Shown here piece by piece: positions 1-64,000 of a DNA stretch of 64,000 bases. Within the stretch, counting starts at the first letter, position 1; every line of letters begins with the position of its first letter. The translations under genes and the position numbers were made by a program. The DNA is from Candidatus Phycosocius spiralis (GTDB lineage: Bacteria; Pseudomonadota; Alphaproteobacteria; Caulobacterales; Aquidulcibacteraceae): NCBI RefSeq assembly GCF_030158815.1, contig NZ_BPFZ01000006.1, forward strand, positions 1 through 64,000. The letters are read 5' to 3'. The notes beneath the pieces are model-generated. The model worked only from the letters and a program-made list of their open reading frames with translations. It searched no databases and had not been told where the DNA came from.

Positions 1-254
1 CGCTCACTGGTTCTTGTCCCTGCAAGATGCTTGCGAAAAGTTGGAGGACTGGCGTAGATACTACAACGAGGAAAGACCTCACAGCGCAATCGGGAATATC
101 CCACCGATTATGTTGGCAATCTCAGCCGGTGACACCAGCCCACCGGACACGAGCAAGGCCAAAGACTCTAGGCCAAAGCGGCCCAACGATGGGTAGCAGT
201 GCACTCGTTCGAGGACTCTGCAAACTTATGGCCGGATTTTAAGGGGCTGGGTCA
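1..254 (+). mobile_element. Right end of an IS3-family insertion sequence (truncated by the window)
   Basis: The segment holds the end of an IS3-type transposase frame and then about 58 non-coding bases. I place the element's outer end near base 254 because the opposite strand read from there begins TGACCCAGCCCC, resembling terminal inverted repeats of some IS3-family (IS407-like) elements. The left end and target duplication lie outside the window, so the boundary is inferred. The serC leader begins within a few tens of bases of this end. Confidence 0.6.
2..196 (+). CDS. IS3-family transposase (OrfB), C-terminal part only
   Basis: The frame is already open at the window start and encodes about 64 residues to its stop. 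The segment AHWFLSL followed by WRRYYNEERPHSAIG is the characteristic C-terminal end of the DDE integrase-like OrfB of IS3-family elements. It includes the glutamate-containing region of the catalytic core and the conserved NEERPH stretch. An internal TTG exists at base 14, but the sequence upstream is still transposase-like, so this is the tail of a longer gene. Whether the whole gene is intact cannot be seen from here. Confidence 0.8.
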   Translation, partial: AHWFLSLQDACEKLEDWRRYYNEERPHSAIGNIPPIMLAISAGDTSPPDTSKAKDSRPKRPNDG

Positions 255-289
255 CCCCCAACCGCTATTCCACACGACACCCCTTGCAA

Positions 290-368
290 TCGAAGCCGAC
301 TTCGTGTTTGTGCGCGCTGGGCCACCCGCTCCCACCGGCGGGCGCTCATCTGAAAGGATGGGAGTAAC
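290..368 (+). promoter_or_regulatory. Structured serC leader (serC-motif-like RNA) with sequestered ribosome binding site
   Basis: A small hairpin CGAAG/CTTCG is at 291-304. Closer to the gene, CCCGC (325-329) pairs with GCGGG (338-342). Alternatively CTCCCA (329-334) pairs with TGGGAG (359-364), which contains the serC Shine-Dalgarno sequence. CATC/GATG (347-350/357-360) forms another small stem. The first two pairings share base 329 and compete. A conserved serC leader RNA upstream of alphaproteobacterial serC is known in Rfam. I matched position and structure, not a covariance model. Confidence 0.5.
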
Positions 369-1535
369 ATGAACGCAAATACCCAAAAGCCGCATATGCG
401 GCCCGCTGACCCACGGTTTTCTTCGGGTCCCACCAAAAAACGCCCTAATTGGAACCTTGATGCATTGTCAGGGGCTGTCCTTGGGCGTTCTCACCGCTCC
501 AAACCCGGCAAAGCGCGCCTGAAACTGGCGATTGATCTCACCCGTGAGGTGCTCCAAGTCCCCGATGGCTATCGCATTGGCATCGTCGCAGGCTCTGACA
601 CCGGGGCAGTTGAAATGGCTATGTGGTCGATGCTAGGGCCAAAGCCCGTGGCGACCTTGGCGTGGGAAAGCTTTGGTGAGGATTGGGTCACCGATGCGGT
701 CAAGCAATTAAAGCTCGCCCCAAAAGTTTTCAAAGCCGATTATGGCCATCTGCCAGATCTCGCCGCTGTCCCCACCAAAACCCATGATGTAATTTTTACG
801 TGGAATGGCACAACATCAGGCACGCGCGTGCCCAATGCCGATTGGATCGCATCGGACCGTGAAGGCATCACCATTTGTGATGCAACTTCTGCCGCCTTTG
901 CCCAAGCTCTTGATTGGGACAAGCTTGATGTCGTCACCTTCTCTTGGCAAAAAGTGCTGGGCGGGGAGGGGGCGCATGGCATGTTGATCCTTGGCCCCCG
1001 CGCCATTGAACGCCTGGAGAGCTATAGCCCGCCTTGGCCCATGCCCAAATTGTTCCGAATGACCAAGGGCGGCAAAGTGGTGGAAGGTATCTTTGAAGGC
1101 GAAACCATCAATACGCCATCCATGCTCGCCACGGAAGATTATATCGACGCGCTCACTTGGGCCAAAACCGTCGGCGGGCTCGCGGGCCTGCACGGCCGTT
1201 CTGACGCTAATTTGGCGGCAATTGCTGATTGGGTTCAAAAGACCAAATGGGTGGACTTTTTGGCGACCACGCCAGAGAGCCGGTCGAACACTTCGGTATG
1301 CTTAAAGGTCGTTGATCCCCGGGTGACGGGCTTGTCTGCCGACGGCCAAGCGGAGTTTGCCAAAAAGCTTGCGGGCCTCTTGGACAAAGAAGGCGTTGCC
1401 CTTGATGCGGCTGCATACCGCGCCGCGCCTCCGGGCCTGCGGCTGTGGTGTGGAGCAACCATCGATACAGACGATGTGATCGCGTTAACACCCTGGCTCG
1501 ACTGGGCGTTTGAGACCTTGGTCTCAGAGCTGTAG
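369..1535 (+). CDS. serC: Phosphoserine aminotransferase
   Basis: A 388-residue PLP-dependent enzyme that converts 3-phosphohydroxypyruvate and glutamate to phosphoserine and 2-oxoglutarate in serine synthesis. The N-terminal [10 protein letters not shown] substrate-binding loop and the FSWQK stretch are visible. Lys195 in SWQK is the expected Schiff-base lysine. The sequence is of the alphaproteobacterial/actinobacterial SerC type rather than the E. coli type. GGGAG lies 4 bases before the ATG. The gene is first in a serC-acetyltransferase-serA cluster and follows a structured leader that could regulate translation. Length is normal and no damage is seen. Confidence 0.95.
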
Positions 1536-1551
1536 GCGAGGGCTCGCCGAC

Positions 1552-2082
1552 ATGGCCATTAACCTGCGGCCTGCAACATCTGCCGACATCGCGCTGCTTG
1601 AAGCATGGGATGAGGATTCGGTCGTTGCAGCTTCCGACCCCAATGACGATTGGGATTGGACGACTGAGGTACTCGGACTTGACGGGCTAGAGCAGCTGAT
1701 AGCTGAACTGGACGGCCAGCCCATCGGTTTCGTTCAAATCACCGATCCGCTAAACGATGCTACCCGCTACTGGGGTGACCCACAAAGCGGGTTCAAGGCC
1801 GTCGACATCTGGATTGGCGTGCCTGAAGCGCGAGGAAAAGGGTATGGGCGGGCCATGATGAAGCTCGCACTGGCACGTTGCTTCGCTGATCCCACAATAG
1901 ACTTTGTACTGATCGACCCATTGATCACTAACACCCAAGCCATATCCTTCTATCGCAGGCTTGGTTTCACCTTTCTCGAAAAACGCTGGTTTGGCGCTGA
2001 CCATTGCGCCGTTCATCAGATCACACGTGCTACATTTGAACAAGGACACCTAAATGAAAACACCCAAAGTTTTGATCTCTGA
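1552..2082 (+). CDS. GNAT-family N-acetyltransferase, AAC(6')-like
   Basis: A predicted 176-residue acetyl-CoA-dependent acetyltransferase. The ATG at 1552 starts MAINLRPATSADI, the usual beta1-alpha1 opening of GNAT proteins. The acetyl-CoA loop is ARGKGYG at about residues 95-101, followed by NTQAISFYRRLGF, the family's C-terminal signature. The layout (GFVQ strand, then DIWIG before the loop) is closest to the aminoglycoside 6'-acetyltransferase/siderophore acetyltransferase branch. The gene lies 16 bp after serC and its last 29 bases overlap serA, so it is probably co-transcribed and translationally coupled. Substrate is unknown; calling it a resistance gene is unsupported. Confidence 0.8.
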   Translation: MAINLRPATSADIALLEAWDEDSVVAASDPNDDWDWTTEVLGLDGLEQLIAELDGQPIGFVQITDPLNDATRYWGDPQSGFKAVDIWIGVPEARGKGYGRAMMKLALARCFADPTIDFVLIDPLITNTQAISFYRRLGFTFLEKRWFGADHCAVHQITRATFEQGHLNENTQSFDL

Positions 2083-3637
2083 TAAGATCAGCCAAGCCGC
2101 CATTGATATCTTTAAGAACCGCCATGTTGCCGTGGACTACAAACCTGGCATGACCAAGGCTGAGTTGATTTCCTGCATTGGCGAATATGATGGTTTGGCC
2201 ATTCGTTCAGCCACCAAAGTTGACGCCGACGTTTTGGCTGCCGCAACTAAGCTGAAAGTGATTGGCCGGGCTGGTATCGGGGTTGATAATGTCGATATTC
2301 CCGCAGCGACCGCGCGCGGCGTCATCGTGATGAACACGCCCTTTGGCAATGCGATCACCACGGCAGAGCATGCCATTGCCATGCTGTTTGCGGCCTCCCG
2401 CCAGATCGGGGCAGCGGATGCTTCCACCCAAGCGGGCAAGTGGGACAAGAACCGCTTCAATGGGGTGGAGCTTTATGCAAAGATTTTAGGGGTCATTGGT
2501 TGTGGTAATATCGGTTCCATTGTCGCGGATCGCGCTTTAGGGCTACGCATGAAAGTGATCGCGTTTGACCCGTTTTTAAGCCCAGAGCGGGCCATTGAAA
2601 TTGGGGTGGAGAAGGTCGAGCTGGATGAGCTTTTGGCCCGTGCGGACGCCATTACCCTGCATGTGCCCTTAACGCCCGCGACCCGCAATATCTTGTCGGC
2701 GGAGAATTTGGCCAAAACCAAAAAGGGCGTGATTATCGTCAATTGCGCACGTGGCGGACTGGTGGATGAAGCGGCTTTGGCCGAGCATTTAAAAACCGGG
2801 CGCGTGGGTGCGGCAGCGTTTGATGTGTTTGCCGAAGAACCCGCGACCAGCAATGTCCTTTTTGGTTGCCCCAACTTCACCGCGACACCGCATTTAGGCG
2901 CGGCCACGACTGAGGCCCAAGAAAACGTAGCTTTACAAGTTGCTGAACAAATTGCGGACTATGTGTTGACTGGGGCCGTCACCAATGCGCTCAACACTGC
3001 GTCTGTTAGCGCCGAAGAAGCGCCGAAATTAAAGCCATTGATCGCTTTATGTGAAAAGCTTGGCACCTTTGCCGGCCAGATTGTTGATGACGGCTTGGAG
3101 GCTATTGAGATTGAATATGAGGGCGAGGTCACAGGCCTCAACACCAAGCCATTGACTGCTTCTTTGCTGGCTGGAATCTTGAAGCCCCTGCTAGCCGACA
3201 TCAATATGATCAGTGCACCGTCGATCTTAAAGGAAAGAGGTACCCCATTCAGCGAAGCCAAGCGCGACCTCTCACCCACTTATGACAGCTTGATCCGTGT
3301 TAAGGTTCAAACCGGTGGCAAGTGGCGCACACTTGCCGGGGCTGTGATCGGCGGTAAACCCCGCATTACTGAAGTGAAGGGCATGGCACTGGAGGCGGCT
3401 TTTCATCCTCGCATGCTCTTCATCAACAATTCTGACACGCCAGGCTTTATTGGGGCGTTAGGCACCAAGCTTGGCACGGCTGGCATCAATATCGCCACCT
3501 TTAACTTAGGCCGTGTCGCCGAAGGCGAGGATGCGATTGCGCTGGTTGGCATCGATCAGGCTGTCCCAGCGAGCCTTCTGGCGGACCTAAAGGCCTTGCC
3601 CCAGGTGCGCTATGTCAAAGAATTGGAATTTGTATGA
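2054..3637 (+). CDS. serA: D-3-phosphoglycerate dehydrogenase
   Basis: A 527-residue enzyme, the long SerA form, oxidising 3-phosphoglycerate to 3-phosphohydroxypyruvate with NAD, the first step of serine synthesis. The Rossmann motif GCGNIG is at about residues 149-154. The catalytic set is Arg233 (CARGG), a Glu in AEEPA near 261 and His280 (TPHLGAAT). An intervening ASB-type domain precedes a C-terminal ACT domain (from about residue 455), the usual site of serine binding. The ATG lies inside the preceding acetyltransferase gene, with AAGGA of ACAAGGACACC upstream as the likely ribosome binding site. Serine feedback is expected from the ACT domain but not shown. Confidence 0.96.
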   Translation: MKTPKVLISDKISQAAIDIFKNRHVAVDYKPGMTKAELISCIGEYDGLAIRSATKVDADVLAAATKLKVIGRAGIGVDNVDIPAATARGVIVMNTPFGNAITTAEHAIAMLFAASRQIGAADASTQAGKWDKNRFNGVELYAKILGVIGCGNIGSIVADRALGLRMKVIAFDPFLSPERAIEIGVEKVELDELLARADAITLHVPLTPATRNILSAENLAKTKKGVIIVNCARGGLVDEAALAEHLKTGRVGAAAFDVFAEEPATSNVLFGCPNFTATPHLGAATTEAQENVALQVAEQIADYVLTGAVTNALNTASVSAEEAPKLKPLIALCEKLGTFAGQIVDDGLEAIEIEYEGEVTGLNTKPLTASLLAGILKPLLADINMISAPSILKERGTPFSEAKRDLSPTYDSLIRVKVQTGGKWRTLAGAVIGGKPRITEVKGMALEAAFHPRMLFINNSDTPGFIGALGTKLGTAGINIATFNLGRVAEGEDAIALVGIDQAVPASLLADLKALPQVRYVKELEFV

Positions 3638-3757
3638 TTGAAGTAGCCCTGCATGACCTCGCAAGGGGGGCTCCGCTGCCATCATCGTTAACGATTTATG
3701 AATCAAAAGCTTAGTTCAGGTGCAAAATCGCTTTTTGAAGATGAAATTGTCGCTCGA

Positions 3758-3775
3758 TCGTCATGATACAGACAT
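3758..3775 (+). promoter_or_regulatory. Possible degenerate Pho box upstream of phoD
   Basis: TCGTCAT and CAGACAT stand as two 7-base half-sites separated by 4 bases, the spacing of PhoB boxes (consensus CTGTCAT N4 CTGTCAT). Each half-site has two mismatches. Its position about 100 bp upstream of a phosphatase gene makes phosphate control plausible, but the match is weak. Confidence 0.3.
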
Positions 3776-3798
3776 GTTAGTGTCGCCAAATCGCTTTA

Positions 3799-3822
3799 GG
3801 CCCCGGTTCATCGCAACCGGGG
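3799..3822 (+). terminator. Strong GC hairpin between serA and phoD
   Basis: CCCCGGTT (3801-3808) and AACCGGGG (3815-3822) form a perfect 8-bp stem with a 6-base loop, followed by TGTTGG rather than a clean T-run. It lies 160 bp after serA and about 50 bp before phoD. It could be a weak terminator for the serine operon or a 5' UTR hairpin of phoD. Confidence 0.45.
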
Positions 3823-3873
3823 TGTTGGCAAATGATCAAAGCTAGAGCATGGAAGCGGTCTTTGGAGGTTCCT

Positions 3874-5625
3874 ATGGCCCTTACACGTCGTGCCGCACTC
3901 ACATCTGGTGCTTTTGTTGCCGCTGCTTGTACCGCTTCGGCTGCTGCTGCCGAACAGGCGCTGTTTTCTCATGGTGTCGCTAGTGGCGATCCCCTACCCA
4001 CCCAAGTCATCATCTGGACGCGTGTCACCCCGCGCTTGCCAGGCGGTGATGTGACCGTCACTTGGAAAGTTGCCACCGATTCAAACCTAACCCAGATCGT
4101 CAAACGCGGCAGTGTCAAGACACAAGCTAGCCGCGATCACACTGTCAAGGTTGATGTATCAGGCTTAAAGCCCGGCCAAGTCTATTATTTTGGTTTTGCC
4201 GTGGGCAACGAGATTTCCACGATTGGGCGTACACAGACGGCACCACAAAGCGGTGGCGATCAGCTCAAAATCGCTTTGGTCAGCTGCTCCAATTTCCCTG
4301 CTGGTTGGTTTAACGCCTATCAGGCGATAGCGCGTCGCGGCGACGTTGATCTCGTGCTCCATGTCGGCGATTACATTTATGAATATGGCCCCGGCGAATA
4401 TGCAACCGAATGGGGCAAAACCGTCGGCCGGGTCCCTGATCCGCCCAAGGAATGTACCACGCTTTCTGACTATCGCTTGCGCTACGCCCAGTATCGCAGT
4501 GACCCTGACTTACAGGCCGCTCACGCCTGTGCGCCTTGGCTCGTCACATGGGATGATCATGAAACCTCCAATGATGCGTATAAGGATGGGGCAGAAAACC
4601 ATAATCCAGCCAAGGAAGGCCCTTGGTCTTTGCGCAAGGCAGCGGCCTTGCAAGCCTATTACGAATGGCTACCTTTACGCGATCCCGCACCGGGCAAAAG
4701 CTTTGAAGCGATCAACCGTTCGTTTGATTGGGGCGATCTGGCAACCATCGCGATGTTGGAGACCCGCGTGATCGCACGCTCCTTCCAGCTCGATTATGCC
4801 ACCGATCTTGACCCGGCCTTGTTTGATGTCACCTCGGGCAAGCCTGTCAAAATCACTGACGCGGCGCGGTTAGCAACACTTGATCCCAAGGCACTTCCCC
4901 AAGGCGTGATGGCCTTGCCTGATTTGGACGCATTCAAAGCCAACAAACTCAATGATCCAAGCCGGGAAATGTTGGGCGCAAATCAGCAAGCATGGCTGGC
5001 GGAGGTTCTAAAGACGTCTGTGGCGAAGGGTAAGCGCTGGCAAATTCTGGGCAATCAAGTCATCATGGGGCGTGTTACTTCGCCAGACTTCAAAGCCGGT
5101 CTGCCTAAGGAAGTGCGTGATGCCATCGCCAAAGTGCGACCTGAAACCTTGGCATTTTTTGAGCTGTCGCAATTCAACGTACCCTTTAATCTCGATGCGT
5201 GGGATGGTTATCCCGCGGCGCGGGAGCGTTTGTATGACATCGCCAAACAAGCTGGTGCCCGTTTAGTTGTCTGCACTGGGGACACACATGCGGCATGGGC
5301 CAATAATTTATTCGATGCCAAAGGTGAATTGCGTGGGGTTGAGTTTGGCGGAACCTCCGTCACAAGTCCAAGCCTCGCAGATTCTTTTGCTAATTTCGGT
5401 ATCACTGGCAGTGACCTCAACACTTTGATCAATCAGGCCAATGAAGAAGTGGTTTGGCATGATGAAACCCAACGTGGCTATACGATGGTAACGGTGACCA
5501 AAGACGCCGTATGTGGTGAGTTTATGGCGGTTGATACCGTCAAATCCAAAACTTTCTTGGTAACAACGGCTGCACGCTATCAAACCAGATTTGGGCCCAA
5601 GCCAGAAGAACTCGTTATTGTTTGA
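3874..5625 (+). CDS. phoD: Alkaline phosphatase D / phosphodiesterase, Tat-exported
   Basis: A 583-residue PhoD-family metallophosphoesterase releasing phosphate from phosphomono- or diesters outside the cytoplasm. The ATG at 3874 follows GGAGG at a good distance, while the upstream in-frame ATG at 3832 lacks one. The N-terminus has a twin-arginine signal (TRRAALTSG, then an Ala-rich stretch ending near AAAAEQA). Metal-site motifs are HVGDYIYEYG near residue 163, WDDHETSND near 225 and CTGDTHAAWAN near 467, in the expected order. A Ca/Fe cofactor is known for the family. A degenerate Pho box lies upstream. The DUF2794 gene follows closely. Confidence 0.92.
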   Translation: MALTRRAALTSGAFVAAACTASAAAAEQALFSHGVASGDPLPTQVIIWTRVTPRLPGGDVTVTWKVATDSNLTQIVKRGSVKTQASRDHTVKVDVSGLKPGQVYYFGFAVGNEISTIGRTQTAPQSGGDQLKIALVSCSNFPAGWFNAYQAIARRGDVDLVLHVGDYIYEYGPGEYATEWGKTVGRVPDPPKECTTLSDYRLRYAQYRSDPDLQAAHACAPWLVTWDDHETSNDAYKDGAENHNPAKEGPWSLRKAAALQAYYEWLPLRDPAPGKSFEAINRSFDWGDLATIAMLETRVIARSFQLDYATDLDPALFDVTSGKPVKITDAARLATLDPKALPQGVMALPDLDAFKANKLNDPSREMLGANQQAWLAEVLKTSVAKGKRWQILGNQVIMGRVTSPDFKAGLPKEVRDAIAKVRPETLAFFELSQFNVPFNLDAWDGYPAARERLYDIAKQAGARLVVCTGDTHAAWANNLFDAKGELRGVEFGGTSVTSPSLADSFANFGITGSDLNTLINQANEEVVWHDETQRGYTMVTVTKDAVCGEFMAVDTVKSKTFLVTTAARYQTRFGPKPEELVIV

Positions 5626-5663
5626 GACTTGTCAATCGGTTCAAACTAGCCCAATGTGGAGGT

Positions 5664-6008
5664 ATGCGTTTTGAAAGGATGTCCGCCACTGTAGTGCAAC
5701 GCACCCAGAAGATCTGGTTTGAACGACACGAGTTTGACGCGATTCTTCAGCTTTATGGCCGCGGGCAACTGGCGGGTGAATGGCGCGATTATGCCATTGA
5801 TGATGGCCCTGATGTGGTTATCTTTTCGATCTTTCGCCGCGCCAGCGAAAATCCACTGTACAGAATTGAAAAGCGTCCGGCCTTGAACTCTAAACAAGGT
5901 CAATGGGCGGTAATGGGTACGGCCGGCCAAGTCCTCAAACGCGGGCATGAATTGGCCCAGACATTGGACGTGTTGGAGCGGAAATTGATTAAACTAGCAA
6001 CGCGCTAG
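5664..6008 (+). CDS. DUF2794 domain protein
   Basis: A small alphaproteobacterial protein of unknown function, 114 residues from the ATG at 5664. Family features are visible: LYGRGQLAGEWRDYAID, then FSIFRRASENPLYRIEKRP, then GQVLKRGHELAQ. There is no signal peptide or membrane segment. The start is uncertain: GGAGG is almost touching the ATG at 5664, another ATG is at 5679, and a TTG at 5622 overlaps the phoD stop. The gene directly follows phoD on the same strand and converges with phhB. No function is proposed. Confidence 0.75.
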   Translation: MRFERMSATVVQRTQKIWFERHEFDAILQLYGRGQLAGEWRDYAIDDGPDVVIFSIFRRASENPLYRIEKRPALNSKQGQWAVMGTAGQVLKRGHELAQTLDVLERKLIKLATR

Positions 6009-6057
6009 CACCAAATGTGTGGCTGATACCCAATCGGATGTACTTATGTTGACAGGC

Positions 6058-6080
6058 CGCTAGCTCCAATTTTTCTAGCG
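6058..6080. terminator. Weak hairpin between convergent genes
   Basis: CGCTAG and CTAGCG (6058-6063/6075-6080) can pair around an 11-base loop containing five T residues. It lies in the short gap between the converging DUF2794 and phhB genes. Stem and tail are weak, so this is only a candidate bidirectional terminator. Confidence 0.25.
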
Positions 6081-6094
6081 AAACGCTTCCTGCT

Positions 6095-6382
6095 TTAGAG
6101 GCTGGCGTCCATAAAGTGTGCCAGTTCAACATCTAATTGTGTGATACCAGACACATCGTGGGTCGCTAAAATGACGACCACTTTGGCGTAAACATTGAAC
6201 CATTCGGGATGATGATCCATCTGCTCGGCCTTAAGGGCCACACGGGTCATCCAGCTAAATGCCTGTTTAAAATCAGCGAATTCAAAGGTTTTTTCAATCG
6301 CCTCGCGCCCTGCCACTTCTTTCCAACCATCCAAGGAAGCAATGGCTTCTTTGGGCGTTATCTTGGTCTTATCATGTGCCAT
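6095..6382 (-). CDS. phhB: 4a-hydroxytetrahydrobiopterin dehydratase (pterin carbinolamine dehydratase)
   Basis: A 95-residue PCD/DCoH protein that dehydrates 4a-hydroxytetrahydropterin, recycling the pterin cofactor of aromatic amino-acid hydroxylases. The active-site stretch [13 protein letters not shown] and the later [10 protein letters not shown] are diagnostic; the paired histidines of DHHPEW and the His of ATHD are the catalytic residues of the family. The length is typical. It lies just downstream of ftsH on the same strand with a 24-bp gap, so it may be read through from that operon. No phenylalanine hydroxylase gene is in the window. Confidence 0.92.
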
Positions 6383-6406
6383 ACTGCCTCCAAGTCATCA
6401 TCCGAT

Positions 6407-8326
6407 CTAGGCGGGTGAAGGTTCAGGCCCAGTTGAAGTTGTGCTGCCTGTCTTTTTGCCAATGATTGGCAAAGCAGAAGATGGACCAGCTGGTGGTCTG
6501 GTGGTGCTGTCTTCGCGCACGATGGTGCCACCGCTGAGTAGGGTACGGATTTCATCCCCTGTCAAAGTCTCATATTCCAAGAGTCCCTGCGCCAAAACTT
6601 CCAAATCTTGACGCCTTTCTGTGAGAATACGCGTGGCTTCGGCATTGCCCCATTCCACCAAGCGACGGACTTCCTTGTCTATCGTCTGGGCTGTTGCTTC
6701 AGACACATTTTGTGTGCGTGATACAGAATGGCCTAAGAATACTTCTTCTTGGTTTTCACCATAAGCCACAGTTCCTAATTCATCGGAAAAGCCCCACCTG
6801 GTAACCATGGACCGGGCCAAGCGTGTGGCTTGTTCGATATCCGATGACGCCCCTGATGTAATGGCGTCTTTTCCAAACACCAATTCCTCCGCTACCCGAC
6901 CGCCCATCATAACAGCCAAACGGCTCATCATCTGGCGATAGCTGAAAGATAACTTATCGCGTTCAGGCAATTGCATTACCATGCCAAGCGCACGACCCCG
7001 TGGAATGATGGTTGCCTTATGCACAGGGTCGGTATGGGGTACGGTCAAAGCCACCAAAGCATGACCGCCTTCATGATAGGCGGTCAGACGTTTTTCTTCT
7101 AGTGTCATGGCCATGGTTTTACGCTCAACTCCCATCAGAATCTTATCCTTGGCATCTTCAAATTCTTGCATGGTGACCAAACGACGCCCACGCCGGGCTG
7201 CCAAAAGGGCGGCTTCATTGACCAGATTCATCAAATCGGCACCCGAAAAGCCAGGGCACCCGCGCGCAATGGTTCTGGCATCAACATCTGACGACAATGG
7301 CACATTGCGCATGTGGACTTTTAGCACTTTTTCGCGACCCAAAATGTCGGGCAGGCCTACGGTCACTTGGCGATCAAACCGACCCGGACGCAACAAAGCA
7401 GGGTCAAGCACATCGGGCCTGTTGGTGGCAGCGATGATAATGATGCCTTCATTGGCTTCAAAACCGTCCATCTCAACCAGCAATTGGTTCAAGGTTTGCT
7501 CGCGCTCATCATTGCCCCCGCCAAGGCCAGCACCTCGGTGGCGACCAACGGCATCGATTTCGTCAATAAAGATGATACAAGGTGCATTCTTTTTGGCTTG
7601 CTCAAACATGTCGCGCACACGGCTGGCACCGACGCCCACAAACATTTCCACAAAGTCAGAGCCGGAGATCGTGAAGAAGGGAACATTGGCTTCGCCCGCA
7701 ACAGCACGCGCGGTCAATGTTTTACCGGTTCCTGGTGGTCCAACCAGCAAAGCCCCTTTGGGAATTTTGCCGCCCAAGCGCTGAAATTTCGATGGGTCTT
7801 TTAAGAAATCAACGACTTCTTGTAATTCTTCGCGGGCCTCATCGATGCCAGCTACATCTTCAAATGTGACTTTGTTCTTATTTTCAGTCAGAAGTTTTGC
7901 CTTGGACTTGCCAAAGCCCATAGCCCCGCCTTTCCCTCCGCCGCCCGACATTTGGCGCATCAAGAAAAACCATAAGCCTACCATGATCAAAAGTGGCAAC
8001 AAATTGGCGATCAATGCACCCAGGATCGGTGCTCTAGGTGGGTCTTCAGCGCGAAATTCAACTTTGGCTTTTTCTAGCCTTGCTACAAAATCATTTGGTT
8101 GAGTGGGGATGGTTGACTGGAAAGTCTTATCATCTTGCAACCGTCCGCTTGCAATATTGCCCACGATTTTCACTTCTTTGACCTGACCATTATCCACTTC
8201 GTTTAACAAAGCTGAATATGGCATTTGAGACGAGGAAGCCGATTGGGACGGCCGGTTCATTAAGGAAAACACCGTCACCAGTGCCAAAGCCAAAAATCCC
8301 CAGATTGCAAGATCACGCATTTTCAT
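6407..8326 (-). CDS. ftsH: ATP-dependent zinc metalloprotease FtsH
   Basis: A 639-residue membrane AAA+ protease that extracts and degrades membrane and short-lived cytosolic proteins. The ATG at 8326 ([11 protein letters not shown]) is preceded by AGAAAGAGA. Two N-terminal transmembrane segments (about residues 5-23 and 105-125) flank a short periplasmic domain. The AAA module has Walker A GPPGTGKT, Walker B IIFIDEID and the second region of homology ending RPGRFDRQV. The zinc site is HEGGH, with a downstream Asp in ASSDIEQA. The C-terminus is Ser/Thr/Pro-rich. It lies at the end of the tolB-pal-cpoB-tilS block. HflK/HflC, its usual membrane regulators, are encoded at 52.5-54.6 kb. Confidence 0.97.
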
Positions 8327-8418
8327 AGGTATCTCTTTCTGACATCGCCGTCTCACAAACAGCGAAAACGACCATCACTCCCACGCCTTATCATGGCGTA
8401 TACATGTTACATAGTCGT

Positions 8419-9537
8419 TCACAGGCATGATGTAAGCCCATCACCTGCGCGAATTGCCCCGCCTGTGGTGACAAAAGCGTGTGATTGACGTGAAATCGCG
8501 AGAATCCGTCTTTGTGCTTCCCATTTCGAGATAACAAATTGTTGCCCTTGCCCGCGTCGTGGTCTTGCTGGATTGAACACCAAAAGCATATTTGTACGCT
8601 CAATGCTGAGGCCAGCTAAAGTTCTACCCCGGAAAGTTGGATCCATCAGGCTATGATGCAAGGACATGAGTTTTGCGCTAGGTACCATGTGTTTGGCTTC
8701 ACTTAAGCCATAGATGATCCACCCAAGCCCCCGCGTAACCTCATTGCTATGCCCATTTAAGAATGGGCTAGCTTCTAGGCTTGCTCCTGTCTCGGTCAAA
8801 ACGAAATTGGCGCGCCGCAATAAAGCCCAACAAGCTTGTTCTTGAGCCAGACGAAGTTGATTAGCCAAAGCAGCAATCGTGATGATGCGCTCAAAACTGA
8901 CGCCTAAAGCAGAAAGCTCAGCCAGCCGATTTCTGATTTTAACACGTGAAAATTGGTGATTATGATTGCTGTCATCTTCCAGCCAAGTTTGACCTTGAGC
9001 TTGTAAGTAGCGTCGTAAGTCTTCGCGCTTAGCCCCCAGCATCGGCCGTGCAAGCAGGCATGGGTGGAAGCGGTATGAGCCTGGACATGGGGCGAGTGCT
9101 TGCATGCCGGCCAAGCCATCAAGCCCGGTATTGCGGACTAAGCGCCAGATCAGGGTCTCAATCTGATCGTCTAGAGTATGGCCGACCAGAATGATAGGCG
9201 CGCCAATCTTATGAGCCGACCGCGCCAAGGCTTGATAGCGGCTTTCCCGCGCCCAAGCCTGCACACCGCCGTTTTTTGGCTTTGTGGGCAGTGTGATAAC
9301 CTCCCCACTTAGCCCAAATTCCCGCGCCCATGCGATTGCTTGGCTGGCTTCAACACCACTGTTGGGTCTAAGGCCATGATTCACGCATACGGCGTGTAAC
9401 ACGATCCCGCGTGGTTTGGCCCAAACTGCGGCTAATTTCGCCAAAGCGACACTATCGCCCCCACCCGACAGCGCAACCACCATTGGGCCACCAAATTGGC
9501 TAGCTATTTCGTCTAGCTGGTCCGTGATCAAGAGCAA
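8419..9537 (-). CDS. tilS: tRNA(Ile)-lysidine synthetase
   Basis: An ATP-dependent enzyme that lysinylates C34 of the tRNA-Ile CAU anticodon so that it reads AUA. The PP-loop SGGGDS is at residues 24-29 when translation starts at the TTG at 9537. Further on are VNHGLRP and ILVGHTLDDQ, both typical of TilS. No in-frame ATG lies close upstream of the PP-loop. The frame stays open far upstream through cpoB, but family proteins begin about 20 residues before SGG, so a TTG at 9537 or 9531, directly after the cpoB stop, is the likely coupled start. The C-terminal half is divergent and relatively short. Confidence 0.88.
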   Translation of the reverse strand: MLLITDQLDEIASQFGGPMVVALSGGGDSVALAKLAAVWAKPRGIVLHAVCVNHGLRPNSGVEASQAIAWAREFGLSGEVITLPTKPKNGGVQAWARESRYQALARSAHKIGAPIILVGHTLDDQIETLIWRLVRNTGLDGLAGMQALAPCPGSYRFHPCLLARPMLGAKREDLRRYLQAQGQTWLEDDSNHNHQFSRVKIRNRLAELSALGVSFERIITIAALANQLRLAQEQACWALLRRANFVLTETGASLEASPFLNGHSNEVTRGLGWIIYGLSEAKHMVPSAKLMSLHHSLMDPTFRGRTLAGLSIERTNMLLVFNPARPRRGQGQQFVISKWEAQRRILAISRQSHAFVTTGGAIRAGDGLTSCL

Positions 9538-9541
9538 AACT

Positions 9542-10369
9542 TCAAGTTGCGGGGCATGGCTTGCGGGCAATTTCAGCGTCAGCACGGGCTTTGAGTGTAG
9601 CGTCTGGTTTAGTGGTTTGGCGCTGATATTGCGCCAAAGCCTGGCAGCGCATTTTCTCATTTCCCAATTGGCCAAATGCCCCAGCCAAGCGGATAAAGGC
9701 TTCAGAGGCACGCTGCCCTTGTGGCGCAGCTTTTAAATAAGCCAGATAAGCTTCTACTGCAGGACCCCATGCCGATTGCACAAACAGTACTTCGCCCAAA
9801 AGCCAGCGCGCTTCAACGGCTTGTGGGTCTTCGGGAAACCGCAATAGCAGGCTGGTTAGTTTTGTTTCTGCGTTCCCATAATCCCCTCGGGTAAGCTCTT
9901 GTTGGGCAGCTTTGAACAGAAAATCGGCCGTTTCTTCCATTTCAGGAGCAGTTTGGGGCGCGATGGTGGTTTTGTCTTGCTCGGCAGGATCGCTGGTAGA
10001 TGAAGCTTGTGGATGGTCAGCCAAATCCTGGTGGGCACGTTTAGTTTCTTCGTCAAGCTGCTTTTGGGCTTGGATGGCCTTTTGATTAGCTAACTCAGCC
10101 TCAAGCAGTTCGATCCGTCCTGTGAGTTCTGTGACTTGGCGCTCCAGTTGATCTAAGCGGATGATGAGCCGCGTTGTAGCAGGCTCGTCGGAATTGAGGA
10201 CTGGCGAATGTAGGACGGGCGTGCTCGACAGGGATCTCTGTGAGGGTTCAAGAGGTCGAGCCTCGGCCGAATTGGGCGCAGCGACTATGGCCAGCGCCCA
10301 AATACCGATTAGAGTAACTGCATAAGCCCGCACAACATACAAAACGCGAGAAGGGGCAGAAGAGATCAT
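9542..10369 (-). CDS. cpoB: Tol-Pal system coordinator CpoB (YbgF)
   Basis: A 275-residue periplasmic protein that links the Tol-Pal machine to septal peptidoglycan synthesis. The N-terminal hydrophobic stretch after VVRAYAVTLIGIWALAIVAA ends near AEARP, consistent with a Sec signal. Residues about 70-110 (RLDQLERQVTELTGRIELLEAE is its core) form the trimerising coiled coil. The C-terminal half has TPR-like repeats (AAQQELTRGDYGNAETKL, then ARWLLGEVLFVQSAWGPAVEAY). The ATG immediately follows the pal stop (TAAATG), implying translational coupling. tilS follows with no gap. Confidence 0.9.
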   Translation of the reverse strand: MISSAPSRVLYVVRAYAVTLIGIWALAIVAAPNSAEARPLEPSQRSLSSTPVLHSPVLNSDEPATTRLIIRLDQLERQVTELTGRIELLEAELANQKAIQAQKQLDEETKRAHQDLADHPQASSTSDPAEQDKTTIAPQTAPEMEETADFLFKAAQQELTRGDYGNAETKLTSLLLRFPEDPQAVEARWLLGEVLFVQSAWGPAVEAYLAYLKAAPQGQRASEAFIRLAGAFGQLGNEKMRCQALAQYQRQTTKPDATLKARADAEIARKPCPAT

Positions 10370-10978
10370 TTAGTCCAGCAATGTCGTTTGTGCATTGCGG
10401 TTAATAGCCCAGCCATCCGGGTTTGATCTCTCGTCAATCGGGCGCTCTTTGCCATAAGATACAGTCTCAATTCGTGATGGTGCCACGCCAAGGCTGATTA
10501 AAAAGTCACGCGCTGCATTAGCACGACGGGCACCTAAGCCCAGATTATACTCACGCGTGCCGCGTTCATCACAATTACCAGCGATGAGGATACGCTTGGT
10601 GGAATTGGCTTGCAGCCAGGCCGCCTGCCTTGTTAAGATTGCGCGCGCCTCATCGGTGAGGTCAAAGCGGTCGGTAGGAAATAAAATCAAGTCCCCTGCT
10701 TCTGAAAGGCTGGCATAAATCGATGATCCGGCACCCTTACCAGCACCCAATTGCCCACTTGGCGGGGTCAATGGTGCACGTTGCACGTTAGTCTGGGGGA
10801 TAGGCGTTGCGCTTTCTGTGGTAGTAGCTTCGCCATTATTGGCAAGCGGTGTTGGGGGGGTGGAGTTGGTTGGCGGTGTCGCGGTCTTGGTGCTGGCGCA
10901 AGCTGCCAAGGCTAGGCTTGACATTAAGATCAAGGCCACAGAACCAACCCATGGTTTGATAAGTGCTGATTTGGTCAT
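10370..10978 (-). CDS. pal: Peptidoglycan-associated lipoprotein Pal
   Basis: A 202-residue outer-membrane lipoprotein that anchors the outer membrane to peptidoglycan and is pulled by TolB/TolA during constriction. The ATG at 10978 has AAGGAG upstream; the open frame extends further but without support. The signal peptide ends in a lipobox LALAAC. A Pro/Thr-rich linker leads to a C-terminal OmpA-like domain. It contains GNCDERGTREYNLGLGARRA and ends in ERPIDERSNPDGWAINRNAQ, with the expected Asp and Arg that bind diaminopimelate. It lies between tolB and cpoB in the conserved order. Confidence 0.96.
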   Translation of the reverse strand: MTKSALIKPWVGSVALILMSSLALAACASTKTATPPTNSTPPTPLANNGEATTTESATPIPQTNVQRAPLTPPSGQLGAGKGAGSSIYASLSEAGDLILFPTDRFDLTDEARAILTRQAAWLQANSTKRILIAGNCDERGTREYNLGLGARRANAARDFLISLGVAPSRIETVSYGKERPIDERSNPDGWAINRNAQTTLLD

Positions 10979-11046
10979 TTGAACGGCTCCTTGGTGTGCA
11001 CCAATGCGGTTAATGGAAAAAAGAGATGGCTTATCTAACCCAATCA

Positions 11047-12369
11047 TTATGGCAAAGTCGAGGACCAACCCGGATCAGAGCCCGATGCCTTCCAAGGTGA
11101 TTGACGCAGATTAGTTCCTGATACATCAACGGTCCAGAGTGTGGGTGGGTCGCCTGGGCCGGCTTCGCGCTGAAACATAATCACCCGCCCATTGGGTGAC
11201 CACGTTGGTCCTTCAACCAAATATGCTTGCGCTAAAATGCGTAAACCTGATCCATCCTTAGCCATCACACCAATCTGAAATTGACCCTCCGCCTGGCGGG
11301 TGAAGGCAATTAAATCGCCATTAGGTGACCATACAGCAGTAGAATAGCGCCCTTCGCCAAAGGTAAGGCGACGAACGTTTGACCCATCGCCGTTCATAAC
11401 ATAGATTTGCGAACTGCCACCGCGATCTGACGTAAACACGATTTGATTGCCATCGGGCGACATATCGGGTGATGTGTCTATGTTAGGATTGTTGGTCAAT
11501 TGTGTCACCACACCAGTGCGCAAGCTTTTAATATAGATGTCGACATCGCCGTCTCTATCAGCACTGAAAACAATCGATTGACCATCAGGGGTAAAGCGTG
11601 GGGCAAAGGCCATACTACCAGCAACAGAGACAATTTCCTTTCGCCCGCTATCCATGTCCACAATCCAGATTTTGACGCCACGGTCGCTCATAGCCGAATA
11701 GACGATCTGTTGGCCTTGCACATTAAACCTAGGGTTAAGAATCTGCTCCGTGCCATCGGTGAGATAGCTGGGATTAGCGCCGTCTTGATCCATCACTGCT
11801 AAGCGCTTGACCCGCTTTTTCTTGCCGCCACTCTCAGCGACAAACACCACGCGACTATCAAAATAACCAACTTCACCAGTTAAACGACGATAAATTGCAT
11901 CTGAGACCTTATGGGCAATACGGCGCCAATTTTCTTCGGATGAGGAAAATTCTAAGCCAATCAATTGGCTCTCACCATAAACATCCCAAAGACGAAATTC
12001 GACTTTTAACCGCCCATTTGCAACCATACCACGGCCAATGACCAAGGCTTCGGTTTTGATGATCCGCCAGTCTGCAAATCGTGGGGCAAGATTGACATCG
12101 ATATCACGTTGTAAAAAAACCTCAGGATTTTGGACTTGAAACAGGCCCGAGCGATCAAGATTGTCGCGGACAGTTGCTGCGATAGCACTACCGTGAGGTC
12201 CATTAAAATCCACAATCGCTAGGGGCATAGGCCGCTTATGCCCTTCAGTAACACTGACACTAATTTGGGCCATAGCTGGTCCAAACAAAGCCACACAAGT
12301 CAAAAGTGCGAGCGTCACAAGTTGATAACTAGATTTTATCGATAAGAATTTGTAGAATGACACATTCAT
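11047..12369 (-). CDS. tolB: Tol-Pal system translocation protein TolB
   Basis: A 440-residue periplasmic protein linking inner-membrane TolQRA to Pal. The ATG at 12369 begins MNVSFYKFLS and leads to a signal peptide ending at GPAMAQ. The N-terminal alpha/beta domain is followed by a six-bladed beta propeller made of repeated units such as LNPRFNVQGQQIVYSA, APRFTPDGQSIVFSADRDG, TSPDMSPDGNQIVFTSDRGG and STAVWSPNGDLIAFTR. In many relatives tolQ-tolR-tolA lies immediately upstream; here those genes are at 34.9-37.0 kb, so tolB must have its own promoter in the roughly 270 bp between it and the end of pnp. Confidence 0.95.
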   Translation of the reverse strand: MNVSFYKFLSIKSSYQLVTLALLTCVALFGPAMAQISVSVTEGHKRPMPLAIVDFNGPHGSAIAATVRDNLDRSGLFQVQNPEVFLQRDIDVNLAPRFADWRIIKTEALVIGRGMVANGRLKVEFRLWDVYGESQLIGLEFSSSEENWRRIAHKVSDAIYRRLTGEVGYFDSRVVFVAESGGKKKRVKRLAVMDQDGANPSYLTDGTEQILNPRFNVQGQQIVYSAMSDRGVKIWIVDMDSGRKEIVSVAGSMAFAPRFTPDGQSIVFSADRDGDVDIYIKSLRTGVVTQLTNNPNIDTSPDMSPDGNQIVFTSDRGGSSQIYVMNGDGSNVRRLTFGEGRYSTAVWSPNGDLIAFTRQAEGQFQIGVMAKDGSGLRILAQAYLVEGPTWSPNGRVIMFQREAGPGDPPTLWTVDVSGTNLRQSPWKASGSDPGWSSTLP

Positions 12370-12584
12370 GGCTGATCTATGGCTTAAGAAGATGAAGTTT
12401 TTAGGGCAGTATCGCGTTCTTGCACCCTGATAGGTCAATAGGCAATTGATCAAGCAGAGCGTCTGTGTTCCAGAAAGCACCGGGGTGCGTCTATGTGTTC
12501 ACTGCTTGAGCAGGTGTCGGTTAGGAGGTGATTGATTGAGATGCCAAGATGTTCACTCATCACCAGCAGGTAGTTAATGCAATC

Positions 12585-12609
12585 AAAACGGCGACCCCAA
12601 AGGATCGCC
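12585..12609 (-). terminator. Rho-independent terminator after pnp
   Basis: Read on the minus strand, GGCGATCC and GGGTCGCC pair (one G-T wobble) around a TTTG loop, followed by GTTTTGATT. It lies about 30 bases beyond the pnp stop, as expected for the end of the rpsO-pnp transcript. Confidence 0.65.
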
Positions 12610-12637
12610 GCCGTTAGAAATTGAAATTCAAATTGCC

Positions 12638-14854
12638 TTAGTCGCGGCGACGACGGGGACGTGCTGAGCGTTCGCTGCGTTCACGTGCGTGTTCGACCTC
12701 TTCAGGCTCACCACGTTCTGCACGTTCAGCTTTGAGTTTTTCTTCAATGTCTTCTCCGGTGGCTTGATCAACGACTTTCATGGACAGTCGTGTCTTGCCG
12801 CGATCATCAAAACCCATAAGCTTCACCCAAACACTATCGCCTTCTTTGACGATCTCGCCAACAGTTGCAACCTTGCGGTTGGCCAATTGGGAAATATGAA
12901 CCAGGCCGTCCTTGGCCCCGAAGAAGTTCACAAAGGCACCAAACTCCATGACTTTAACGACCTTGCCTTCATAAACCTTCCCGACCTCGGCTTCATCCGT
13001 GATGCTTTTCACCCACTTGACGGCTGCATCGATCTTTTCTTGATCGGAGGCGGCAACCTTGACGCTGCCATCGTCTTCTATGGAGATTTTGGCACCGGTT
13101 TTTTCCACGATTTCACGAATGACCTTACCGCCGGTACCGATCACTTCACGGATCTTGTCGGTTGGGATCATGAAGGACACGATTTTAGGGGCAAAGGCAT
13201 TGAGCTCTCCGCGGGCACCGGTCAAAGATTTCGCCATCTCATTTAAAATGTGCATACGACCAGCGTGGGCACGGGTGAGGGCAACTTTCATGATCTCTTC
13301 AGTGATGCCTGCGACCTTAATGTCCATTTGAAGAGATGTGATGCCATTTTGGGTACCGGCTACTTTAAAGTCCATATCGCCTAGATGATCCTCATCACCC
13401 AGAATATCGGTTAGAACCTCAAAGCTACCATCGTCTTGAAGGACCAAGCCCATGGCAACGCCAGCAACCGGGGAAGTGATGGGGGCGCCTGCGTCCATCA
13501 AAGCCAATGAAGCGCCACATACTGAAGCCATGGATGAAGAACCGTTAGACTCGGTGATTTCCGAGACCAAGCGGATGGTGTAAGGAAAATCTTCCTGACT
13601 GGGCAAGACAGCCTGCATCGCCCGCCAAGCAAGCTTGCCATGACCAATTTCGCGGCGCCCTGCCCCCCCCATACGACCGACTTCACCCACCGAGAATGGG
13701 GGGAAGTTATAATGCAGCATAAAGCGCTCTTTATAAGTGCCTTCTAAACTATCTATAAATTGCTCATCATCGGCGGTGCCTAAGGTTGCGACCACCAAGG
13801 CTTGGGTTTCTCCCCGGGTGAACAATGCAGAGCCATGCGCACGCGGCAAAACGCCTGCTTCAGACACAATCGTGCGCACTTTATCAACCGGGCGACCATC
13901 GATGCGACGGCCCTCCTTCACGATAGCACTGCGCACGATATCACTTTCAACTTCTTTACAAACCGTCTTGAACACCGCTCCGTCCATGCCGTCTGGCTTG
14001 GATTCAGAAGCAACCAAAGCCTCTTCAGCGCGCTTTTTGGCGGCACCAACAGCGTCTTGGCGGGCACCCTTGTCGGCGATACGATAGGCGGCATCGATTT
14101 CTGCCCCAATCATGTCTTTAACGAGCTTATAGTCTATTGAATGATCTTCGCCATGGAATTCCCAAGGATCTTTGGCTGCCTGTTCGGCCAGAGAGATGAT
14201 GAGATCGATCACGGGCTGCATCTGCTTATGGGCAAAGGAGACCCCGCCCAAAACAACTTCTTCAGATAACTCATAAATCTCGGATTCAACCATCATAACG
14301 GCATCAGCGGTACCAGCTACAACAAGGTCCATCTCGCTATCTTTAAGTTGATCGAGGGTTGGATTTAGAATATATTCGCCATCCATATAGCCTACGCGCG
14401 CGGCCGAGATTGGACCCATGAAAGGCAAGCCCGACAGTACCAAAGCGGCCGAAGAAGCCACCAGCGCCACAATATCGGGATCATTTTCTTGATCATGCGA
14501 CAGCGTGGTGACGACGACTTGGGTTTCGTTTTTGAAACCTTTGGCAAAGAGCGGGCGGATCGGGCGGTCAATTAGGCGAGAAACCAGCGTTTCTTTTTCG
14601 GTTGGGCGACCTTCGCGCTTAAAATAGCCACCTGGGATGCGCCCGGCGGCATAGAATTTTTCTTGATAATTCACGGTGAGTGGGAAAAAATCGATCCCAG
14701 GCTTTTCAGAGCGCGCACCAACTGCGGTGGCGAGAACTTGGGTATTCCCATAAGTGGCTAAAACAGCGCCATCGGCCTGACGGGCCATGCGGCCGGTTTC
14801 CAAGGTTAAAGTGCGGCCACCCCATTCGAGCGAAACAGTCTTAATGTCAAACAT
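12638..14854 (-). CDS. pnp: Polyribonucleotide nucleotidyltransferase (PNPase)
   Basis: A 738-residue 3'-5' phosphorolytic exoribonuclease, the trimeric core of RNA decay. The ATG at 14854 ([14 protein letters not shown]) is preceded by GAAGGAAAG. Two RNase PH domains are visible: the first contains [18 protein letters not shown], the second the catalytic [20 protein letters not shown]. They are followed by a KH domain ([19 protein letters not shown]) and an S1 domain ([20 protein letters not shown]). The C-terminus is Arg/Glu-rich. It follows rpsO as in E. coli, although a good terminator lies between them, so pnp probably also has its own promoter. Its 5' region is the usual site of autoregulation. 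Confidence 0.97.
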
Positions 14855-15025
14855 CTTCTTTCCTTCTGGCAGATCATGAGGCCTTCCCCATGCTGCCGCG
14901 TACAAACTTGGAACAGGCCTTCCTGAACCAAGGGGTCCGGCGTCCTTGCCGGAGATGGCCCCGCCCTATGCGAGAACCGTCTTTGGTCTTTCGCTATTCG
15001 CTGTGTTGCGGACTGGCGCAAATAG

Positions 15026-15054
15026 CAAAAAGGGCGGCGCTTACCGCACCGCCC
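15026..15054 (-). terminator. Strong rho-independent terminator after rpsO
   Basis: On the minus strand GGGCGGTGC pairs with GCGCCGCCC (9 bp, one wobble) around a GGTAA loop, followed by TTTTTG. It starts about 23 bases after the rpsO stop, separating rpsO from pnp unless readthrough occurs. Confidence 0.85.
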
Positions 15055-15076
15055 TGATGGATCGAGTAGTCCTGCC

Positions 15077-15346
15077 CTAACGACGCAGACCGTGCTTAGC
15101 AATAAGGGCCTGATAGCGTGCGTTATCGCGTGACTTTACATAGTCCAACAAACGGCGGCGCAACGATACCATGGCCAACAAGCCGCGGCGGGAATGATTA
15201 TCCTTTTTGTGCAGTTTAAAATGCTCAGTCAGGTTCGCAATACGCTCGGTGAGGATCGCGATTTGGACTTCTGGGCTGCCCGTATCATTGGGGGCGAGGC
15301 CATGTTCTTTCATAATTTCGAGCTTGCGCTCTGGTGCTATCGACAT
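15077..15346 (-). CDS. rpsO: 30S ribosomal protein S15
   Basis: An 89-residue ribosomal protein that binds the central domain of 16S rRNA early in 30S assembly. The sequence is typical throughout: [32 protein letters not shown], then [20 protein letters not shown]. The order truB-rpsO-pnp is the classical one. A strong terminator follows the gene. S15 autoregulates through its own mRNA leader in several bacteria; no specific structure was identified here. Confidence 0.98.
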
Positions 15347-15373
15347 CGAGGTTCCCTTGGGTTGGCGGCGGGT

Positions 15374-16336
15374 TCAATCGCGCGCACTGAGTTGAAACAC
15401 GCGGATCGGTTTAAACCGTCCCGCGCGTGCATCGCCTATGGCAACGGCTTGACCTTGGAGTGTCGCCAATGCTGCCCGGCTCATGTCTTCGCCAGATACA
15501 ACACGGAGTTTGCGCTTGGAGCGCAACTCTTCAACCTGGTGGGGGAGAAGAACAATTCCGCGGCCTTGCCGCAGCCTGTGAGCCTCTTCCGCAGTTACGG
15601 CCAGCGCCGGGATGTCGTCCAGCGCGGTCTCAACTGGCAAAAGGCTGTCGGACGCGGATGCGTTATCGCACACTTCTTGGAGTTTTTCCAGTGTGATTGC
15701 TGCGCTCTCATGAAATGGGCCAACCCCGGTTCGTCGTAACGCGCTAACATGGCCTTCAGCACCCAGTGCCATAGCCAAATCGCGGGCAAGTGCCCGAACA
15801 TAAAAGCCCTTGCCGCATTGGCATTCAATGGTCGCATGGTCAGCGTCTGGCACGTCAACCAAACGGGCTTCAATCAAATGAACCGGTCGGGCTTTAAGCT
15901 CAGGAACCTCGCCGTCGCGGGCAAGATCATAAGAGCGCTCACCGTCCACTTTTATGGCACTATAAATGGGTGGGACTTGTTCGATCTCGCCAATAAACGT
16001 CGCCAGCGCCGCTTCAATCGCTTGCCGGGTCGGGCGGAGGTCTGAGGTTGAGACGATTTTGCCTTCACGGTCTTGGGTATTGGTGGACACGCCCCACTCC
16101 ACAGTAAAACGATAGGATTTATTGGCCTCGATCAGCCAAGCCACCGTCTTGGTCGCCTCACCCAAGGCAATCGGCAAAATGCCAGTCGCCAAAGGATCCA
16201 AGGTGCCCGCATGGCCTGCTTTCTTCGCGTCAAACAGGCGACGGACACGTGAAACCGCGTCAGTAGAGGTTAGATGAAGCCCTTTATCAAGGACGATCCA
16301 GCCATCCACGTCTTGACCCTTTTTGCGCCGCGCCAT
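15374..16336 (-). CDS. truB: tRNA pseudouridine(55) synthase
   Basis: A 320-residue enzyme isomerising U55 in the T-loop of tRNAs. The motif [18 protein letters not shown] contains the catalytic aspartate (GTLDP), and [10 protein letters not shown] plus the later [12 protein letters not shown] are conserved TruB elements. The ATG at 16336 overlaps the rbfA stop by one base (TGATG), so translation is coupled. A TTG one codon earlier is also in frame. The gene runs with rbfA in the infB-rbfA-truB-rpsO order of proteobacteria. Confidence 0.96.
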
Positions 16337-16743
16337 CAATCCTCATCCTTGGGTTTAATGAGGTCGGCACGCACTTTTGGATGATTAAAAAGCTCATTCA
16401 TTTTGAACGCGGAGTCATAGGATGTATCGGCTAAAAACTTGAGGTCGGGGGTAAATTTGCTCTCGAGTACGCGCCCACATACACCGCGCAAAAAGCGCGA
16501 CGCCCGGTTAAGCGCTGCTGCAATCTCATGGGCGTCCTCGAGCCCAAGAGCTGCCACAAAGACATTGGCGTGCTTGAGATCAGGGCTCATGCGCACTTCG
16601 CCCACCGTGATGCTTTTATCGACCAAGGCCGGGTCACGAACATCGCCGCGGCGCAAAATTTCCACCAGCACATGGCGTATGTTTTCGCCGGCCCGCAATT
16701 GGCGCTGGGTCGGGCCTGTTGAATGATCGAAGCGTTTTGCCAT
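16336..16743 (-). CDS. rbfA: Ribosome-binding factor A
   Basis: A 135-residue KH-type factor for late 30S maturation. Recognisable parts are [20 protein letters not shown], the [14 protein letters not shown] strand and [19 protein letters not shown]. It normally follows infB directly; here four extra genes (16.9-18.65 kb) separate the two. It therefore depends either on readthrough across them or on a promoter in the 148 bp upstream. The C-terminus KPKDED leads directly into truB. Confidence 0.95.
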
Positions 16744-16891
16744 GATTTAACTTTCAAAGCCCGTGCTGGGATCGACCAGTCAGGAGCGGTTTATGTCAAT
16801 TGCCCGCACTTCCAAAACAGGGCGGGTCGCTGCAGTAGCGGCTTGGCGTGCGCGAGGCAAGGGAAAGGCTGAGCGAGCGGGGCTAGTGACC

Positions 16892-17218
16892 CTATATGAA
16901 CATATCCCCGGGCCCCTTTACGTCGCCAGGGAGCAATCTGTAAGTCTTGCCACCATCTTCCTTGCTCCAGCCAATGAACAAAGCCTCTGTCAATCTAATG
17001 GCCCAGCCCACAAGCGCAAACGTGTTTTGCGCGGATATAAAGGTGCGATGCTCGCCATCGGGTAACTCGATGATCACTTCGCCAGTCTCTTCGATGATTG
17101 TGACGCCTTCAGAAATGCTGGTCTCCCGTGGACCAAGGAAGTTGAAGCGAACGGGCGTTTCCTCGATTGCGCCATCGGGAAATTGATGCCGAACGATGTG
17201 TGGGCCTAAGCTTTGCAT
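16892..17218 (-). CDS. Small acidic protein, paralogue C of a three-gene tandem family
   Basis: A 108-residue protein of unknown function. It shares with the two upstream neighbours the scaffold LGPH near the start, an FNFLGP strand, EGV, TGEV, DGEHR, ISAQNTFALVG and a terminal YRLLPGD..GPGDMF. The ATG at 17218 has AAGAGG six bases upstream. No signal peptide, membrane segment or catalytic motif is visible; a small alpha/beta fold is likely from the alternating strands and one central helix. It is the last gene of a minus-strand cassette between infB and rbfA. The tandem paralogy and the cysteine-rich linker protein at the head of the cassette suggest an immunity-type role, which is inference only. 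Confidence 0.7.
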   Translation of the reverse strand: MQSLGPHIVRHQFPDGAIEETPVRFNFLGPRETSISEGVTIIEETGEVIIELPDGEHRTFISAQNTFALVGWAIRLTEALFIGWSKEDGGKTYRLLPGDVKGPGDMFI

Positions 17219-17248
17219 GTTAGCCTCTTATCGAACACGCGAATGGGT

Positions 17249-17575
17249 TCACCGAAACATATCGGTCGGCACCTTTATATCACCTGGAATATGCCGATAA
17301 ACAGTCAAATTTTGAACGTCGCATTGCCTCATGATATAGCTTTCAGCAAACATCATTAAAGTGCCGACTAGTTGAATATTGTTTTCGCATGATACCTTCA
17401 TGCGCCGCTCATGTTGCGCGAAAGTCAACATAACTTCGCCATAATAGGCCAAGCCATCTTCGTGATCGGGAGTGCCTTCTTCTTTAGGTGGATGCACGAA
17501 AATGGAGACTTCAAACGCTTCTGACTGGCCGTCGGTGGTTTGAAAGTGCAGCGTCTGAGGTCCTAGTTCGATCAT
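17249..17575 (-). CDS. Small protein, paralogue B of the tandem family (most divergent)
   Basis: A 108-residue protein starting at the ATG at 17575 (MIELGPQTLHF), which has AAGGA upstream; the frame could begin earlier at a TTG but without support. It matches its neighbours at LGP near the start, DG, YYGEV, HERRMKVS, NNIQLVG, ESYI and VYRHIPGD..PTDMFR. It has lost the NFLG segment and carries a different acidic stretch (KEEGTPDHEDG) in the middle. Such divergence within a conserved scaffold is what would be expected if copies recognise different partners. Function unknown. Confidence 0.7.
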   Translation of the reverse strand: MIELGPQTLHFQTTDGQSEAFEVSIFVHPPKEEGTPDHEDGLAYYGEVMLTFAQHERRMKVSCENNIQLVGTLMMFAESYIMRQCDVQNLTVYRHIPGDIKVPTDMFR

Positions 17576-17611
17576 TGCTTTTTTCCTTCGCCTCAACTCG
17601 ATTGAGAATCG

Positions 17612-17938
17612 TCAACGAAACATTCGCCCTGCGCCTTCACAGTCTCCAACCAAATGGCGGTAAACGCTGCCTCCTTCGCGCAAGCAAACCCCACGGATAT
17701 AGGCCTCACCGATCATGATGCCAACTCCAACAAGGGCAAGCGTGTTGTCCGCCGATATAGGGAGACGCCGTTCACCATCCTCAAACTGGACAACGACCTC
17801 GCCAACCTCACTGGCATAGTTGACCCCTTCGCCAAGATCGCGAGGTACCTGCCCTAAGAAATTGAGGGTTACGTGAATTTCTTGTTCTTCACCGTCATCG
17901 GAAACATACGTAATTGTGTGTGGGCCTAAGGACTCCAT
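17612..17938 (-). CDS. Small acidic protein, paralogue A of the tandem family
   Basis: A 108-residue acidic protein beginning MESLGPHTITYVSDDGEEQ. The ATG at 17938 lies 2 bases after the stop of the cysteine-pair protein, and the Shine-Dalgarno GAGGAGG lies within that gene's last codons, so the two are tightly coupled. Conserved family positions are LGPH, NFLG, EGV, VGEVV, DGERR, ISADNTLALVGVGIMIGEAY and YRHLVGD....GRMFR. No transmembrane or enzyme motif is seen. It most resembles paralogue C. Coupling to the gene in front favours a protein pair acting together. Confidence 0.72.
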   Translation of the reverse strand: MESLGPHTITYVSDDGEEQEIHVTLNFLGQVPRDLGEGVNYASEVGEVVVQFEDGERRLPISADNTLALVGVGIMIGEAYIRGVCLREGGSVYRHLVGDCEGAGRMFR

Positions 17939-17940
17939 TC

Positions 17941-18654
17941 TCAACCTCCTCGATGATAGCGGCCGTTATATAGCGGCGTTCTGATTGCATGAATGCCGCC
18001 TCCATTTAAGCACTCTGAATAGCGATCCATGGCGGTAGCTTCGCATATCTTGAATATTTTCGACTCTTCGCCATTTCGACGCCCAAATTGCTTCGCTGTC
18101 CGAGAACAAGTTTTCAAGTCATTGTTCAGGTTAATGTCGCACTGGCGATTTACCCCGTCACTCTCACTCGCTCTTAAATTCACAGAAGGACTTGACCGGC
18201 GCCGCGTAACCGCCCCGCCTCTGCGCGCTGGCAGCGAACCAACCGTCGGCTTTTGGTACGGAATGTGCAAAAAGGGCGTCTTGGATTGGCCTGATACTTC
18301 TGCCGCATAGGTTCCTGCGGCGCGCTGTATCCCAACGGCTCCAGCAATCAACGGCAATGAAACGCGCGACGCGGCACGCGGTATATTCCCCAAAGTTTGG
18401 GGCGGTCGCGCTTTTGGCGGCGGCGGCGCAGGTGGCGGTGGCGGCTTTCGAGCGCGGGCGCTTTGGCCAGACCCGCCGCCCGTATTCGTCCATTGACCCC
18501 CGGTTGGTGTGCCTTGAGGCGCACGGGGTTGGTTGGGGTCAAACTTGACCTCGGTTGCGCTTAGGCGTTGCCTAAGCGCCATCTTAACCTCGGCGATGGC
18601 GCAGCGAGCGTCCTGCAAATCGTCGCGCATTTGTTTTAGTTTGTCGAAAGTCAT
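17941..18654 (-). CDS. Linker-rich protein with a GTPTGGQW motif and two CX10C pairs; possible effector
   Basis: A 237-residue protein of unrecognised family. The ATG at 18654 has GAGAGG upstream; a GTG two codons earlier is possible. In order: a charged helix (residues 1-32), the motif FDPNQPRAPQGTPTGGQW (38-55), a Gly/Ser then Pro-rich linker (58-87), a short hydrophobic patch (LPLIAGAVGI), a basic Arg/Ser-rich segment, and a C-terminal domain with four cysteines as two CX10C pairs (about 172/183 and 204/215). No Sec signal or membrane helix is seen. It is followed 2 bp later by three tandem paralogues. The modular linker plus compact tail resembles delivered toxins; a structural role cannot be excluded. 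Confidence 0.65.
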   Translation of the reverse strand: MTFDKLKQMRDDLQDARCAIAEVKMALRQRLSATEVKFDPNQPRAPQGTPTGGQWTNTGGGSGQSARARKPPPPPAPPPPKARPPQTLGNIPRAASRVSLPLIAGAVGIQRAAGTYAAEVSGQSKTPFLHIPYQKPTVGSLPARRGGAVTRRRSSPSVNLRASESDGVNRQCDINLNNDLKTCSRTAKQFGRRNGEESKIFKICEATAMDRYSECLNGGGIHAIRTPLYNGRYHRGG

Positions 18655-18832
18655 GTCCACTGGCCTCTCAAGCCCGCTTTGGCGGTTGAGAAGCTAGGTT
18701 AAGCGTGAATGAAAGAGCCGAGGATAATGCGAGGCTTATTCACACTCTCAATCAAGCCCTTGCTGCTAGGCGGGGCTTACCGAAATGACATGAGGTCTAG
18801 GTATCCTGTTCTACGACAACAGGAAAGCGACC

Positions 18833-21508
18833 CTATAAACTGCGTTTGATAATCTGGACGTCAAAGCACTCAATCAAATCGCCTTCGCGCAGATCTTGAT
18901 AGCCTTCAAACGCCATACCGCACTCTTGGCCTGCCGTCACTTCGGCGACTTCGTCTTTAAAGCGCTTCAGGGTTGAGAGCTTGCCTTCGTGAATGACCAC
19001 ATCATCGCGCAACAAGCGCACGCCACAGCCGCGCTTGATATTGCCTTCATTGATCTTACAGCCTGCTATCTTGCCGACTTTGGTGATGTTGAACACTTGT
19101 AGGATCTGGGCATAGCCCAAGAAGGATTCCTTGCGCTCTGGTTCCAACATGCCCGATAGAATGTCTTTCACATCATCGAGCAAATTATAGATGATCGAAT
19201 AATAGCGGATTTCAACGCCTTCATGCTCAGCCAAATCGCGCACTTGCTTGGGCGCACGTGTGTTAAAGGCCAAAATTGGCGCACCAGAGGATTTTGCCAA
19301 TAGAACGTCACTTTCGGTGATCCCGCCAACGGCTTGATGGATCACTTTGGCGCGCACTTCATCGGTGGCTAGTCTCTCAAGCGCCGCGGTAATGGCTTCT
19401 GCAGAGCCGCCAACATCGGCTTTAACGATCAGTGGGAATTCCTTGACTTCGGCGTCTTTAATCCGCGCCAACATGGCTTCAAGGCCAGAGCGCGCGGTTT
19501 GGCGCACGACGATTTTTTCCCGCTTCATACGAATGCGGTAATCGGTCACTTCTCGCGCGCGCGCTTCGTTTTCAACCACAACCATAATGTCGCCAGGCTC
19601 AGGCGTGCCGTCGAGACCTAAAATCTCAACCGGCTGGCTTGGGCCTGCTGATTGCAGCGATTGCCCGCGTTCATCGGTCAAGGCGCGTACACGACCCCAT
19701 TGCGAGCCCGCAACCACTAAATCGCCGCGCTTTAACGTGCCGCGCTGAACCAGAACGGTGGCGACGGAGCCACGACCCCTGTCCAATTTAGCTTCAATCA
19801 CAGTACCTTCGGCGGCACGGTCAGGATTGGCGCGCAGGTCCAACACTTCTGATTGCAGCAAAATGCTTTCCAGCAGAGTATTCAAATTTGTACCCTCTTT
19901 TGCCGAAACAGGCACCCATAAAGTGTCGCCACCGACCGCTTCGGTCAGAACTTCATATTGGAGGAGCTCATTGAGCACTTTTTGTGGATTGGCTTCAGGC
20001 TTATCAATTTTATTGACCGCCACGATGAGGGGAACTCCCGCCGCCTTGGCGTGGCTGATGGCTTCCACCGTTTGGGGCATAACCCCGTCATCTGCGGCGA
20101 CTACAAGCACAACAACATCGGTAATGCCAGCGCCTCGAGCCCGCATGCTGGAGAAAGCGGCGTGGCCTGGAGTATCCAAGAAGGTCACACGGTCGCCGCC
20201 CTCAAGACGCACTTGATAAGCACCAATATGCTGCGTGATGCCCCCGGCTTCACCCTTGACGGTATCGGCCGAACGAATGGCGTCCAAAAGTGAGGTTTTT
20301 CCATGGTCAACGTGGCCCATAATGGTGACAACCGGTGGACGTGGTACTTGGTTGGTATCGGTATCGGCTTCGCCTTCGAGGCCAATTTCAACGTCCGATT
20401 CTGCTACCCGCTTCACGGTATGGCCAAAGTCGGTGACAATCAATTCAGCCGTATCGGCGTCAAGATTATCAGCGCCCTTCATCATCTGACCTTGTTTCAT
20501 CAGATATTTAATGACGTCTGTCAGGCGCTCTGCCATCCGGTTGGCCAATTCCGCCACGGTGATAACTTCAGGAACAATTACTTCGCGCACTTGCTTGGTT
20601 TGTTCTTGGCCTTTAAGCATCCTTAACCGGCGATCACGTTCTTTTTCGCGGGCACGACGCACGGAAGCCAAAGATCTTTGGCGGTCAGAATCATCTCCTA
20701 AAGCCGAAGTGATGGTCAATTTACCCGACCGGCGTTGCTGGGCCCCTTTGGCCCTTGATACCGGAGCCGGACGAACCACCGCCACTTTTTGCCGTTTTAC
20801 CCGCCCACCAAGCTCAGACAATAGATCACCGTCTTCACCCTCTTCGCCTGGTGCGGTTTCGCCATCCCCAACTTCAACAACATCAGATCTCAAAGAGATT
20901 CGTTCATCAGGTTCAAAATCAGGAGCGTTATCGCCAAGAGATTCCACCGTTTCACCAAGGGCTTGGGATCTGCTAGCGCTGACTTCTTGTTGCTCTTGCT
21001 CGATTAGGCGTTTGCGTTGGGCTTCGGCTTCTGCCGCTAGGCGCTCTTCCTCTAAACGACGTCGATCGCCCTCTTCACGGCGCTTGCGCGCTTCGGTTTC
21101 GGCCAATTGTTGTTGGCGACGCGCTTGTTCTTGCTCACGGGCACGCTCCAAAGCAGCTAAGCGAGCTTTCATCTCACTCTCAGACAAACCAAGCGTTTTG
21201 GTTGAACGAGTGGAAGCCTCACGCGGCTCGACTAAATCGCCTTGGGTCACGGCACGGGCTGGATCATCACTCGAAGACGGGGCCGTTGGTCGTATCGGGG
21301 GGGCATAAGCAGGTTTACGGGCAGTACTTGCCCCAGCCGATACAAGCGCTTCACCTGCACCGATTGTGCGTTTTTTCTTGACTTCAACCACCACTTGATT
21401 GGTGCGCCCATGCGAAAAGCTCTGGCGAACCGTGCCAGCGCCCACATTGCGGGAAAGTGTTAAAGGCTTACGCCCGCCTGAATTGTCGTTGTCTTTACCG
21501 TCGCTCAT
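18833..21508 (-). CDS. infB: Translation initiation factor IF-2
   Basis: An 891-residue GTPase that places initiator tRNA on the 30S subunit. The N-terminal half is long, with a Glu/Arg/Gln-rich coiled-coil region typical of alphaproteobacteria, and an IF2_N segment ([20 protein letters not shown]). The G domain has [10 protein letters not shown] (G1), [10 protein letters not shown] (G2), DTPGHAAF (G3) and NKIDKPEAN (G4). Domains II-IV follow, ending [15 protein letters not shown]. Two ATGs lie six bases apart; the second (21508) has the better-spaced AAGGA. A weak hairpin (18805-18823, CCTGTT/AACAGG) lies just after the stop. The four-gene cassette follows instead of rbfA. Confidence 0.97.
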
Positions 21509-21678
21509 GCTCATCCTTGCGCACGCAGTGGCGCGTCGTAAAAAAATTCAACCGTCCTTAGGTCCGAAACTTGGACCTTTAATCACAAAATCCGCCGAGC
21601 GGGCGGGGTTACCGCCCGGGCGTTCTGTGCCGGTTAGGATCGGCTTTGTCCAAGTCCAAACGTACATGCACCCAACAT

Positions 21679-22308
21679 TTAGGGGCAGTCTTTTGGCCAA
21701 TCATCGGGTACTAATGGAACAAATCCCGCTAGCCTCCTGATGTCTGCCGTCCAGCTATCGGCTAAACGACCTGGCAACAAAACAGCATGTACCACAACAT
21801 CGCGCCCTAACGCCATGCCCATTTCCACCCCAGTGAAACAGCCTACAGTTGGCACCCCACCCCAAGCTAAACAAAGGCCGTCCAATTTCTTGCGCCCGTC
21901 GGCTGCACCATCGCTGGCTTCGAGGCGCCAAGCAGGTTTTTGGGTCACTAAACTAGCACGCACCATGTCATTGCCCAAGACTATGGAGCCAGCCTTGCGC
22001 GCAAACGACAAATGATCAAGACAGCGCCTACGTAGGCCAAGGACGATTGTTTCAATCAAATCCTCAGCGATTTTAACCTCACGCTTAAAGCCGCGAGCAA
22101 ATGCTTTTTTCTTTATCGCCTGCTCAACCGCAGCCAAAGAAGCGCCAACCCAAACGCCACGCCCGGGTGCCTTCGCAGCTGGATCGGGCAAGACCCAGCC
22201 ACCAGGACAGGCAACAAATCGCAACAGCTCTATCTCTGGCAGTGTTTGCCCGCTTGCTATACAGCGCCGGACACGTCCAGCGCCTTCACGACGCTCACTC
22301 TTGTCCAT
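21679..22308 (-). CDS. YlxR (DUF448) - L7Ae-like RNA-binding fusion protein
   Basis: A 209-residue protein combining a YlxR/DUF448 domain (RRCIASGQTLPEIELLRFV, then GRGVWVGAS) with a downstream L7Ae/L30e-like segment (LSFARKAGSIVLGNDMV). This arrangement is common between nusA and infB in alphaproteobacteria. It overlaps nusA by 14 bp, indicating coupled translation. YlxR-type proteins bind RNA and have been linked to RNase P or nucleoid functions in other bacteria; the role here is not established. The C-terminal part (VPLVPDDWPKDCP) is less conserved. Confidence 0.85.
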   Translation of the reverse strand: MDKSERREGAGRVRRCIASGQTLPEIELLRFVACPGGWVLPDPAAKAPGRGVWVGASLAAVEQAIKKKAFARGFKREVKIAEDLIETIVLGLRRRCLDHLSFARKAGSIVLGNDMVRASLVTQKPAWRLEASDGAADGRKKLDGLCLAWGGVPTVGCFTGVEMGMALGRDVVVHAVLLPGRLADSWTADIRRLAGFVPLVPDDWPKDCP

Positions 22309-23905
22309 CGGCGGCTACTTCCGCCTCTTCTAGAACGTCAGCCACGGGTGGCGCTTCAACCCATCCCATTTTGACACGAGCCGCCATAACCAAAGCGTCA
22401 GCATCTTCGACACTCATGCTCATGCCTTCTAAAAGGCCAGGAAAGCGGACCTTCTCGCCGTTTTTGACTTCAAACCATCCGCGTAGATCGTCTGAAACCA
22501 GACCTGCGACATCTTCAACAGTCTTGACCCCGCCTTCACCCAGCTTGATTGCGATTTCTAAAGTTACACCAGGCAAATCCAAGACCGCATCTTCCACGCC
22601 TAAATCAGCGCGCTTTGTGTTCAGCTCAGTTTGAGCACGTTCAATATAATCGCGCGCACGAGCCTGCAACTCGGCCGACACATCTTCATCAAAGCCTTCA
22701 ATTTGCAGGAGTTCACCAAGCTCAACATAAGCAAGCTCTTCAATAGTTTCAAATCCTTCTGAGACTAAAAGGCGTGCCATCATCTCATCGACGTCAATCG
22801 CACCCATGAATAAATCAGTGCGGCTATTGGCTTCTTTTTCGCGGCGCGAACGCTCTTCTTCCTCGGTCAAAATATCAATCGACCAACCGGTGAGCTGGCT
22901 GGCCAGACGAACATTTTGCCCGCGCCGACCAATGGCCAAGCTCAATTGCTCATCTGGCACCACAACTTCAACCCGGTTTTCATCTTCATCGAGCACAACC
23001 TTGGTGACTTCGGCAGGTTGGAGTGCATTCACAATGAAAGTCGCGGGATCAGGTGACCATGGGATAATGTCGATTTTTTCGCCGCCCAATTCGTTAACGA
23101 CTGCTTGAACGCGTGATCCGCGCATCCCAACACACGCCCCCACTGGATCTATGGAATTATCGTGGCTTAAAACCGCGATTTTAGCCCGCGACGATGGGTC
23201 ACGCGCCACTGCTTTGATCTCAATCACGCCGTCATATACTTCAGGAACTTCAGCCTCAAACAGCTTCGCCATAAAGCCTGGATGGGCGCGCGATAGAAAG
23301 ATTTGCGGGCCTTTGGGCTCGCGACGTACGTCATAAATATAGCAACGTACCCTGTCACCCATGTTGAGATTTTCGCGTGGCAAGGTTTGATCGCGACGGA
23401 TAACGCCTTCGCCCCGACCAAGATCGACGATGACATTGCCGTATTCGACGCGCTTTACGATGCCATTGATGATATCACCAACACGGTCCTTATATTCTTC
23501 AAATTGCTTATCACGCTCGGCTTCGCGTACACGCTGGGTGATCACCTGTTTGCCGGTCAAGGACATGACCCGGCCAAAGTCAAACAGGGGCAAATCCTCT
23601 TCAAATACGTGGCCAACCTTAACACTGGGGTCGATGCGTATGGCGACAGAGAGGGGAATTTGCTGATTAGGATTTTCCACCTCATCTTGGGTCGCAACCA
23701 CACGCTGCTTGCGTTTTAACGTCAGTTCACCGGATTTGAGATTGATGCGCGCATCAATTTGATGGTCAGCGCCATATCGCGCGCGCGCAGCCTTGCTGAT
23801 GGCCTCTTCAATTGCCTCAACGACAATGGATTCTTCGATATTTTTTTCGTAGGCAACTGACCGGGCGATGGTCAAAAGTTCAAGCCGGTTGGCAGAGATG
23901 GCCAT
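22295..23905 (-). CDS. nusA: Transcription termination/antitermination factor NusA
   Basis: A 536-residue RNA polymerase-binding factor controlling pausing, termination and rRNA antitermination. It has the N-terminal domain (LLTIARSVAYEKNIEESIVVE), an S1 domain (DIINGIVKRVEYGNVIVDLG), KH1/KH2 (DPVGACVGMRGSRVQAVVNE and LAIGRRGQNVRLASQLTGW), and C-terminal helix-hairpin-helix repeats (LLVSEGFETIEELAYV). It sits in the rimP-nusA-ylxR-infB operon. Confidence 0.97.
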   Translation of the reverse strand: MAISANRLELLTIARSVAYEKNIEESIVVEAIEEAISKAARARYGADHQIDARINLKSGELTLKRKQRVVATQDEVENPNQQIPLSVAIRIDPSVKVGHVFEEDLPLFDFGRVMSLTGKQVITQRVREAERDKQFEEYKDRVGDIINGIVKRVEYGNVIVDLGRGEGVIRRDQTLPRENLNMGDRVRCYIYDVRREPKGPQIFLSRAHPGFMAKLFEAEVPEVYDGVIEIKAVARDPSSRAKIAVLSHDNSIDPVGACVGMRGSRVQAVVNELGGEKIDIIPWSPDPATFIVNALQPAEVTKVVLDEDENRVEVVVPDEQLSLAIGRRGQNVRLASQLTGWSIDILTEEEERSRREKEANSRTDLFMGAIDVDEMMARLLVSEGFETIEELAYVELGELLQIEGFDEDVSAELQARARDYIERAQTELNTKRADLGVEDAVLDLPGVTLEIAIKLGEGGVKTVEDVAGLVSDDLRGWFEVKNGEKVRFPGLLEGMSMSVEDADALVMAARVKMGWVEAPPVADVLEEAEVAADGQE

Positions 23906-23938
23906 GGGTATGTTCCTTCTGAAGCGAATAAATCACTT

Positions 23939-24565
23939 TTATGTTTGATCAGGGTAGGGTTGATCTGGGTCGACATCGGGTAAAGCGTTTAAGGAGACAA
24001 ATTCCACCTGATCATCGTCTAAAGCCTTTTCGAGTTGTTCAAGTTCTCTCTCATCTGCCCCGCGGCGGCTTAGCGATTCACGGATTAGATCATCTGTCAG
24101 CACCAAACGGGCGCTTGCTATCCAATCAAATGGTATCAAAGCAGTATCTTCTTCGCCCTCCAGATTGATGCATACATTGGCGTCTTCAATGCCGGCGAGT
24201 TCGCCTGAAAAGCGCTTGCGCCCATCAATATCGCGATCAAGCTCTAGCTTGGCTTCCCAACCAACCCAACGTTCAAAATCAAGAAACCGCGTCAAAGGCC
24301 GGTCAATACCAGGAGAGGATACTTCGAGTGTATATTCCCCATCTATTGGATCTTCAGCGTCTAGAAGCGGACTCAATCCACGTGACAATTTCTCACAATC
24401 CCGCGAGGACATCCGCCCGTCGGGGCGTTCAGCCATGATTTGAAATGTTTTGCGCCGCGCACCCATCAAACGAATGCGCACGATTTCATAACCCAAATCA
24501 TGGGCAGCAGGCTCAATCAGGGCCAACAGCTTATCTTCATGCGGCGAAGTCGTTCGCACAATCAC
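23939..24565 (-). CDS. rimP: Ribosome maturation factor RimP
   Basis: A 208-residue factor for 30S assembly, first gene of the nusA-infB operon. Conserved elements are [42 protein letters not shown] and [16 protein letters not shown]. Start codons are non-ATG: GTG at 24565 touches the AGAGG, while GTG at 24559 is better spaced, so the protein may be two residues shorter. The C-terminal extension (EREL onward, ending PDQPYPDQT) is acidic. A 15-bp tandem repeat lies just upstream of the start. Confidence 0.94.
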
Positions 24566-24571
24566 CTCTTT

Positions 24572-24601
24572 AAGTTATGCCGAGCCAAGTTATGCCGAGC
24601 C
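24572..24601. repeat. Two tandem copies of a 15-bp unit upstream of rimP
   Basis: AAGTTATGCCGAGCC occurs twice in direct succession (24572-24586 and 24587-24601), followed by a partial third AAGCC. It sits 7-36 bp upstream of the rimP start, where operon leader sequence would be. It may be a slippage duplication or a protein-binding repeat; nothing distinguishes these. Confidence 0.85.
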
Positions 24602-24632
24602 AAGCCAAGGTCCGGGAGGATTTTAGACAAAC

Positions 24633-24664
24633 AAAAAGCGGCCCCGGGAACCCGGAGCCGCTTT
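24633..24664 (-). terminator. Strong terminator after the FKBP lipoprotein gene
   Basis: On the minus strand AAAGCGGC-T-CCGGG and CCCGGGGCCGCTTTTT form a long GC stem with a tiny loop and a five-T tail. It terminates the FKBP gene ahead of rimP and, with AAAGCGG on the other side, may work in both directions. Confidence 0.85.
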
Positions 24665-24741
24665 GACTGCAACTGCAATCAAAGTCGATCTAATCAGCTT
24701 TATAAGCCCTCGAAGACCGTTTGTCATTAGCGAATGCTGCG

Positions 24742-25287
24742 CTATTTCGCACCTGGTCCGCTGACGATTTTTTCGAGGCGCATGCGGAAAATCAATAAGG
24801 AATTGGGAGGGATAGGGCCACCACCTTGCGCACCATAACCAATCGCGGGTGGAACCCAAATAGTCCATTCATCACCCGGCCGCATCATTTGCAGGGCTTC
24901 AACCCAAGCTGGAATCAATTGACCCACTGGAAATTCTGCCGCTTCACCGCGTTTAAATGAACTGTCAAACACTTCCCCATTCAAAAGCGTACCTTCATAA
25001 TTGACTTGAACAATGGAGTCTGCGGTCGGTTTGAGGCCGGTTGCGGGCCCCGAGGCTATCACCGCATATTGAAGGCCTGAAGCGGTGGTTATCACCCCAG
25101 GTACCAATTTATTCTTGGCCAAAAAAGCCTCAGCGGCAAACGCATTGGCGTCTTGTAGGGCGCTAGAAGAGTCTTGCGATGGCAGCCCCACCATGACGGA
25201 TTTTTCCTTCGCGGTATCGGCCGGTTTGCATCCAATGATTGCCAAGGATGAGAGAACCGCAAGGGTTAACTGGAACTTTTTCAACAT
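24742..25287 (-). CDS. FKBP-type peptidyl-prolyl isomerase, lipoprotein
   Basis: A 181-residue predicted lipoprotein: the signal sequence MLKKFQLTLAVLSSLAIIGC ends in a lipobox Cys at residue 20. The C-terminal FKBP domain contains VQVNYEGTLLNGEVFDSSF, PAWVEALQMMRPGDEWTIWV, GYGAQGGGPIPPNSLLIF and EKIV, matching the FkpA/Mip family with most substrate-pocket aromatics present. Its expected role is proline isomerisation and chaperoning of envelope proteins in the periplasm. A strong terminator follows. It is transcribed alone ahead of the rimP operon. Confidence 0.92.
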   Translation of the reverse strand: MLKKFQLTLAVLSSLAIIGCKPADTAKEKSVMVGLPSQDSSSALQDANAFAAEAFLAKNKLVPGVITTASGLQYAVIASGPATGLKPTADSIVQVNYEGTLLNGEVFDSSFKRGEAAEFPVGQLIPAWVEALQMMRPGDEWTIWVPPAIGYGAQGGGPIPPNSLLIFRMRLEKIVSGPGAK

Positions 25288-26011
25288 GGTAGGGGTTTCC
25301 TTAGGTTGAGGCTTGTCTCAAAGAAATGGGGCTAACACACACAAAACTTATGGCCAAGCCCCTGGTTGATAGGCCGCGCTTGATAAGTTGATGATTGGAT
25401 AGAAACCACCAAAATCAGGTAGCTTATGATCGTGAGTAACTGCCCGAACAACATTGGATCAATCCATGACTGGCCAGTTGATCCACAAAACCTCTATGGG
25501 CTGCAAGCGCGGCCCATACGATGCGCCACGATAGTCATTTCGTCATGGGCTGGTTTTATCCTCACAGCCCTCATGAGCCTAAAAAAATCATTATCCCCAA
25601 ATTGAAGGCATTTTTCACCCCTAACTATTCCCAATCCCTATCTGCGCATTTTAGCATGTACCGCTTAGGCGGTGCTGGGACTTTGACGAAGATGGCAGGC
25701 TGCCACTGAATTCTGCCAAGCGTGACTGGGCGTTTTGTATCGTCAAGTCCAGCTTTCCTTTGGACAGCTGCCGCCCTAGGTCCACTTCATTTTTACCTAA
25801 AAGACGCGGACTTAATTTCTTGATTTGAACGCACAACTTGGTTCTAAAGAACCAAACGTGCGTCAATGGCTCGAAACGGACATGACCCTTAAAAATCGCG
25901 CAACAATAATGAATTGAGGCCTTTGGGGTAGGGAGGGTCTGCACCACAAGCCGTCCCAGACCTATTCATCTTTAGGTGGAGCCATCCCCGGGCAATCATC
26001 GGGCGCGCCCC
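25288..26011. other. 724-bp intergenic region without a convincing gene
   Basis: Two short overlapping frames (25521-25709 plus, 25651-25947 minus) look random. One notable structure is a hairpin TTGGTTC-TAAA-GAACCAA at 25838-25855, extended after a small internal loop by GCAC/GTGC to 25831-25861. Part of the region must be the promoter and 5' UTR of the FKBP gene and the end of the fur transcript. An unrecognised small RNA is possible but I could not match one. Confidence 0.5.
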
Positions 26012-26443
26012 CTAACCCTCATCCAACGGAACCCCATAAAGCTCAAGGCGATGATCGACGAGGCGATAACCCAATCGGCGCGCGATTTCTTGTTGCAGAC
26101 GCTCGATTTGTGGATCGACAAATTCTAAAACTTGACCGGTCTTCATATCGATCAAGTGGTCATGGTGATCGGCACCCGCCTCTTCATAGCGCGAGCGCCC
26201 ATCGCGGAAGTCATGGCGCTCTAAAATGCCGCTCTCTTCAAACAAGCGCACGGTTCTGTATACGGTTGCAATCGATATGCCCTTATCGACCGCGGCAGCG
26301 CGGCGATGTAATTCTTCGACATCTGGATGATCTTTAGCCTCGGACAAGGTGCGCGCAATAATCCGGCGCTGCTCTGTCATTCTCAGACCTTTTTCCACGC
26401 ACAGGGCTTCAATGCGATCTGCCATTTTGCTTCCATCCGTCAT
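26012..26443 (-). CDS. fur: Fur-family transcriptional regulator
   Basis: A 143-residue metal-responsive repressor. The winged-helix DNA-binding domain includes KGLRMTEQRRIIARTLSEA and GISIATVYRTVRLFEESGI. The metal-sensing half has EEAGADHHDHLIDMKTGQV with its paired histidines. The C-terminal CXXC of zinc-stabilised Fur proteins is missing, as in alphaproteobacterial Fur/Mur proteins, so the ligand may be iron or manganese. The ATG at 26443 lies inside rimI (35-bp overlap); a second ATG at 26425 is possible. The tsaB-rimI-fur order is common in the class. Confidence 0.9.
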   Translation of the reverse strand: MTDGSKMADRIEALCVEKGLRMTEQRRIIARTLSEAKDHPDVEELHRRAAAVDKGISIATVYRTVRLFEESGILERHDFRDGRSRYEEAGADHHDHLIDMKTGQVLEFVDPQIERLQQEIARRLGYRLVDHRLELYGVPLDEG

Positions 26444-26933
26444 ATTGAATTCTATGCGAGTTATGATCGCTTTCGTCTAGCTTTTTCACATCATTTGTAT
26501 CGTCCAATACATATGACAGGATTTTAGCATCCATCGCGTGGCCATTTGGCCGGATATAATATTCCTGTCGCACCCCTACCTGTAGAAACCCGATTTTGCT
26601 ATAAAGGGCACAGGCTGCATGATTATCACAAGCGACCTCTAAGAATATACGCCGAACAGAGTGTTGCGCTAAGGCTGCTAAGATGTGGGCCAATAAGCGG
26701 GTGGCAAGACCATGGCGCTGCCATTGTTGAGCAACGGCCAGCGTCAAAATTTCTGCTTCATCCACACTGGTGCGCACCATAATGAAGGCTTGTATCGGCT
26801 TACCTAGAACGAAGGCCTGTTCGGTGGCAAGAAAGGTCGTAAATGTATCCACCGACCAAGGCACATCAAAACAGCTTCGATGCAATTCAGCCATGGCTGG
26901 CGCATCACTTAAGGTGGCAGCGCGCAGCTCCAT
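26409..26933 (-). CDS. rimI: Ribosomal protein S18 alanine N-acetyltransferase
   Basis: A 174-residue GNAT enzyme acetylating the N-terminus of S18, and possibly other proteins. Acetyl-CoA-binding residues are in QQWQRHGLATRLLAHILAAL, followed by IFLEVACDNHAACALYSKIGF and the conserved terminal Tyr region RQEYYIRPNG. The C-terminal tail (about 25 residues after SYVL) is unusually polar and overlaps fur. The start codon shares one base with the tsaB stop. Confidence 0.9.
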   Translation of the reverse strand: MELRAATLSDAPAMAELHRSCFDVPWSVDTFTTFLATEQAFVLGKPIQAFIMVRTSVDEAEILTLAVAQQWQRHGLATRLLAHILAALAQHSVRRIFLEVACDNHAACALYSKIGFLQVGVRQEYYIRPNGHAMDAKILSYVLDDTNDVKKLDESDHNSHRIQYDGWKQNGRSH

Positions 26934-27577
26934 TAGTCTAACCCCCTTGCGATCAAGCCTGATGGCACTTTTGTGTCATGTCCGCGCAGATAAAGCGGTA
27001 AGGGGGGATAATCTTGTGGCGCAGCAGCTGATGCCAGACGCGCCAACACCACAGGATCACACAAATCTTGGTCTTCTATAGCCGATTTGGGCATCAAGGG
27101 AAGCAAACCAGACGCACCAGGCCCGGTAATGGTCCAACTTTCGTCCAGAGCCGTCAACATGGTGTCAGGGCCATAGCGAATTGGCGGCAGTTCGCAGCGT
27201 CCATCAGCCCAAGCCCCGATAAAAAGGCTTCCAGCAACCTCAATCGCCGCCACCACTTTGGGCTGGTCCACCCTCTTGGCCAATATTTCCAGCGTCGAAA
27301 GGCCAACACAGGGTTTGCCTAAAGCAATCGCCAAACCACGGCCAAAAGCAAGACCAATACGTACACCTGTGAATGTCCCCGGACCGCGCGTAACAGCAAT
27401 GCGGTCCAGATCGGCCATATCATAGCCTGCTTGGGTCATGGCCTCATCAACCATGTAGGGCAGACGTTCGGCCTGGCCTTTAGCCATCGGTTCAACCATC
27501 GAAATCCGTGTCGCCCCATCGGCTACGAGAGCCACAGAGCAGGCGTTCAAGGCCGTATCAATGGCAAGGATTAACAT
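26933..27577 (-). CDS. tsaB: tRNA threonylcarbamoyladenosine biosynthesis protein TsaB
   Basis: A 214-residue ASKHA-fold scaffold that pairs with TsaD in making t6A37 of ANN-decoding tRNAs. Recognisable parts are MLILAIDTALNACSVAL at the start, AERLPYMVDEAM, and the signature AVTRGPGTFTGVRIGLAFGRGLA. The C-terminal half is divergent, as is usual. It is the first gene of the tsaB-rimI-fur run. TsaD, TsaC and TsaE are not in the window. Confidence 0.93.
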   Translation of the reverse strand: MLILAIDTALNACSVALVADGATRISMVEPMAKGQAERLPYMVDEAMTQAGYDMADLDRIAVTRGPGTFTGVRIGLAFGRGLAIALGKPCVGLSTLEILAKRVDQPKVVAAIEVAGSLFIGAWADGRCELPPIRYGPDTMLTALDESWTITGPGASGLLPLMPKSAIEDQDLCDPVVLARLASAAAPQDYPPLPLYLRGHDTKVPSGLIARGLD

Positions 27578-27612
27578 AGGTTTCAGGTCGCGGGTTTGAG
27601 TAAAAAGTTAAA

Positions 27613-27960
27613 TCAGACAATCGTTAATAGTGCAGAATTTGGCCGGCCCAGCACCGCCTTATGGCCATTGATTCCAATTGGCCGTTGGATCAGCTTAGGA
27701 TTTTTAACCATAGCCGCAAAAACCACTTCATCCGCAGCGTCGGCTGGCAGACCACAATCAGCGGCATCTTTTTCACGCAAAAAGGCACGTGGCGACACGC
27801 CACCCATTTTGGCCGCAATATCTTTAAGTTCGTCCACACTTAACCGGTGCGCAACCAGCATATAGAGGCGGATTTGCGGATCGATCCCCGCCTGCTGTAA
27901 GATTTCTAACCCCTTTTTTGACGAACCACACCCGGGGTTATGTATAAGAATATAGCTCAT
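27613..27960 (-). CDS. ArsC-family arsenate reductase-like protein
   Basis: A 115-residue thioredoxin-fold protein of the glutaredoxin-coupled ArsC/YfgD group. The ATG at 27960 begins MSYILIHNPGCGSSKKGLEI; the Cys of NPGCGSSK is the family's nucleophile. RAFLREKD and NPKLIQRPIGINGHKAVLGRP match the ArsC pattern, the latter Arg-Pro segment being the oxyanion site. No other arsenic gene is near, so a housekeeping YfgD-type role is as likely as arsenate detoxification. It lies 35 bp upstream of tsaB and is divergent from pabB. Confidence 0.82.
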   Translation of the reverse strand: MSYILIHNPGCGSSKKGLEILQQAGIDPQIRLYMLVAHRLSVDELKDIAAKMGGVSPRAFLREKDAADCGLPADAADEVVFAAMVKNPKLIQRPIGINGHKAVLGRPNSALLTIV

Positions 27961-28076
27961 GGGTGGCTCCACAAAGAAGGACGGCAACAATAGGATGCCA
28001 GATGATGGGGTTTGAAACAGCAGTCATCTGTCGCAAAGGGGGGACTTTCAGATCCATTTGCCCTACATAGACCATC

Positions 28077-29486
28077 GTGATCGCACCTTCAATTATTTCT
28101 GTCCCTTGGATCGAGCCCTTGCGTGTTTTGGCGCGGATCGGTGAAGAAGTGGGTTGTTTAGCTTTTATCGGCGGGGGTGACCATCCTTTAGCCCGCTGGT
28201 CTTACATTCTGCGCGAGCCGGTGGTGACAAAGATAGGTCATAACCATGACCAAACAGACCCATTCGCGGGCTTGCAGGCCCAACTAGATCGATATCCCTT
28301 CGCTTTGGACCCTAATCTTGGACCCTTTCAAGGTGGCTGGGCTGGGCTTTTGAGTTATGATTTGGGACGAGCCTTTGAAGTCTTGCCTGTGCCATCGGAT
28401 ATAGATGCAAATAATCCAGCCTTTAACTGGCCATCACTATGGCTTGGCCTCTATGACAGTTTAGCCATTTTTGACGGACAATCGTGTCAGGCTTGGGCGC
28501 TCTCTTGGGGTCTAACCAAAGACGGCCAGCACAATCCACTTCTTGCCCAAGCCAAAGCGCAGGTTGTAGCGTCCGCTATGCGAGCACACTCCCCTGCAAC
28601 CCCAGAGTTCAGCACCTCCAACCGCTCGAAATCCAATGGCCTCGTCGCAAAAATGGCGCGTCCGCTGGTGGAAGATCAATTTGAGCGCGCCATAAGCTAT
28701 ATCAAAGCGGGGGATATATTTCAGGCCAATATATCGGCGCGTTTTTCAGGTGTCTTGGGGCAAGGTGACACGCCCTTAAATGTGTTCTTACGCCTTATGG
28801 CGCGCCATCCTTCACCTTTTGCGGCCTACTTAAGGCTCAAAGATCGGGCGGTTGTGTCGCATTCACCAGAGCGCTTTTTGTCCCGCAGATTTGATGGCCA
28901 ACTTGAGACCAGACCCATTAAAGGTACAGCCGCCCGGCATGAGGATGTTGATCTTGACCATAAAAGCGCTGAGACCTTGCTGAAAAGTGCCAAGGACCGG
29001 GCGGAGAATTTGATGATTGTGGACTTGATGCGTAATGACATGGCTAGGGTCTGCTTGCCTGGTAGCATCAAAGTACCCAGATTATGTACTCTAGAGAGTT
29101 TTTCGACGGTACATCACCTCGTTTCTGAAATCGTCGGCCAACAAAAACCAGGTCTAGGCTTTTTTGATGCCCTAAAAAGCTGTTTTCCGCCCGGTTCTAT
29201 CACTGGCGCTCCGAAAATCCGGGCGATGGAAATTATTTGTGAACTTGAGAACGAGCTGCGCGGGCCGTGGTGTGGTTCTATGATCTGGGTTGGATTTGAT
29301 GGGGGCGCTGATTCGAACGTGTTGATCCGAACCGCCGCCTGTCATCTCAATCATGGTCACTGGCAGATCGATGCGCGAGCGGGTGCAGGGATCGTTGCAG
29401 ACAGCACCCCCAGAAAAGAATATGAAGAAATCTTGATGAAGGTGCGCGCTGTGCGGGTTGCTACACAGGATGGGCTAACATTTTGA
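28077..29486 (+). CDS. pabB: Aminodeoxychorismate synthase component I
   Basis: A 469-residue enzyme converting chorismate plus ammonia to 4-amino-4-deoxychorismate for folate synthesis. PabB identity over TrpE is supported by the PIKGT motif in LETRPIKGTAARHED, whose lysine is characteristic of PabB. Other chorismate-site regions are MIVDLMRNDMARVCLPGS, PGSITGAPKIRAMEII and RAGAGIVADSTPRKEYEE. The apparent start is GTG at 28077 with no obvious Shine-Dalgarno. The PabA amidotransferase subunit is not nearby. pabC follows immediately. Confidence 0.93.
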   Translation: MIAPSIISVPWIEPLRVLARIGEEVGCLAFIGGGDHPLARWSYILREPVVTKIGHNHDQTDPFAGLQAQLDRYPFALDPNLGPFQGGWAGLLSYDLGRAFEVLPVPSDIDANNPAFNWPSLWLGLYDSLAIFDGQSCQAWALSWGLTKDGQHNPLLAQAKAQVVASAMRAHSPATPEFSTSNRSKSNGLVAKMARPLVEDQFERAISYIKAGDIFQANISARFSGVLGQGDTPLNVFLRLMARHPSPFAAYLRLKDRAVVSHSPERFLSRRFDGQLETRPIKGTAARHEDVDLDHKSAETLLKSAKDRAENLMIVDLMRNDMARVCLPGSIKVPRLCTLESFSTVHHLVSEIVGQQKPGLGFFDALKSCFPPGSITGAPKIRAMEIICELENELRGPWCGSMIWVGFDGGADSNVLIRTAACHLNHGHWQIDARAGAGIVADSTPRKEYEEILMKVRAVRVATQDGLTF

Positions 29487-29488
29487 CC

Positions 29489-30346
29489 ATGCCAAGCCCT
29501 ATAACAAACTGTTGGTGGAACGGTCAGATTGTTGCAATTGACGAGGTGAGGATTCCGCTTAATGATCGGGGGTTCACTTTAGGTGATGGTCTGTTTGAAA
29601 CCTTGTTATGGACAGGGGCGTCTATTCGGTTTTTTGAAGATCATATGGCTCGCTTAAGTCATGGTGCGCAAGCTCTTGGTATCGTAATACCATTTGATGT
29701 CGCGACGATTGAGTCGGGATTGTTAGAACTTGCGAAACAATCAATGGGGGTAGCAGGTGCCATGCGGTTGACTTTGACCCGGGGGGTTGGTGCGCGCGGA
29801 TTGCAAATGCCCATAGACGCTTCACCTTTTATGCTGGCGACCTTAAGTCCAGTTGAAAGCGAATATCCGGCTATAAGCCTATCGTGTGTAGACGTCGTAC
29901 GCCCATGGGGTGCACCTTCTTCACGTTTTAAGACCCTGTCCTATGTTGATCATGTCGTTGCTTTGTCGAGGGCGCAGGCTTTAGGTGCCGAGGATGGACT
30001 GATGCGGGGGCAGGGCAATCGCATTGCCTGCGCAACCCGCGCTAATGTGATCGTGCGCTATCAGGATCGTTTTTTGACTCCACCAGTCAGTGATGGCGCA
30101 TTACCGGGAATTATTCGGGGGCGCCTATTGGGTGCAGGTTTAATCGAGGAGGCAGAAATTGATGATCAAACCTTGGCACACTGCACATCCGCATGTTTGA
30201 CCAATTCTTTGATAGGTGTGCGACGCGTGTATCGCCTCGATGAACGCTCACTAGATGGCGATGAAGACTGGATTACACATCTTGCTGGCTTTATCGAAAC
30301 TTTGGAGGGGCCAGAAGGAGAAAAGGCAAGGCATGTAGGTGATTAA
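29489..30346 (+). CDS. pabC: 4-amino-4-deoxychorismate lyase (fold-type IV PLP enzyme)
   Basis: A 285-residue PLP enzyme releasing p-aminobenzoate and pyruvate. The start MPSPITNCWWNGQIV is at the ATG 2 bp beyond the pabB stop; a TTG overlapping that stop is less likely. NDRGFTLGDGLFETLLWTG is the fold-IV opening, FKTLSYVDHVVALSRAQALG carries the predicted PLP lysine, and VSDGALPGIIRGRLL is the class-IV signature region. A D-amino-acid or branched-chain transaminase is possible from sequence alone, but the adjacency to pabB decides for PabC. Confidence 0.9.
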   Translation: MPSPITNCWWNGQIVAIDEVRIPLNDRGFTLGDGLFETLLWTGASIRFFEDHMARLSHGAQALGIVIPFDVATIESGLLELAKQSMGVAGAMRLTLTRGVGARGLQMPIDASPFMLATLSPVESEYPAISLSCVDVVRPWGAPSSRFKTLSYVDHVVALSRAQALGAEDGLMRGQGNRIACATRANVIVRYQDRFLTPPVSDGALPGIIRGRLLGAGLIEEAEIDDQTLAHCTSACLTNSLIGVRRVYRLDERSLDGDEDWITHLAGFIETLEGPEGEKARHVGD

Positions 30347-30427
30347 AGGAAGCCAAAACGAAAGTGCATGCCAAGCCACTCAATTCTTAAAGCTAACCCT
30401 GTTGAGTGATAATCTTCGACTAAAAAA

Positions 30428-30504
30428 TGGCGCACCCGACAGGATTCGAACCTGTGACCTTTGCCTTCGGAGGGCAACACTCTATCCAGCTGAGCTACGG
30501 GTGC
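30428..30504 (-). tRNA. tRNA-Arg (anticodon CCG)
   Basis: Read on the minus strand, GCACCCG (5') pairs with CGGGTGC (3'), followed by G and an encoded CCA (30428-30430). The D-arm contains AGCTCAGCTGGATAGAG, the anticodon stem-loop is TTGCC-CTCCGAA-GGCAA with anticodon CCG, and the T-arm contains GGTTCGAATCC. Length is 77 nt. It faces the pabBC operon. No integrase or attachment repeat was seen beside it. Confidence 0.97.
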
Positions 30505-31037
30505 ACAACCCTTTGATGGGTAGCTTAAGTGTAGAGCTGTTTCAACATCGCTTGGGCAGTCCGATTCGGATTAAAATGCCTTTGAAGTTGTAGCTTTGGC
30601 GGTGGATTAATTGCGACCTTACCCATGTCAAGCCAAGCTTGAGCCACTTATACCTTGCACCCTTTCAGCCTAACATAGAGCATTGATTTGGGACCTCATG
30701 TGTTAAAGAGCCATAATTCAAAATCCAAAATTCATCGTCCAAATCGCATTTTTGATGAAAATCTCTTGGTAGTAAAGACGACTGATTGAATAGAGGTTGA
30801 ATGATCCGTATCCTGATTATAAGCCCTTTCAACTCTAAGACGTGCCAACGATTTTATTGATAAGTATTATTACATTGGATTGGAGGTGTCCATGATCCAA
30901 GAGCCTTCAGCGTGTGGTGAGGTCAAGGGTATAAGGTCTTATTGAACCGACCAACCAAGCATTTGTGGGAGCTTCCCTTTTTTGACTTTAAAGCCACACA
31001 TACCTAGGCTTGCAGCGATTCTCTAGGAGCTTAGTCG
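30505..31037. other. 533-bp gap between tRNA-Arg and the DsbA-like gene
   Basis: The left end should carry the tRNA promoter (minus strand, possible TTGAAA-17-TACCCA). On the plus strand a 17-codon frame (30892-30945) has a good GGAGG six bases before its ATG, so a leader peptide or small protein is possible. AGGAG before 31038 serves the next gene. Otherwise the sequence is AT-rich without recognised elements. Confidence 0.4.
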
Positions 31038-32318
31038 ATGTCGCTTAAAACAGCTGTGGTGTCACGAATAGTTGAATACATCACCAGTGCAAAACGACAA
31101 GATCAGCTCAGAAAAAAATTTGAAGAGTTGCGTAAACGGAGCAGCGCACGCCATACACTTGATTATTTTCACCAAGTTGATGATCCCTACAGCCATTTGG
31201 CCCTGCAAGCCTTAAACATGATGCAAAATCGCTATGAGGTTGATGTTAGGCTTTGGGTGGTAGAGCCGCCAGAAGATTGGACTCTACCAGAACGCAAGCA
31301 CTGGCTCGACTATGCCCGGGCAGATTGTCAGAGATTGGCACAACGTACGGGCTTAACTTTCACAGATTATGGTAGCCAACCCGATGCGGATCTGGTCCAA
31401 TCGGCTCAACATGACATTGGCAAGTGTCTATGGCGTTCGGACGCAGTGGCCAAAGCCTTGGTTATTAGTTTTGCTTTTTGGGCCAAAACTTTACCAAAAC
31501 CTATAGTTCCCTTTGACTTCACACCTTTAGCTAAGGGTACCCAAAAGCGGGCTCAGCTTGGTCATTATATGGGGGCGATGATCTATTATGGTGGGGAATG
31601 GTATTGGGGGGTTGATCGTCTTCATTATCTTGAAGCGCGTTTAAAAGAAGTTGGTGCCCAAAAAATGGGGCATGACTTTGGTTATATTGTCCCCCCTCCA
31701 GCACTGAGGCTACGACCACATGCAAAGAGAAACGTAACACCCCTCATTTTGGATTGGTATTTATCCTTTAGCAGTCCCTATTCGTATCTTGCGTGTGCAA
31801 GGGTCAAGCAATTGATCGAAACCTATGGAATTGAGGTAAGGTTACGTTTTGTTGTGCCAATGTCTATGCGTGGCTTACCGAATTTGAAGATCAAAAGTCA
31901 ATATATCACCTTGGATTGTGCCCGTGAGGCGAGGCGGCTCAGCGTCCCGTTCGGCCGAATTGCGGATCCTGTCGGAAGGCCTGTTGAGCGTGGCTATGCC
32001 ATTTTAGCTTGGGCAATTGAAATAGGTCGGGGTTTTGAATTTTGTGAAGCCTTTCTTCAGGCAGTTTGGTCGCAAGGTTTAGATGCTGGTTCAGACCGGG
32101 ATTTGCGGCGTATCGTCGAAACGGCAGGACTTGATTGGAACCGAGCCCGCGATCGGTTGAATGGAGATGCTTGGCGGGCACAAGCAGAAGACAATCGCTT
32201 GGACTTACAGCAATTGGGTCATTGGGGCGTGCCATGTTTTGTTGTCAAGGATCTGTGCGTTTGGGGTCAAGATCGGCTCTGGGTTGTCGCCGACGCACTC
32301 GCGAATTGGTCCCATTAA
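31038..32318 (+). CDS. Double-domain DsbA/2-hydroxychromene-2-carboxylate isomerase-like protein
   Basis: A 426-residue protein with two thioredoxin-fold units of the DsbA/HCCA-isomerase/GST-kappa type. Unit 1 starts LDYFHQVDDPYSHLALQAL near residue 41. Unit 2 starts LDWYLSFSSPYSYLACARV near residue 237 and ends with WGVPCFVVKDLCVWGQDRL, the classical cis-Pro (VP) and terminal segment. Neither unit has a CXXC pair at the usual place; the S-PYSY form is that of the glutathione-using isomerases rather than oxidoreductases. The start is supported by AGGAG. The 3' end overlaps accA by 4 bp. Substrate unknown. Confidence 0.8.
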   Translation: MSLKTAVVSRIVEYITSAKRQDQLRKKFEELRKRSSARHTLDYFHQVDDPYSHLALQALNMMQNRYEVDVRLWVVEPPEDWTLPERKHWLDYARADCQRLAQRTGLTFTDYGSQPDADLVQSAQHDIGKCLWRSDAVAKALVISFAFWAKTLPKPIVPFDFTPLAKGTQKRAQLGHYMGAMIYYGGEWYWGVDRLHYLEARLKEVGAQKMGHDFGYIVPPPALRLRPHAKRNVTPLILDWYLSFSSPYSYLACARVKQLIETYGIEVRLRFVVPMSMRGLPNLKIKSQYITLDCAREARRLSVPFGRIADPVGRPVERGYAILAWAIEIGRGFEFCEAFLQAVWSQGLDAGSDRDLRRIVETAGLDWNRARDRLNGDAWRAQAEDNRLDLQQLGHWGVPCFVVKDLCVWGQDRLWVVADALANWSH

Positions 32319-33337
32319 GTGGGGTTAATGTGCGTCACATCCTCTGGGGCGGATAATTCTGGAGCGGATATTTCAGCCACCGTGCGCCCAATTCTGTAAA
32401 AGCGCTCTGCCCGATGTGCCCGCACTGCTTGGCTGTTGAGCCCATCAAGTTGATACAGTGATTTTTCAATCATATTACCAACCGAATTTATAGCTGTGGC
32501 GCGTGCCCGATGGGCACCCCCTAAGGGCTCTGGAATGATCGCATCAATCACGCCAAAGCCCAATAGATCAGCTGCAGTGATTTTCATCGCTGTTGCTGCA
32601 TCCTTGGCCCGGTCAGAGGAGCGATAGAGGATTGATGCGGCCCCTTCGGGTGAAATCACTGAATAAATAGAGTTTTCTAACATCAGAACACAATTGGCCG
32701 CAGCAATTGCCACCGCTCCGCCAGAGCCACCTTCCCCTGTAATCACCGACACCATCGGTACCCCAAGGGTCAAGCAACGCTCCGTCGCGCGGGCAATGGC
32801 TTCGGCTTGGCCACGCGCTTCTGCATCAAGGCCAGGATAGGCCCCAGCGGTATCGACAAATGTAATCACGCTTAGGCCAAACTTCTCAGCTATATCCATC
32901 AGCCGCACCGCTTTGCGGTAACCTTCAGGGCGCGCCATGCCGAAATTGTGCTTTAAGCGTTGGGGTGTCGTGCGGCCTTTTTCATGACCCAGCACAACCA
33001 CGCGCCGCCCACGAAAGCGGCCAAGGCCGCCCAAAATTGCGGCATCCTCCCCAAACTTACGATCGCCTGCGAGTTCAACATAATCGGTGATTAACTCTTC
33101 CACATAGTCTTTAAAGTGGGGTCGGTCCGGGTGGCGGGCCACTTGGGTACGTCGCCACGGATCCAAATTCTGGTAAAGGTCAGCCAGCGCTTGATTGGCT
33201 TTTTGCCGCAGCTTGGCCACTTCGGTGCGCACACTTTTTGCCCCACTTTTTTCAGCTGTTATGGTGAGTTCATCGATCTTTTTTTCAAGATCGGCAATGG
33301 GTTTCTCAAAATCGAGAAAGGCTGGACGTTCAGACAT
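32315..33337 (-). CDS. accA: Acetyl-CoA carboxylase carboxyltransferase subunit alpha
   Basis: A 340-residue subunit that, with AccD, transfers the carboxyl group from biotin to acetyl-CoA, the committed step of fatty-acid synthesis. The N-terminus has FLDFEKPIADLEKKIDEL, followed by VARHPDRPHFKDYVEELITD, GHEKGRTTPQRLKHNFGMAR and ITGEGGSGGAVAIA. It is slightly longer than the usual ~320 residues owing to the C-terminal tail. It stands alone; accD is not in the window. Confidence 0.96.
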   Translation of the reverse strand: MSERPAFLDFEKPIADLEKKIDELTITAEKSGAKSVRTEVAKLRQKANQALADLYQNLDPWRRTQVARHPDRPHFKDYVEELITDYVELAGDRKFGEDAAILGGLGRFRGRRVVVLGHEKGRTTPQRLKHNFGMARPEGYRKAVRLMDIAEKFGLSVITFVDTAGAYPGLDAEARGQAEAIARATERCLTLGVPMVSVITGEGGSGGAVAIAAANCVLMLENSIYSVISPEGAASILYRSSDRAKDAATAMKITAADLLGFGVIDAIIPEPLGGAHRARATAINSVGNMIEKSLYQLDGLNSQAVRAHRAERFYRIGRTVAEISAPELSAPEDVTHINPT

Positions 33338-33409
33338 GGCGCCTTGATTAAGCCTCTCTTTTGGTTACGGCAACCCTATGCGCCAGTTGGGAAAAGGTTT
33401 TGAGTGTTC

Positions 33410-34657
33410 TTAAAAGCTGAACTGAACCCGCGCCGTCACAACGCGCGTCTTGCCTTTACCATCAAATCCTCGGGCTTGACCATCATAGCGGGTTTGGGCA
33501 CCACCTAAGCGAAACATCACATATTCAACGGGTAGCCATACCAGGCCTACCGAAACCGCTTCGGCCCTACCTTGGCTGATACCTGCTGGATTAGGCTGAG
33601 CCAAACTGACGGGTCGCGATGACTGACCGAGGTCTAAAAATTCAATCCTTGATACAATAGCGATACCACCCACGCCCCCCTTTAAGAGCGATTTCTTTGG
33701 CGTTACAGTTGTAAAATTACCAACCTCATAACTGTAGTTACGCCTTTCACCTGTTAACCAATAGCTGGCTTCCAGATACCCCCCGGACAGAGGCTTTACA
33801 GTGTGGTTTTGATCAGACCAAACATGTTGAGCTTCCGCCGATAGGCTGAGTTGTCCTTTGATCCATATGGTTTCAAGGCCAAGATTGGCATCACCAGAAG
33901 CGATGGCACCGCTATCTATCGTGCGTGGACTATGCGCCGTGCCCGCTGGGCGGGCGCGATAGCTAATTCTGGGACCGTCTTGGGTTTCGCGCGACCTTGC
34001 GTTGATGCCAAAATGGAGTACATTTCCGGCTTGATTGATGGGCGCATAACTGACACGCGCTTGAACTTTTTTGATTACATCGTCACCAAAAATATCCCCG
34101 GCATTGATATTACCACCGCTAGCCGCCATGATTGCCTGCCATTTGTTTCCGCGCCAGCGGGCACTCAAGCCAAAGGCGCGCATGCGCATCGACAAGGCGT
34201 TGGTCATAAGACTTGCCTCAGGCAATAGGAAAACTAGGTTGGGCATGGAGCCTTCAAGGCTAGAAGCTTGAAATTGTTGCCCTAAGGTCAGATCGTGATT
34301 CTTACCACGGTAAGTCACGAAGACATCATTCCAATTGGTTTGCTCATTGATAAAATCAACTTCAGCACGAAACGCGAATTGAGAGGAGACGCTCCCATCT
34401 AGGCCGATACGCAGTCCGCGCAGATTCTCACTCGAATAATCCTTATCGCGCATTGGATCGCCAAAATCGCTCTTGATGGAAAAATAATCTTGCTGCCAAC
34501 GACCCCGCATCCGCACTGCGACTTGGCCATCATCGGATTTCCATTGCGGTACAACAAAGCTTGGTGTCTGAGCAGCCGCTGTGGCAAAGGATGGGCTGAA
34601 GGCGCTGCCCCATAGAACAATAAAGATGAGAAACGACATAATAGGGCGTGGTTGCAC
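33410..34657 (-). CDS. OprP/OprO-like outer-membrane porin
   Basis: A 415-residue predicted beta-barrel. The GTG at 34657 has AGGAGA upstream, and the signal peptide (SFLIFIVLWGSAFSPSFATAAAQ) has a clear cleavage region. The mature protein shows porin-type alternation and ends in VRFSF-like Phe (VQFSF). Family-like features are MRGRWQQDYF near the start, FRAEVDFINEQTNWNDVFVTY and LTLGQQFQASSLEGS, as in phosphate/polyphosphate-selective porins. Anion specificity is not provable here. A CCCCTG/CAGGGG hairpin (34684-34701) sits in its 5' UTR. Confidence 0.82.
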   Translation of the reverse strand: MQPRPIMSFLIFIVLWGSAFSPSFATAAAQTPSFVVPQWKSDDGQVAVRMRGRWQQDYFSIKSDFGDPMRDKDYSSENLRGLRIGLDGSVSSQFAFRAEVDFINEQTNWNDVFVTYRGKNHDLTLGQQFQASSLEGSMPNLVFLLPEASLMTNALSMRMRAFGLSARWRGNKWQAIMAASGGNINAGDIFGDDVIKKVQARVSYAPINQAGNVLHFGINARSRETQDGPRISYRARPAGTAHSPRTIDSGAIASGDANLGLETIWIKGQLSLSAEAQHVWSDQNHTVKPLSGGYLEASYWLTGERRNYSYEVGNFTTVTPKKSLLKGGVGGIAIVSRIEFLDLGQSSRPVSLAQPNPAGISQGRAEAVSVGLVWLPVEYVMFRLGGAQTRYDGQARGFDGKGKTRVVTARVQFSF

Positions 34658-34941
34658 TGAAAAATCTCCTGAAATTGGTTTACCCCCTGGAAAATCAGGG
34701 GCTGGAAAATGACACTACAATGTGGATTTGCAGCTTAGCCCTAAAGGACGCACAGCCCCATCTATTTGGTTAAACTTGCTTCAAGTTGCGATAGGGCATT
34801 ATGATTATAAATGCTCAAACAATGCCATTATCACAATCATTTGATGATGAGAGCTTTGTTAAAGTCACGACATTCGCATGCTTGGAGCCCACACGGATTG
34901 AATTAAAGCTCTCACCATCCTAGGGTCATAGAGCCAAATAC

Positions 34942-35856
34942 CTAGGGCGGGTTTGCCTTTTTGCGTTTGTCAAAGCTAAAATTGACCAGCCGCCATTGGC
35001 TATAGCGATCTTGGGGCAAATCAAATGGCGCGCATTGGCGTACGGCCCGCAGCGCATTATCGATCGCAACCAAAAGCGCGCCATCAGCTCCAGAGCGTGA
35101 ACTGGGTCGGACAAGCTTGGGTTCACGGACCAGCTGGCCGTCCATGCCCAATTCGATTTGCACCTCAACAACCAAACGATCCAGTCCACTGGTTTGGGCA
35201 GGTTCTAGCCAGCACCCATAAATTTGTCGGCGTAAAGTCGCCTCCAGATCACCGGTCAATTGGGTTCCCCCACCTGCGCGCCCTTGCAGGGCGGCCTGGC
35301 CACTGGCGGTCAGTTTTGGAGTCCGCCTTCCTCCTGAATCAGCACCACTGGCGGCTGCACTGGCAGCAGCAAAGTCAAATTGGGGCGACGGAGGAGTTTG
35401 AACTTGAGGTTTGTTGGGGGTTTTTGCCGGAGCTGCTGCAGGCGCTGGCGTTTGAGATTTTGGGGGGGCCGCTTTTGACGTGGGCTTTGGCACTTTTGGC
35501 TGCTCTGGCGCATTTTGCGGTGCTGGTTGCTCTTGGCTGGCCTCTGGCACTGCATCAGAAACGAGGTCTGGGGCCTGTGTCGCTTCACTGGTTTCTTCGC
35601 CGGGACTTTCCGTCTCTGCCGCCGTTTTTGGGCCAATGACGCTGGCTTCATCGGCGACCAAATCAACTCCAATCACCGCTTCTGGTGTAAAGCGCGGTGC
35701 CTTCTGCCATGAGATCAGACCAATGGCCAGAAATCCGATATGCGCCAACAAAGACGCAGGTAATCCGAAGCTCAACGAGGCGTTCTTACCACCTGCAGCA
35801 AGAGTGCGATTGGGGGCAGTGGTGCGCGGGCGCACAGGTTCGATCCTACTGCTCAA
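34942..35856 (-). CDS. tolA: Tol-Pal system protein TolA (TonB-like C-terminus)
   Basis: A 304-residue inner-membrane protein reaching across the periplasm to TolB/Pal. A membrane segment (LPASLLAHIGFLAIGLISW) is at about residues 33-51. A Pro/Ala/Glu/Lys-rich spacer covers about residues 75-155. The C-terminal domain is TolA/TonB-like (LRRQIYGCWLEPAQTSGLDR, then AIDNALRAVRQCAPFDLPQD), with two cysteines that may form a disulfide. The spacer is shorter and richer in proline than the E. coli helical domain. It overlaps tolR by 11 bp. Confidence 0.88.
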   Translation of the reverse strand: MSSRIEPVRPRTTAPNRTLAAGGKNASLSFGLPASLLAHIGFLAIGLISWQKAPRFTPEAVIGVDLVADEASVIGPKTAAETESPGEETSEATQAPDLVSDAVPEASQEQPAPQNAPEQPKVPKPTSKAAPPKSQTPAPAAAPAKTPNKPQVQTPPSPQFDFAAASAAASGADSGGRRTPKLTASGQAALQGRAGGGTQLTGDLEATLRRQIYGCWLEPAQTSGLDRLVVEVQIELGMDGQLVREPKLVRPSSRSGADGALLVAIDNALRAVRQCAPFDLPQDRYSQWRLVNFSFDKRKKANPP

Positions 35857-36286
35857 CCGTATCGGTGACTAATCCAAGGTTTTTGTACCCAGCTGTGTTG
35901 ATCCGCGCCATCACCTGCATCACGATACCGTAAGGGGCTTTCTCAGCAGCACGGATGAAAATGCGCCGATCATAGCCTTGCCCAGCAAGGGCGGTCAGTT
36001 TGGGCATTAATTGATCATAAGCGATCATCTCGTCTTGCAGATAAACCTGACCATTCGCCAAAATCGTCACCGAAAGGGGCTCTGTCTCTGTAGGCAGATT
36101 CTTAGCTTCTGTTTTAGGCAAATCGACTGGCACCCCGACAGTCAAGAGAGGGGCTGCGATCATAAAGATGATCAACAAAACCAGCATCACATCCACAAAG
36201 GGCGTGACATTGATTTCACCCATCAAACGTCTAGGTCGGCGGCCATGTCTGGATAAGCCGCGACGTGATGTCATGCTATACGCCAT
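35846..36286 (-). CDS. tolR: Tol-Pal system protein TolR (ExbD family)
   Basis: A 146-residue protein with one N-terminal membrane helix. INVTPFVDVMLVLLIIFMIAA contains the conserved Asp that takes part in proton flow through TolQ-TolR. The periplasmic domain includes VDLPKTEAKNLPTETEPLSV and FIRAAEKAPYGIVMQVMARI. It lies 1 base beyond tolQ and overlaps tolA, so the three genes form one operon. The tolB-pal-cpoB part is encoded separately at 9.5-12.4 kb. Confidence 0.93.
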   Translation of the reverse strand: MAYSMTSRRGLSRHGRRPRRLMGEINVTPFVDVMLVLLIIFMIAAPLLTVGVPVDLPKTEAKNLPTETEPLSVTILANGQVYLQDEMIAYDQLMPKLTALAGQGYDRRIFIRAAEKAPYGIVMQVMARINTAGYKNLGLVTDTVEQ

Positions 36287-36287
36287 T

Positions 36288-36980
36288 TTAGCTTGGGTCC
36301 TGTAAGCGGCGTGATGCGCGAGCGATCACATCATCACTCAATGCATCCAAACGCACAGCAAATCGATCGAGGCTGCCTGAAAGCCAGTTGTAGAAAATGA
36401 CAGCAGGTATTGCTGCCAACAGGCCCAGTGCTGTGGCGAACAAAGCTTCAGCAATACCAGGTGCTACGACCGCCAAATTCGTATCTCGCGATTGGGCGAT
36501 ACCGCGAAATGCATTCATGATTCCCCAGACTGTGCCAAATAGACCAATGAAAGGTGCAGAAGAGCCAATCGTGGCTAAAACAGCTATGCCGCGTTCAGCC
36601 TTTGCCAGTTCGCGAGCCGTCGCCGCTTGCATCACCCGCTCCATACGTTCTATGGCACGTTCTAGGCCCGCTTCGGTTTGATTGGGGGTGCGCTTTGCTA
36701 ACCGCGCTTCAGCCATGCCAACCCCAACAACCCGTGCCGTAGCATCTCCCGGCTTGGCGCTATCTTCGATCGCTTCAATGCCACGTCCTTCGGCCAGTGC
36801 CGCTTCAACCAAGCGGGCACCAGCCTCTAAACGGCGCATTTGCAACCATTTATCAATGGCAACAGCCCAAGACCAAACCGAGGCTAAGGCTAGGCCGATC
36901 ATGACGGCTTTGACGATCCAATCCGCTTTAAGAAATAAGTCTAAGAAGGAAAAACCGGTTGCTGAAAATACCGCGTCCAT
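36288..36980 (-). CDS. tolQ: Tol-Pal system proton channel protein TolQ (ExbB family)
   Basis: A 230-residue inner-membrane protein with three helices: about residues 20-42 (IVKAVMIGLALASVWSWAVA), 138-160 (LATIGSSAPFIGLFGTVWGI) and 170-195 (IAEALFATALGLLAAIPAVI). The conserved Thr/Ser-lined second and third helices form the channel with TolR. TGAGG lies five bases before the ATG. ybgC, often the first gene of tol operons, is absent upstream. Confidence 0.93.
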   Translation of the reverse strand: MDAVFSATGFSFLDLFLKADWIVKAVMIGLALASVWSWAVAIDKWLQMRRLEAGARLVEAALAEGRGIEAIEDSAKPGDATARVVGVGMAEARLAKRTPNQTEAGLERAIERMERVMQAATARELAKAERGIAVLATIGSSAPFIGLFGTVWGIMNAFRGIAQSRDTNLAVVAPGIAEALFATALGLLAAIPAVIFYNWLSGSLDRFAVRLDALSDDVIARASRRLQDPS

Positions 36981-37333
36981 AAACGCCTCACTAATAGGTT
37001 AAAGGGCTACTGTTTGCCAATAGCCAATAAATACGGCTTCTCTGCGGCGATAAGGTTAATAACTGATGAGAATGCGGTGAATGACATGCCAGTATTACCC
37101 ATATGCCGTGCACAAGGATCAAGCCCACGATACCGCCCGATTTGGCAGTCTGACAACACCCCTTGACTTGACTTTGTGCTCTTAAACCCGTATCCGCGCC
37201 CCTCTTCTGGCTAGTCTTTAAAGTAAAAGCCCACCACTTAGTGGCCCAAGACCATGGGTTGGCTGGAAATCACAAATGCGCCGATATGCACTCCATCTGA
37301 GAGTGACAAGGCTTTAGCAAGAGAGAAATCGCT
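36981..37333. other. Divergent promoter region between tolQ and rpmB
   Basis: This 353-bp gap must hold the promoters for tolQRA (minus) and rpmB (plus). A possible rpmB promoter is TTGACT at 37168-37173 with GTATCC 16 bases later (37190-37195). Short frames in the gap look random. No operator could be assigned. Confidence 0.4.
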
Positions 37334-37630
37334 ATGTCGCGCCGTTGCGAATTGACCGGAACCGGTCCTATGGTTGGCAATATTGTTAGCCACTCCAACA
37401 CCAAGACCAAGCGTCGTTATTTGCCGAATTTGCAAGAGGTCACCTTGGCCTCTGAGGCTTTGGGTCGTGCATTCAAGTTGCGCATCACCATGGCTGCTTT
37501 GCGCTCAGTTGATCATAATGGAGGTTTGGACGGGTTTATTGTCAAGATGGATGAGACTAAAATGTCTGATCGCGCGCGCAAAATTCGTCGCGATATTAAA
37601 GCGAAGCTGGCTGAAGCCGCAGCTGCTTGA
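37334..37630 (+). CDS. rpmB: 50S ribosomal protein L28
   Basis: A 98-residue ribosomal protein. [21 protein letters not shown] and [17 protein letters not shown] are diagnostic, as is the C-terminal [19 protein letters not shown] of alphaproteobacterial L28. The zinc-ribbon cysteine set is reduced to a single Cys (RRCELTG), the usual C-minus form. It is not next to rpmG. Confidence 0.97.
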
Positions 37631-37755
37631 GGCTTTTTGATCGGCATTTGCGACCAAGGGCTCTTGAGTGAACTGTTGGTAGATTGCTTTACCATTGAGC
37701 CTTGCAGATTACGCTGCGACGAACTGATAAATGCTGTGCTCATTGCCGAGGGTTT

Positions 37756-38829
37756 ATGCGCCTATCCCAAGATCGCCTCCTTCGTGTTCTCGACCGCTTT
37801 GACGAGATTGATGCGCGTTTGTCGGTCTCAAGCGATGGCACAGAAATCATCAAACTGTCGAAAGAACGCGCACACTTAGCACCCGTCGCTGACGCTATCC
37901 GCGAGCTTGAGCGCGCGCGTAACGAAACCGCTGAGCTGGAGCAGATGATCCTCGATCTGCCAGCTGGCGATGAGATGGCCCAAATGGCGGCCTCTGAACT
38001 AGAAAGCCTGCGCGAAACCATCCCGGCGATGGAACAGGCGCTACAGATTTTGCTGCTACCGCGCGATGTCGATGATGAGGCCGATGTCATTTTAGAAGTT
38101 CGCGCTGGCACAGGTGGCGATGAGGCCGCGCTTTTTGCCGGAGATCTCTTTCGGATGTACCAGCGCTATGCCGCGGGCATTGGCTGGAAAGTCGATGTCG
38201 AGAGCGTGTCTGAAGGCGAAATGGGAGGTTATAAGGAAATTATTGCCTCTATTTCTGGCGAAGGGGCTTTTGGGCGCTTGAAGTTTGAAAGCGGCGTACA
38301 CCGCGTTCAGCGCGTGCCTACCACCGAAGCCAGCGGGCGCATTCATACCTCCGCCGCTACTGTGGCCGTTTTGCCCGCGCGTGAGGACGTCGAGATTGAA
38401 ATTCACGACAAGGATATTCGCATCGATACCTACCGCTCTTCTGGTGCGGGAGGTCAGCACGTCAATAAGACCGATTCGGCCGTCCGCCTCACCCATATTC
38501 CAAGCGGTATCGTGGTCACCTCATCGGAAAAATCCCAGCACCAAAACCGCGCGATTGCGATGCGCACCCTTAAAGCCCGCCTTTATGAGCAAGAGCGCTT
38601 GGCCTTAGCAGCAGAACGTTCAGCCAATAGGCAATCCCAAGTGGGCTCTGGTGATCGCTCTGAACGGATCCGCACCTATAATTTTCCCCAAGGCCGAGTG
38701 ACCGATCACCGCATCAATCTGACACTCTATAAGCTTGATGCGTTCTTGGAAGGCGGTGGCTTAGACGAAATGGTTGAAGCTTTGATAGCAGACGATACTG
38801 CTCGGCGCCTTGCAGAAGCCGAAAACTAA
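37756..38829 (+). CDS. prfA: Peptide chain release factor 1
   Basis: A 357-residue factor releasing peptides at UAA and UAG. The GGQ loop [17 protein letters not shown] is present, and the stop-recognition region follows [20 protein letters not shown]. The ATG at 37756 ([18 protein letters not shown]) is the family start; the open frame reaches upstream to 37702 but that extension is not RF1-like. prmC (hemK), which methylates the GGQ glutamine and usually follows prfA, is absent; a protease gene lies downstream instead. Confidence 0.97.
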
Positions 38830-39175
38830 GGATTTGGGCTATTCTCCTTAGGTCCATGATCACTTTGCGATTTCATAGGAGCAGTGGCCCGACACCGCCC
38901 ATCAGCTACCCCCAAAAGCCCCATATGGCCGATCAGCATGACAAGATGATTGATGGGTAAAAATTTTAAAGCAAACAATTGAGGGCTTTGGTGCGATGGG
39001 GCCTGCTCACCAAGATTTTAGGATCGATTGAAGCTTTGGGATGGCAAATGGTGTGATGAAGGACAAAGCGCCTCAACGACCCCGCACTGGAAAGGTTTCT
39101 CTGAAAAATCGCGCAGAAAATTTCTCTTTGGGAAATGGGTTTCCCTCATCGGCGTGTCAGTCTAAGTTTCTTCGG
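38830..39175. other. Gap between prfA and the HtrA gene
   Basis: About 346 bp. An in-frame ATG at 39041 would give the protease 45 extra residues without a signal sequence, so I treat 38830-39175 as leader and promoter DNA. No clear terminator for prfA or promoter was found. Confidence 0.4.
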
Positions 39176-40546
39176 ATGAAACCAATATCTCCAAGCATTG
39201 TCGTAGCCTTTGTGGGCCTATTGTGTGCGGTATCAGTGCCAGTCGTAGCGCAACCACGACAAAACACTTCTTTAGTTAATGCGCCATTTGGAAACGATCG
39301 AGGATTCGCGGAAATCTCGGCGCGATTGTTACCCGCAGTGGTCGGGATTAAGGCAACCCGTGCATTGTCTGGGGCTCCTCGTGATGATGTACATGCCGGT
39401 GCCGGTGGTAGCACAACTGGATCGGGTTTTGTGGTAGATTCCCGTGGGGTGGTCGTGACTAATAATCATGTGATTGAAGGCAATGATGAGTTTGAAGTGG
39501 TTTTGGGTGACGGTACCAGTTTAAAAGCCACATTGATTGGACGAGACAGCGAAACAGATCTTGCTGTGCTGCGTGTGCTTGGGGCCAAGAATTTGGCGAC
39601 CGTAGCTTGGGGAAATAGCGATCAGGTCCAAGTGGGGGAATGGGCCATTGCGATTGGTAGCCCATTTGGCCTTGGAAATTCAGTTTCTGTGGGGGTGATT
39701 TCGGCGCGCAATCGCGATGTGCAAGCCGGCCTTTATGATGATTTTCTCCAAACCGATGCCGCCATTAATCGGGGCAATTCTGGTGGGCCATTGTTCAATG
39801 CACGTGGCCAAGTCGTTGGCGTCAATACGGCCATTGTATCGCCAAATGGGACCCAAGGTGGATCTGTTGGGGTTGGCTTTGCTGTTCCTGCCAATCTCGC
39901 GCGCTCGATCGTTGCTGATATCGTGCGCACAGGCGCGGTCCAGCGTGGTTGGATTGGTGCGCGGGTGCGTCTTTTGTCTCTTGAAGAGCGTGGAGTAGGA
40001 CCTAAAGGGGTGTTGATTAGTGATATTGCCCGTAATTCTCCAGCTGCGTTGGCAGGGCTGAGGGTTGGTGATCGATTGTTGAGTTGGGCTGGGCAAGAAG
40101 TAGTCGATCCGCGCACTTTGGCGCGTTTAGTCGCTTCTGCACGTCCTCAAAGCAGGGTTGCAGTAGAAGCGTTGCGTGGATCACAACCTATCAGGGTGCA
40201 AATGACGATAGCGCGCTTACCCGCTGAACTCAGCCCACCGAGAGGTCAAGCCATGCCTGTTGTCACAGTCTTGGGCATGGTTTTACGCATGGCCACACCA
40301 GCTGATCGACCCCGTTTACCCGCACAGGTTCGCGTGATTATCACAGCGCTTGATCCCTTTGGGCCGGGCAAAGATCAGGTCACAGTTGGCGATGGCTTAT
40401 TGGAAGTGCAGGGCAGGTCGGTTGCCAGCCCACAAGAAGCCCGCGCTGCGCTGTTGGAGGCGGCACGTCATCGTGATGGTGTCGTAATCCGCCTTTACCG
40501 TAATGGCCAATCAATCTATCGTGCGATACGGCCGAGCCGTCGATAG
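39176..40546 (+). CDS. Periplasmic HtrA/DegP-type serine protease with two PDZ-like domains
   Basis: A 456-residue protease for envelope protein quality control. The ATG at 39176 gives a clean signal peptide (MKPISPSIVVAFVGLLCAVS, cleavage near VVAQ). The catalytic triad is His in VTNNHVIEG (about residue 98), Asp in SETDLAV (about 127) and Ser in NRGNSGGPL (about 201). A PDZ domain follows (GVLISDIARNSPAALAGLRVGDRLL), and a second C-terminal PDZ-like segment (KDQVTVGDGLLEVQGRSVA) lacks the canonical binding loop. Length matches the DegQ/DegP class. Which paralogue it is cannot be decided here. Confidence 0.9.
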   Translation: MKPISPSIVVAFVGLLCAVSVPVVAQPRQNTSLVNAPFGNDRGFAEISARLLPAVVGIKATRALSGAPRDDVHAGAGGSTTGSGFVVDSRGVVVTNNHVIEGNDEFEVVLGDGTSLKATLIGRDSETDLAVLRVLGAKNLATVAWGNSDQVQVGEWAIAIGSPFGLGNSVSVGVISARNRDVQAGLYDDFLQTDAAINRGNSGGPLFNARGQVVGVNTAIVSPNGTQGGSVGVGFAVPANLARSIVADIVRTGAVQRGWIGARVRLLSLEERGVGPKGVLISDIARNSPAALAGLRVGDRLLSWAGQEVVDPRTLARLVASARPQSRVAVEALRGSQPIRVQMTIARLPAELSPPRGQAMPVVTVLGMVLRMATPADRPRLPAQVRVIITALDPFGPGKDQVTVGDGLLEVQGRSVASPQEARAALLEAARHRDGVVIRLYRNGQSIYRAIRPSRR

Positions 40547-40613
40547 CCCACGTTCCAAGCGACTCAAGCTCTTGCTGATAGAAGCTGCCAAAACACAAAA
40601 TTACGAAAAGAAT

Positions 40614-41882
40614 TTAGACTTGTTTTTTGAATCCAGCTTTTTGGGCGGCTAACAACTCATCATCTGTTAAATCGCCCTCCCATTTAGCAACCACGGCAGT
40701 AGCAATCGAATTGCCAATCACATTGGTTGCTGAACGGCCCATATCTAAGAAGTGGTCAACAGCCAAGATGAGCAAAATGCCAGATTCGGGGATTTTGAAA
40801 AAGGACAAGGTTGCAGCTATCACCACCAAGGATGCGCGCGGTACACCCGCCATACCTTTAGAGGTCACCATCAAGAGTAACAACATGGTAGCAATCTGAG
40901 CAATGGTTAAGTGAATGCCATATGCTTGCGCGATAAACAAAGTGGCAAATGTACAATACATCATCGAACCATCGAGGTTGAATGAATAGCCCAGCGGCAG
41001 CACAAAACTGGCGATCCGGCGAGAAACACCAAATTTCTCTAATTGCTCCATGGTCTTCGGATACGCCGCCTCTGAAGAAGCGGTAGAAAAGGCCAGTAAA
41101 GCAGGCTCCCTTATGCGGGTGATTAGGTTCCCGATCGCGGGCCCGATCATGACAAAACCAGCTGAGATAAGGAGACCCCATAATAGGATCAGTGCTAGAT
41201 AAAAGCCACTTATAAAGGATGCATAAGTGCCAAGCACAGCAAGCCCCTTAGTTGCAATCACCGCCGCCACAGCCGCAAAGACAGCAACTGGGGCCAGCGA
41301 CATCACATAGCCCGTCAGTTTCAGCATCGCATGAGATATTTTGTCCGCCAATTCGGCCAAAGGCTTGCCTTCTTCGCCCATTGCCGTCACTGCGACGCCA
41401 AAGAAGATCGAAAACACCACAATCTGGAGAATCTCATTATTTGCCATGGCTTCCACGATGGATTTGGGCACCAAATGAAGGATGAATTCCTTAAGCGTTA
41501 ATGCCGTTGGCTTGATATCACTTGTCGCATCAGTTGGGGGAATTGGCAGATTAAGGCCGATACCTGGATGCAACACAGTTGCGATGATAGCCCCCAGACC
41601 AAGAGAAACCAAAGATGCCGTTAAAAACCATGCCATGGTTTTAAGTCCGACCCGGCCTAAAGTGGTGGTGTCACCAATATGGGCTATACCAGCAACAAGG
41701 GTAGCAAAAACCAAGGGGGCGATGATCATTTTGATCAGGCGCAAAAAAATGTCGGTAACGATCTTAAAATTTTCAGCCCATATCGCCTGACCGTTGGGGG
41801 ACACAAATTGAAAGATTGCTGCCCCTACCGCAATACCTAAGACCATCGCTGTAAGGATAAAGAGCGTAAAATTCTTATTCAT
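40614..41882 (-). CDS. Dicarboxylate/amino acid:cation symporter (DAACS/GltP family)
   Basis: A 422-residue inner-membrane carrier with about eight helices and two re-entrant hairpins. The serine-rich hairpin FSTASSEAAYPKTMEQLEKF and the SFNLDGSMMYCTFATLFIAQ segment (family NxDG) are diagnostic, as is the later DHFLDMGRSATNVIGNSIAT with its substrate-binding Asp and Asn. Expected substrates are glutamate, aspartate or C4-dicarboxylates with H+ or Na+. It lies downstream of an orphan peptide-binding lipoprotein on the same strand (41 bp). Confidence 0.93.
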   Translation of the reverse strand: MNKNFTLFILTAMVLGIAVGAAIFQFVSPNGQAIWAENFKIVTDIFLRLIKMIIAPLVFATLVAGIAHIGDTTTLGRVGLKTMAWFLTASLVSLGLGAIIATVLHPGIGLNLPIPPTDATSDIKPTALTLKEFILHLVPKSIVEAMANNEILQIVVFSIFFGVAVTAMGEEGKPLAELADKISHAMLKLTGYVMSLAPVAVFAAVAAVIATKGLAVLGTYASFISGFYLALILLWGLLISAGFVMIGPAIGNLITRIREPALLAFSTASSEAAYPKTMEQLEKFGVSRRIASFVLPLGYSFNLDGSMMYCTFATLFIAQAYGIHLTIAQIATMLLLLMVTSKGMAGVPRASLVVIAATLSFFKIPESGILLILAVDHFLDMGRSATNVIGNSIATAVVAKWEGDLTDDELLAAQKAGFKKQV

Positions 41883-41923
41883 AAATGGATTTGCCTTGGC
41901 TTTGCAGGTGAAAAGGGGTCGTT

Positions 41924-43465
41924 TTAAGCAGCGATATGCAATGATGGCCAGATGATGGGTGCCAGCCCCTCAATTCCGCCCGTGACACGCTTATGCACCA
42001 ACCAGGTCGAAGGGAAGAACCAAATGCCAGTAATCGGGCTTGCTTGCAGTAAAATAGCCTCAGCTTTAAGTGTTTTCGCCCTACGAGCTTCGGGATGGCT
42101 TTGCGCACGCGCAGCCGACAGTGCTTGGTCAAAAGCCCAGTCTTTCCATTGGTGGGAATAGGCGGTGCCACCTGCCCCCCAAGAGGCCATCAAATCAATC
42201 GGATCTGATTTCATACCTTTATCAAGGCGTACAACCGCTGCATCAAAATCAAAGCCATTGAGACGCGAAACAATGGCGTTGCTATCGGCGGCATACAAAG
42301 ACGCCTCAACTCCAATTTGCCGCCACATATCGGCGATTTGAATAGCGGCACGCTCACGATCGTCTTTGGCGACCAGTAGCTCAAAGCGCAATGGGTTTGC
42401 CGGTGTAATTCCTTTGGCTGTCAAAATCGCTTGTGCTTGGTTTGGGTCAAAGGCCGGTTGTTTCAAACCGTGGATAAAGCGACCAGCCGGTTCAACTGAA
42501 CCCCGCATGATGGTGTTGGCGATGATTGTGCGATCAAATCCCATGGCTAAGGCACGACGAATGTTAGGATCCTTGAGTTGGGGTTTTTTGGTATTGAAAC
42601 TGATATAGACAAAGCGGGGGGCCGGAAAAACTTGATATTGGGTGCCAAATTCCTCGCTAAGGTTTTTAGCGCGCAGCAAAGGTGGGTCTTGGGCTAAGTC
42701 CAGATCGCCCGATTGAAACATCCGCAGCCTCGTTGATGCGTCTTCAATAGCTTCCACGCTGATTTTCTTCGGCATATTCGCTTTCCAACCCCCGAGTGGA
42801 TTATGGTCAAACAAGAGGCGGGTTTGTGTGCGCTCAATTGGCTTATAGGGCCCAGACACCACGATTTTGTCGAGTTCTGTCCATTTATCCCCATAGATTT
42901 TCCGAACATGAAGGGGGATGGGGTAAAATTCTTGCATCCGGCTCCAGAATTGGGCGTCTGGCGCATTAAGCTCAATGATGAGTGTGGTTGGATCTGGTGC
43001 GCGCACGCCAATGGTGGCCGAGTCTTTCCCATCGACAACGCAGTCGCGATAGCCTTTGATCATAAAAAGCTCAGATGCGTCAGCATAGGCGGTCTTTTGG
43101 TCTGCCCCTAACCGCAGGCTGTCTTGAACATCTTTTGACGTGATGGGTTTACCATCTGACCATGTGCGGCCCGGAGCAATTTTAAATGTCCAGACTTGGT
43201 TGGTATTGCTTGGCGTCCAACTGTTGGCAAGGGCCGGTGCTGGCCCACCGTTTGGGCCATAACCGATGAGGGGCAAGAAAAACTGGCGAAACAACAAAGC
43301 CGCCGCCGCAAACTCTGCCTTGAGTGGATCAAGTGAATCTGGTCCGCCCACAAGCCCAACCCGCAAAGTATCGGGCGGCGCTGGCGCTTTGCTACACGCG
43401 GGCAGGCTGGCGAACGGAGCTGCAGAAAGCGTGGAAACAAGATATCTTCGATCAATGTCAACCAT
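41924..43465 (-). CDS. Peptide ABC-transporter substrate-binding lipoprotein (family 5)
   Basis: A 513-residue OppA/DppA-type protein. The N-terminus reads as a lipoprotein signal (STLSAAPFASLPACSK). Family features are SLDPLKAEFAAAALLFRQFF, LANSWTPSNTNQVWTFKIAP followed by GRTWSDGKPITSKDV, and later IRRALAMGFDRTIIANTIM. No permease or ATPase gene adjoins it, so it would have to feed a distant transporter or has another role. It lies between carA (47 bp upstream) and the symporter, all minus strand. Confidence 0.88.
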   Translation of the reverse strand: MVDIDRRYLVSTLSAAPFASLPACSKAPAPPDTLRVGLVGGPDSLDPLKAEFAAAALLFRQFFLPLIGYGPNGGPAPALANSWTPSNTNQVWTFKIAPGRTWSDGKPITSKDVQDSLRLGADQKTAYADASELFMIKGYRDCVVDGKDSATIGVRAPDPTTLIIELNAPDAQFWSRMQEFYPIPLHVRKIYGDKWTELDKIVVSGPYKPIERTQTRLLFDHNPLGGWKANMPKKISVEAIEDASTRLRMFQSGDLDLAQDPPLLRAKNLSEEFGTQYQVFPAPRFVYISFNTKKPQLKDPNIRRALAMGFDRTIIANTIMRGSVEPAGRFIHGLKQPAFDPNQAQAILTAKGITPANPLRFELLVAKDDRERAAIQIADMWRQIGVEASLYAADSNAIVSRLNGFDFDAAVVRLDKGMKSDPIDLMASWGAGGTAYSHQWKDWAFDQALSAARAQSHPEARRAKTLKAEAILLQASPITGIWFFPSTWLVHKRVTGGIEGLAPIIWPSLHIAA

Positions 43466-43512
43466 CGCCCAACAATGCCGCCCAAAAGCGCCACGTCAAG
43501 GGGTGCTGGGCT

Positions 43513-44682
43513 TCACCCACCCTGTTTGCTTGAAGACATCGCGTCTATAAAACGCTGAAACACATAGTAACTATCTTTTGGGCCGGGGCTAGCTTCAGGA
43601 TGATATTGCACTGAAAAAACCGGCTTATCCTTTAAGGCAATGCCACAGTTTGAACCGTCAAATAAAGAGACATGAGTCTCAATGACGCCTTCGGGCAAGC
43701 TATCTTTATCAAGCGCAAACCCATGATTCATCGACACAATCTCAACCTTCTTGGTCGATAAGTCTTGCACCGGGTGATTGGCACCATGGTGGCCTTGCGC
43801 CATTTTGATGGTTTTGGCACCAAGCGCCAGTCCAAGCAATTGATGGCCAAGGCAAATACCCAAAAGGGGGATGCCAGCGGCGATGATAGCTTGAATGGTC
43901 GATGTTGCGTATAGTCCGGTGGCAGCGGGGTCACCTGGACCGTTGGACAATAAGACGCCATCGGGGTTTTTCGCCAAAATAGCCTCAGCACTGGTTTGCG
44001 CCGGCACGACGTGAACCTGAACCCCACTGGAGCCTAAACAGCGTAAAATGTTTTCCTTGACACCAAAATCAATCACAACGACCTTTAACTCGGGGGTGAC
44101 GACGACATCTTCGCCCTTAAAGTCATATGCTTGTTGACAACTCACCTCTTTGGCGAGGTCGAGGCCTATAAGGCCAGACCAAGTATTGGCTTTAGCCACT
44201 AAAGCATCCAGATCAAAATGCCCGTTTGGGCTATGGGCGATGACACCTTGGGGCATTCCGTTTTCACGAATGCTTTTAGTTAAAGCCCTTGTATCGATAC
44301 CACTTAGCCCCACAATGTTTTTTTGCTTGAGCCATGCGTCAAAAGAAAGTGTTGAACGCCAGTTTGAAGGCCGGGTGGGAGGTGACCGCATGATAGCTCC
44401 GCGTGCGCCTTGGACTGCGGGCGGGCTCGAACCTTCTTCATCTTGTTTGTTGGTGCCCGTATTGCCGATATGGGGTGCGGTGAATGAAACGATTTGGCCG
44501 GCATAGGAAGGGTCAGTCAGGATTTCTTGATAACCCGTCATGGATGTATTGAAGCAAATTTCACCAACCGCTTCGCCAATTGCACCACAGCCCGCTCCCC
44601 AAAACAAGGTACCATCGGCCAGAGCAAGGACGGCTGTTTTCTGGCGCGCGAACGCGGGCGCTTGGTGTGGCGCTTGTGTCAA
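43513..44682 (-). CDS. carA: Carbamoyl-phosphate synthase small subunit
   Basis: A 389-residue glutaminase subunit supplying ammonia to CarB for arginine and pyrimidine synthesis. The N-terminal domain contains [20 protein letters not shown]. The class I amidotransferase domain has GPGDP, the nucleophile Cys in [10 protein letters not shown], and the His/Glu of [20 protein letters not shown]. carB is not adjacent. The gene probably starts the carA-SBP-symporter run. Confidence 0.96.
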
Positions 44683-45011
44683 GGTGGTGCTCCGTGGATT
44701 AGTTTGCTGTTAAGCCTGCTTGTCGGTGTCGTCAAATCAGGATTTCAGCGCAAGAGCAAAATTGTGTGACCGCCTGAAGCGATCGCGTGGTTGTGATCTA
44801 CAGTAAACGCTAGGTCATTAAGCAGATAAGCCAATAGGGCTTAAATGCGCTTGGATGCCTGTTTTGATCCCCAAACCGCATAAAATTTAAGGGCTCATCA
44901 TTGTGTTAAATCGCCTAAAGACAATTGAGCTCTGTATCAGCAAGCTTGCTCCAAAGCACTCCTAGACAATCGCATCCTAAGCAGAGAAATGCTTATTTGC
45001 TTAGGATTGGC
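44683..45011. other. carA upstream region with a hairpin
   Basis: About 329 bp containing the carA promoter region. ATCCTAAGCA (44974-44983) and TGCTTAGGAT (44998-45007) form a perfect 10-bp inverted repeat with a 14-base loop, 5 bp beyond the stop of the next minus-strand gene. It is a likely 3' hairpin for that gene but lacks a T-tail. No arginine or pyrimidine regulatory site was recognised. Confidence 0.45.
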
Positions 45012-45416
45012 CTAATCAAAGCGAAACTGGTCATGACAGTCTTGCAGGATCATCATATTGACATCATCGACGGCCTTGCGACGAATTTTAATAAGGTCTA
45101 ACACCCGTTCATCGGATAAGAAACGCCATAAAATGCGGGGATTGGGATACCAAAAGGCCCCAACATAATCCCATTGCCCGCGTGGGCCAATCAGTTGCAG
45201 CGCGATGGGGGATTGGGTGATACGCTTAGCCCCAAACTCTTGCAGTATCGGCAAAATCCCCCCTTGATACAATCGCCAAGCAGCATCTGCGCGCCCATCC
45301 GCCAAATCAAGACGTAACCGCATCAGTGACAGGACAATGATCGGTTGATCCGACGGCAAGGTTTTAATCGCCTGGAACGCCTCTAAAGTTGGCTCGATTT
45401 CATCATATAGCCCCAT
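45012..45416 (-). CDS. Small DUF1330-like (dimeric alpha/beta barrel) protein
   Basis: A 134-residue protein of unknown function beginning MGLYDEIEPTLEAFQ. The pattern VLSLMRLR, then an Ala/Asp-rich helix ending AAWRLYQGGILPILQEFGAK, then LIGPRGQWDYVGAFWYPNPR, then a helix FLSDERVLDLIKIRRKAVDD fits the DUF1330/ferredoxin-like barrel family. The ATG at 45416 lacks a strong Shine-Dalgarno; a TTG at 45437 is also in frame. It is divergent from the acyltransferase gene, with a perfect palindrome between them. Confidence 0.55.
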   Translation of the reverse strand: MGLYDEIEPTLEAFQAIKTLPSDQPIIVLSLMRLRLDLADGRADAAWRLYQGGILPILQEFGAKRITQSPIALQLIGPRGQWDYVGAFWYPNPRILWRFLSDERVLDLIKIRRKAVDDVNMMILQDCHDQFRFD

Positions 45417-45454
45417 GGGGCTAGGGAACAGCCTCAATCAAAATTACGCAAGCT

Positions 45455-45481
45455 ATAGTCGCAGTAGTTTACTGCGACTAT
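45455..45481. repeat. Perfect 12-bp inverted repeat in a divergent promoter region
   Basis: ATAGTCGCAGTA (45455-45466) and TACTGCGACTAT (45470-45481) are perfect reverse complements separated by only three bases. The palindrome lies between two divergent genes, 39 bp upstream of the minus-strand gene. It could be an operator for a dimeric regulator controlling both; as a terminator it would be oddly placed. Confidence 0.8.
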
Positions 45482-45619
45482 GTGCGGCCTCGTTTAGTGG
45501 CTGCGAGAGCTCTAGGACCCCCTAAGGGCCATGGGGGGAATTTGGAAAAAATTGCAGGTTAAAAATTTGATCTTAAGGCCCCTTTTATGGCACGTTTGGA
45601 AAGTCTGGGAGATGTGTTC

Positions 45620-46507
45620 ATGAGCAGTATTGCGCCGTACTCTTGCGCGCGCGACAAACCACACATTATCGATGTTTTGATTAAGGAGCGTGCGCCGCGC
45701 CTGGCCAGCCTGGCCAGTTGGCCCATTTTGCGCGCGGTGTTGTATCGCCTCATGGATTATGATCAAGCGGTGGCGATGGCGGACAAGATCACCGATTTGG
45801 TAGGGGTAGCCGCTTTGGATGCGGTGTCAGATTTGTTATCGGTGAGGGTGGAAGCTCACGGTTTTGAGCATATTCCAAAGCTCGGTCGCTGCGTTTTGGT
45901 AGCCAATCATCCAAGTGGCATTGCCGATGGGATTGCGGCCTGGGACGCCATTAAGCCAATCCGCCCGGATTTGATCTTTTATGCCAATGCCGACGCGCTC
46001 AGGGTCTCGCAGGGACTGTTGGATGTTCTCATTCCCGTTGAATGGGAGGAGCATAAGCGCACGCGCGAAAAAACGCGCGAAACCTTGCTTTTAACTCATC
46101 AGGCTTTTGAGGCAGAGCGCGCATTATGTATCTTTCCAGCTGGCCGTTTGGCGCGATACCGTAATGGGGAATTGCGTGATCCTGCCTGGATGAGCTCCGC
46201 CGTTACCTTAGCACGCAAGAATAAAGCTCCGATTATCCCGGTCCATATGACGGCACCTTGGAGCTTCTGGTTTCACTTTTTTGACCGCTTTTCCAAAGAG
46301 CTGCGTGACATTACTTTGTTCAAGGAATTGCTGAATAAAAAGGGGCAACTCTTTACCCTAACCGCAGGGCCACCGATCCCGCCGGAGTGCCTGATTGGTG
46401 ACGCAAGTGCGCTCACGGCCAAGCTTAAAGCCCATGTAGAGATGGTTATGCCGCATGAGCCGGGGGCAGTTTTTGGGCCTGAACCAGCAAAAGGTGGCCA
46501 CGCATAA
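45620..46507 (+). CDS. Lysophospholipid acyltransferase-like protein (PlsC superfamily)
   Basis: A 295-residue protein. The ATG at 45620 follows GGGAG with good spacing; an earlier ATG at 45587 has none. LVANHPSGIADG is the variant NHX-D catalytic motif of the hemolysin/OlsA-like acyltransferases, and FPAGRLARYRNGELRDPAW corresponds to the substrate-binding FPEG-type motif. PIIPVHMTAP is the fourth conserved block. It likely transfers an acyl chain to a lysolipid or related acceptor at the inner membrane; the acceptor is unknown. obgE follows 59 bp downstream. Confidence 0.78.
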   Translation: MSSIAPYSCARDKPHIIDVLIKERAPRLASLASWPILRAVLYRLMDYDQAVAMADKITDLVGVAALDAVSDLLSVRVEAHGFEHIPKLGRCVLVANHPSGIADGIAAWDAIKPIRPDLIFYANADALRVSQGLLDVLIPVEWEEHKRTREKTRETLLLTHQAFEAERALCIFPAGRLARYRNGELRDPAWMSSAVTLARKNKAPIIPVHMTAPWSFWFHFFDRFSKELRDITLFKELLNKKGQLFTLTAGPPIPPECLIGDASALTAKLKAHVEMVMPHEPGAVFGPEPAKGGHA

Positions 46508-46554
46508 GCAGGATAAAGCCCACCTTGCTTTCCTTCGCCCGCGTTTCACGCTAG

Positions 46555-48760
<2,206 letters not shown>

Positions 48761-48764
<4 letters not shown>

Positions 48765-48973
48765 GTCATCCAACGCTTCTCTTTCAGCTCTAAATCAATG
48801 GCACGGGCAAAATCTTGTTTGGTCAGCGCCAAAGCTTGCCCAATTTCGCCTGATTTACCAACTTTGCGCGCCACATAACGGCGCAATCGGCGCATTGCTG
48901 TGATGCGGGTAATCTTCTTCAAATAGGCAATCTGTGCCATGGTGGGGGAGTTGTGAGCCCTAGCAATTGTCAT
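48761..48973 (-). CDS. Hypothetical small basic protein (doubtful)
   Basis: A 70-residue frame rich in Arg/Lys (ITAMRRLRRYVARKVGKSGE, then DFARAIDLELKEKRW). The composition is coherent enough to be real, but no Shine-Dalgarno is seen before the candidate starts at 48973 or 48940 and I recognise no family. Its stop overlaps the proB stop on the other strand. If it is not real, 48765-49225 is a 461-bp gap holding the hydrolase promoter. Confidence 0.35.
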
Positions 48974-49225
48974 AGCATTGCTAGAAATATCTAATTGTGG
49001 ACTGTGCTTTGGGGGTAATAAAGCCGCATCAAGCGCCGATAAGAGGGACAATTGCACCGCCAGTTCCTTATGGTATGGGTAGGATCAAACAAGAACATTA
49101 TAAGAACATATTGGTGAGTCGGCAAGAAGAATCCTGAACGCACGAAATTGGAAGCCCTGGCTTGTTTGGGATCCCCACTTGCGACTATGGTCATCGCTTC
49201 CAAGATCGGTAAGCGGCAGGGGCCT

Positions 49226-50089
49226 ATGATGATTGAGCATAAAATAAGCGGCCAAGATGGCGTAAGGACCTATGTGGCTGACTTTGCAGCGCATGGAGCA
49301 GTGACGGGTCCGCCGGTCGTGTGTCTGCACGGCTTAACGCGCAATCATAAGGACTTTTTAGGTGTGATTGATCCGATTCGGATGTTGGGGCGGCGCGTCT
49401 TAGCACTGGACATACGCGGTCGCGGGCGTTCGGATTGGGACCCCAATCCAGCCAACTATAACCCTTTGATCTATACGCAGGACGTCCTTGGTATCCTCCA
49501 CACCTTGGAGGTAAAGCGCGCGGTTTTTTTGGGGACGAGCATGGGCGGGATTATCACCATGCTGGTGGCGGCCTTCTCCCCCCAGACGATTGCCGGGGCT
49601 GTTCTCAATGATATCGGGCCAGAATTTGATCCTAACGGTATTAAGCGCATTCAAAGCTATGTTGGGAAAATCCGGACAGCAGCAAATTGGGATGAGGCAG
49701 CATCCATGATACGAACTATCGGTGGCGCGGCCTTCCCAGGCCGAGATGACGCCTTTTGGATGGAATTCGCCCGCAAAACCTGTATCGAGACCAAAGACGG
49801 TATCGTGTTCGATTATGATCCTGCGATTGCCAAAGTCGCAGCCTCGCCTCAAGACCAATCTCTGCCGACCCTTTGGGACCAGTTTAGCTGCCTTAAGCCG
49901 ATCCCAACTGCCTTGATCCGCGGTGCCCTTTCGGACCTATTGTCGAACTTTATTGTTGAAAGAATGCAGGCCATCAAACCAGATATGATTTATGCAGAAG
50001 TGCCAAACGTTGGCCATGCGCCGACCTTAGAAGAACTTGAGGCATGGACGGTAATTGAGAATTTAATTAAACGAACAAACCTAATTTAA
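49226..50089 (+). CDS. Alpha/beta-fold hydrolase
   Basis: A 287-residue hydrolase. The ATG at 49226 has AGGGG upstream. Core features are VVCLHGLTRNHKDFLGV (oxyanion region), ALDIRGRGRSDWDPNPANY, the nucleophile elbow GTSMGG with its Ser near residue 105, a late Asp region (ALIRGALSDLLS) and the catalytic His in VPNVGHAPTLEE. It resembles epoxide hydrolase/esterase-like members of the family. No neighbour indicates the substrate. Confidence 0.85.
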   Translation: MMIEHKISGQDGVRTYVADFAAHGAVTGPPVVCLHGLTRNHKDFLGVIDPIRMLGRRVLALDIRGRGRSDWDPNPANYNPLIYTQDVLGILHTLEVKRAVFLGTSMGGIITMLVAAFSPQTIAGAVLNDIGPEFDPNGIKRIQSYVGKIRTAANWDEAASMIRTIGGAAFPGRDDAFWMEFARKTCIETKDGIVFDYDPAIAKVAASPQDQSLPTLWDQFSCLKPIPTALIRGALSDLLSNFIVERMQAIKPDMIYAEVPNVGHAPTLEELEAWTVIENLIKRTNLI

Positions 50090-50252
50090 ACTCAGGAATT
50101 CACCTTCCATTTCATTATTTGTATACTTTTAATTCATGTAAACACAAATGTAATGAATCATCGGATATTTAATCTGATACGGATCCATAAATCTGAATTC
50201 TAAAGATTAGCTCAATGTTTGATCTGACAGATTGAAGGCCGTGCATGTGAGG

Positions 50253-52436
50253 ATGATTCCTGTGCTTAACATTGTGCATAACGCTGTTTCAGTTCTAAAT
50301 AATGTTGCTCTCACTAAAAAGCTACCGATGATCATTACTGGCCTGGTGGCCTTATCAGCCATAGCAACCGGTGCAGCTGCTTTTTTAAATTCCTCCGACC
50401 ACCTCATGACCAACACTGAAAAGATGTTAGCTCAAACGGCTATATCGCGGGCTGATGCAGCCAAATCCTTCTTTGACCTAGCCGGTGCTCAGGCAAAAGT
50501 GCTTGCTCATAGTGCCACAATTGCGACAGATTTGGATCGCTTTTCGAACGCTTATGCTCAGTTAGGTCCCAATGCAGAAGCCCAATTACAAGCCACCTAT
50601 ATTGATCAAAACCCCAATCCGATCGGACAAAAAGAAAAATGGGATGCCGCTGGCAATGGTACAGCCTATGATCTTGTACATGCGAAAGTCCATCCATGGA
50701 TGCGGGATATTTTACATACCAATGACTTTTACGACATTTTTCTGTTCGATGCGGCTGGCCGCAACGTCTATACCGTGTTTAAGGAGCGCGATTTTGCAAC
50801 CCAAATGGCAACTGGCCAGTGGAAAGATTCAGGGCTTGGCGTATTGGTTCGTGACGTTTTATCAGGACCAGCCGATGCAGAGCCTAAACTTGCCGATTTT
50901 AAGCCCTATGCGCCGTCTGCTCATGTACCTGCAGGATTTATAGCGGTCCCGATCCAAGACAGTGCTGGTAAAATGAAAGGTGTTTTTGCCATCCAATTAT
51001 CGATCGATAAGCTGGATGCGGCAATGAAACCACAACCCGCCAATGGTATAAGCGGTGAGAACACATTGGTTGGCTCTGATTTATTGGTACGCAACAATTC
51101 GGTTCACACAAAAGAGCCCACGATACTTAAACTAAAAGTAGATAATATATATGTCCAAAAGGGATTAGCGGGGCAGACATCCCAAGTGGTTGCAAAGGAT
51201 TTGTTGGGCAGACCAGCCATGATCGCTGTGGCACCTGTTACATCCATGGGGACCAAGTTTGCTGTGATATCAACGATAACCTCCTATGAAGCGACTGCAC
51301 CCTTGCGTGCCTTAGCGCTCAATGTTGTGATCGTCACCATGATAGCTATTGGTGCTGCTGCAGGGGCGGGAATATGGTTTGCGCGCTCAATTTCAAAGCC
51401 TGTCGGAGACTTAACCGATGCCATGCGCAGTCTTGCAGCAGGAACCACCCAACTTATGGTGCCAGGACGTGAACGCAGGGATGAGCTAGGTGCTATGGCT
51501 GGGGCTTTAGAAACATTTCGGCAGAATGCAATCGAACGTATCACAATGGAAGCTGTATCCAGTCAAGAAAGCTTTGTGCAAATGAAGCGCGCTGAAGCCA
51601 TTGCCCAAGCAACCCAAGCCTATGAGCAGGTGGCAAGTGAAATGCTGCGAACGGTTGCAGCGGCCTCCACACAACTCGAATCAACCGCCCAAGCCATGAC
51701 AGCGGCAGCTGATCGCACCAATAAGATGGCTTCAAGCGTGGCCGCCGCCGCCGAAGAAAGCACGCTCAGCGCATCAACCGCAGCTGATTCTGCCGAAAGT
51801 CTCACCAGTTCCATCTCGACCATTCAGTCTAATGTCGGGGAAGCAAGCCAAGTTGCTATCGAGGCTGTACGGTTGAGTGGTGAGGCGCAAGGGGCCGTGG
51901 GTGAGTTGGCCAGCTCGGCCCGCCGCATAGGTGAAGTAGTTGAGCTCATCAAAGGGATTGCAGATCAGACCAATCTATTGGCACTTAATGCCACCATCGA
52001 AGCCGCGCGTGCTGGCGAAGCTGGACGCGGTTTTGCCATCGTGGCCCAAGAAGTAAAAAATCTTGCAACCCAAACCGGTACAGCAACCGAAGATATTGCG
52101 GCCCAAATCGGTGCCATTCAGGATGCAGTAGATGGGGCAGTGGGCGCCATGTCTAGGATTGAAGCGGTGATCACCAGTATTAATCAAAACGCAGGCATGA
52201 TCGGCCAATCCGTTGACATGCAAGCTACGATAACAGCGGAGATTGCCAGCTCCATTTCCCAAGTTGCCACAGCATCGCAATCGGTTGCATCAGACGTCTC
52301 GCGCGTCACCGAAACCGCTGGAGAAACTGGGGCAGCTGCAGGGGAAGTCTTGGCCGCCAGCCGCGAATTATCCCTGCAAGCCGCCAAACTTGATCAAGAA
52401 ACCCAAGAATTTCTGCAACGTGTCCGCGCAGCTTGA
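50253..52436 (+). CDS. Methyl-accepting chemotaxis protein
   Basis: A 727-residue transmembrane chemoreceptor. One helix is near residues 24-46, a long periplasmic dCache-like sensor covers about 50-345, a second helix ([20 protein letters not shown]) is near 357-376, then HAMP ([18 protein letters not shown]) and the signalling domain with the hairpin [20 protein letters not shown] near 567-587. The C-terminus lacks an NWETF-type pentapeptide. The start is unclear: ATG at 50253, GTG at 50247 or TTG at 50232. No other chemotaxis gene lies nearby, so it is an orphan receptor. Confidence 0.93.
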
Positions 52437-52540
52437 CCCTAACAGATTGTCAATCGCGATCCATTCCTAGTGCGTGAAGCGGCCGTCTCATGACAAACTC
52501 AGAGTGTAACGGTTTGATTGTTCCAGCAAGGTGAGTGTCT

Positions 52541-53368
52541 CTATCCACCCCCCGGTGTGCCACTGCGGTTCTTGAAGAAGCGAAAGAAGTCACTGTCTGG
52601 GCTGGTGACAATGGTGGTACCTGTTGGGAGAGCGCGCTCATAAGCCTGCATTGAGCGATAAAAAGCAGCAAATCCGGGGTCTTGATTATAGCTATCGGCA
52701 ATAATCTTGGCCCGTTCCCGATCAGCACCACCACGAATTTCTTGGGCTTGGCGGTCGCCAGCCGCGCGTACACTGGCGGCCGCTTGTTGGCGTTCAGAAC
52801 GCATGCGCTCAAACACACGCTCTTGGTTGGCGGGGGGTAAATCGGCGGCGCGGATTTTTACATCGACCACTTCAATCCCAAAGGTGCGCGCTTCGCGGTT
52901 CATTTCTGAACGAATCGATGCCATCAGGGCAGATCTTCGCCCTGAAATGATATCGGTAGATTGTGCCGAACCTAATACGCGGCGTAATGAGGCTTCCAAA
53001 AGACCGGTTAAGCGGTCCCGTGCGCGATCCTCAGTCCGCACAGCTTGGTAAAAGCGCAGTGGATTGATGATGCGCCAGCGTGCAAAACTATCCACTTCAA
53101 GGCGTTCCTGGTCGGCTGTGACAACTTCGCTTTTGCCTGAAGGTGCTAAATCCAAAATCCGACGATCATAGATTTCGCGCTGCTGTACAAATGGGATCAT
53201 AACTTTAAGGCCAGGATCCGTACCATCGGTATTGAAAAAGTTTTGAGGCTCCCCAAACTGGAAGGTAATTGCCTGCTGGGTCTCACTGACGGTAAAAAAG
53301 GAGGCATTGGCCATGATCAGGGCAGTTATGGCCATGCCACCGAACACAGTAAGGCTACGCGAGCTCAT
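52541..53368 (-). CDS. hflC: FtsH protease modulator HflC
   Basis: A 275-residue SPFH-domain protein anchored by one N-terminal helix, forming with HflK a cage around FtsH. Features are FTVSETQQAITFQFGEPQ, SFARWRIINPLRFYQAVRTE and VVDVKIRAADLPPANQERVFERM. The ATG overlaps the hflK stop by 4 bases. Length is slightly below that of E. coli HflC. Confidence 0.94.
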   Translation of the reverse strand: MSSRSLTVFGGMAITALIMANASFFTVSETQQAITFQFGEPQNFFNTDGTDPGLKVMIPFVQQREIYDRRILDLAPSGKSEVVTADQERLEVDSFARWRIINPLRFYQAVRTEDRARDRLTGLLEASLRRVLGSAQSTDIISGRRSALMASIRSEMNREARTFGIEVVDVKIRAADLPPANQERVFERMRSERQQAAASVRAAGDRQAQEIRGGADRERAKIIADSYNQDPGFAAFYRSMQAYERALPTGTTIVTSPDSDFFRFFKNRSGTPGGG

Positions 53369-54555
53369 CGGATCACTCCTTGTGGATTAGCAGATTGGGC
53401 AGCAGGTGCAGGCGGTGTGACGGACCCGCCAGTCGCACCTTTAAGGAGATCAGGGGGGAGCACCACCATCGGGCTGGCACCCTTGCCAGGGTCGAGGACA
53501 ACCTTATTTGCGCGCTCATAGACCCGTTCCATCGTTTCTAAATAGAGGCGTTGACGGGTCACGTCTGGGGCCAATTTATACTCTTGGTACAATTGGTTAA
53601 AGCGCGCTGCCTCCCCTTGGGCTTGAGGAACGACCGCATTTTGGTAAGAACGGGCTTGGTTGATTTTGGTCTCAGCCTCTTGGCTGGCGGCGGCAACTTC
53701 GCGAAAGGCATCAATAACAGCGGCGGGTGGTTCTGCCTTGCTTAAATTGACTTGGGTGATACGAATCCCAGTTTTATAGGCGTTCAAAGTTCGTTGAATC
53801 AGGTCACGGGTTTGAATTTCCACTTGCGCCCGCCCGGTAGACAGCACTTGCTCGCGCTGGGAGCGCCCGACCACTTCGCGAATAGCCGCTTCAGCAACAG
53901 CACGTACGGTTTCCTCTGCAGAGCCACGGCCATCGGGGCCATGGGCGACTTGAAACAAAAAGTCACGCGCATTTTCAACACGCCAGATGACTTGAAACCC
54001 AACATCGACTATATTTTCATCCCCAGTTAGCATCAAGCCATCATTTGGGCCAGCACCCGCTCCGCCACCCACGATCAAAGAGCGCGCATTTTGTACGTCA
54101 ACAATCTTGCGGGTCTCAATCGGGGCAGGTAGATGGAATTGTAAACCGCGTTCCACTGTGCGCACATATTTACCAAAACGCTGGATAACCGCTTCTTGAC
54201 CGGCATCTACCACATAAATGCCTGTAGCACCCCAGCCCAATAGGGCCACTAAAGCGACGGCACCTATGCTACGTCGATCAAAATGAATTGGCTTGCCGCC
54301 ATCGCTTCCACGACCTTTATGCCCGCCGCCACCCAAGACGCTCTTTAAGCTGTCTTCAACTCGTTTGGCTAAATCGTCTAAATTGCTACCCTCTGAGCTG
54401 CCACCGGGTCGACGTCCAGGTTGGTTTCCGCCTCCCCAAGGGTTATGCGACGGATTGCGCGGGCCGGAGCCTCTGCCCTGTTGATTACCATTCGATCCAC
54501 CATTGGGACCCCATGGGCCACCACCACCGCCAGTCGATTTGTCGTTCCAAGGCAT
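53365..54555 (-). CDS. hflK: FtsH protease modulator HflK
   Basis: A 396-residue SPFH-domain membrane protein. The ATG at 54555 starts MPWNDKSTGGGGGPWGPNGG, the Gly/Asn/Pro-rich cytoplasmic tail typical of HflK. The membrane helix (IGAVALVALLGWGATGIYVV) precedes the SPFH domain (DAGQEAVIQRFGKYVRTVER, VIWRVENARDFLFQV). The C-terminus is Pro/Ala-rich. It is divergent from mrp, with about 110 bp for both promoters. Confidence 0.94.
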   Translation of the reverse strand: MPWNDKSTGGGGGPWGPNGGSNGNQQGRGSGPRNPSHNPWGGGNQPGRRPGGSSEGSNLDDLAKRVEDSLKSVLGGGGHKGRGSDGGKPIHFDRRSIGAVALVALLGWGATGIYVVDAGQEAVIQRFGKYVRTVERGLQFHLPAPIETRKIVDVQNARSLIVGGGAGAGPNDGLMLTGDENIVDVGFQVIWRVENARDFLFQVAHGPDGRGSAEETVRAVAEAAIREVVGRSQREQVLSTGRAQVEIQTRDLIQRTLNAYKTGIRITQVNLSKAEPPAAVIDAFREVAAASQEAETKINQARSYQNAVVPQAQGEAARFNQLYQEYKLAPDVTRQRLYLETMERVYERANKVVLDPGKGASPMVVLPPDLLKGATGGSVTPPAPAAQSANPQGVIR

Positions 54556-54667
54556 AAAGATCTCTATCCATATAAATGCCGCGTTACGTTGGAATGGCAC
54601 ATGCCAGGCCCTTGCAAGCGGACGTTACACTCCCTTATGTGCGTGCTCAGCGATAGGGATCAAGCAG

Positions 54668-55855
54668 GTGTTTGGAATCAAACGATCACTCAAACGTGAG
54701 GATGTGTTGAGAATTCTCGATACAATCCGCGGGCCAAATAGCCAAAGTATTGTTCATGCAGGACTTATTGAGTATGTCAGGGTCACCAAGACCGGTGATA
54801 TTCTTGTCACGATTGCTGTGCCAAAGGGTCAAGAAAGTGCAGCTGAGCGCTGGCAACAAGAAGCCGCAACGGCTGTTAAGCAGCTTTCAGGGGTGGGTAA
54901 GGTCACAATTGTACGCACCGCCCATCAAGATAATGCGAGCATTCCATCCCCCCCATCAAGCATTCAGCGCGTGCGCAAAGGTGTGCATCTGAATGAGGCC
55001 GCTTTAGACCAGACCCGCGCCGTTTCGGTCCCTATCAAAGCTGGTATCCCTGGCATTACACGGATTGTCGCTGTGGCATCTGCCAAGGGCGGGGTCGGTA
55101 AATCGACTGTTGCGGTCAATCTGGCTGCGGCCTTTCAAGTCTTGGGAATAAAAGTTGGGCTCTTGGACCTTGATATTTACGGTCCCTCTATCCCCACCAT
55201 GTTGGGTACCCAATCCAGCGAGCCTGAGATTGGCGCAGATAAGAGACTGCTGCCTGTTATGGCGCATGGCCTTAAAACCATGTCGATCGGCTATTTGGTG
55301 GATGGCGATGCGCCTATGATCTGGCGTGGGCCCATTGTCACCAGCGCCATCAAGCAGTTATTGGAGGATGTTACTTGGGGCACGCTATTGGATCCGCTTG
55401 ATCTTTTGCTCCTAGACACGCCACCTGGAACCGGTGATGCGCAGCTAGCTTTAGCTCAGCGCGTGCCACTTGATGGTGCGGTAATCGTGTCAACACCCCA
55501 AGAAGTGGCCTTGGCCGATGTACGTAGGGGGGCAGCAATGTTCGCAAAGACCCATGTACCTATTTTGGGTGTAATTGAGAATATGGCCTGGTTGATGCAG
55601 CAGGATGGCAGTAAATTACATCTATTTGGGGAAGGGGGCGCGAAACGTACGGCAGAGGCACTTGGACTACCTTTTTTAGGTGAAATCGCGCTGGAGCAAG
55701 GTCTAAGAGAGAGTGGTGATGTGGGGGTAGCTTATGTGCATCATGCACCGGCAAGCCCAACGAGTTCCGCCTTTCTATCCATTGCTGCCCATATATATGA
55801 CGGCTTGGTCAACCAAAAGCTGAAACCCGGTCCAAAAATATCATTTGTAGACTAA
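54668..55855 (+). CDS. Mrp/NBP35-family iron-sulfur cluster carrier ATPase
   Basis: A 395-residue P-loop protein (Mrp/ApbC). The likely start is GTG at 54668, after AGGGA. An N-terminal MIP18-like domain (REDVLRILDTIRGPNSQSIV) precedes a Pro-rich linker. The ATPase domain has the deviant Walker A VASAKGGVGKSTVAVNLA, then DLDIYGPSIPTMLG and DTPPGTGDAQLALAQ. The CPXC cluster-binding pair found after VIENM in many Mrp proteins is absent (VIENMAWLMQQDGSKLHLFG), so cluster binding may differ. Family role: Fe-S transfer to apo-proteins in the cytosol. Confidence 0.88.
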   Translation: MFGIKRSLKREDVLRILDTIRGPNSQSIVHAGLIEYVRVTKTGDILVTIAVPKGQESAAERWQQEAATAVKQLSGVGKVTIVRTAHQDNASIPSPPSSIQRVRKGVHLNEAALDQTRAVSVPIKAGIPGITRIVAVASAKGGVGKSTVAVNLAAAFQVLGIKVGLLDLDIYGPSIPTMLGTQSSEPEIGADKRLLPVMAHGLKTMSIGYLVDGDAPMIWRGPIVTSAIKQLLEDVTWGTLLDPLDLLLLDTPPGTGDAQLALAQRVPLDGAVIVSTPQEVALADVRRGAAMFAKTHVPILGVIENMAWLMQQDGSKLHLFGEGGAKRTAEALGLPFLGEIALEQGLRESGDVGVAYVHHAPASPTSSAFLSIAAHIYDGLVNQKLKPGPKISFVD

Positions 55856-56639
55856 GCTTATGATGTTCAGGGCATGCCAAGCCAAAGGTCCTGCCAAACA
55901 CAAAGGGCGCACTCACAAATCTGGGAATGATTTAAGGTCTTCAACAAGCCGTAAAGCTACATGGCAAATAAATACACAGCTTGATTGGTGGGTTTTAGCC
56001 ACAAGAATGCGGAGCAAAAGCACAGCGCACCGGATACCCAAACAAGCAATCCGACCATCATCGCTCAATGACCTCACCTTGAGGCTACTGGAAAATGTAT
56101 TCAAGCTTTTTGAATTTTAGGTTCTTTTGCCATGCGGAGCCATGCAGGGCTGTGCTAAATCTAACTATCTCAATTGGTTGATGATCAGATATCGTTCCGC
56201 GACATGGACTTGCGGCTTTGGCCAGTCTTGAATGGTGTCGAATTGCATTGTAATCAGTGTTCTGTCCGTTTGTGGCCATCGCGCAACAGTTTTCTAGCAA
56301 GAAAGCCAAGAAAAGCGACTTTGGTCTCAGGAGGCTTTACTCCCCCTTGCCGATCGGCGATTAACCACAACCTCATATCATGAAATCTCCCTATGAATTA
56401 CGACAATGTATTACGACAATATGGCGGGCGTGATTACGGATTATGCACAATCACGTCGGGTTCAATCAACCCAAGCCCAATCAAAACCAATATGTCTCTA
56501 ACATGTGAGCCAACACATTTGCTATCCACTTTATCCTTCATGCTAGGCCGCTAACTTGCCTTGCTCGAATTTGTTCATCACCCCGCACACCAAATCTTAC
56601 CTATTTTTTTGTGCGGCTGATTAAAGCATTCTGTGACCT
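55856..56639. other. 784-bp gap before the ABC transporter gene
   Basis: Short frames here are not convincing. ATTACGACAAT occurs twice with a 13-bp period (56398-56408 and 56411-56421). Just after lies an inverted pair CGTGATT/AATCACG (about 56429-56455). The right end must hold the promoter of the transporter gene. The region may be decayed coding DNA or a regulatory stretch; I see nothing definite. Confidence 0.45.
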
Positions 56640-58484
56640 ATGTCTGACTTTTTTGATGACGACAATGCCTCAACGCGTCAGCAAAAGGCCCATATCGGCC
56701 AAATGATGCTTTATCTATGGCGGCATTGGATCAGTCAACCCGGCAAATGTCTTACCATATTCGCGCTGATGATTCTCGCCACGGCGTGCGAACTTGCGCT
56801 TCCTGTGATTTCAGGCCGCATTGTCGAGATCTTGACGGAAGGCCCCAAAGCAGCACCCATCGCATTTGAATTCTTTGGTTTGTTTGCGGTGCTCGCTGCG
56901 GGCATCTTCATTCTGCGCAACATTTTGGTGCGGGTTTGGACTCTGTTTGCCGCACGCAATATGGCCAATATCACGCAGGCCAGCTTTAAGGATGTGCAGC
57001 GCTTTTCGAGCCAATGGCACAGTGACAATTTTGCTGGGGCGACCGTACGACGCGTCAGCCGAGCCATGTGGGCTTATGACACTTTGTCCGACAATTTTCT
57101 ATGGTACATTCTCCCGGCCACCATTGTTCTGATAGGTTTGACAGGGATCATGCTGACGCATTGGCCCGTGGTAGGCCTCTATGTAGGGGCAACCATCCTT
57201 TTCTATATCGTCGCTAGCATTTTGATGGCGCACTTTTACATTCAAGCCGCCAATGAAAAGTCGAATTCAGCCGATACCGCTATTGGTGCTTCTTTAGCCG
57301 ATGCCGTGTCAGCCAATGCGACCGTTAAAGCCTTTGGTGCGGAGGTTCGCGAGGAGGCGCGCTTTAGAGAAGTTGTTGAAACATGGCGCAAACTCGTCAC
57401 CATCACCTGGTTGCGTTATGTTGACGGCTGGGCATTATCCAATGCAATCTTATGGGCTTTGCAAGTTGGTCTATTAGGTTTGGTTTTGATGGAATGGCAC
57501 GATGGCCGGGCCAGTGCAGGTGATGCCACCTTTGCATTGACAAGTTATTTTTTGATCGCAAGCTATCTTCGCGATTTGGGCGAAACCGTTCAGCAAATAC
57601 AACGCGGCTTTGCCGACATAGAAGATGCAGTGGCCTATAGTCTAGAAGTCGAAGATGTTGCCGATGCACCCGATGCTACCCGTTTCGTAAAAGGTCCTGG
57701 AGAGATCGTGTTTGACAAGGTTACATTTGCCTATCGTGGGCAGAGTACGCCGCTTTATGAAGATTTCACTTTAACCATCAAACCGGGTGAAACCGTGGCC
57801 TTGGTTGGTCAAACAGGGTCGGGCAAATCCACATTCGTCAAGCTCTTGCAACGACTTTATGATGTGCAATCTGGCGCTATTCGTATTGATGGGCAGGACG
57901 TCCGATCTGTGCGCCAAGACTGTTTGCGCCGTGCAATCGCTTTGGTGCCACAGGACCCTGCCTTATTCCACCGAAGTCTGCACGAGAACATCACCTATGC
58001 CCGTCCAGATGCGGGTGTGGCAGAGGTCGAAGCGGCGATCCGTGATGCACGCGCACTAGACTTTATCGCCCGCCTGCCAAAGGGCATAGAAACTCTTGTC
58101 GGGGAACGGGGTATCAAGTTGTCGGGTGGTGAACGCCAACGCGTTGCACTTGCGCGTGCCTTTCTCGCTGATGCCCATATTTTGATCCTAGATGAAGCCA
58201 CATCATCGCTCGACACACAAACTGAGCGAGATGTGCAGGATGCTATGAAGGCCCTCACAAAGGGCAAGACTACGATTCTGATCGCACACCGTTTATCGAC
58301 TGTGCGGGGGGCGGATAGGATTTTGGTGTTTGAGGCCGGACGCATTGTTGAACAAGGAACCCATATGTCTCTTGTCACTAAAGGCGGCGTCTACGCCCGC
58401 TTACATGACCTCTCTGTGGGTGACAAACTGGGTGGAGACTTGGATTTGCATGCCCATCTCATGATCCAGAATGAAGCCAGTTAA
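56640..58484 (+). CDS. ABC transporter, fused permease and ATP-binding half-transporter
   Basis: A 614-residue exporter-type half-transporter. The first 340 residues hold six membrane helices. The nucleotide-binding domain has Walker A GQTGSGKST (near 393), signature LSGGERQRVAL (near 495), Walker B ILILDEATSSLD (near 515) and a switch His in LIAHRLSTV. It would act as a homodimer. The closest general match is the MsbA/multidrug or lipid exporter group; the substrate is unknown. It appears monocistronic. Confidence 0.9.
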   Translation: MSDFFDDDNASTRQQKAHIGQMMLYLWRHWISQPGKCLTIFALMILATACELALPVISGRIVEILTEGPKAAPIAFEFFGLFAVLAAGIFILRNILVRVWTLFAARNMANITQASFKDVQRFSSQWHSDNFAGATVRRVSRAMWAYDTLSDNFLWYILPATIVLIGLTGIMLTHWPVVGLYVGATILFYIVASILMAHFYIQAANEKSNSADTAIGASLADAVSANATVKAFGAEVREEARFREVVETWRKLVTITWLRYVDGWALSNAILWALQVGLLGLVLMEWHDGRASAGDATFALTSYFLIASYLRDLGETVQQIQRGFADIEDAVAYSLEVEDVADAPDATRFVKGPGEIVFDKVTFAYRGQSTPLYEDFTLTIKPGETVALVGQTGSGKSTFVKLLQRLYDVQSGAIRIDGQDVRSVRQDCLRRAIALVPQDPALFHRSLHENITYARPDAGVAEVEAAIRDARALDFIARLPKGIETLVGERGIKLSGGERQRVALARAFLADAHILILDEATSSLDTQTERDVQDAMKALTKGKTTILIAHRLSTVRGADRILVFEAGRIVEQGTHMSLVTKGGVYARLHDLSVGDKLGGDLDLHAHLMIQNEAS

Positions 58485-58643
58485 GGCTTGTTACCATGTT
58501 TAAGGTGACTGATAGACGTGCTTTGCCAATTGCTTAAGGTCCCTTGCTCTGATCGCGATCCCGTGATCATGTGCGCGCGCTTACCTTGCAGCTAACAATG
58601 GATAAGACAAATTGGGTCAAATTGGCCGTAGGAGAGGAATGAG

Positions 58644-60425
58644 ATGACTGATATTTGGGGTGTCATTTGGAACATTGTGTTTGCGGGCGGCCTATTGGTA
58701 ACCTTGGTCACGATTTACCCCGTCGCCAAGGAAATGCACCATCACCCCAAAGGTCTAAAGGTCTTATTTTTTGCCGAGATGTGGGAACGGTTTTCTTATT
58801 ACGGTATGCGCGGCTTGTTGACCGTTTATCTGGTGCAGCATTTTTTGTTTGATCAAGCTGACGCGCAAAAAACCTTTTCTTCTTATACCACCTTGGTCTA
58901 TCTGGCACCCTTGCTTGGCGGCGTCCTAGCTGATCGGTTTTTAGGCACACGTAAAGCCATTGCCTTTGGTGCCATTGCATTGGTTGCTGGGCATTTCGCT
59001 ATGGGATTGGAAGGAAAGCCTACCACCCAGACTTTGAGTTATCAGGGCGCAACTTACCAGTTTGTGGCAGAAGGGCGCAATGAGCTTTATGTAGCCAAGC
59101 TTAAAATTGGCGATGCCGCTTATGCCTATAGCGCTTCTGAAAAAGGGATTGAGATTAAAAATATTCCCGCCAATGCCCCTTTGCCTGCTTTTTTGCCGAA
59201 AGGCAGTTATAAGCTGGAGAAAGTCAAAGCTGAAGGCCCGTTCCAAGCGATTTTCTACGTCGCTTTATCCTTGATCATTTTAGGGGTTGGGTTTTTAAAG
59301 CCCAACATCTCCTCTATCGTCGGCCAATTATATCCTCAAGGCGATCCAAGGCGCGATCCTGGCTTTACCCTTTATTACTACGGCATCAATTTGGGTGCCT
59401 TTTGGGCAGCTATTTTATGTGGCGCATTGGGAACTGTTGTTGGCTGGTGGGCTGGTTTTGGGCTTGCTGGGGTTGGCATGTTGGTAGGCTATATCGCCTT
59501 TGTGCGCGGCAAAGACAGCTTAGAAGGCAAGGGTGAGCCCCCCAATCCCGAAGCCTTGAAGCAAAAAATTTTAGGACCGATCAATTTAGAAATGGCCATT
59601 TATGTTGCTGCCTTGATTTCGATCCCGCTGATCTGGGTCCTTGTGCAAAATAACGCCATGGTCGGCAAAATGTTGGCAATAGGATCGGTAGCTATATTAG
59701 TTTACATCATCTATCACATGGTCACACAATGCAGCAAAGAAGAAGCTGGCCGATTGGTATTGGCCTTGATCTTGATTTTAGCTTCAGTGGTGTTTTTCAC
59801 TCTTTTTGAGCAAGCTGGTTCATCCTTGGCCTTGTTCACTGCGGGTAATGTGGCTTTGCCTAATGCCGGCTTTGTGACCATCACAGCGCCGCAAACCCAA
59901 AGTTTTAATGCAGGCTTTATCTTGATCTTCGCTCCTGCATTTGCTTGGCTATGGGTTAAGTTGGGGCAACGCAATTTGGACCCATCTGCGCCAATGAAGT
60001 TTGCGTTAGCCTTGATGCAAGTGGGTTTAGGATTTTTGATTTTGGTGTGGGGCTCCCAATTTGCCAATGAACAAGCTCGGGTGCCCGTTATCTTTTTAGC
60101 TTTGGCTTATTTATTCCATACAACAGGGGAATTGTGCCTAAGCCCTGTTGGGTTGAGTTGGATGACGAAACTCTCTACACCCAAGCTCATCTCAACCTTG
60201 ATGGCGACTTGGTTTTTAGGCAGTTCTGGTGCACAATTCTTAGGCGGTATAATTGCCCAATATACAGCGACCGAAACGGTTGCTGGTCAAGTCACAGACC
60301 CAGCTAAAGCACTGATGACTGCAATTGATGTGTTTAGCACCATTGGCTGGTGGTCGATTGGTATAGGTGTGACCATGGCATTGGCTTCCCCCCTACTGAA
60401 GCGATTGGCATCGGGGATCAAATGA
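58644..60425 (+). CDS. POT-family proton-dependent oligopeptide transporter
   Basis: A 593-residue inner-membrane symporter for di- and tripeptides. The PTR2 signature FFAEMWERFSYYGMRGLLTV is near residues 42-61, including the ExxERFxYY proton-coupling motif. FLKPNISSIVGQLY and the terminal helix region with TGELCLSPVGLSWMTKL are also conserved. The 593 residues include an extra, mostly soluble insertion (about 130-195, KPTTQTLSYQGATYQF onward) before the fifth helix. AGGAGAGG supports the start. It may cooperate in peptide uptake with other systems, but nothing links it to the lipoprotein at 42 kb. Confidence 0.93.
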   Translation: MTDIWGVIWNIVFAGGLLVTLVTIYPVAKEMHHHPKGLKVLFFAEMWERFSYYGMRGLLTVYLVQHFLFDQADAQKTFSSYTTLVYLAPLLGGVLADRFLGTRKAIAFGAIALVAGHFAMGLEGKPTTQTLSYQGATYQFVAEGRNELYVAKLKIGDAAYAYSASEKGIEIKNIPANAPLPAFLPKGSYKLEKVKAEGPFQAIFYVALSLIILGVGFLKPNISSIVGQLYPQGDPRRDPGFTLYYYGINLGAFWAAILCGALGTVVGWWAGFGLAGVGMLVGYIAFVRGKDSLEGKGEPPNPEALKQKILGPINLEMAIYVAALISIPLIWVLVQNNAMVGKMLAIGSVAILVYIIYHMVTQCSKEEAGRLVLALILILASVVFFTLFEQAGSSLALFTAGNVALPNAGFVTITAPQTQSFNAGFILIFAPAFAWLWVKLGQRNLDPSAPMKFALALMQVGLGFLILVWGSQFANEQARVPVIFLALAYLFHTTGELCLSPVGLSWMTKLSTPKLISTLMATWFLGSSGAQFLGGIIAQYTATETVAGQVTDPAKALMTAIDVFSTIGWWSIGIGVTMALASPLLKRLASGIK

Positions 60426-60432
60426 GGGTGGT

Positions 60433-61678
60433 CTAGAGGCTGCCCTTGAGCGTTAGGTACCAAACCCCATCCTTTGATCGTTCGCGATACTGGATTTGGC
60501 TGATATTGCCTGAACGACGATCGGGACTAAAATCGGTGCGGGTGCGGTTGAAGGTCATTCCATTGGGATCTTCGACTCCAAACTCCAAAATCAGGCCGTT
60601 AAAGGCTCTGGCTCAACCCATACGCCCCAGCTTTCAATCGTATCCCAATGCAATATCTGGTTGGGGCGAAAGTCGCTATTATTATTGCCGCGCCAAAACC
60701 ATGCTCCAGCCCGCAGTTTCTTTTTGGGTAATTCATAGACGACATTGGTTTCAAAATTGCGGCCATTGCCCCCAGAAAGCGGGCGGACACCCCCGGTGAG
60801 TGGGTCGGTGAGTTCACTGTCGCGCCAACGATAACTCGATTCAATCTCAAGACCTTCCAACAGCATTGGCAAAGGCAAAGTCATGGAAATATTATATCCC
60901 CAGCGGCGCGCGCGCGGGATATTTCCCAAAGCAACACTTCCCGATGGTGTGGAACCAAACTAAGTTGATCCTCTATCTCTTCTTGCACCCAAGAAGCATT
61001 CAAAACGCCGCGCTTATCCCAACGCCGCTCAACACCCAATAAGACGGACCAAGTCTGCTCAGGCCTTAACTCGGGATTGCCGCTGTTTTGGTTTCCATCC
61101 CCTACAGAAGCCGAATCAGCAAAGGCACCAAAGTCCAATTGTCCAACTGCCCTTTCTATGTCGATGCGATAGGTCCAATTGGGATCAGGCTTCCAAGCTG
61201 CCTTCATGCGGGGTTTGGGATAAAAGAAGGAGCGGGTTTTTCCTGCTTCACCGGTCTGTTTAATGCTTGACCACTCTCCAGTTAGAGTTGATTCCAAAGT
61301 AAGAGCATCGGTAAGCGTCCAAGAATCGCTGATAAAGGTTTCGGTGCGATTTTCAGCAACTTGGGTTTTGGAGATATCAGAAGGTTGGACTTTAAAGATT
61401 TGGCCGTCACCTTGTGAAAATTGCCCATCAAAATCAAGGCTATTAAAGGCAATTTCCCCTCCCGTTTCGAATTGATGCTTACCCATTTTGCGTTTGATGG
61501 TTACGCGTCCGACGCGTTCACCACTTTCTGATTGGGAGCGGAAACGGCCAAAACTAAGTGGTACGCCGATCAGATTAAATCCTGCTTGGTCTAAAGCCTC
61601 ATCTATTTTACCTTTAGCAAGCACAGCAAGTTTACCAGTCCAGCCATAGATCACCCGTTCAACATCCCCCCCTATCAA
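60433..61678 (-). pseudogene. TonB-dependent receptor remnant with two frameshifts and no N-terminus
   Basis: Three frames together read as the C-terminal beta-barrel of one receptor. Frame 1 (61678 down to about 60950) includes PELRPEQTWSVLLGVERRWD. Frame 2 (to 60604) includes ALGNIPRARRWGYNISM, ESSYRWRDSELTDP and ends EPEPL. Frame 3 runs FNGLILEFGVEDPNG to WYLTLKGSL and a stop at 60433. The first shift lies at about 60935-60960. The second fits loss of one T in a short T-run at 60601-60603. The plug domain and half the barrel are missing; the 5' end lies in a 50-bp inverted repeat. Sequencing error could explain the shifts but not the truncation. Confidence 0.85.
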
Positions 61679-61899
61679 CAGGTGCGTAATGATGTACTAT
61701 TTACAGCGGTAGTACCCGTGAAATGTTTGTCATGAAGTATTTGTAATCAGGGAAGTTGTTCTTGATAGCTTTCTTTCTTTCAGGATGATTTCACCCTGGT
61801 GCACATCGATCAAGGCCGTGAAGCTGGTCATACCAAGCGTTGGGAAGTTGGGGGGGATGTTGAACGGGTGATCTATGGCTGGACTGGTAAACTTGCTGT
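61623..61899. repeat. Perfect 50-bp inverted repeat flanking a 177-bp segment
   Basis: Bases 61623-61672 are the exact reverse complement of 61850-61899. Both arms encode the same receptor peptide, GGDVERVIYGWTGKLAV, in opposite directions and in the same codon phase. Outside the arms the sequences differ at once. The spacer is 61673-61849. This points to an inverted duplication within the broken receptor gene. Confidence 0.95.
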
Positions 61900-61901
61900 T
61901 G
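61772..61901 (+). pseudogene. Inverted fragment of the same TonB-dependent receptor
   Basis: A plus-strand reading frame gives QDDFTLVHIDQGREAG and then HTKRWEVGGDVERVIYGWTG before running into unrelated sequence. Its second half equals the first residues of the minus-strand pseudogene, so the fragment supplies the residues that should precede them. A stop lies just upstream, at 61766. It is non-functional and marks the rearrangement. Confidence 0.7.
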
Positions 61902-61971
61902 AGTTTACGAATAAACCCATAAGATCAGCGCACTTGGTGACGGTTTTGGCTCAAGATTGGAGCATAATGTG

Positions 61972-64000
61972 TCAAAACGGCTTGGTGATCCCAACTTGCA
62001 CCTGCCGGGGCGCACCGGGCAAGATACCCCGAGAGCGGTCGACAATCGTTCTGGCATCGGTGGCATTTTTGATCGCGATATAAGCACCAAAAGGCCAGTT
62101 TTGCGGATGCAGATTGAAGGTCATATTCCAATTGTCCGCCGCTTTGATTAAGCCGCGCTGTCCATCGGCACTTGGTGCCACTGAATTGAGATCATCTGTG
62201 AACATTTCCCCTGTACGCACATATTCCACCTGCATGTCCCCCGCCGTGCCAAAGACATAGCCCACCGCCAGATTGATCAGCCAGCGTGGGGCATAGGGCA
62301 GGCGATTGCCAGTCACCGGACGGCTGCCAAAGCCCGCGACGTTGGAAAAACGTGTTCCCTGAAAGCGGGCTTCATCCACCAAAGTCACCGCCGAACGCAC
62401 ATAAAGATCGCGCCCGCCTTCCATCAGACCCATATCGGCAAAAGAACCGCGTAGGGAGGCTTCAATCCCTTGGTGCAACGTCGCGCCTGCGCTGGTCAAA
62501 GTGGCCCCAACGCCGCCGGCAACGGAAGTTGGAATGATCTGATTTTCAAAATCCATCGAGAACCACGTGATATCCATTGAGACGCCCGGTCGAACATCGC
62601 CGCGCAATCCAACTTCCCAATTGGTGCTGGTTTCAGCATCCAGATTGATGGAGGCACCGGTCGTGTTATTGATCGTATCTTCAACCCGTGGAGGTGAGAA
62701 CCCTTTATGCCCGCCCGCATAAGCGATGAATTTTGGACCCAAACGATAGGTGATGCCAATGCCGGGGATCACTTCTTCGACTGTGTCTTTACCTTGAACA
62801 GGCGCCAATGGATTGAGGCGATTAACCCGTCGAAGGTCAATATGTTCAAGGCGTACCCCTGGGGAAATGGCGAGCGGCCCTAAGCTTGCTTTGGTGGTCA
62901 AAAAACCAGACCAAGCCTGCACATAGCGCAAATTGTTTTCACGGACCCCAGCGTTTAGGCTGGTTCCAGGTGTTCGCCCCGTGGGCGTATCTGAGTTAAC
63001 TTGTAGGCGATTTTGCCGCTCATCACTGTAGCGTAGGCCCATTTCGCTTTCCAATTGGACTGCGCCCAGCGCCGCCTTATGGCTTAATCGGGTTTCAAGC
63101 CCATAGGTGTGATACTCACGCAGCCGCCCTTCATTGCCGCACGTCGTCAACAGGTTGGCCATGCCCAAGCATATGGGATCAGAAGCATCATTGGGGCGTT
63201 GGCCAGAATTGGAGGATTGACGCCACCAATCCCGGTCGAACCACGAAAAAGACCCTGAAGTCTTAAGGATTACATCTTGGCTGATAGTCCATGACCACAG
63301 TAATGAAGTGCCATAGCGGATGGCCTTAAAGCCGTCGTTGACAAAGGGGTTTTGTCGCGCATTGGCCAGATATTCAGCTGTCGTCAGGCCTGAATAGGTA
63401 ATCTGACTGTCTTCTTGATACCGACTTAGCCTAAAGGTCAAATCGTGCGTGGCACCCAAGGAGCGTTCAATCTTGAGATAGAGGTCGTTGATCTTAAGCG
63501 CCTGATGATCGCGAACCCCATCCGATTGTGTCGCATTGGCATGAAACAGCGCCCGCATCTCCCCAATGGGCCCACCCAAATTTAGGTCAGTTTCCTTATA
63601 GCCATCACTGCCAAACGCGAAGCCGACTTGGCCTTGAAAGGTCTCAGGGGCAGGCGGGGTTACATAATTGATGACGCCGCCGACCGTATTGGGACCAAAA
63701 CGGATTTGGCTGGCACCTTTGAGCACTTCAATGCGTGCAAAGCGGCGGATGGGTGGGTGGTAATAGGTCGCATTATCGCCATAGGGCGCAAAGCTTAGCG
63801 GCAGGCCATCTTCGAGAAGAAGTATTTTGGTTGAGCGGGTCGGGGAGAGGCCGCGCATACCGATATTGGGGCGCAGACCTAAGCCTTCCTCATCGCGGGC
63901 ATAAATGCCAGGAACTTGGCGCAAAGCCTCATTCACCGATACGACCCGTGCACGCAGTAAATCTTGTTGCTCAACAGTCGAGCCAGAGCCCGCAATTGTG
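61972..64000 (-). CDS. TonB-dependent receptor, FecA-like (runs off the window)
   Basis: An outer-membrane receptor for a ferric siderophore or similar ligand; about 675 residues are visible and the N-terminus lies beyond base 64000. The plug domain shows VNEALRQVPGIYARDEEG, RPNIGMRGLSPTRSTKILLL, IEVLKGASQIRFGPNTVGGV and INYVTPP, as in FecA. The barrel ends VGITKPF with the expected terminal Phe. The reading frame stays open past the internal GTG at 63936, so that is not the start. The gene is intact over what is visible and adjoins a broken receptor of another subfamily. Signal peptide and TonB box cannot be seen. Confidence 0.93.
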   Translation of the reverse strand, partial: TIAGSGSTVEQQDLLRARVVSVNEALRQVPGIYARDEEGLGLRPNIGMRGLSPTRSTKILLLEDGLPLSFAPYGDNATYYHPPIRRFARIEVLKGASQIRFGPNTVGGVINYVTPPAPETFQGQVGFAFGSDGYKETDLNLGGPIGEMRALFHANATQSDGVRDHQALKINDLYLKIERSLGATHDLTFRLSRYQEDSQITYSGLTTAEYLANARQNPFVNDGFKAIRYGTSLLWSWTISQDVILKTSGSFSWFDRDWWRQSSNSGQRPNDASDPICLGMANLLTTCGNEGRLREYHTYGLETRLSHKAALGAVQLESEMGLRYSDERQNRLQVNSDTPTGRTPGTSLNAGVRENNLRYVQAWSGFLTTKASLGPLAISPGVRLEHIDLRRVNRLNPLAPVQGKDTVEEVIPGIGITYRLGPKFIAYAGGHKGFSPPRVEDTINNTTGASINLDAETSTNWEVGLRGDVRPGVSMDITWFSMDFENQIIPTSVAGGVGATLTSAGATLHQGIEASLRGSFADMGLMEGGRDLYVRSAVTLVDEARFQGTRFSNVAGFGSRPVTGNRLPYAPRWLINLAVGYVFGTAGDMQVEYVRTGEMFTDDLNSVAPSADGQRGLIKAADNWNMTFNLHPQNWPFGAYIAIKNATDARTIVDRSRGILPGAPRQVQVGITKPF

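Follow-up and report, generated by a model that had tools for sequence, protein, structure and literature searches.

A perfect 50-bp inverted repeat at a broken TonB-dependent receptor gene of 'Candidatus Phycosocius spiralis' is probably a mutational scar

Introduction

In bacteria, tandem inversion duplications and fold-back junctions carry inverted copies at the junction, and these are later trimmed by deletions. Inversions with staggered breaks are modeled to leave inverted duplications at their ends. Both the inverted duplications and the staggered breaks have been discussed for inversions of Drosophila. Published short-range template switches span tens to hundreds of bases, and the four-point template-switch model, as outlined in the same source, yields perfect inverted repeats that are near each other (PMC7954356). 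Invertons are described as having arms of 10-40 nt (PMC11892184). Few papers that bear directly on bacterial inverted duplication by template switching were found, and it is not claimed that such cases are absent from print.

'Candidatus Phycosocius spiralis' is an alga-associated bacterium with a small genome. The genome of BOTRYCO-1 was reported as 46 contigs with an N50 of 149,808 bp, a longest contig of 351,315 bp, and a total of 2.5 Mb (PMC10008586). It is given as the smallest genome of its clade (range 2.5-3.7 Mb), and independent reductions have been suggested by the authors (PMC10008586). The data were obtained with MiSeq, SPAdes, and Pilon "as previously described" (PMC10008586). The earlier protocol that is cited used 550-bp fragments and a 600-cycle MiSeq kit (PMC5946039). 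Such a kit and such fragments would give reads of up to approximately 300 bases and pairs approximately 550 apart, which are able to span a structure of 277 bp.

The window analyzed here covers the first 64,000 nt of a contig of 149,808 bp from 'Ca. Phycosocius spiralis'. The genome used consists of 48 contigs and 2,502,038 bp, and its longest contig, C1, is 351,315 bp. The genus relatives that were compared include Ca. P. bacilliformis BOTRYCO-2 (G003), UKL13-1 (G004), and Aquidulcibacter paucihalophilus TH1-2. A perfect inverted repeat is present at the broken end of a TonB-dependent receptor gene, and it partly resembles the systems above. It shares with tandem inversion duplications the inverted copies at a junction, trimmed by deletion. 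However, no flanking duplication is seen here and the arms are only 50 bp. As in short-range template-switch mutations (PMC7954356), a reverse-complement copy is found near its source and a perfect inverted repeat is left. Unlike the mutations outlined there, the source and the target are approximately 1 kb apart here and a deletion of approximately 0.9 kb is superposed. As in the invertons, including intragenic ones, presented in PMC11892184, inverted repeats surround a short, invertible-looking spacer by a surface-protein gene. In contrast to the invertons of that account, the repeat is absent from eight genus relatives, its arms are longer than 10-40 nt, no recombinase match is found on the contig, and the gene is broken in either orientation.

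The inverted repeat

The two arms are located at 61623-61672 (arm 1, minus strand) and 61850-61899 (arm 2, plus strand). They are complementary at 50 of 50 nt (100%), with a spacer of 177 nt and a total structure of 277 bp. Arm 1 is a mid-gene segment of the receptor and is joined directly to the barrel remnant. Arm 2 repeats these 50 bp in inverted orientation. On its own strand and in the receptor phase, each arm covers 16 complete codons, GGDVERVIYGWTGKLA, and two bases of the codon that follows. The original prediction of a perfect 50-bp repeat, with arms that encode one receptor segment twice in the same codon phase, is thus borne out by the assembly. The equal phase is no separate evidence, because both arms copy one gene segment.

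This was the only inverted pair of at least 25 nt in the window (seed 16). When the surrounding 4.5 kb was shuffled 200 times (first-order Markov), the longest perfect arm was 17 nt and the median was 11, so arms of 50 nt are far beyond chance. It was also the only perfect inverted repeat of at least 20 nt within 3 kb in the 1,336,808 of 2,502,038 genome bases that were examined; four others of 18-19 nt were found in the same bases. A search of the whole genome with 61500-62000 matched each arm at the two arm sites only. The distant DNA search of the plasmid collection with the same segment gave 0 matches.

Imperfect fold-backs were also explored. Six inverted pairs of at least 28 nt were found in 1.337 Mb, searched in 10-kb pieces, and only the 50-bp pair was perfect. 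The same search found one pair in 239 kb of two relatives. Among the other five pairs, two mark the ends of a transposase-like element present in two copies, one is on a REP/Y1-transposase-like element (both elements named by eye), and two are without evident cause. The two copies of the first element, C6:148285-149552 and C7:48577-49831, are 99% identical over 1.26 kb, and the C6 copy is near the end of its contig. The REP-associated (Y1) transposase-like frame, C2:97877-98545, is bounded by 47-nt imperfect inverted repeats, and more pieces of this element are found on C1, C3, and C17. The pairs without evident cause are at C2:123695-124187 and C1:108367-111405 (81% over 43 nt; 88% over 40 nt).

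The receptor remnant

The barrel remnant of the TonB-dependent receptor occupies 60436-61675 on the minus strand, in three successive frames that change near 60950 and near 60610. The PF00593 barrel domain was identified in the minus-strand frame 60881-61678 with 51.5 bits (curated cut-off 27). The plug domain, PF07715, was not found in the remnant. In both orthologues that were scanned it is present at residues 96-164 and 78-145, within the part that the genome of 'Ca. Phycosocius spiralis' lacks.

Matches to the receptor at E <=0.001 were found in 108 of the 120 genomes searched, its own included. In contig scans, the remnant protein alone gave 64 pattern matches with 0 confirmed, and an alignment of eight relatives gave 103 with eight named loci. 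An intact orthologue, 68-71% identical and with an uninterrupted frame of 713-732 residues, is present in all eight other genus genomes that were searched. To look for the N-terminal part in the genome of 'Ca. Phycosocius spiralis', 327 aa from a relative were used as the query with E up to 1, and only the arm-containing places, 61799-61900 (+) and 61568-61675 (-), were returned. It appears that roughly the first 270 residues of the receptor are gone from this genome. The site is the broken 5' end of a receptor gene, which supports the original prediction on this point.

Over a stretch of 242 aligned residues without a frame change, the identity of the remnant to G004 and G003 is 70-72%, compared with 83% between these two relatives. 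The second, intact-looking receptor nearby is 73-76% identical to the same two relatives versus 79% between them, and two neighboring transporters are 80-85% identical to them versus 86-94% between them. This comparison fits a receptor that was recently broken, and it provides no date. The remnant retains an open frame of 265 aa. Given this and the 70-72% identity, some residual selection on the frame may be possible.

Spacer and junctions

Arm 2 and its N-terminal neighbor together form an inverted receptor fragment, 61769-61901 (+). It has a protein match in each of the eight intact orthologues (E 2.5e-8 to 4.5e-10). In four of them the match covers 61799-61900, with 62-68% identity over 34 aa, and in the other four it reaches 61778 or 61769, with 50-55% over 42-44 aa. 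The plus strand of 61799-61900 is thus mid-receptor sequence that runs opposite to the gene, a nearby reverse complement of the kind left by a template switch. This reversed mid-gene piece is 100-130 bp long and is upstream of the remnant. At the DNA level, 61769-61849 scored above the shuffle maximum in only two of the eight loci (25 to 24, 28 to 26). The assignment to the receptor is therefore based on the protein comparison.

The spacer also contains a conserved upstream element of the receptor gene, located at 61713-61759 on the minus strand, with the core TTCATGACANNNNTTTCACGGG at 61715-61736. It is in its native (sense) orientation relative to the remnant and is 83-89% identical over 30-47 nt to the start region of the eight intact genes. 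With one mismatch allowed, the core pattern was found as a single copy at the start of the receptor in nine of nine genus genomes, this one included, in every case without a mismatch, and a reversed control pattern was found in none of the nine. The sequence around the element diverges among these genomes. The TTCATGACANNNNTTTCACGGG element is probably a promoter or a regulator site. Reading its reverse strand as Pho-box-like would be only a guess.

In G003, the core (156709-156730) is 929 bp from the site equivalent to the arm, versus 42 bp here. It appears that approximately 0.9 kb, including the N-terminal coding part, was deleted between the upstream element and the middle of the gene. The segment from the element to the G-run, 61673-61712 (minus strand), is presumed to be the rest of the receptor leader and has no confident alignment. 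A run of seven G, 61666-61672 (minus strand), joins the leader to the mid-gene sequence. In the relatives, the presumed start codon is closely preceded by a G-rich stretch, and the mid-gene site has GGCGG-N-GA. A deletion guided by micro-homology is plausible here. The G-run junction, with its visible micro-homology candidate, is the only one of the three junctions that is open to judgement. A comparison with the intact gene of a relative had been proposed as a check of the original prediction, and it is this comparison that revealed the N-terminal loss, the apparent 0.9-kb deletion, and the reversed mid-gene piece.

On the other side, 72 bp (61900-61971) separate arm 2 from the stop codon of the neighboring receptor. 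They were found in no other place in the genome and have no convincing match in the relatives. Scores against the eight orthologous loci were 20-28, with shuffle maxima of 23-25 (20 shuffles each). Three loci exceeded their own shuffle maximum (L036, 28 to 24; L037, 26 to 23; L043, 26 to 24), at non-equivalent positions. The sequences that flank the second receptor on its 3' side gave 19 and 16 in two relatives.

Gene neighborhood

The gene order in the relatives is protease, upstream element, and intact receptor, and the protease side is gone here. The gene of this protease, which is trypsin-like and has PDZ domains (HtrA-type), is instead at 39041-40546 (+), approximately 21 kb away. The 3' side is conserved, with a POT-family transporter (PF00854) at 58644-60425 (+) and then an ABC transporter (PF00664 and PF00005) at 56640-58484 (+). 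A second TonB-dependent receptor gene (Plug and barrel) is at 61972-64000 on the minus strand, and its frame is open to 64194 in the contig. In UKL13-1 and BOTRYCO-2, the two receptors are separated by 55 and 64 kb, edge to edge; here the 3' end of the second is 72 bp beyond arm 2. Contigs C2, C3, and C7 carry three other flanks of these blocks.

The inverted repeat is located on a synteny breakpoint, at the junction of two blocks. Six block changes were counted in 120 kb of G004 among genes with a match, with about half of the genome of 'Ca. Phycosocius spiralis' in view. Because such junctions are frequent, the coincidence is modest evidence of a link and could be due to chance. Perfect inverted repeats of at least 14 nt within 3 kb were absent from seven of the eight orthologous loci, and the eighth has an unrelated 16-nt inverted pair at the 3' end of the gene.

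The 3' flank of the second receptor differs in three genomes (61900-61971 here, C7 ~225040 in G003, and C1 ~369680 in G004). This flank may be a recurrent junction site.

Discussion

The repeat is quite probably a non-functional mutational scar, formed by inverted copying and deletion in a decaying TonB-dependent receptor gene at a site of chromosome rearrangement. Read in the direction of the gene, the present order is the second receptor, 72 bp, the reversed mid-gene piece, the upstream element in its native direction, and the mid-gene and barrel sequence. Whichever way the spacer is oriented, the ancestral order does not result, so one inversion is insufficient. A deletion of approximately 0.9 kb and an inverted copying step would be needed at least, and this is the smallest account that we can give. 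A replication template switch or fold-back repair, perhaps at, or together with, the block rearrangement junction, would have put a reverse copy of the mid-gene sequence upstream of the element. The deletion would then have joined the leader to the mid-gene sequence at the G-run and left 50 bp in common with the reverse copy. Alternatively, the copying and the deletion may have been one complex event. The steps, their number, and their order are what we infer from pieces and orientations that are observed. On this proposal, the arms are 50 bp because the ends of the deletion and of the reverse copy happen to leave that length in common, and the young age of the event explains their identity.

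The original prediction offered template switching or inversion with duplication as the origin. The inverted, duplicated segment is what template switching would leave. A single inversion with duplication is not supported, since the element is native and the mid-gene piece is reversed. For an account by a single set of four switch points, the relatives offer DNA that is only about 68% identical, and an extra deletion is required.

Several other explanations were weighed. One replication-repair event could have joined the two blocks that are now adjacent and folded back in the same step, with arms at which general recombination may continue to invert the spacer at a low rate; as a whole, this seems rather improbable. 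If the 177-bp spacer had simply been inverted by way of staggered breaks, inverted duplications at both ends would be expected, and the arms do enclose a single spacer in agreement with that model. However, reversal turns the upstream element antisense beside the mid-gene sequence instead of restoring the ancestral order, and with approximately 0.9 kb still missing a second event is needed anyway, which makes this inversion unlikely. A chimeric join or an arbitrary spacer orientation could come from a draft short-read assembly, here of the MiSeq and SPAdes type indicated in PMC10008586, or from a library preparation that may include PCR. Such an artefact is very unlikely, since the structure is inside a 149,808-bp contig and could be spanned by the reads and pairs of the PMC5946039 protocol. 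Amplification chimeras would also be expected to recur, but no second repeat of this type was found in 1.337 Mb. Moreover, the upstream element inside the spacer belongs to the gene itself, and the gene carries independent breaks elsewhere.

The perfect inverted ends around a small spacer could suggest the terminal repeats of an insertion sequence or MITE. This is hardly credible for a sequence with no other copy in the genome, whose 177-bp spacer has no long frame and contains receptor sequence and the receptor's upstream element. Three of the five imperfect pairs found in 1.337 Mb are on transposase-like elements with their own coding frames, but the 50-bp pair has none. The perfect arms, the short spacer, and the position at the edge of a surface-receptor gene are also what would be seen in a phase-variable switch, an intragenic inverton in which recombination between the arms flips the spacer and alters the receptor frame. 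The original prediction that a flip would extend the frame by about 26 codons was close: on the plus strand, 27 codons (61769 to 61849) follow a TAG without interruption, and the first common start codon among them is at 61799. However, the gene stays broken in both orientations and the ancestral order is not regained. Functional switching of the gene by a spacer flip is not supported, given that the N-terminal part was not found in the genome and that two frame changes are downstream. In addition, the eight orthologous loci have no such repeat. Resolvase (PF00239) matches number 0 in this genome versus 10 of 14 control genomes, and the four Phage_integrase (PF00589) matches are all on other contigs (C2, C4, C9, and C17). 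A phase-variable switch is therefore extremely improbable. A homology of 50 bp could permit rare flips by general recombination, and these are possible without evident effect.

If one replication-repair event did join the blocks, then a fold-back junction would have driven rearrangement during the genome reduction of this lineage, and both spacer orientations may coexist in culture without effect. The probable scar has small wider importance, and it indicates that inverted repeats next to surface genes are not always switches. For 'Ca. Phycosocius spiralis', it would be a well-preserved case of gene loss in the small genome of an algal associate, where rearrangement, inverted copying, deletion, and frameshifts have come together at a single site.
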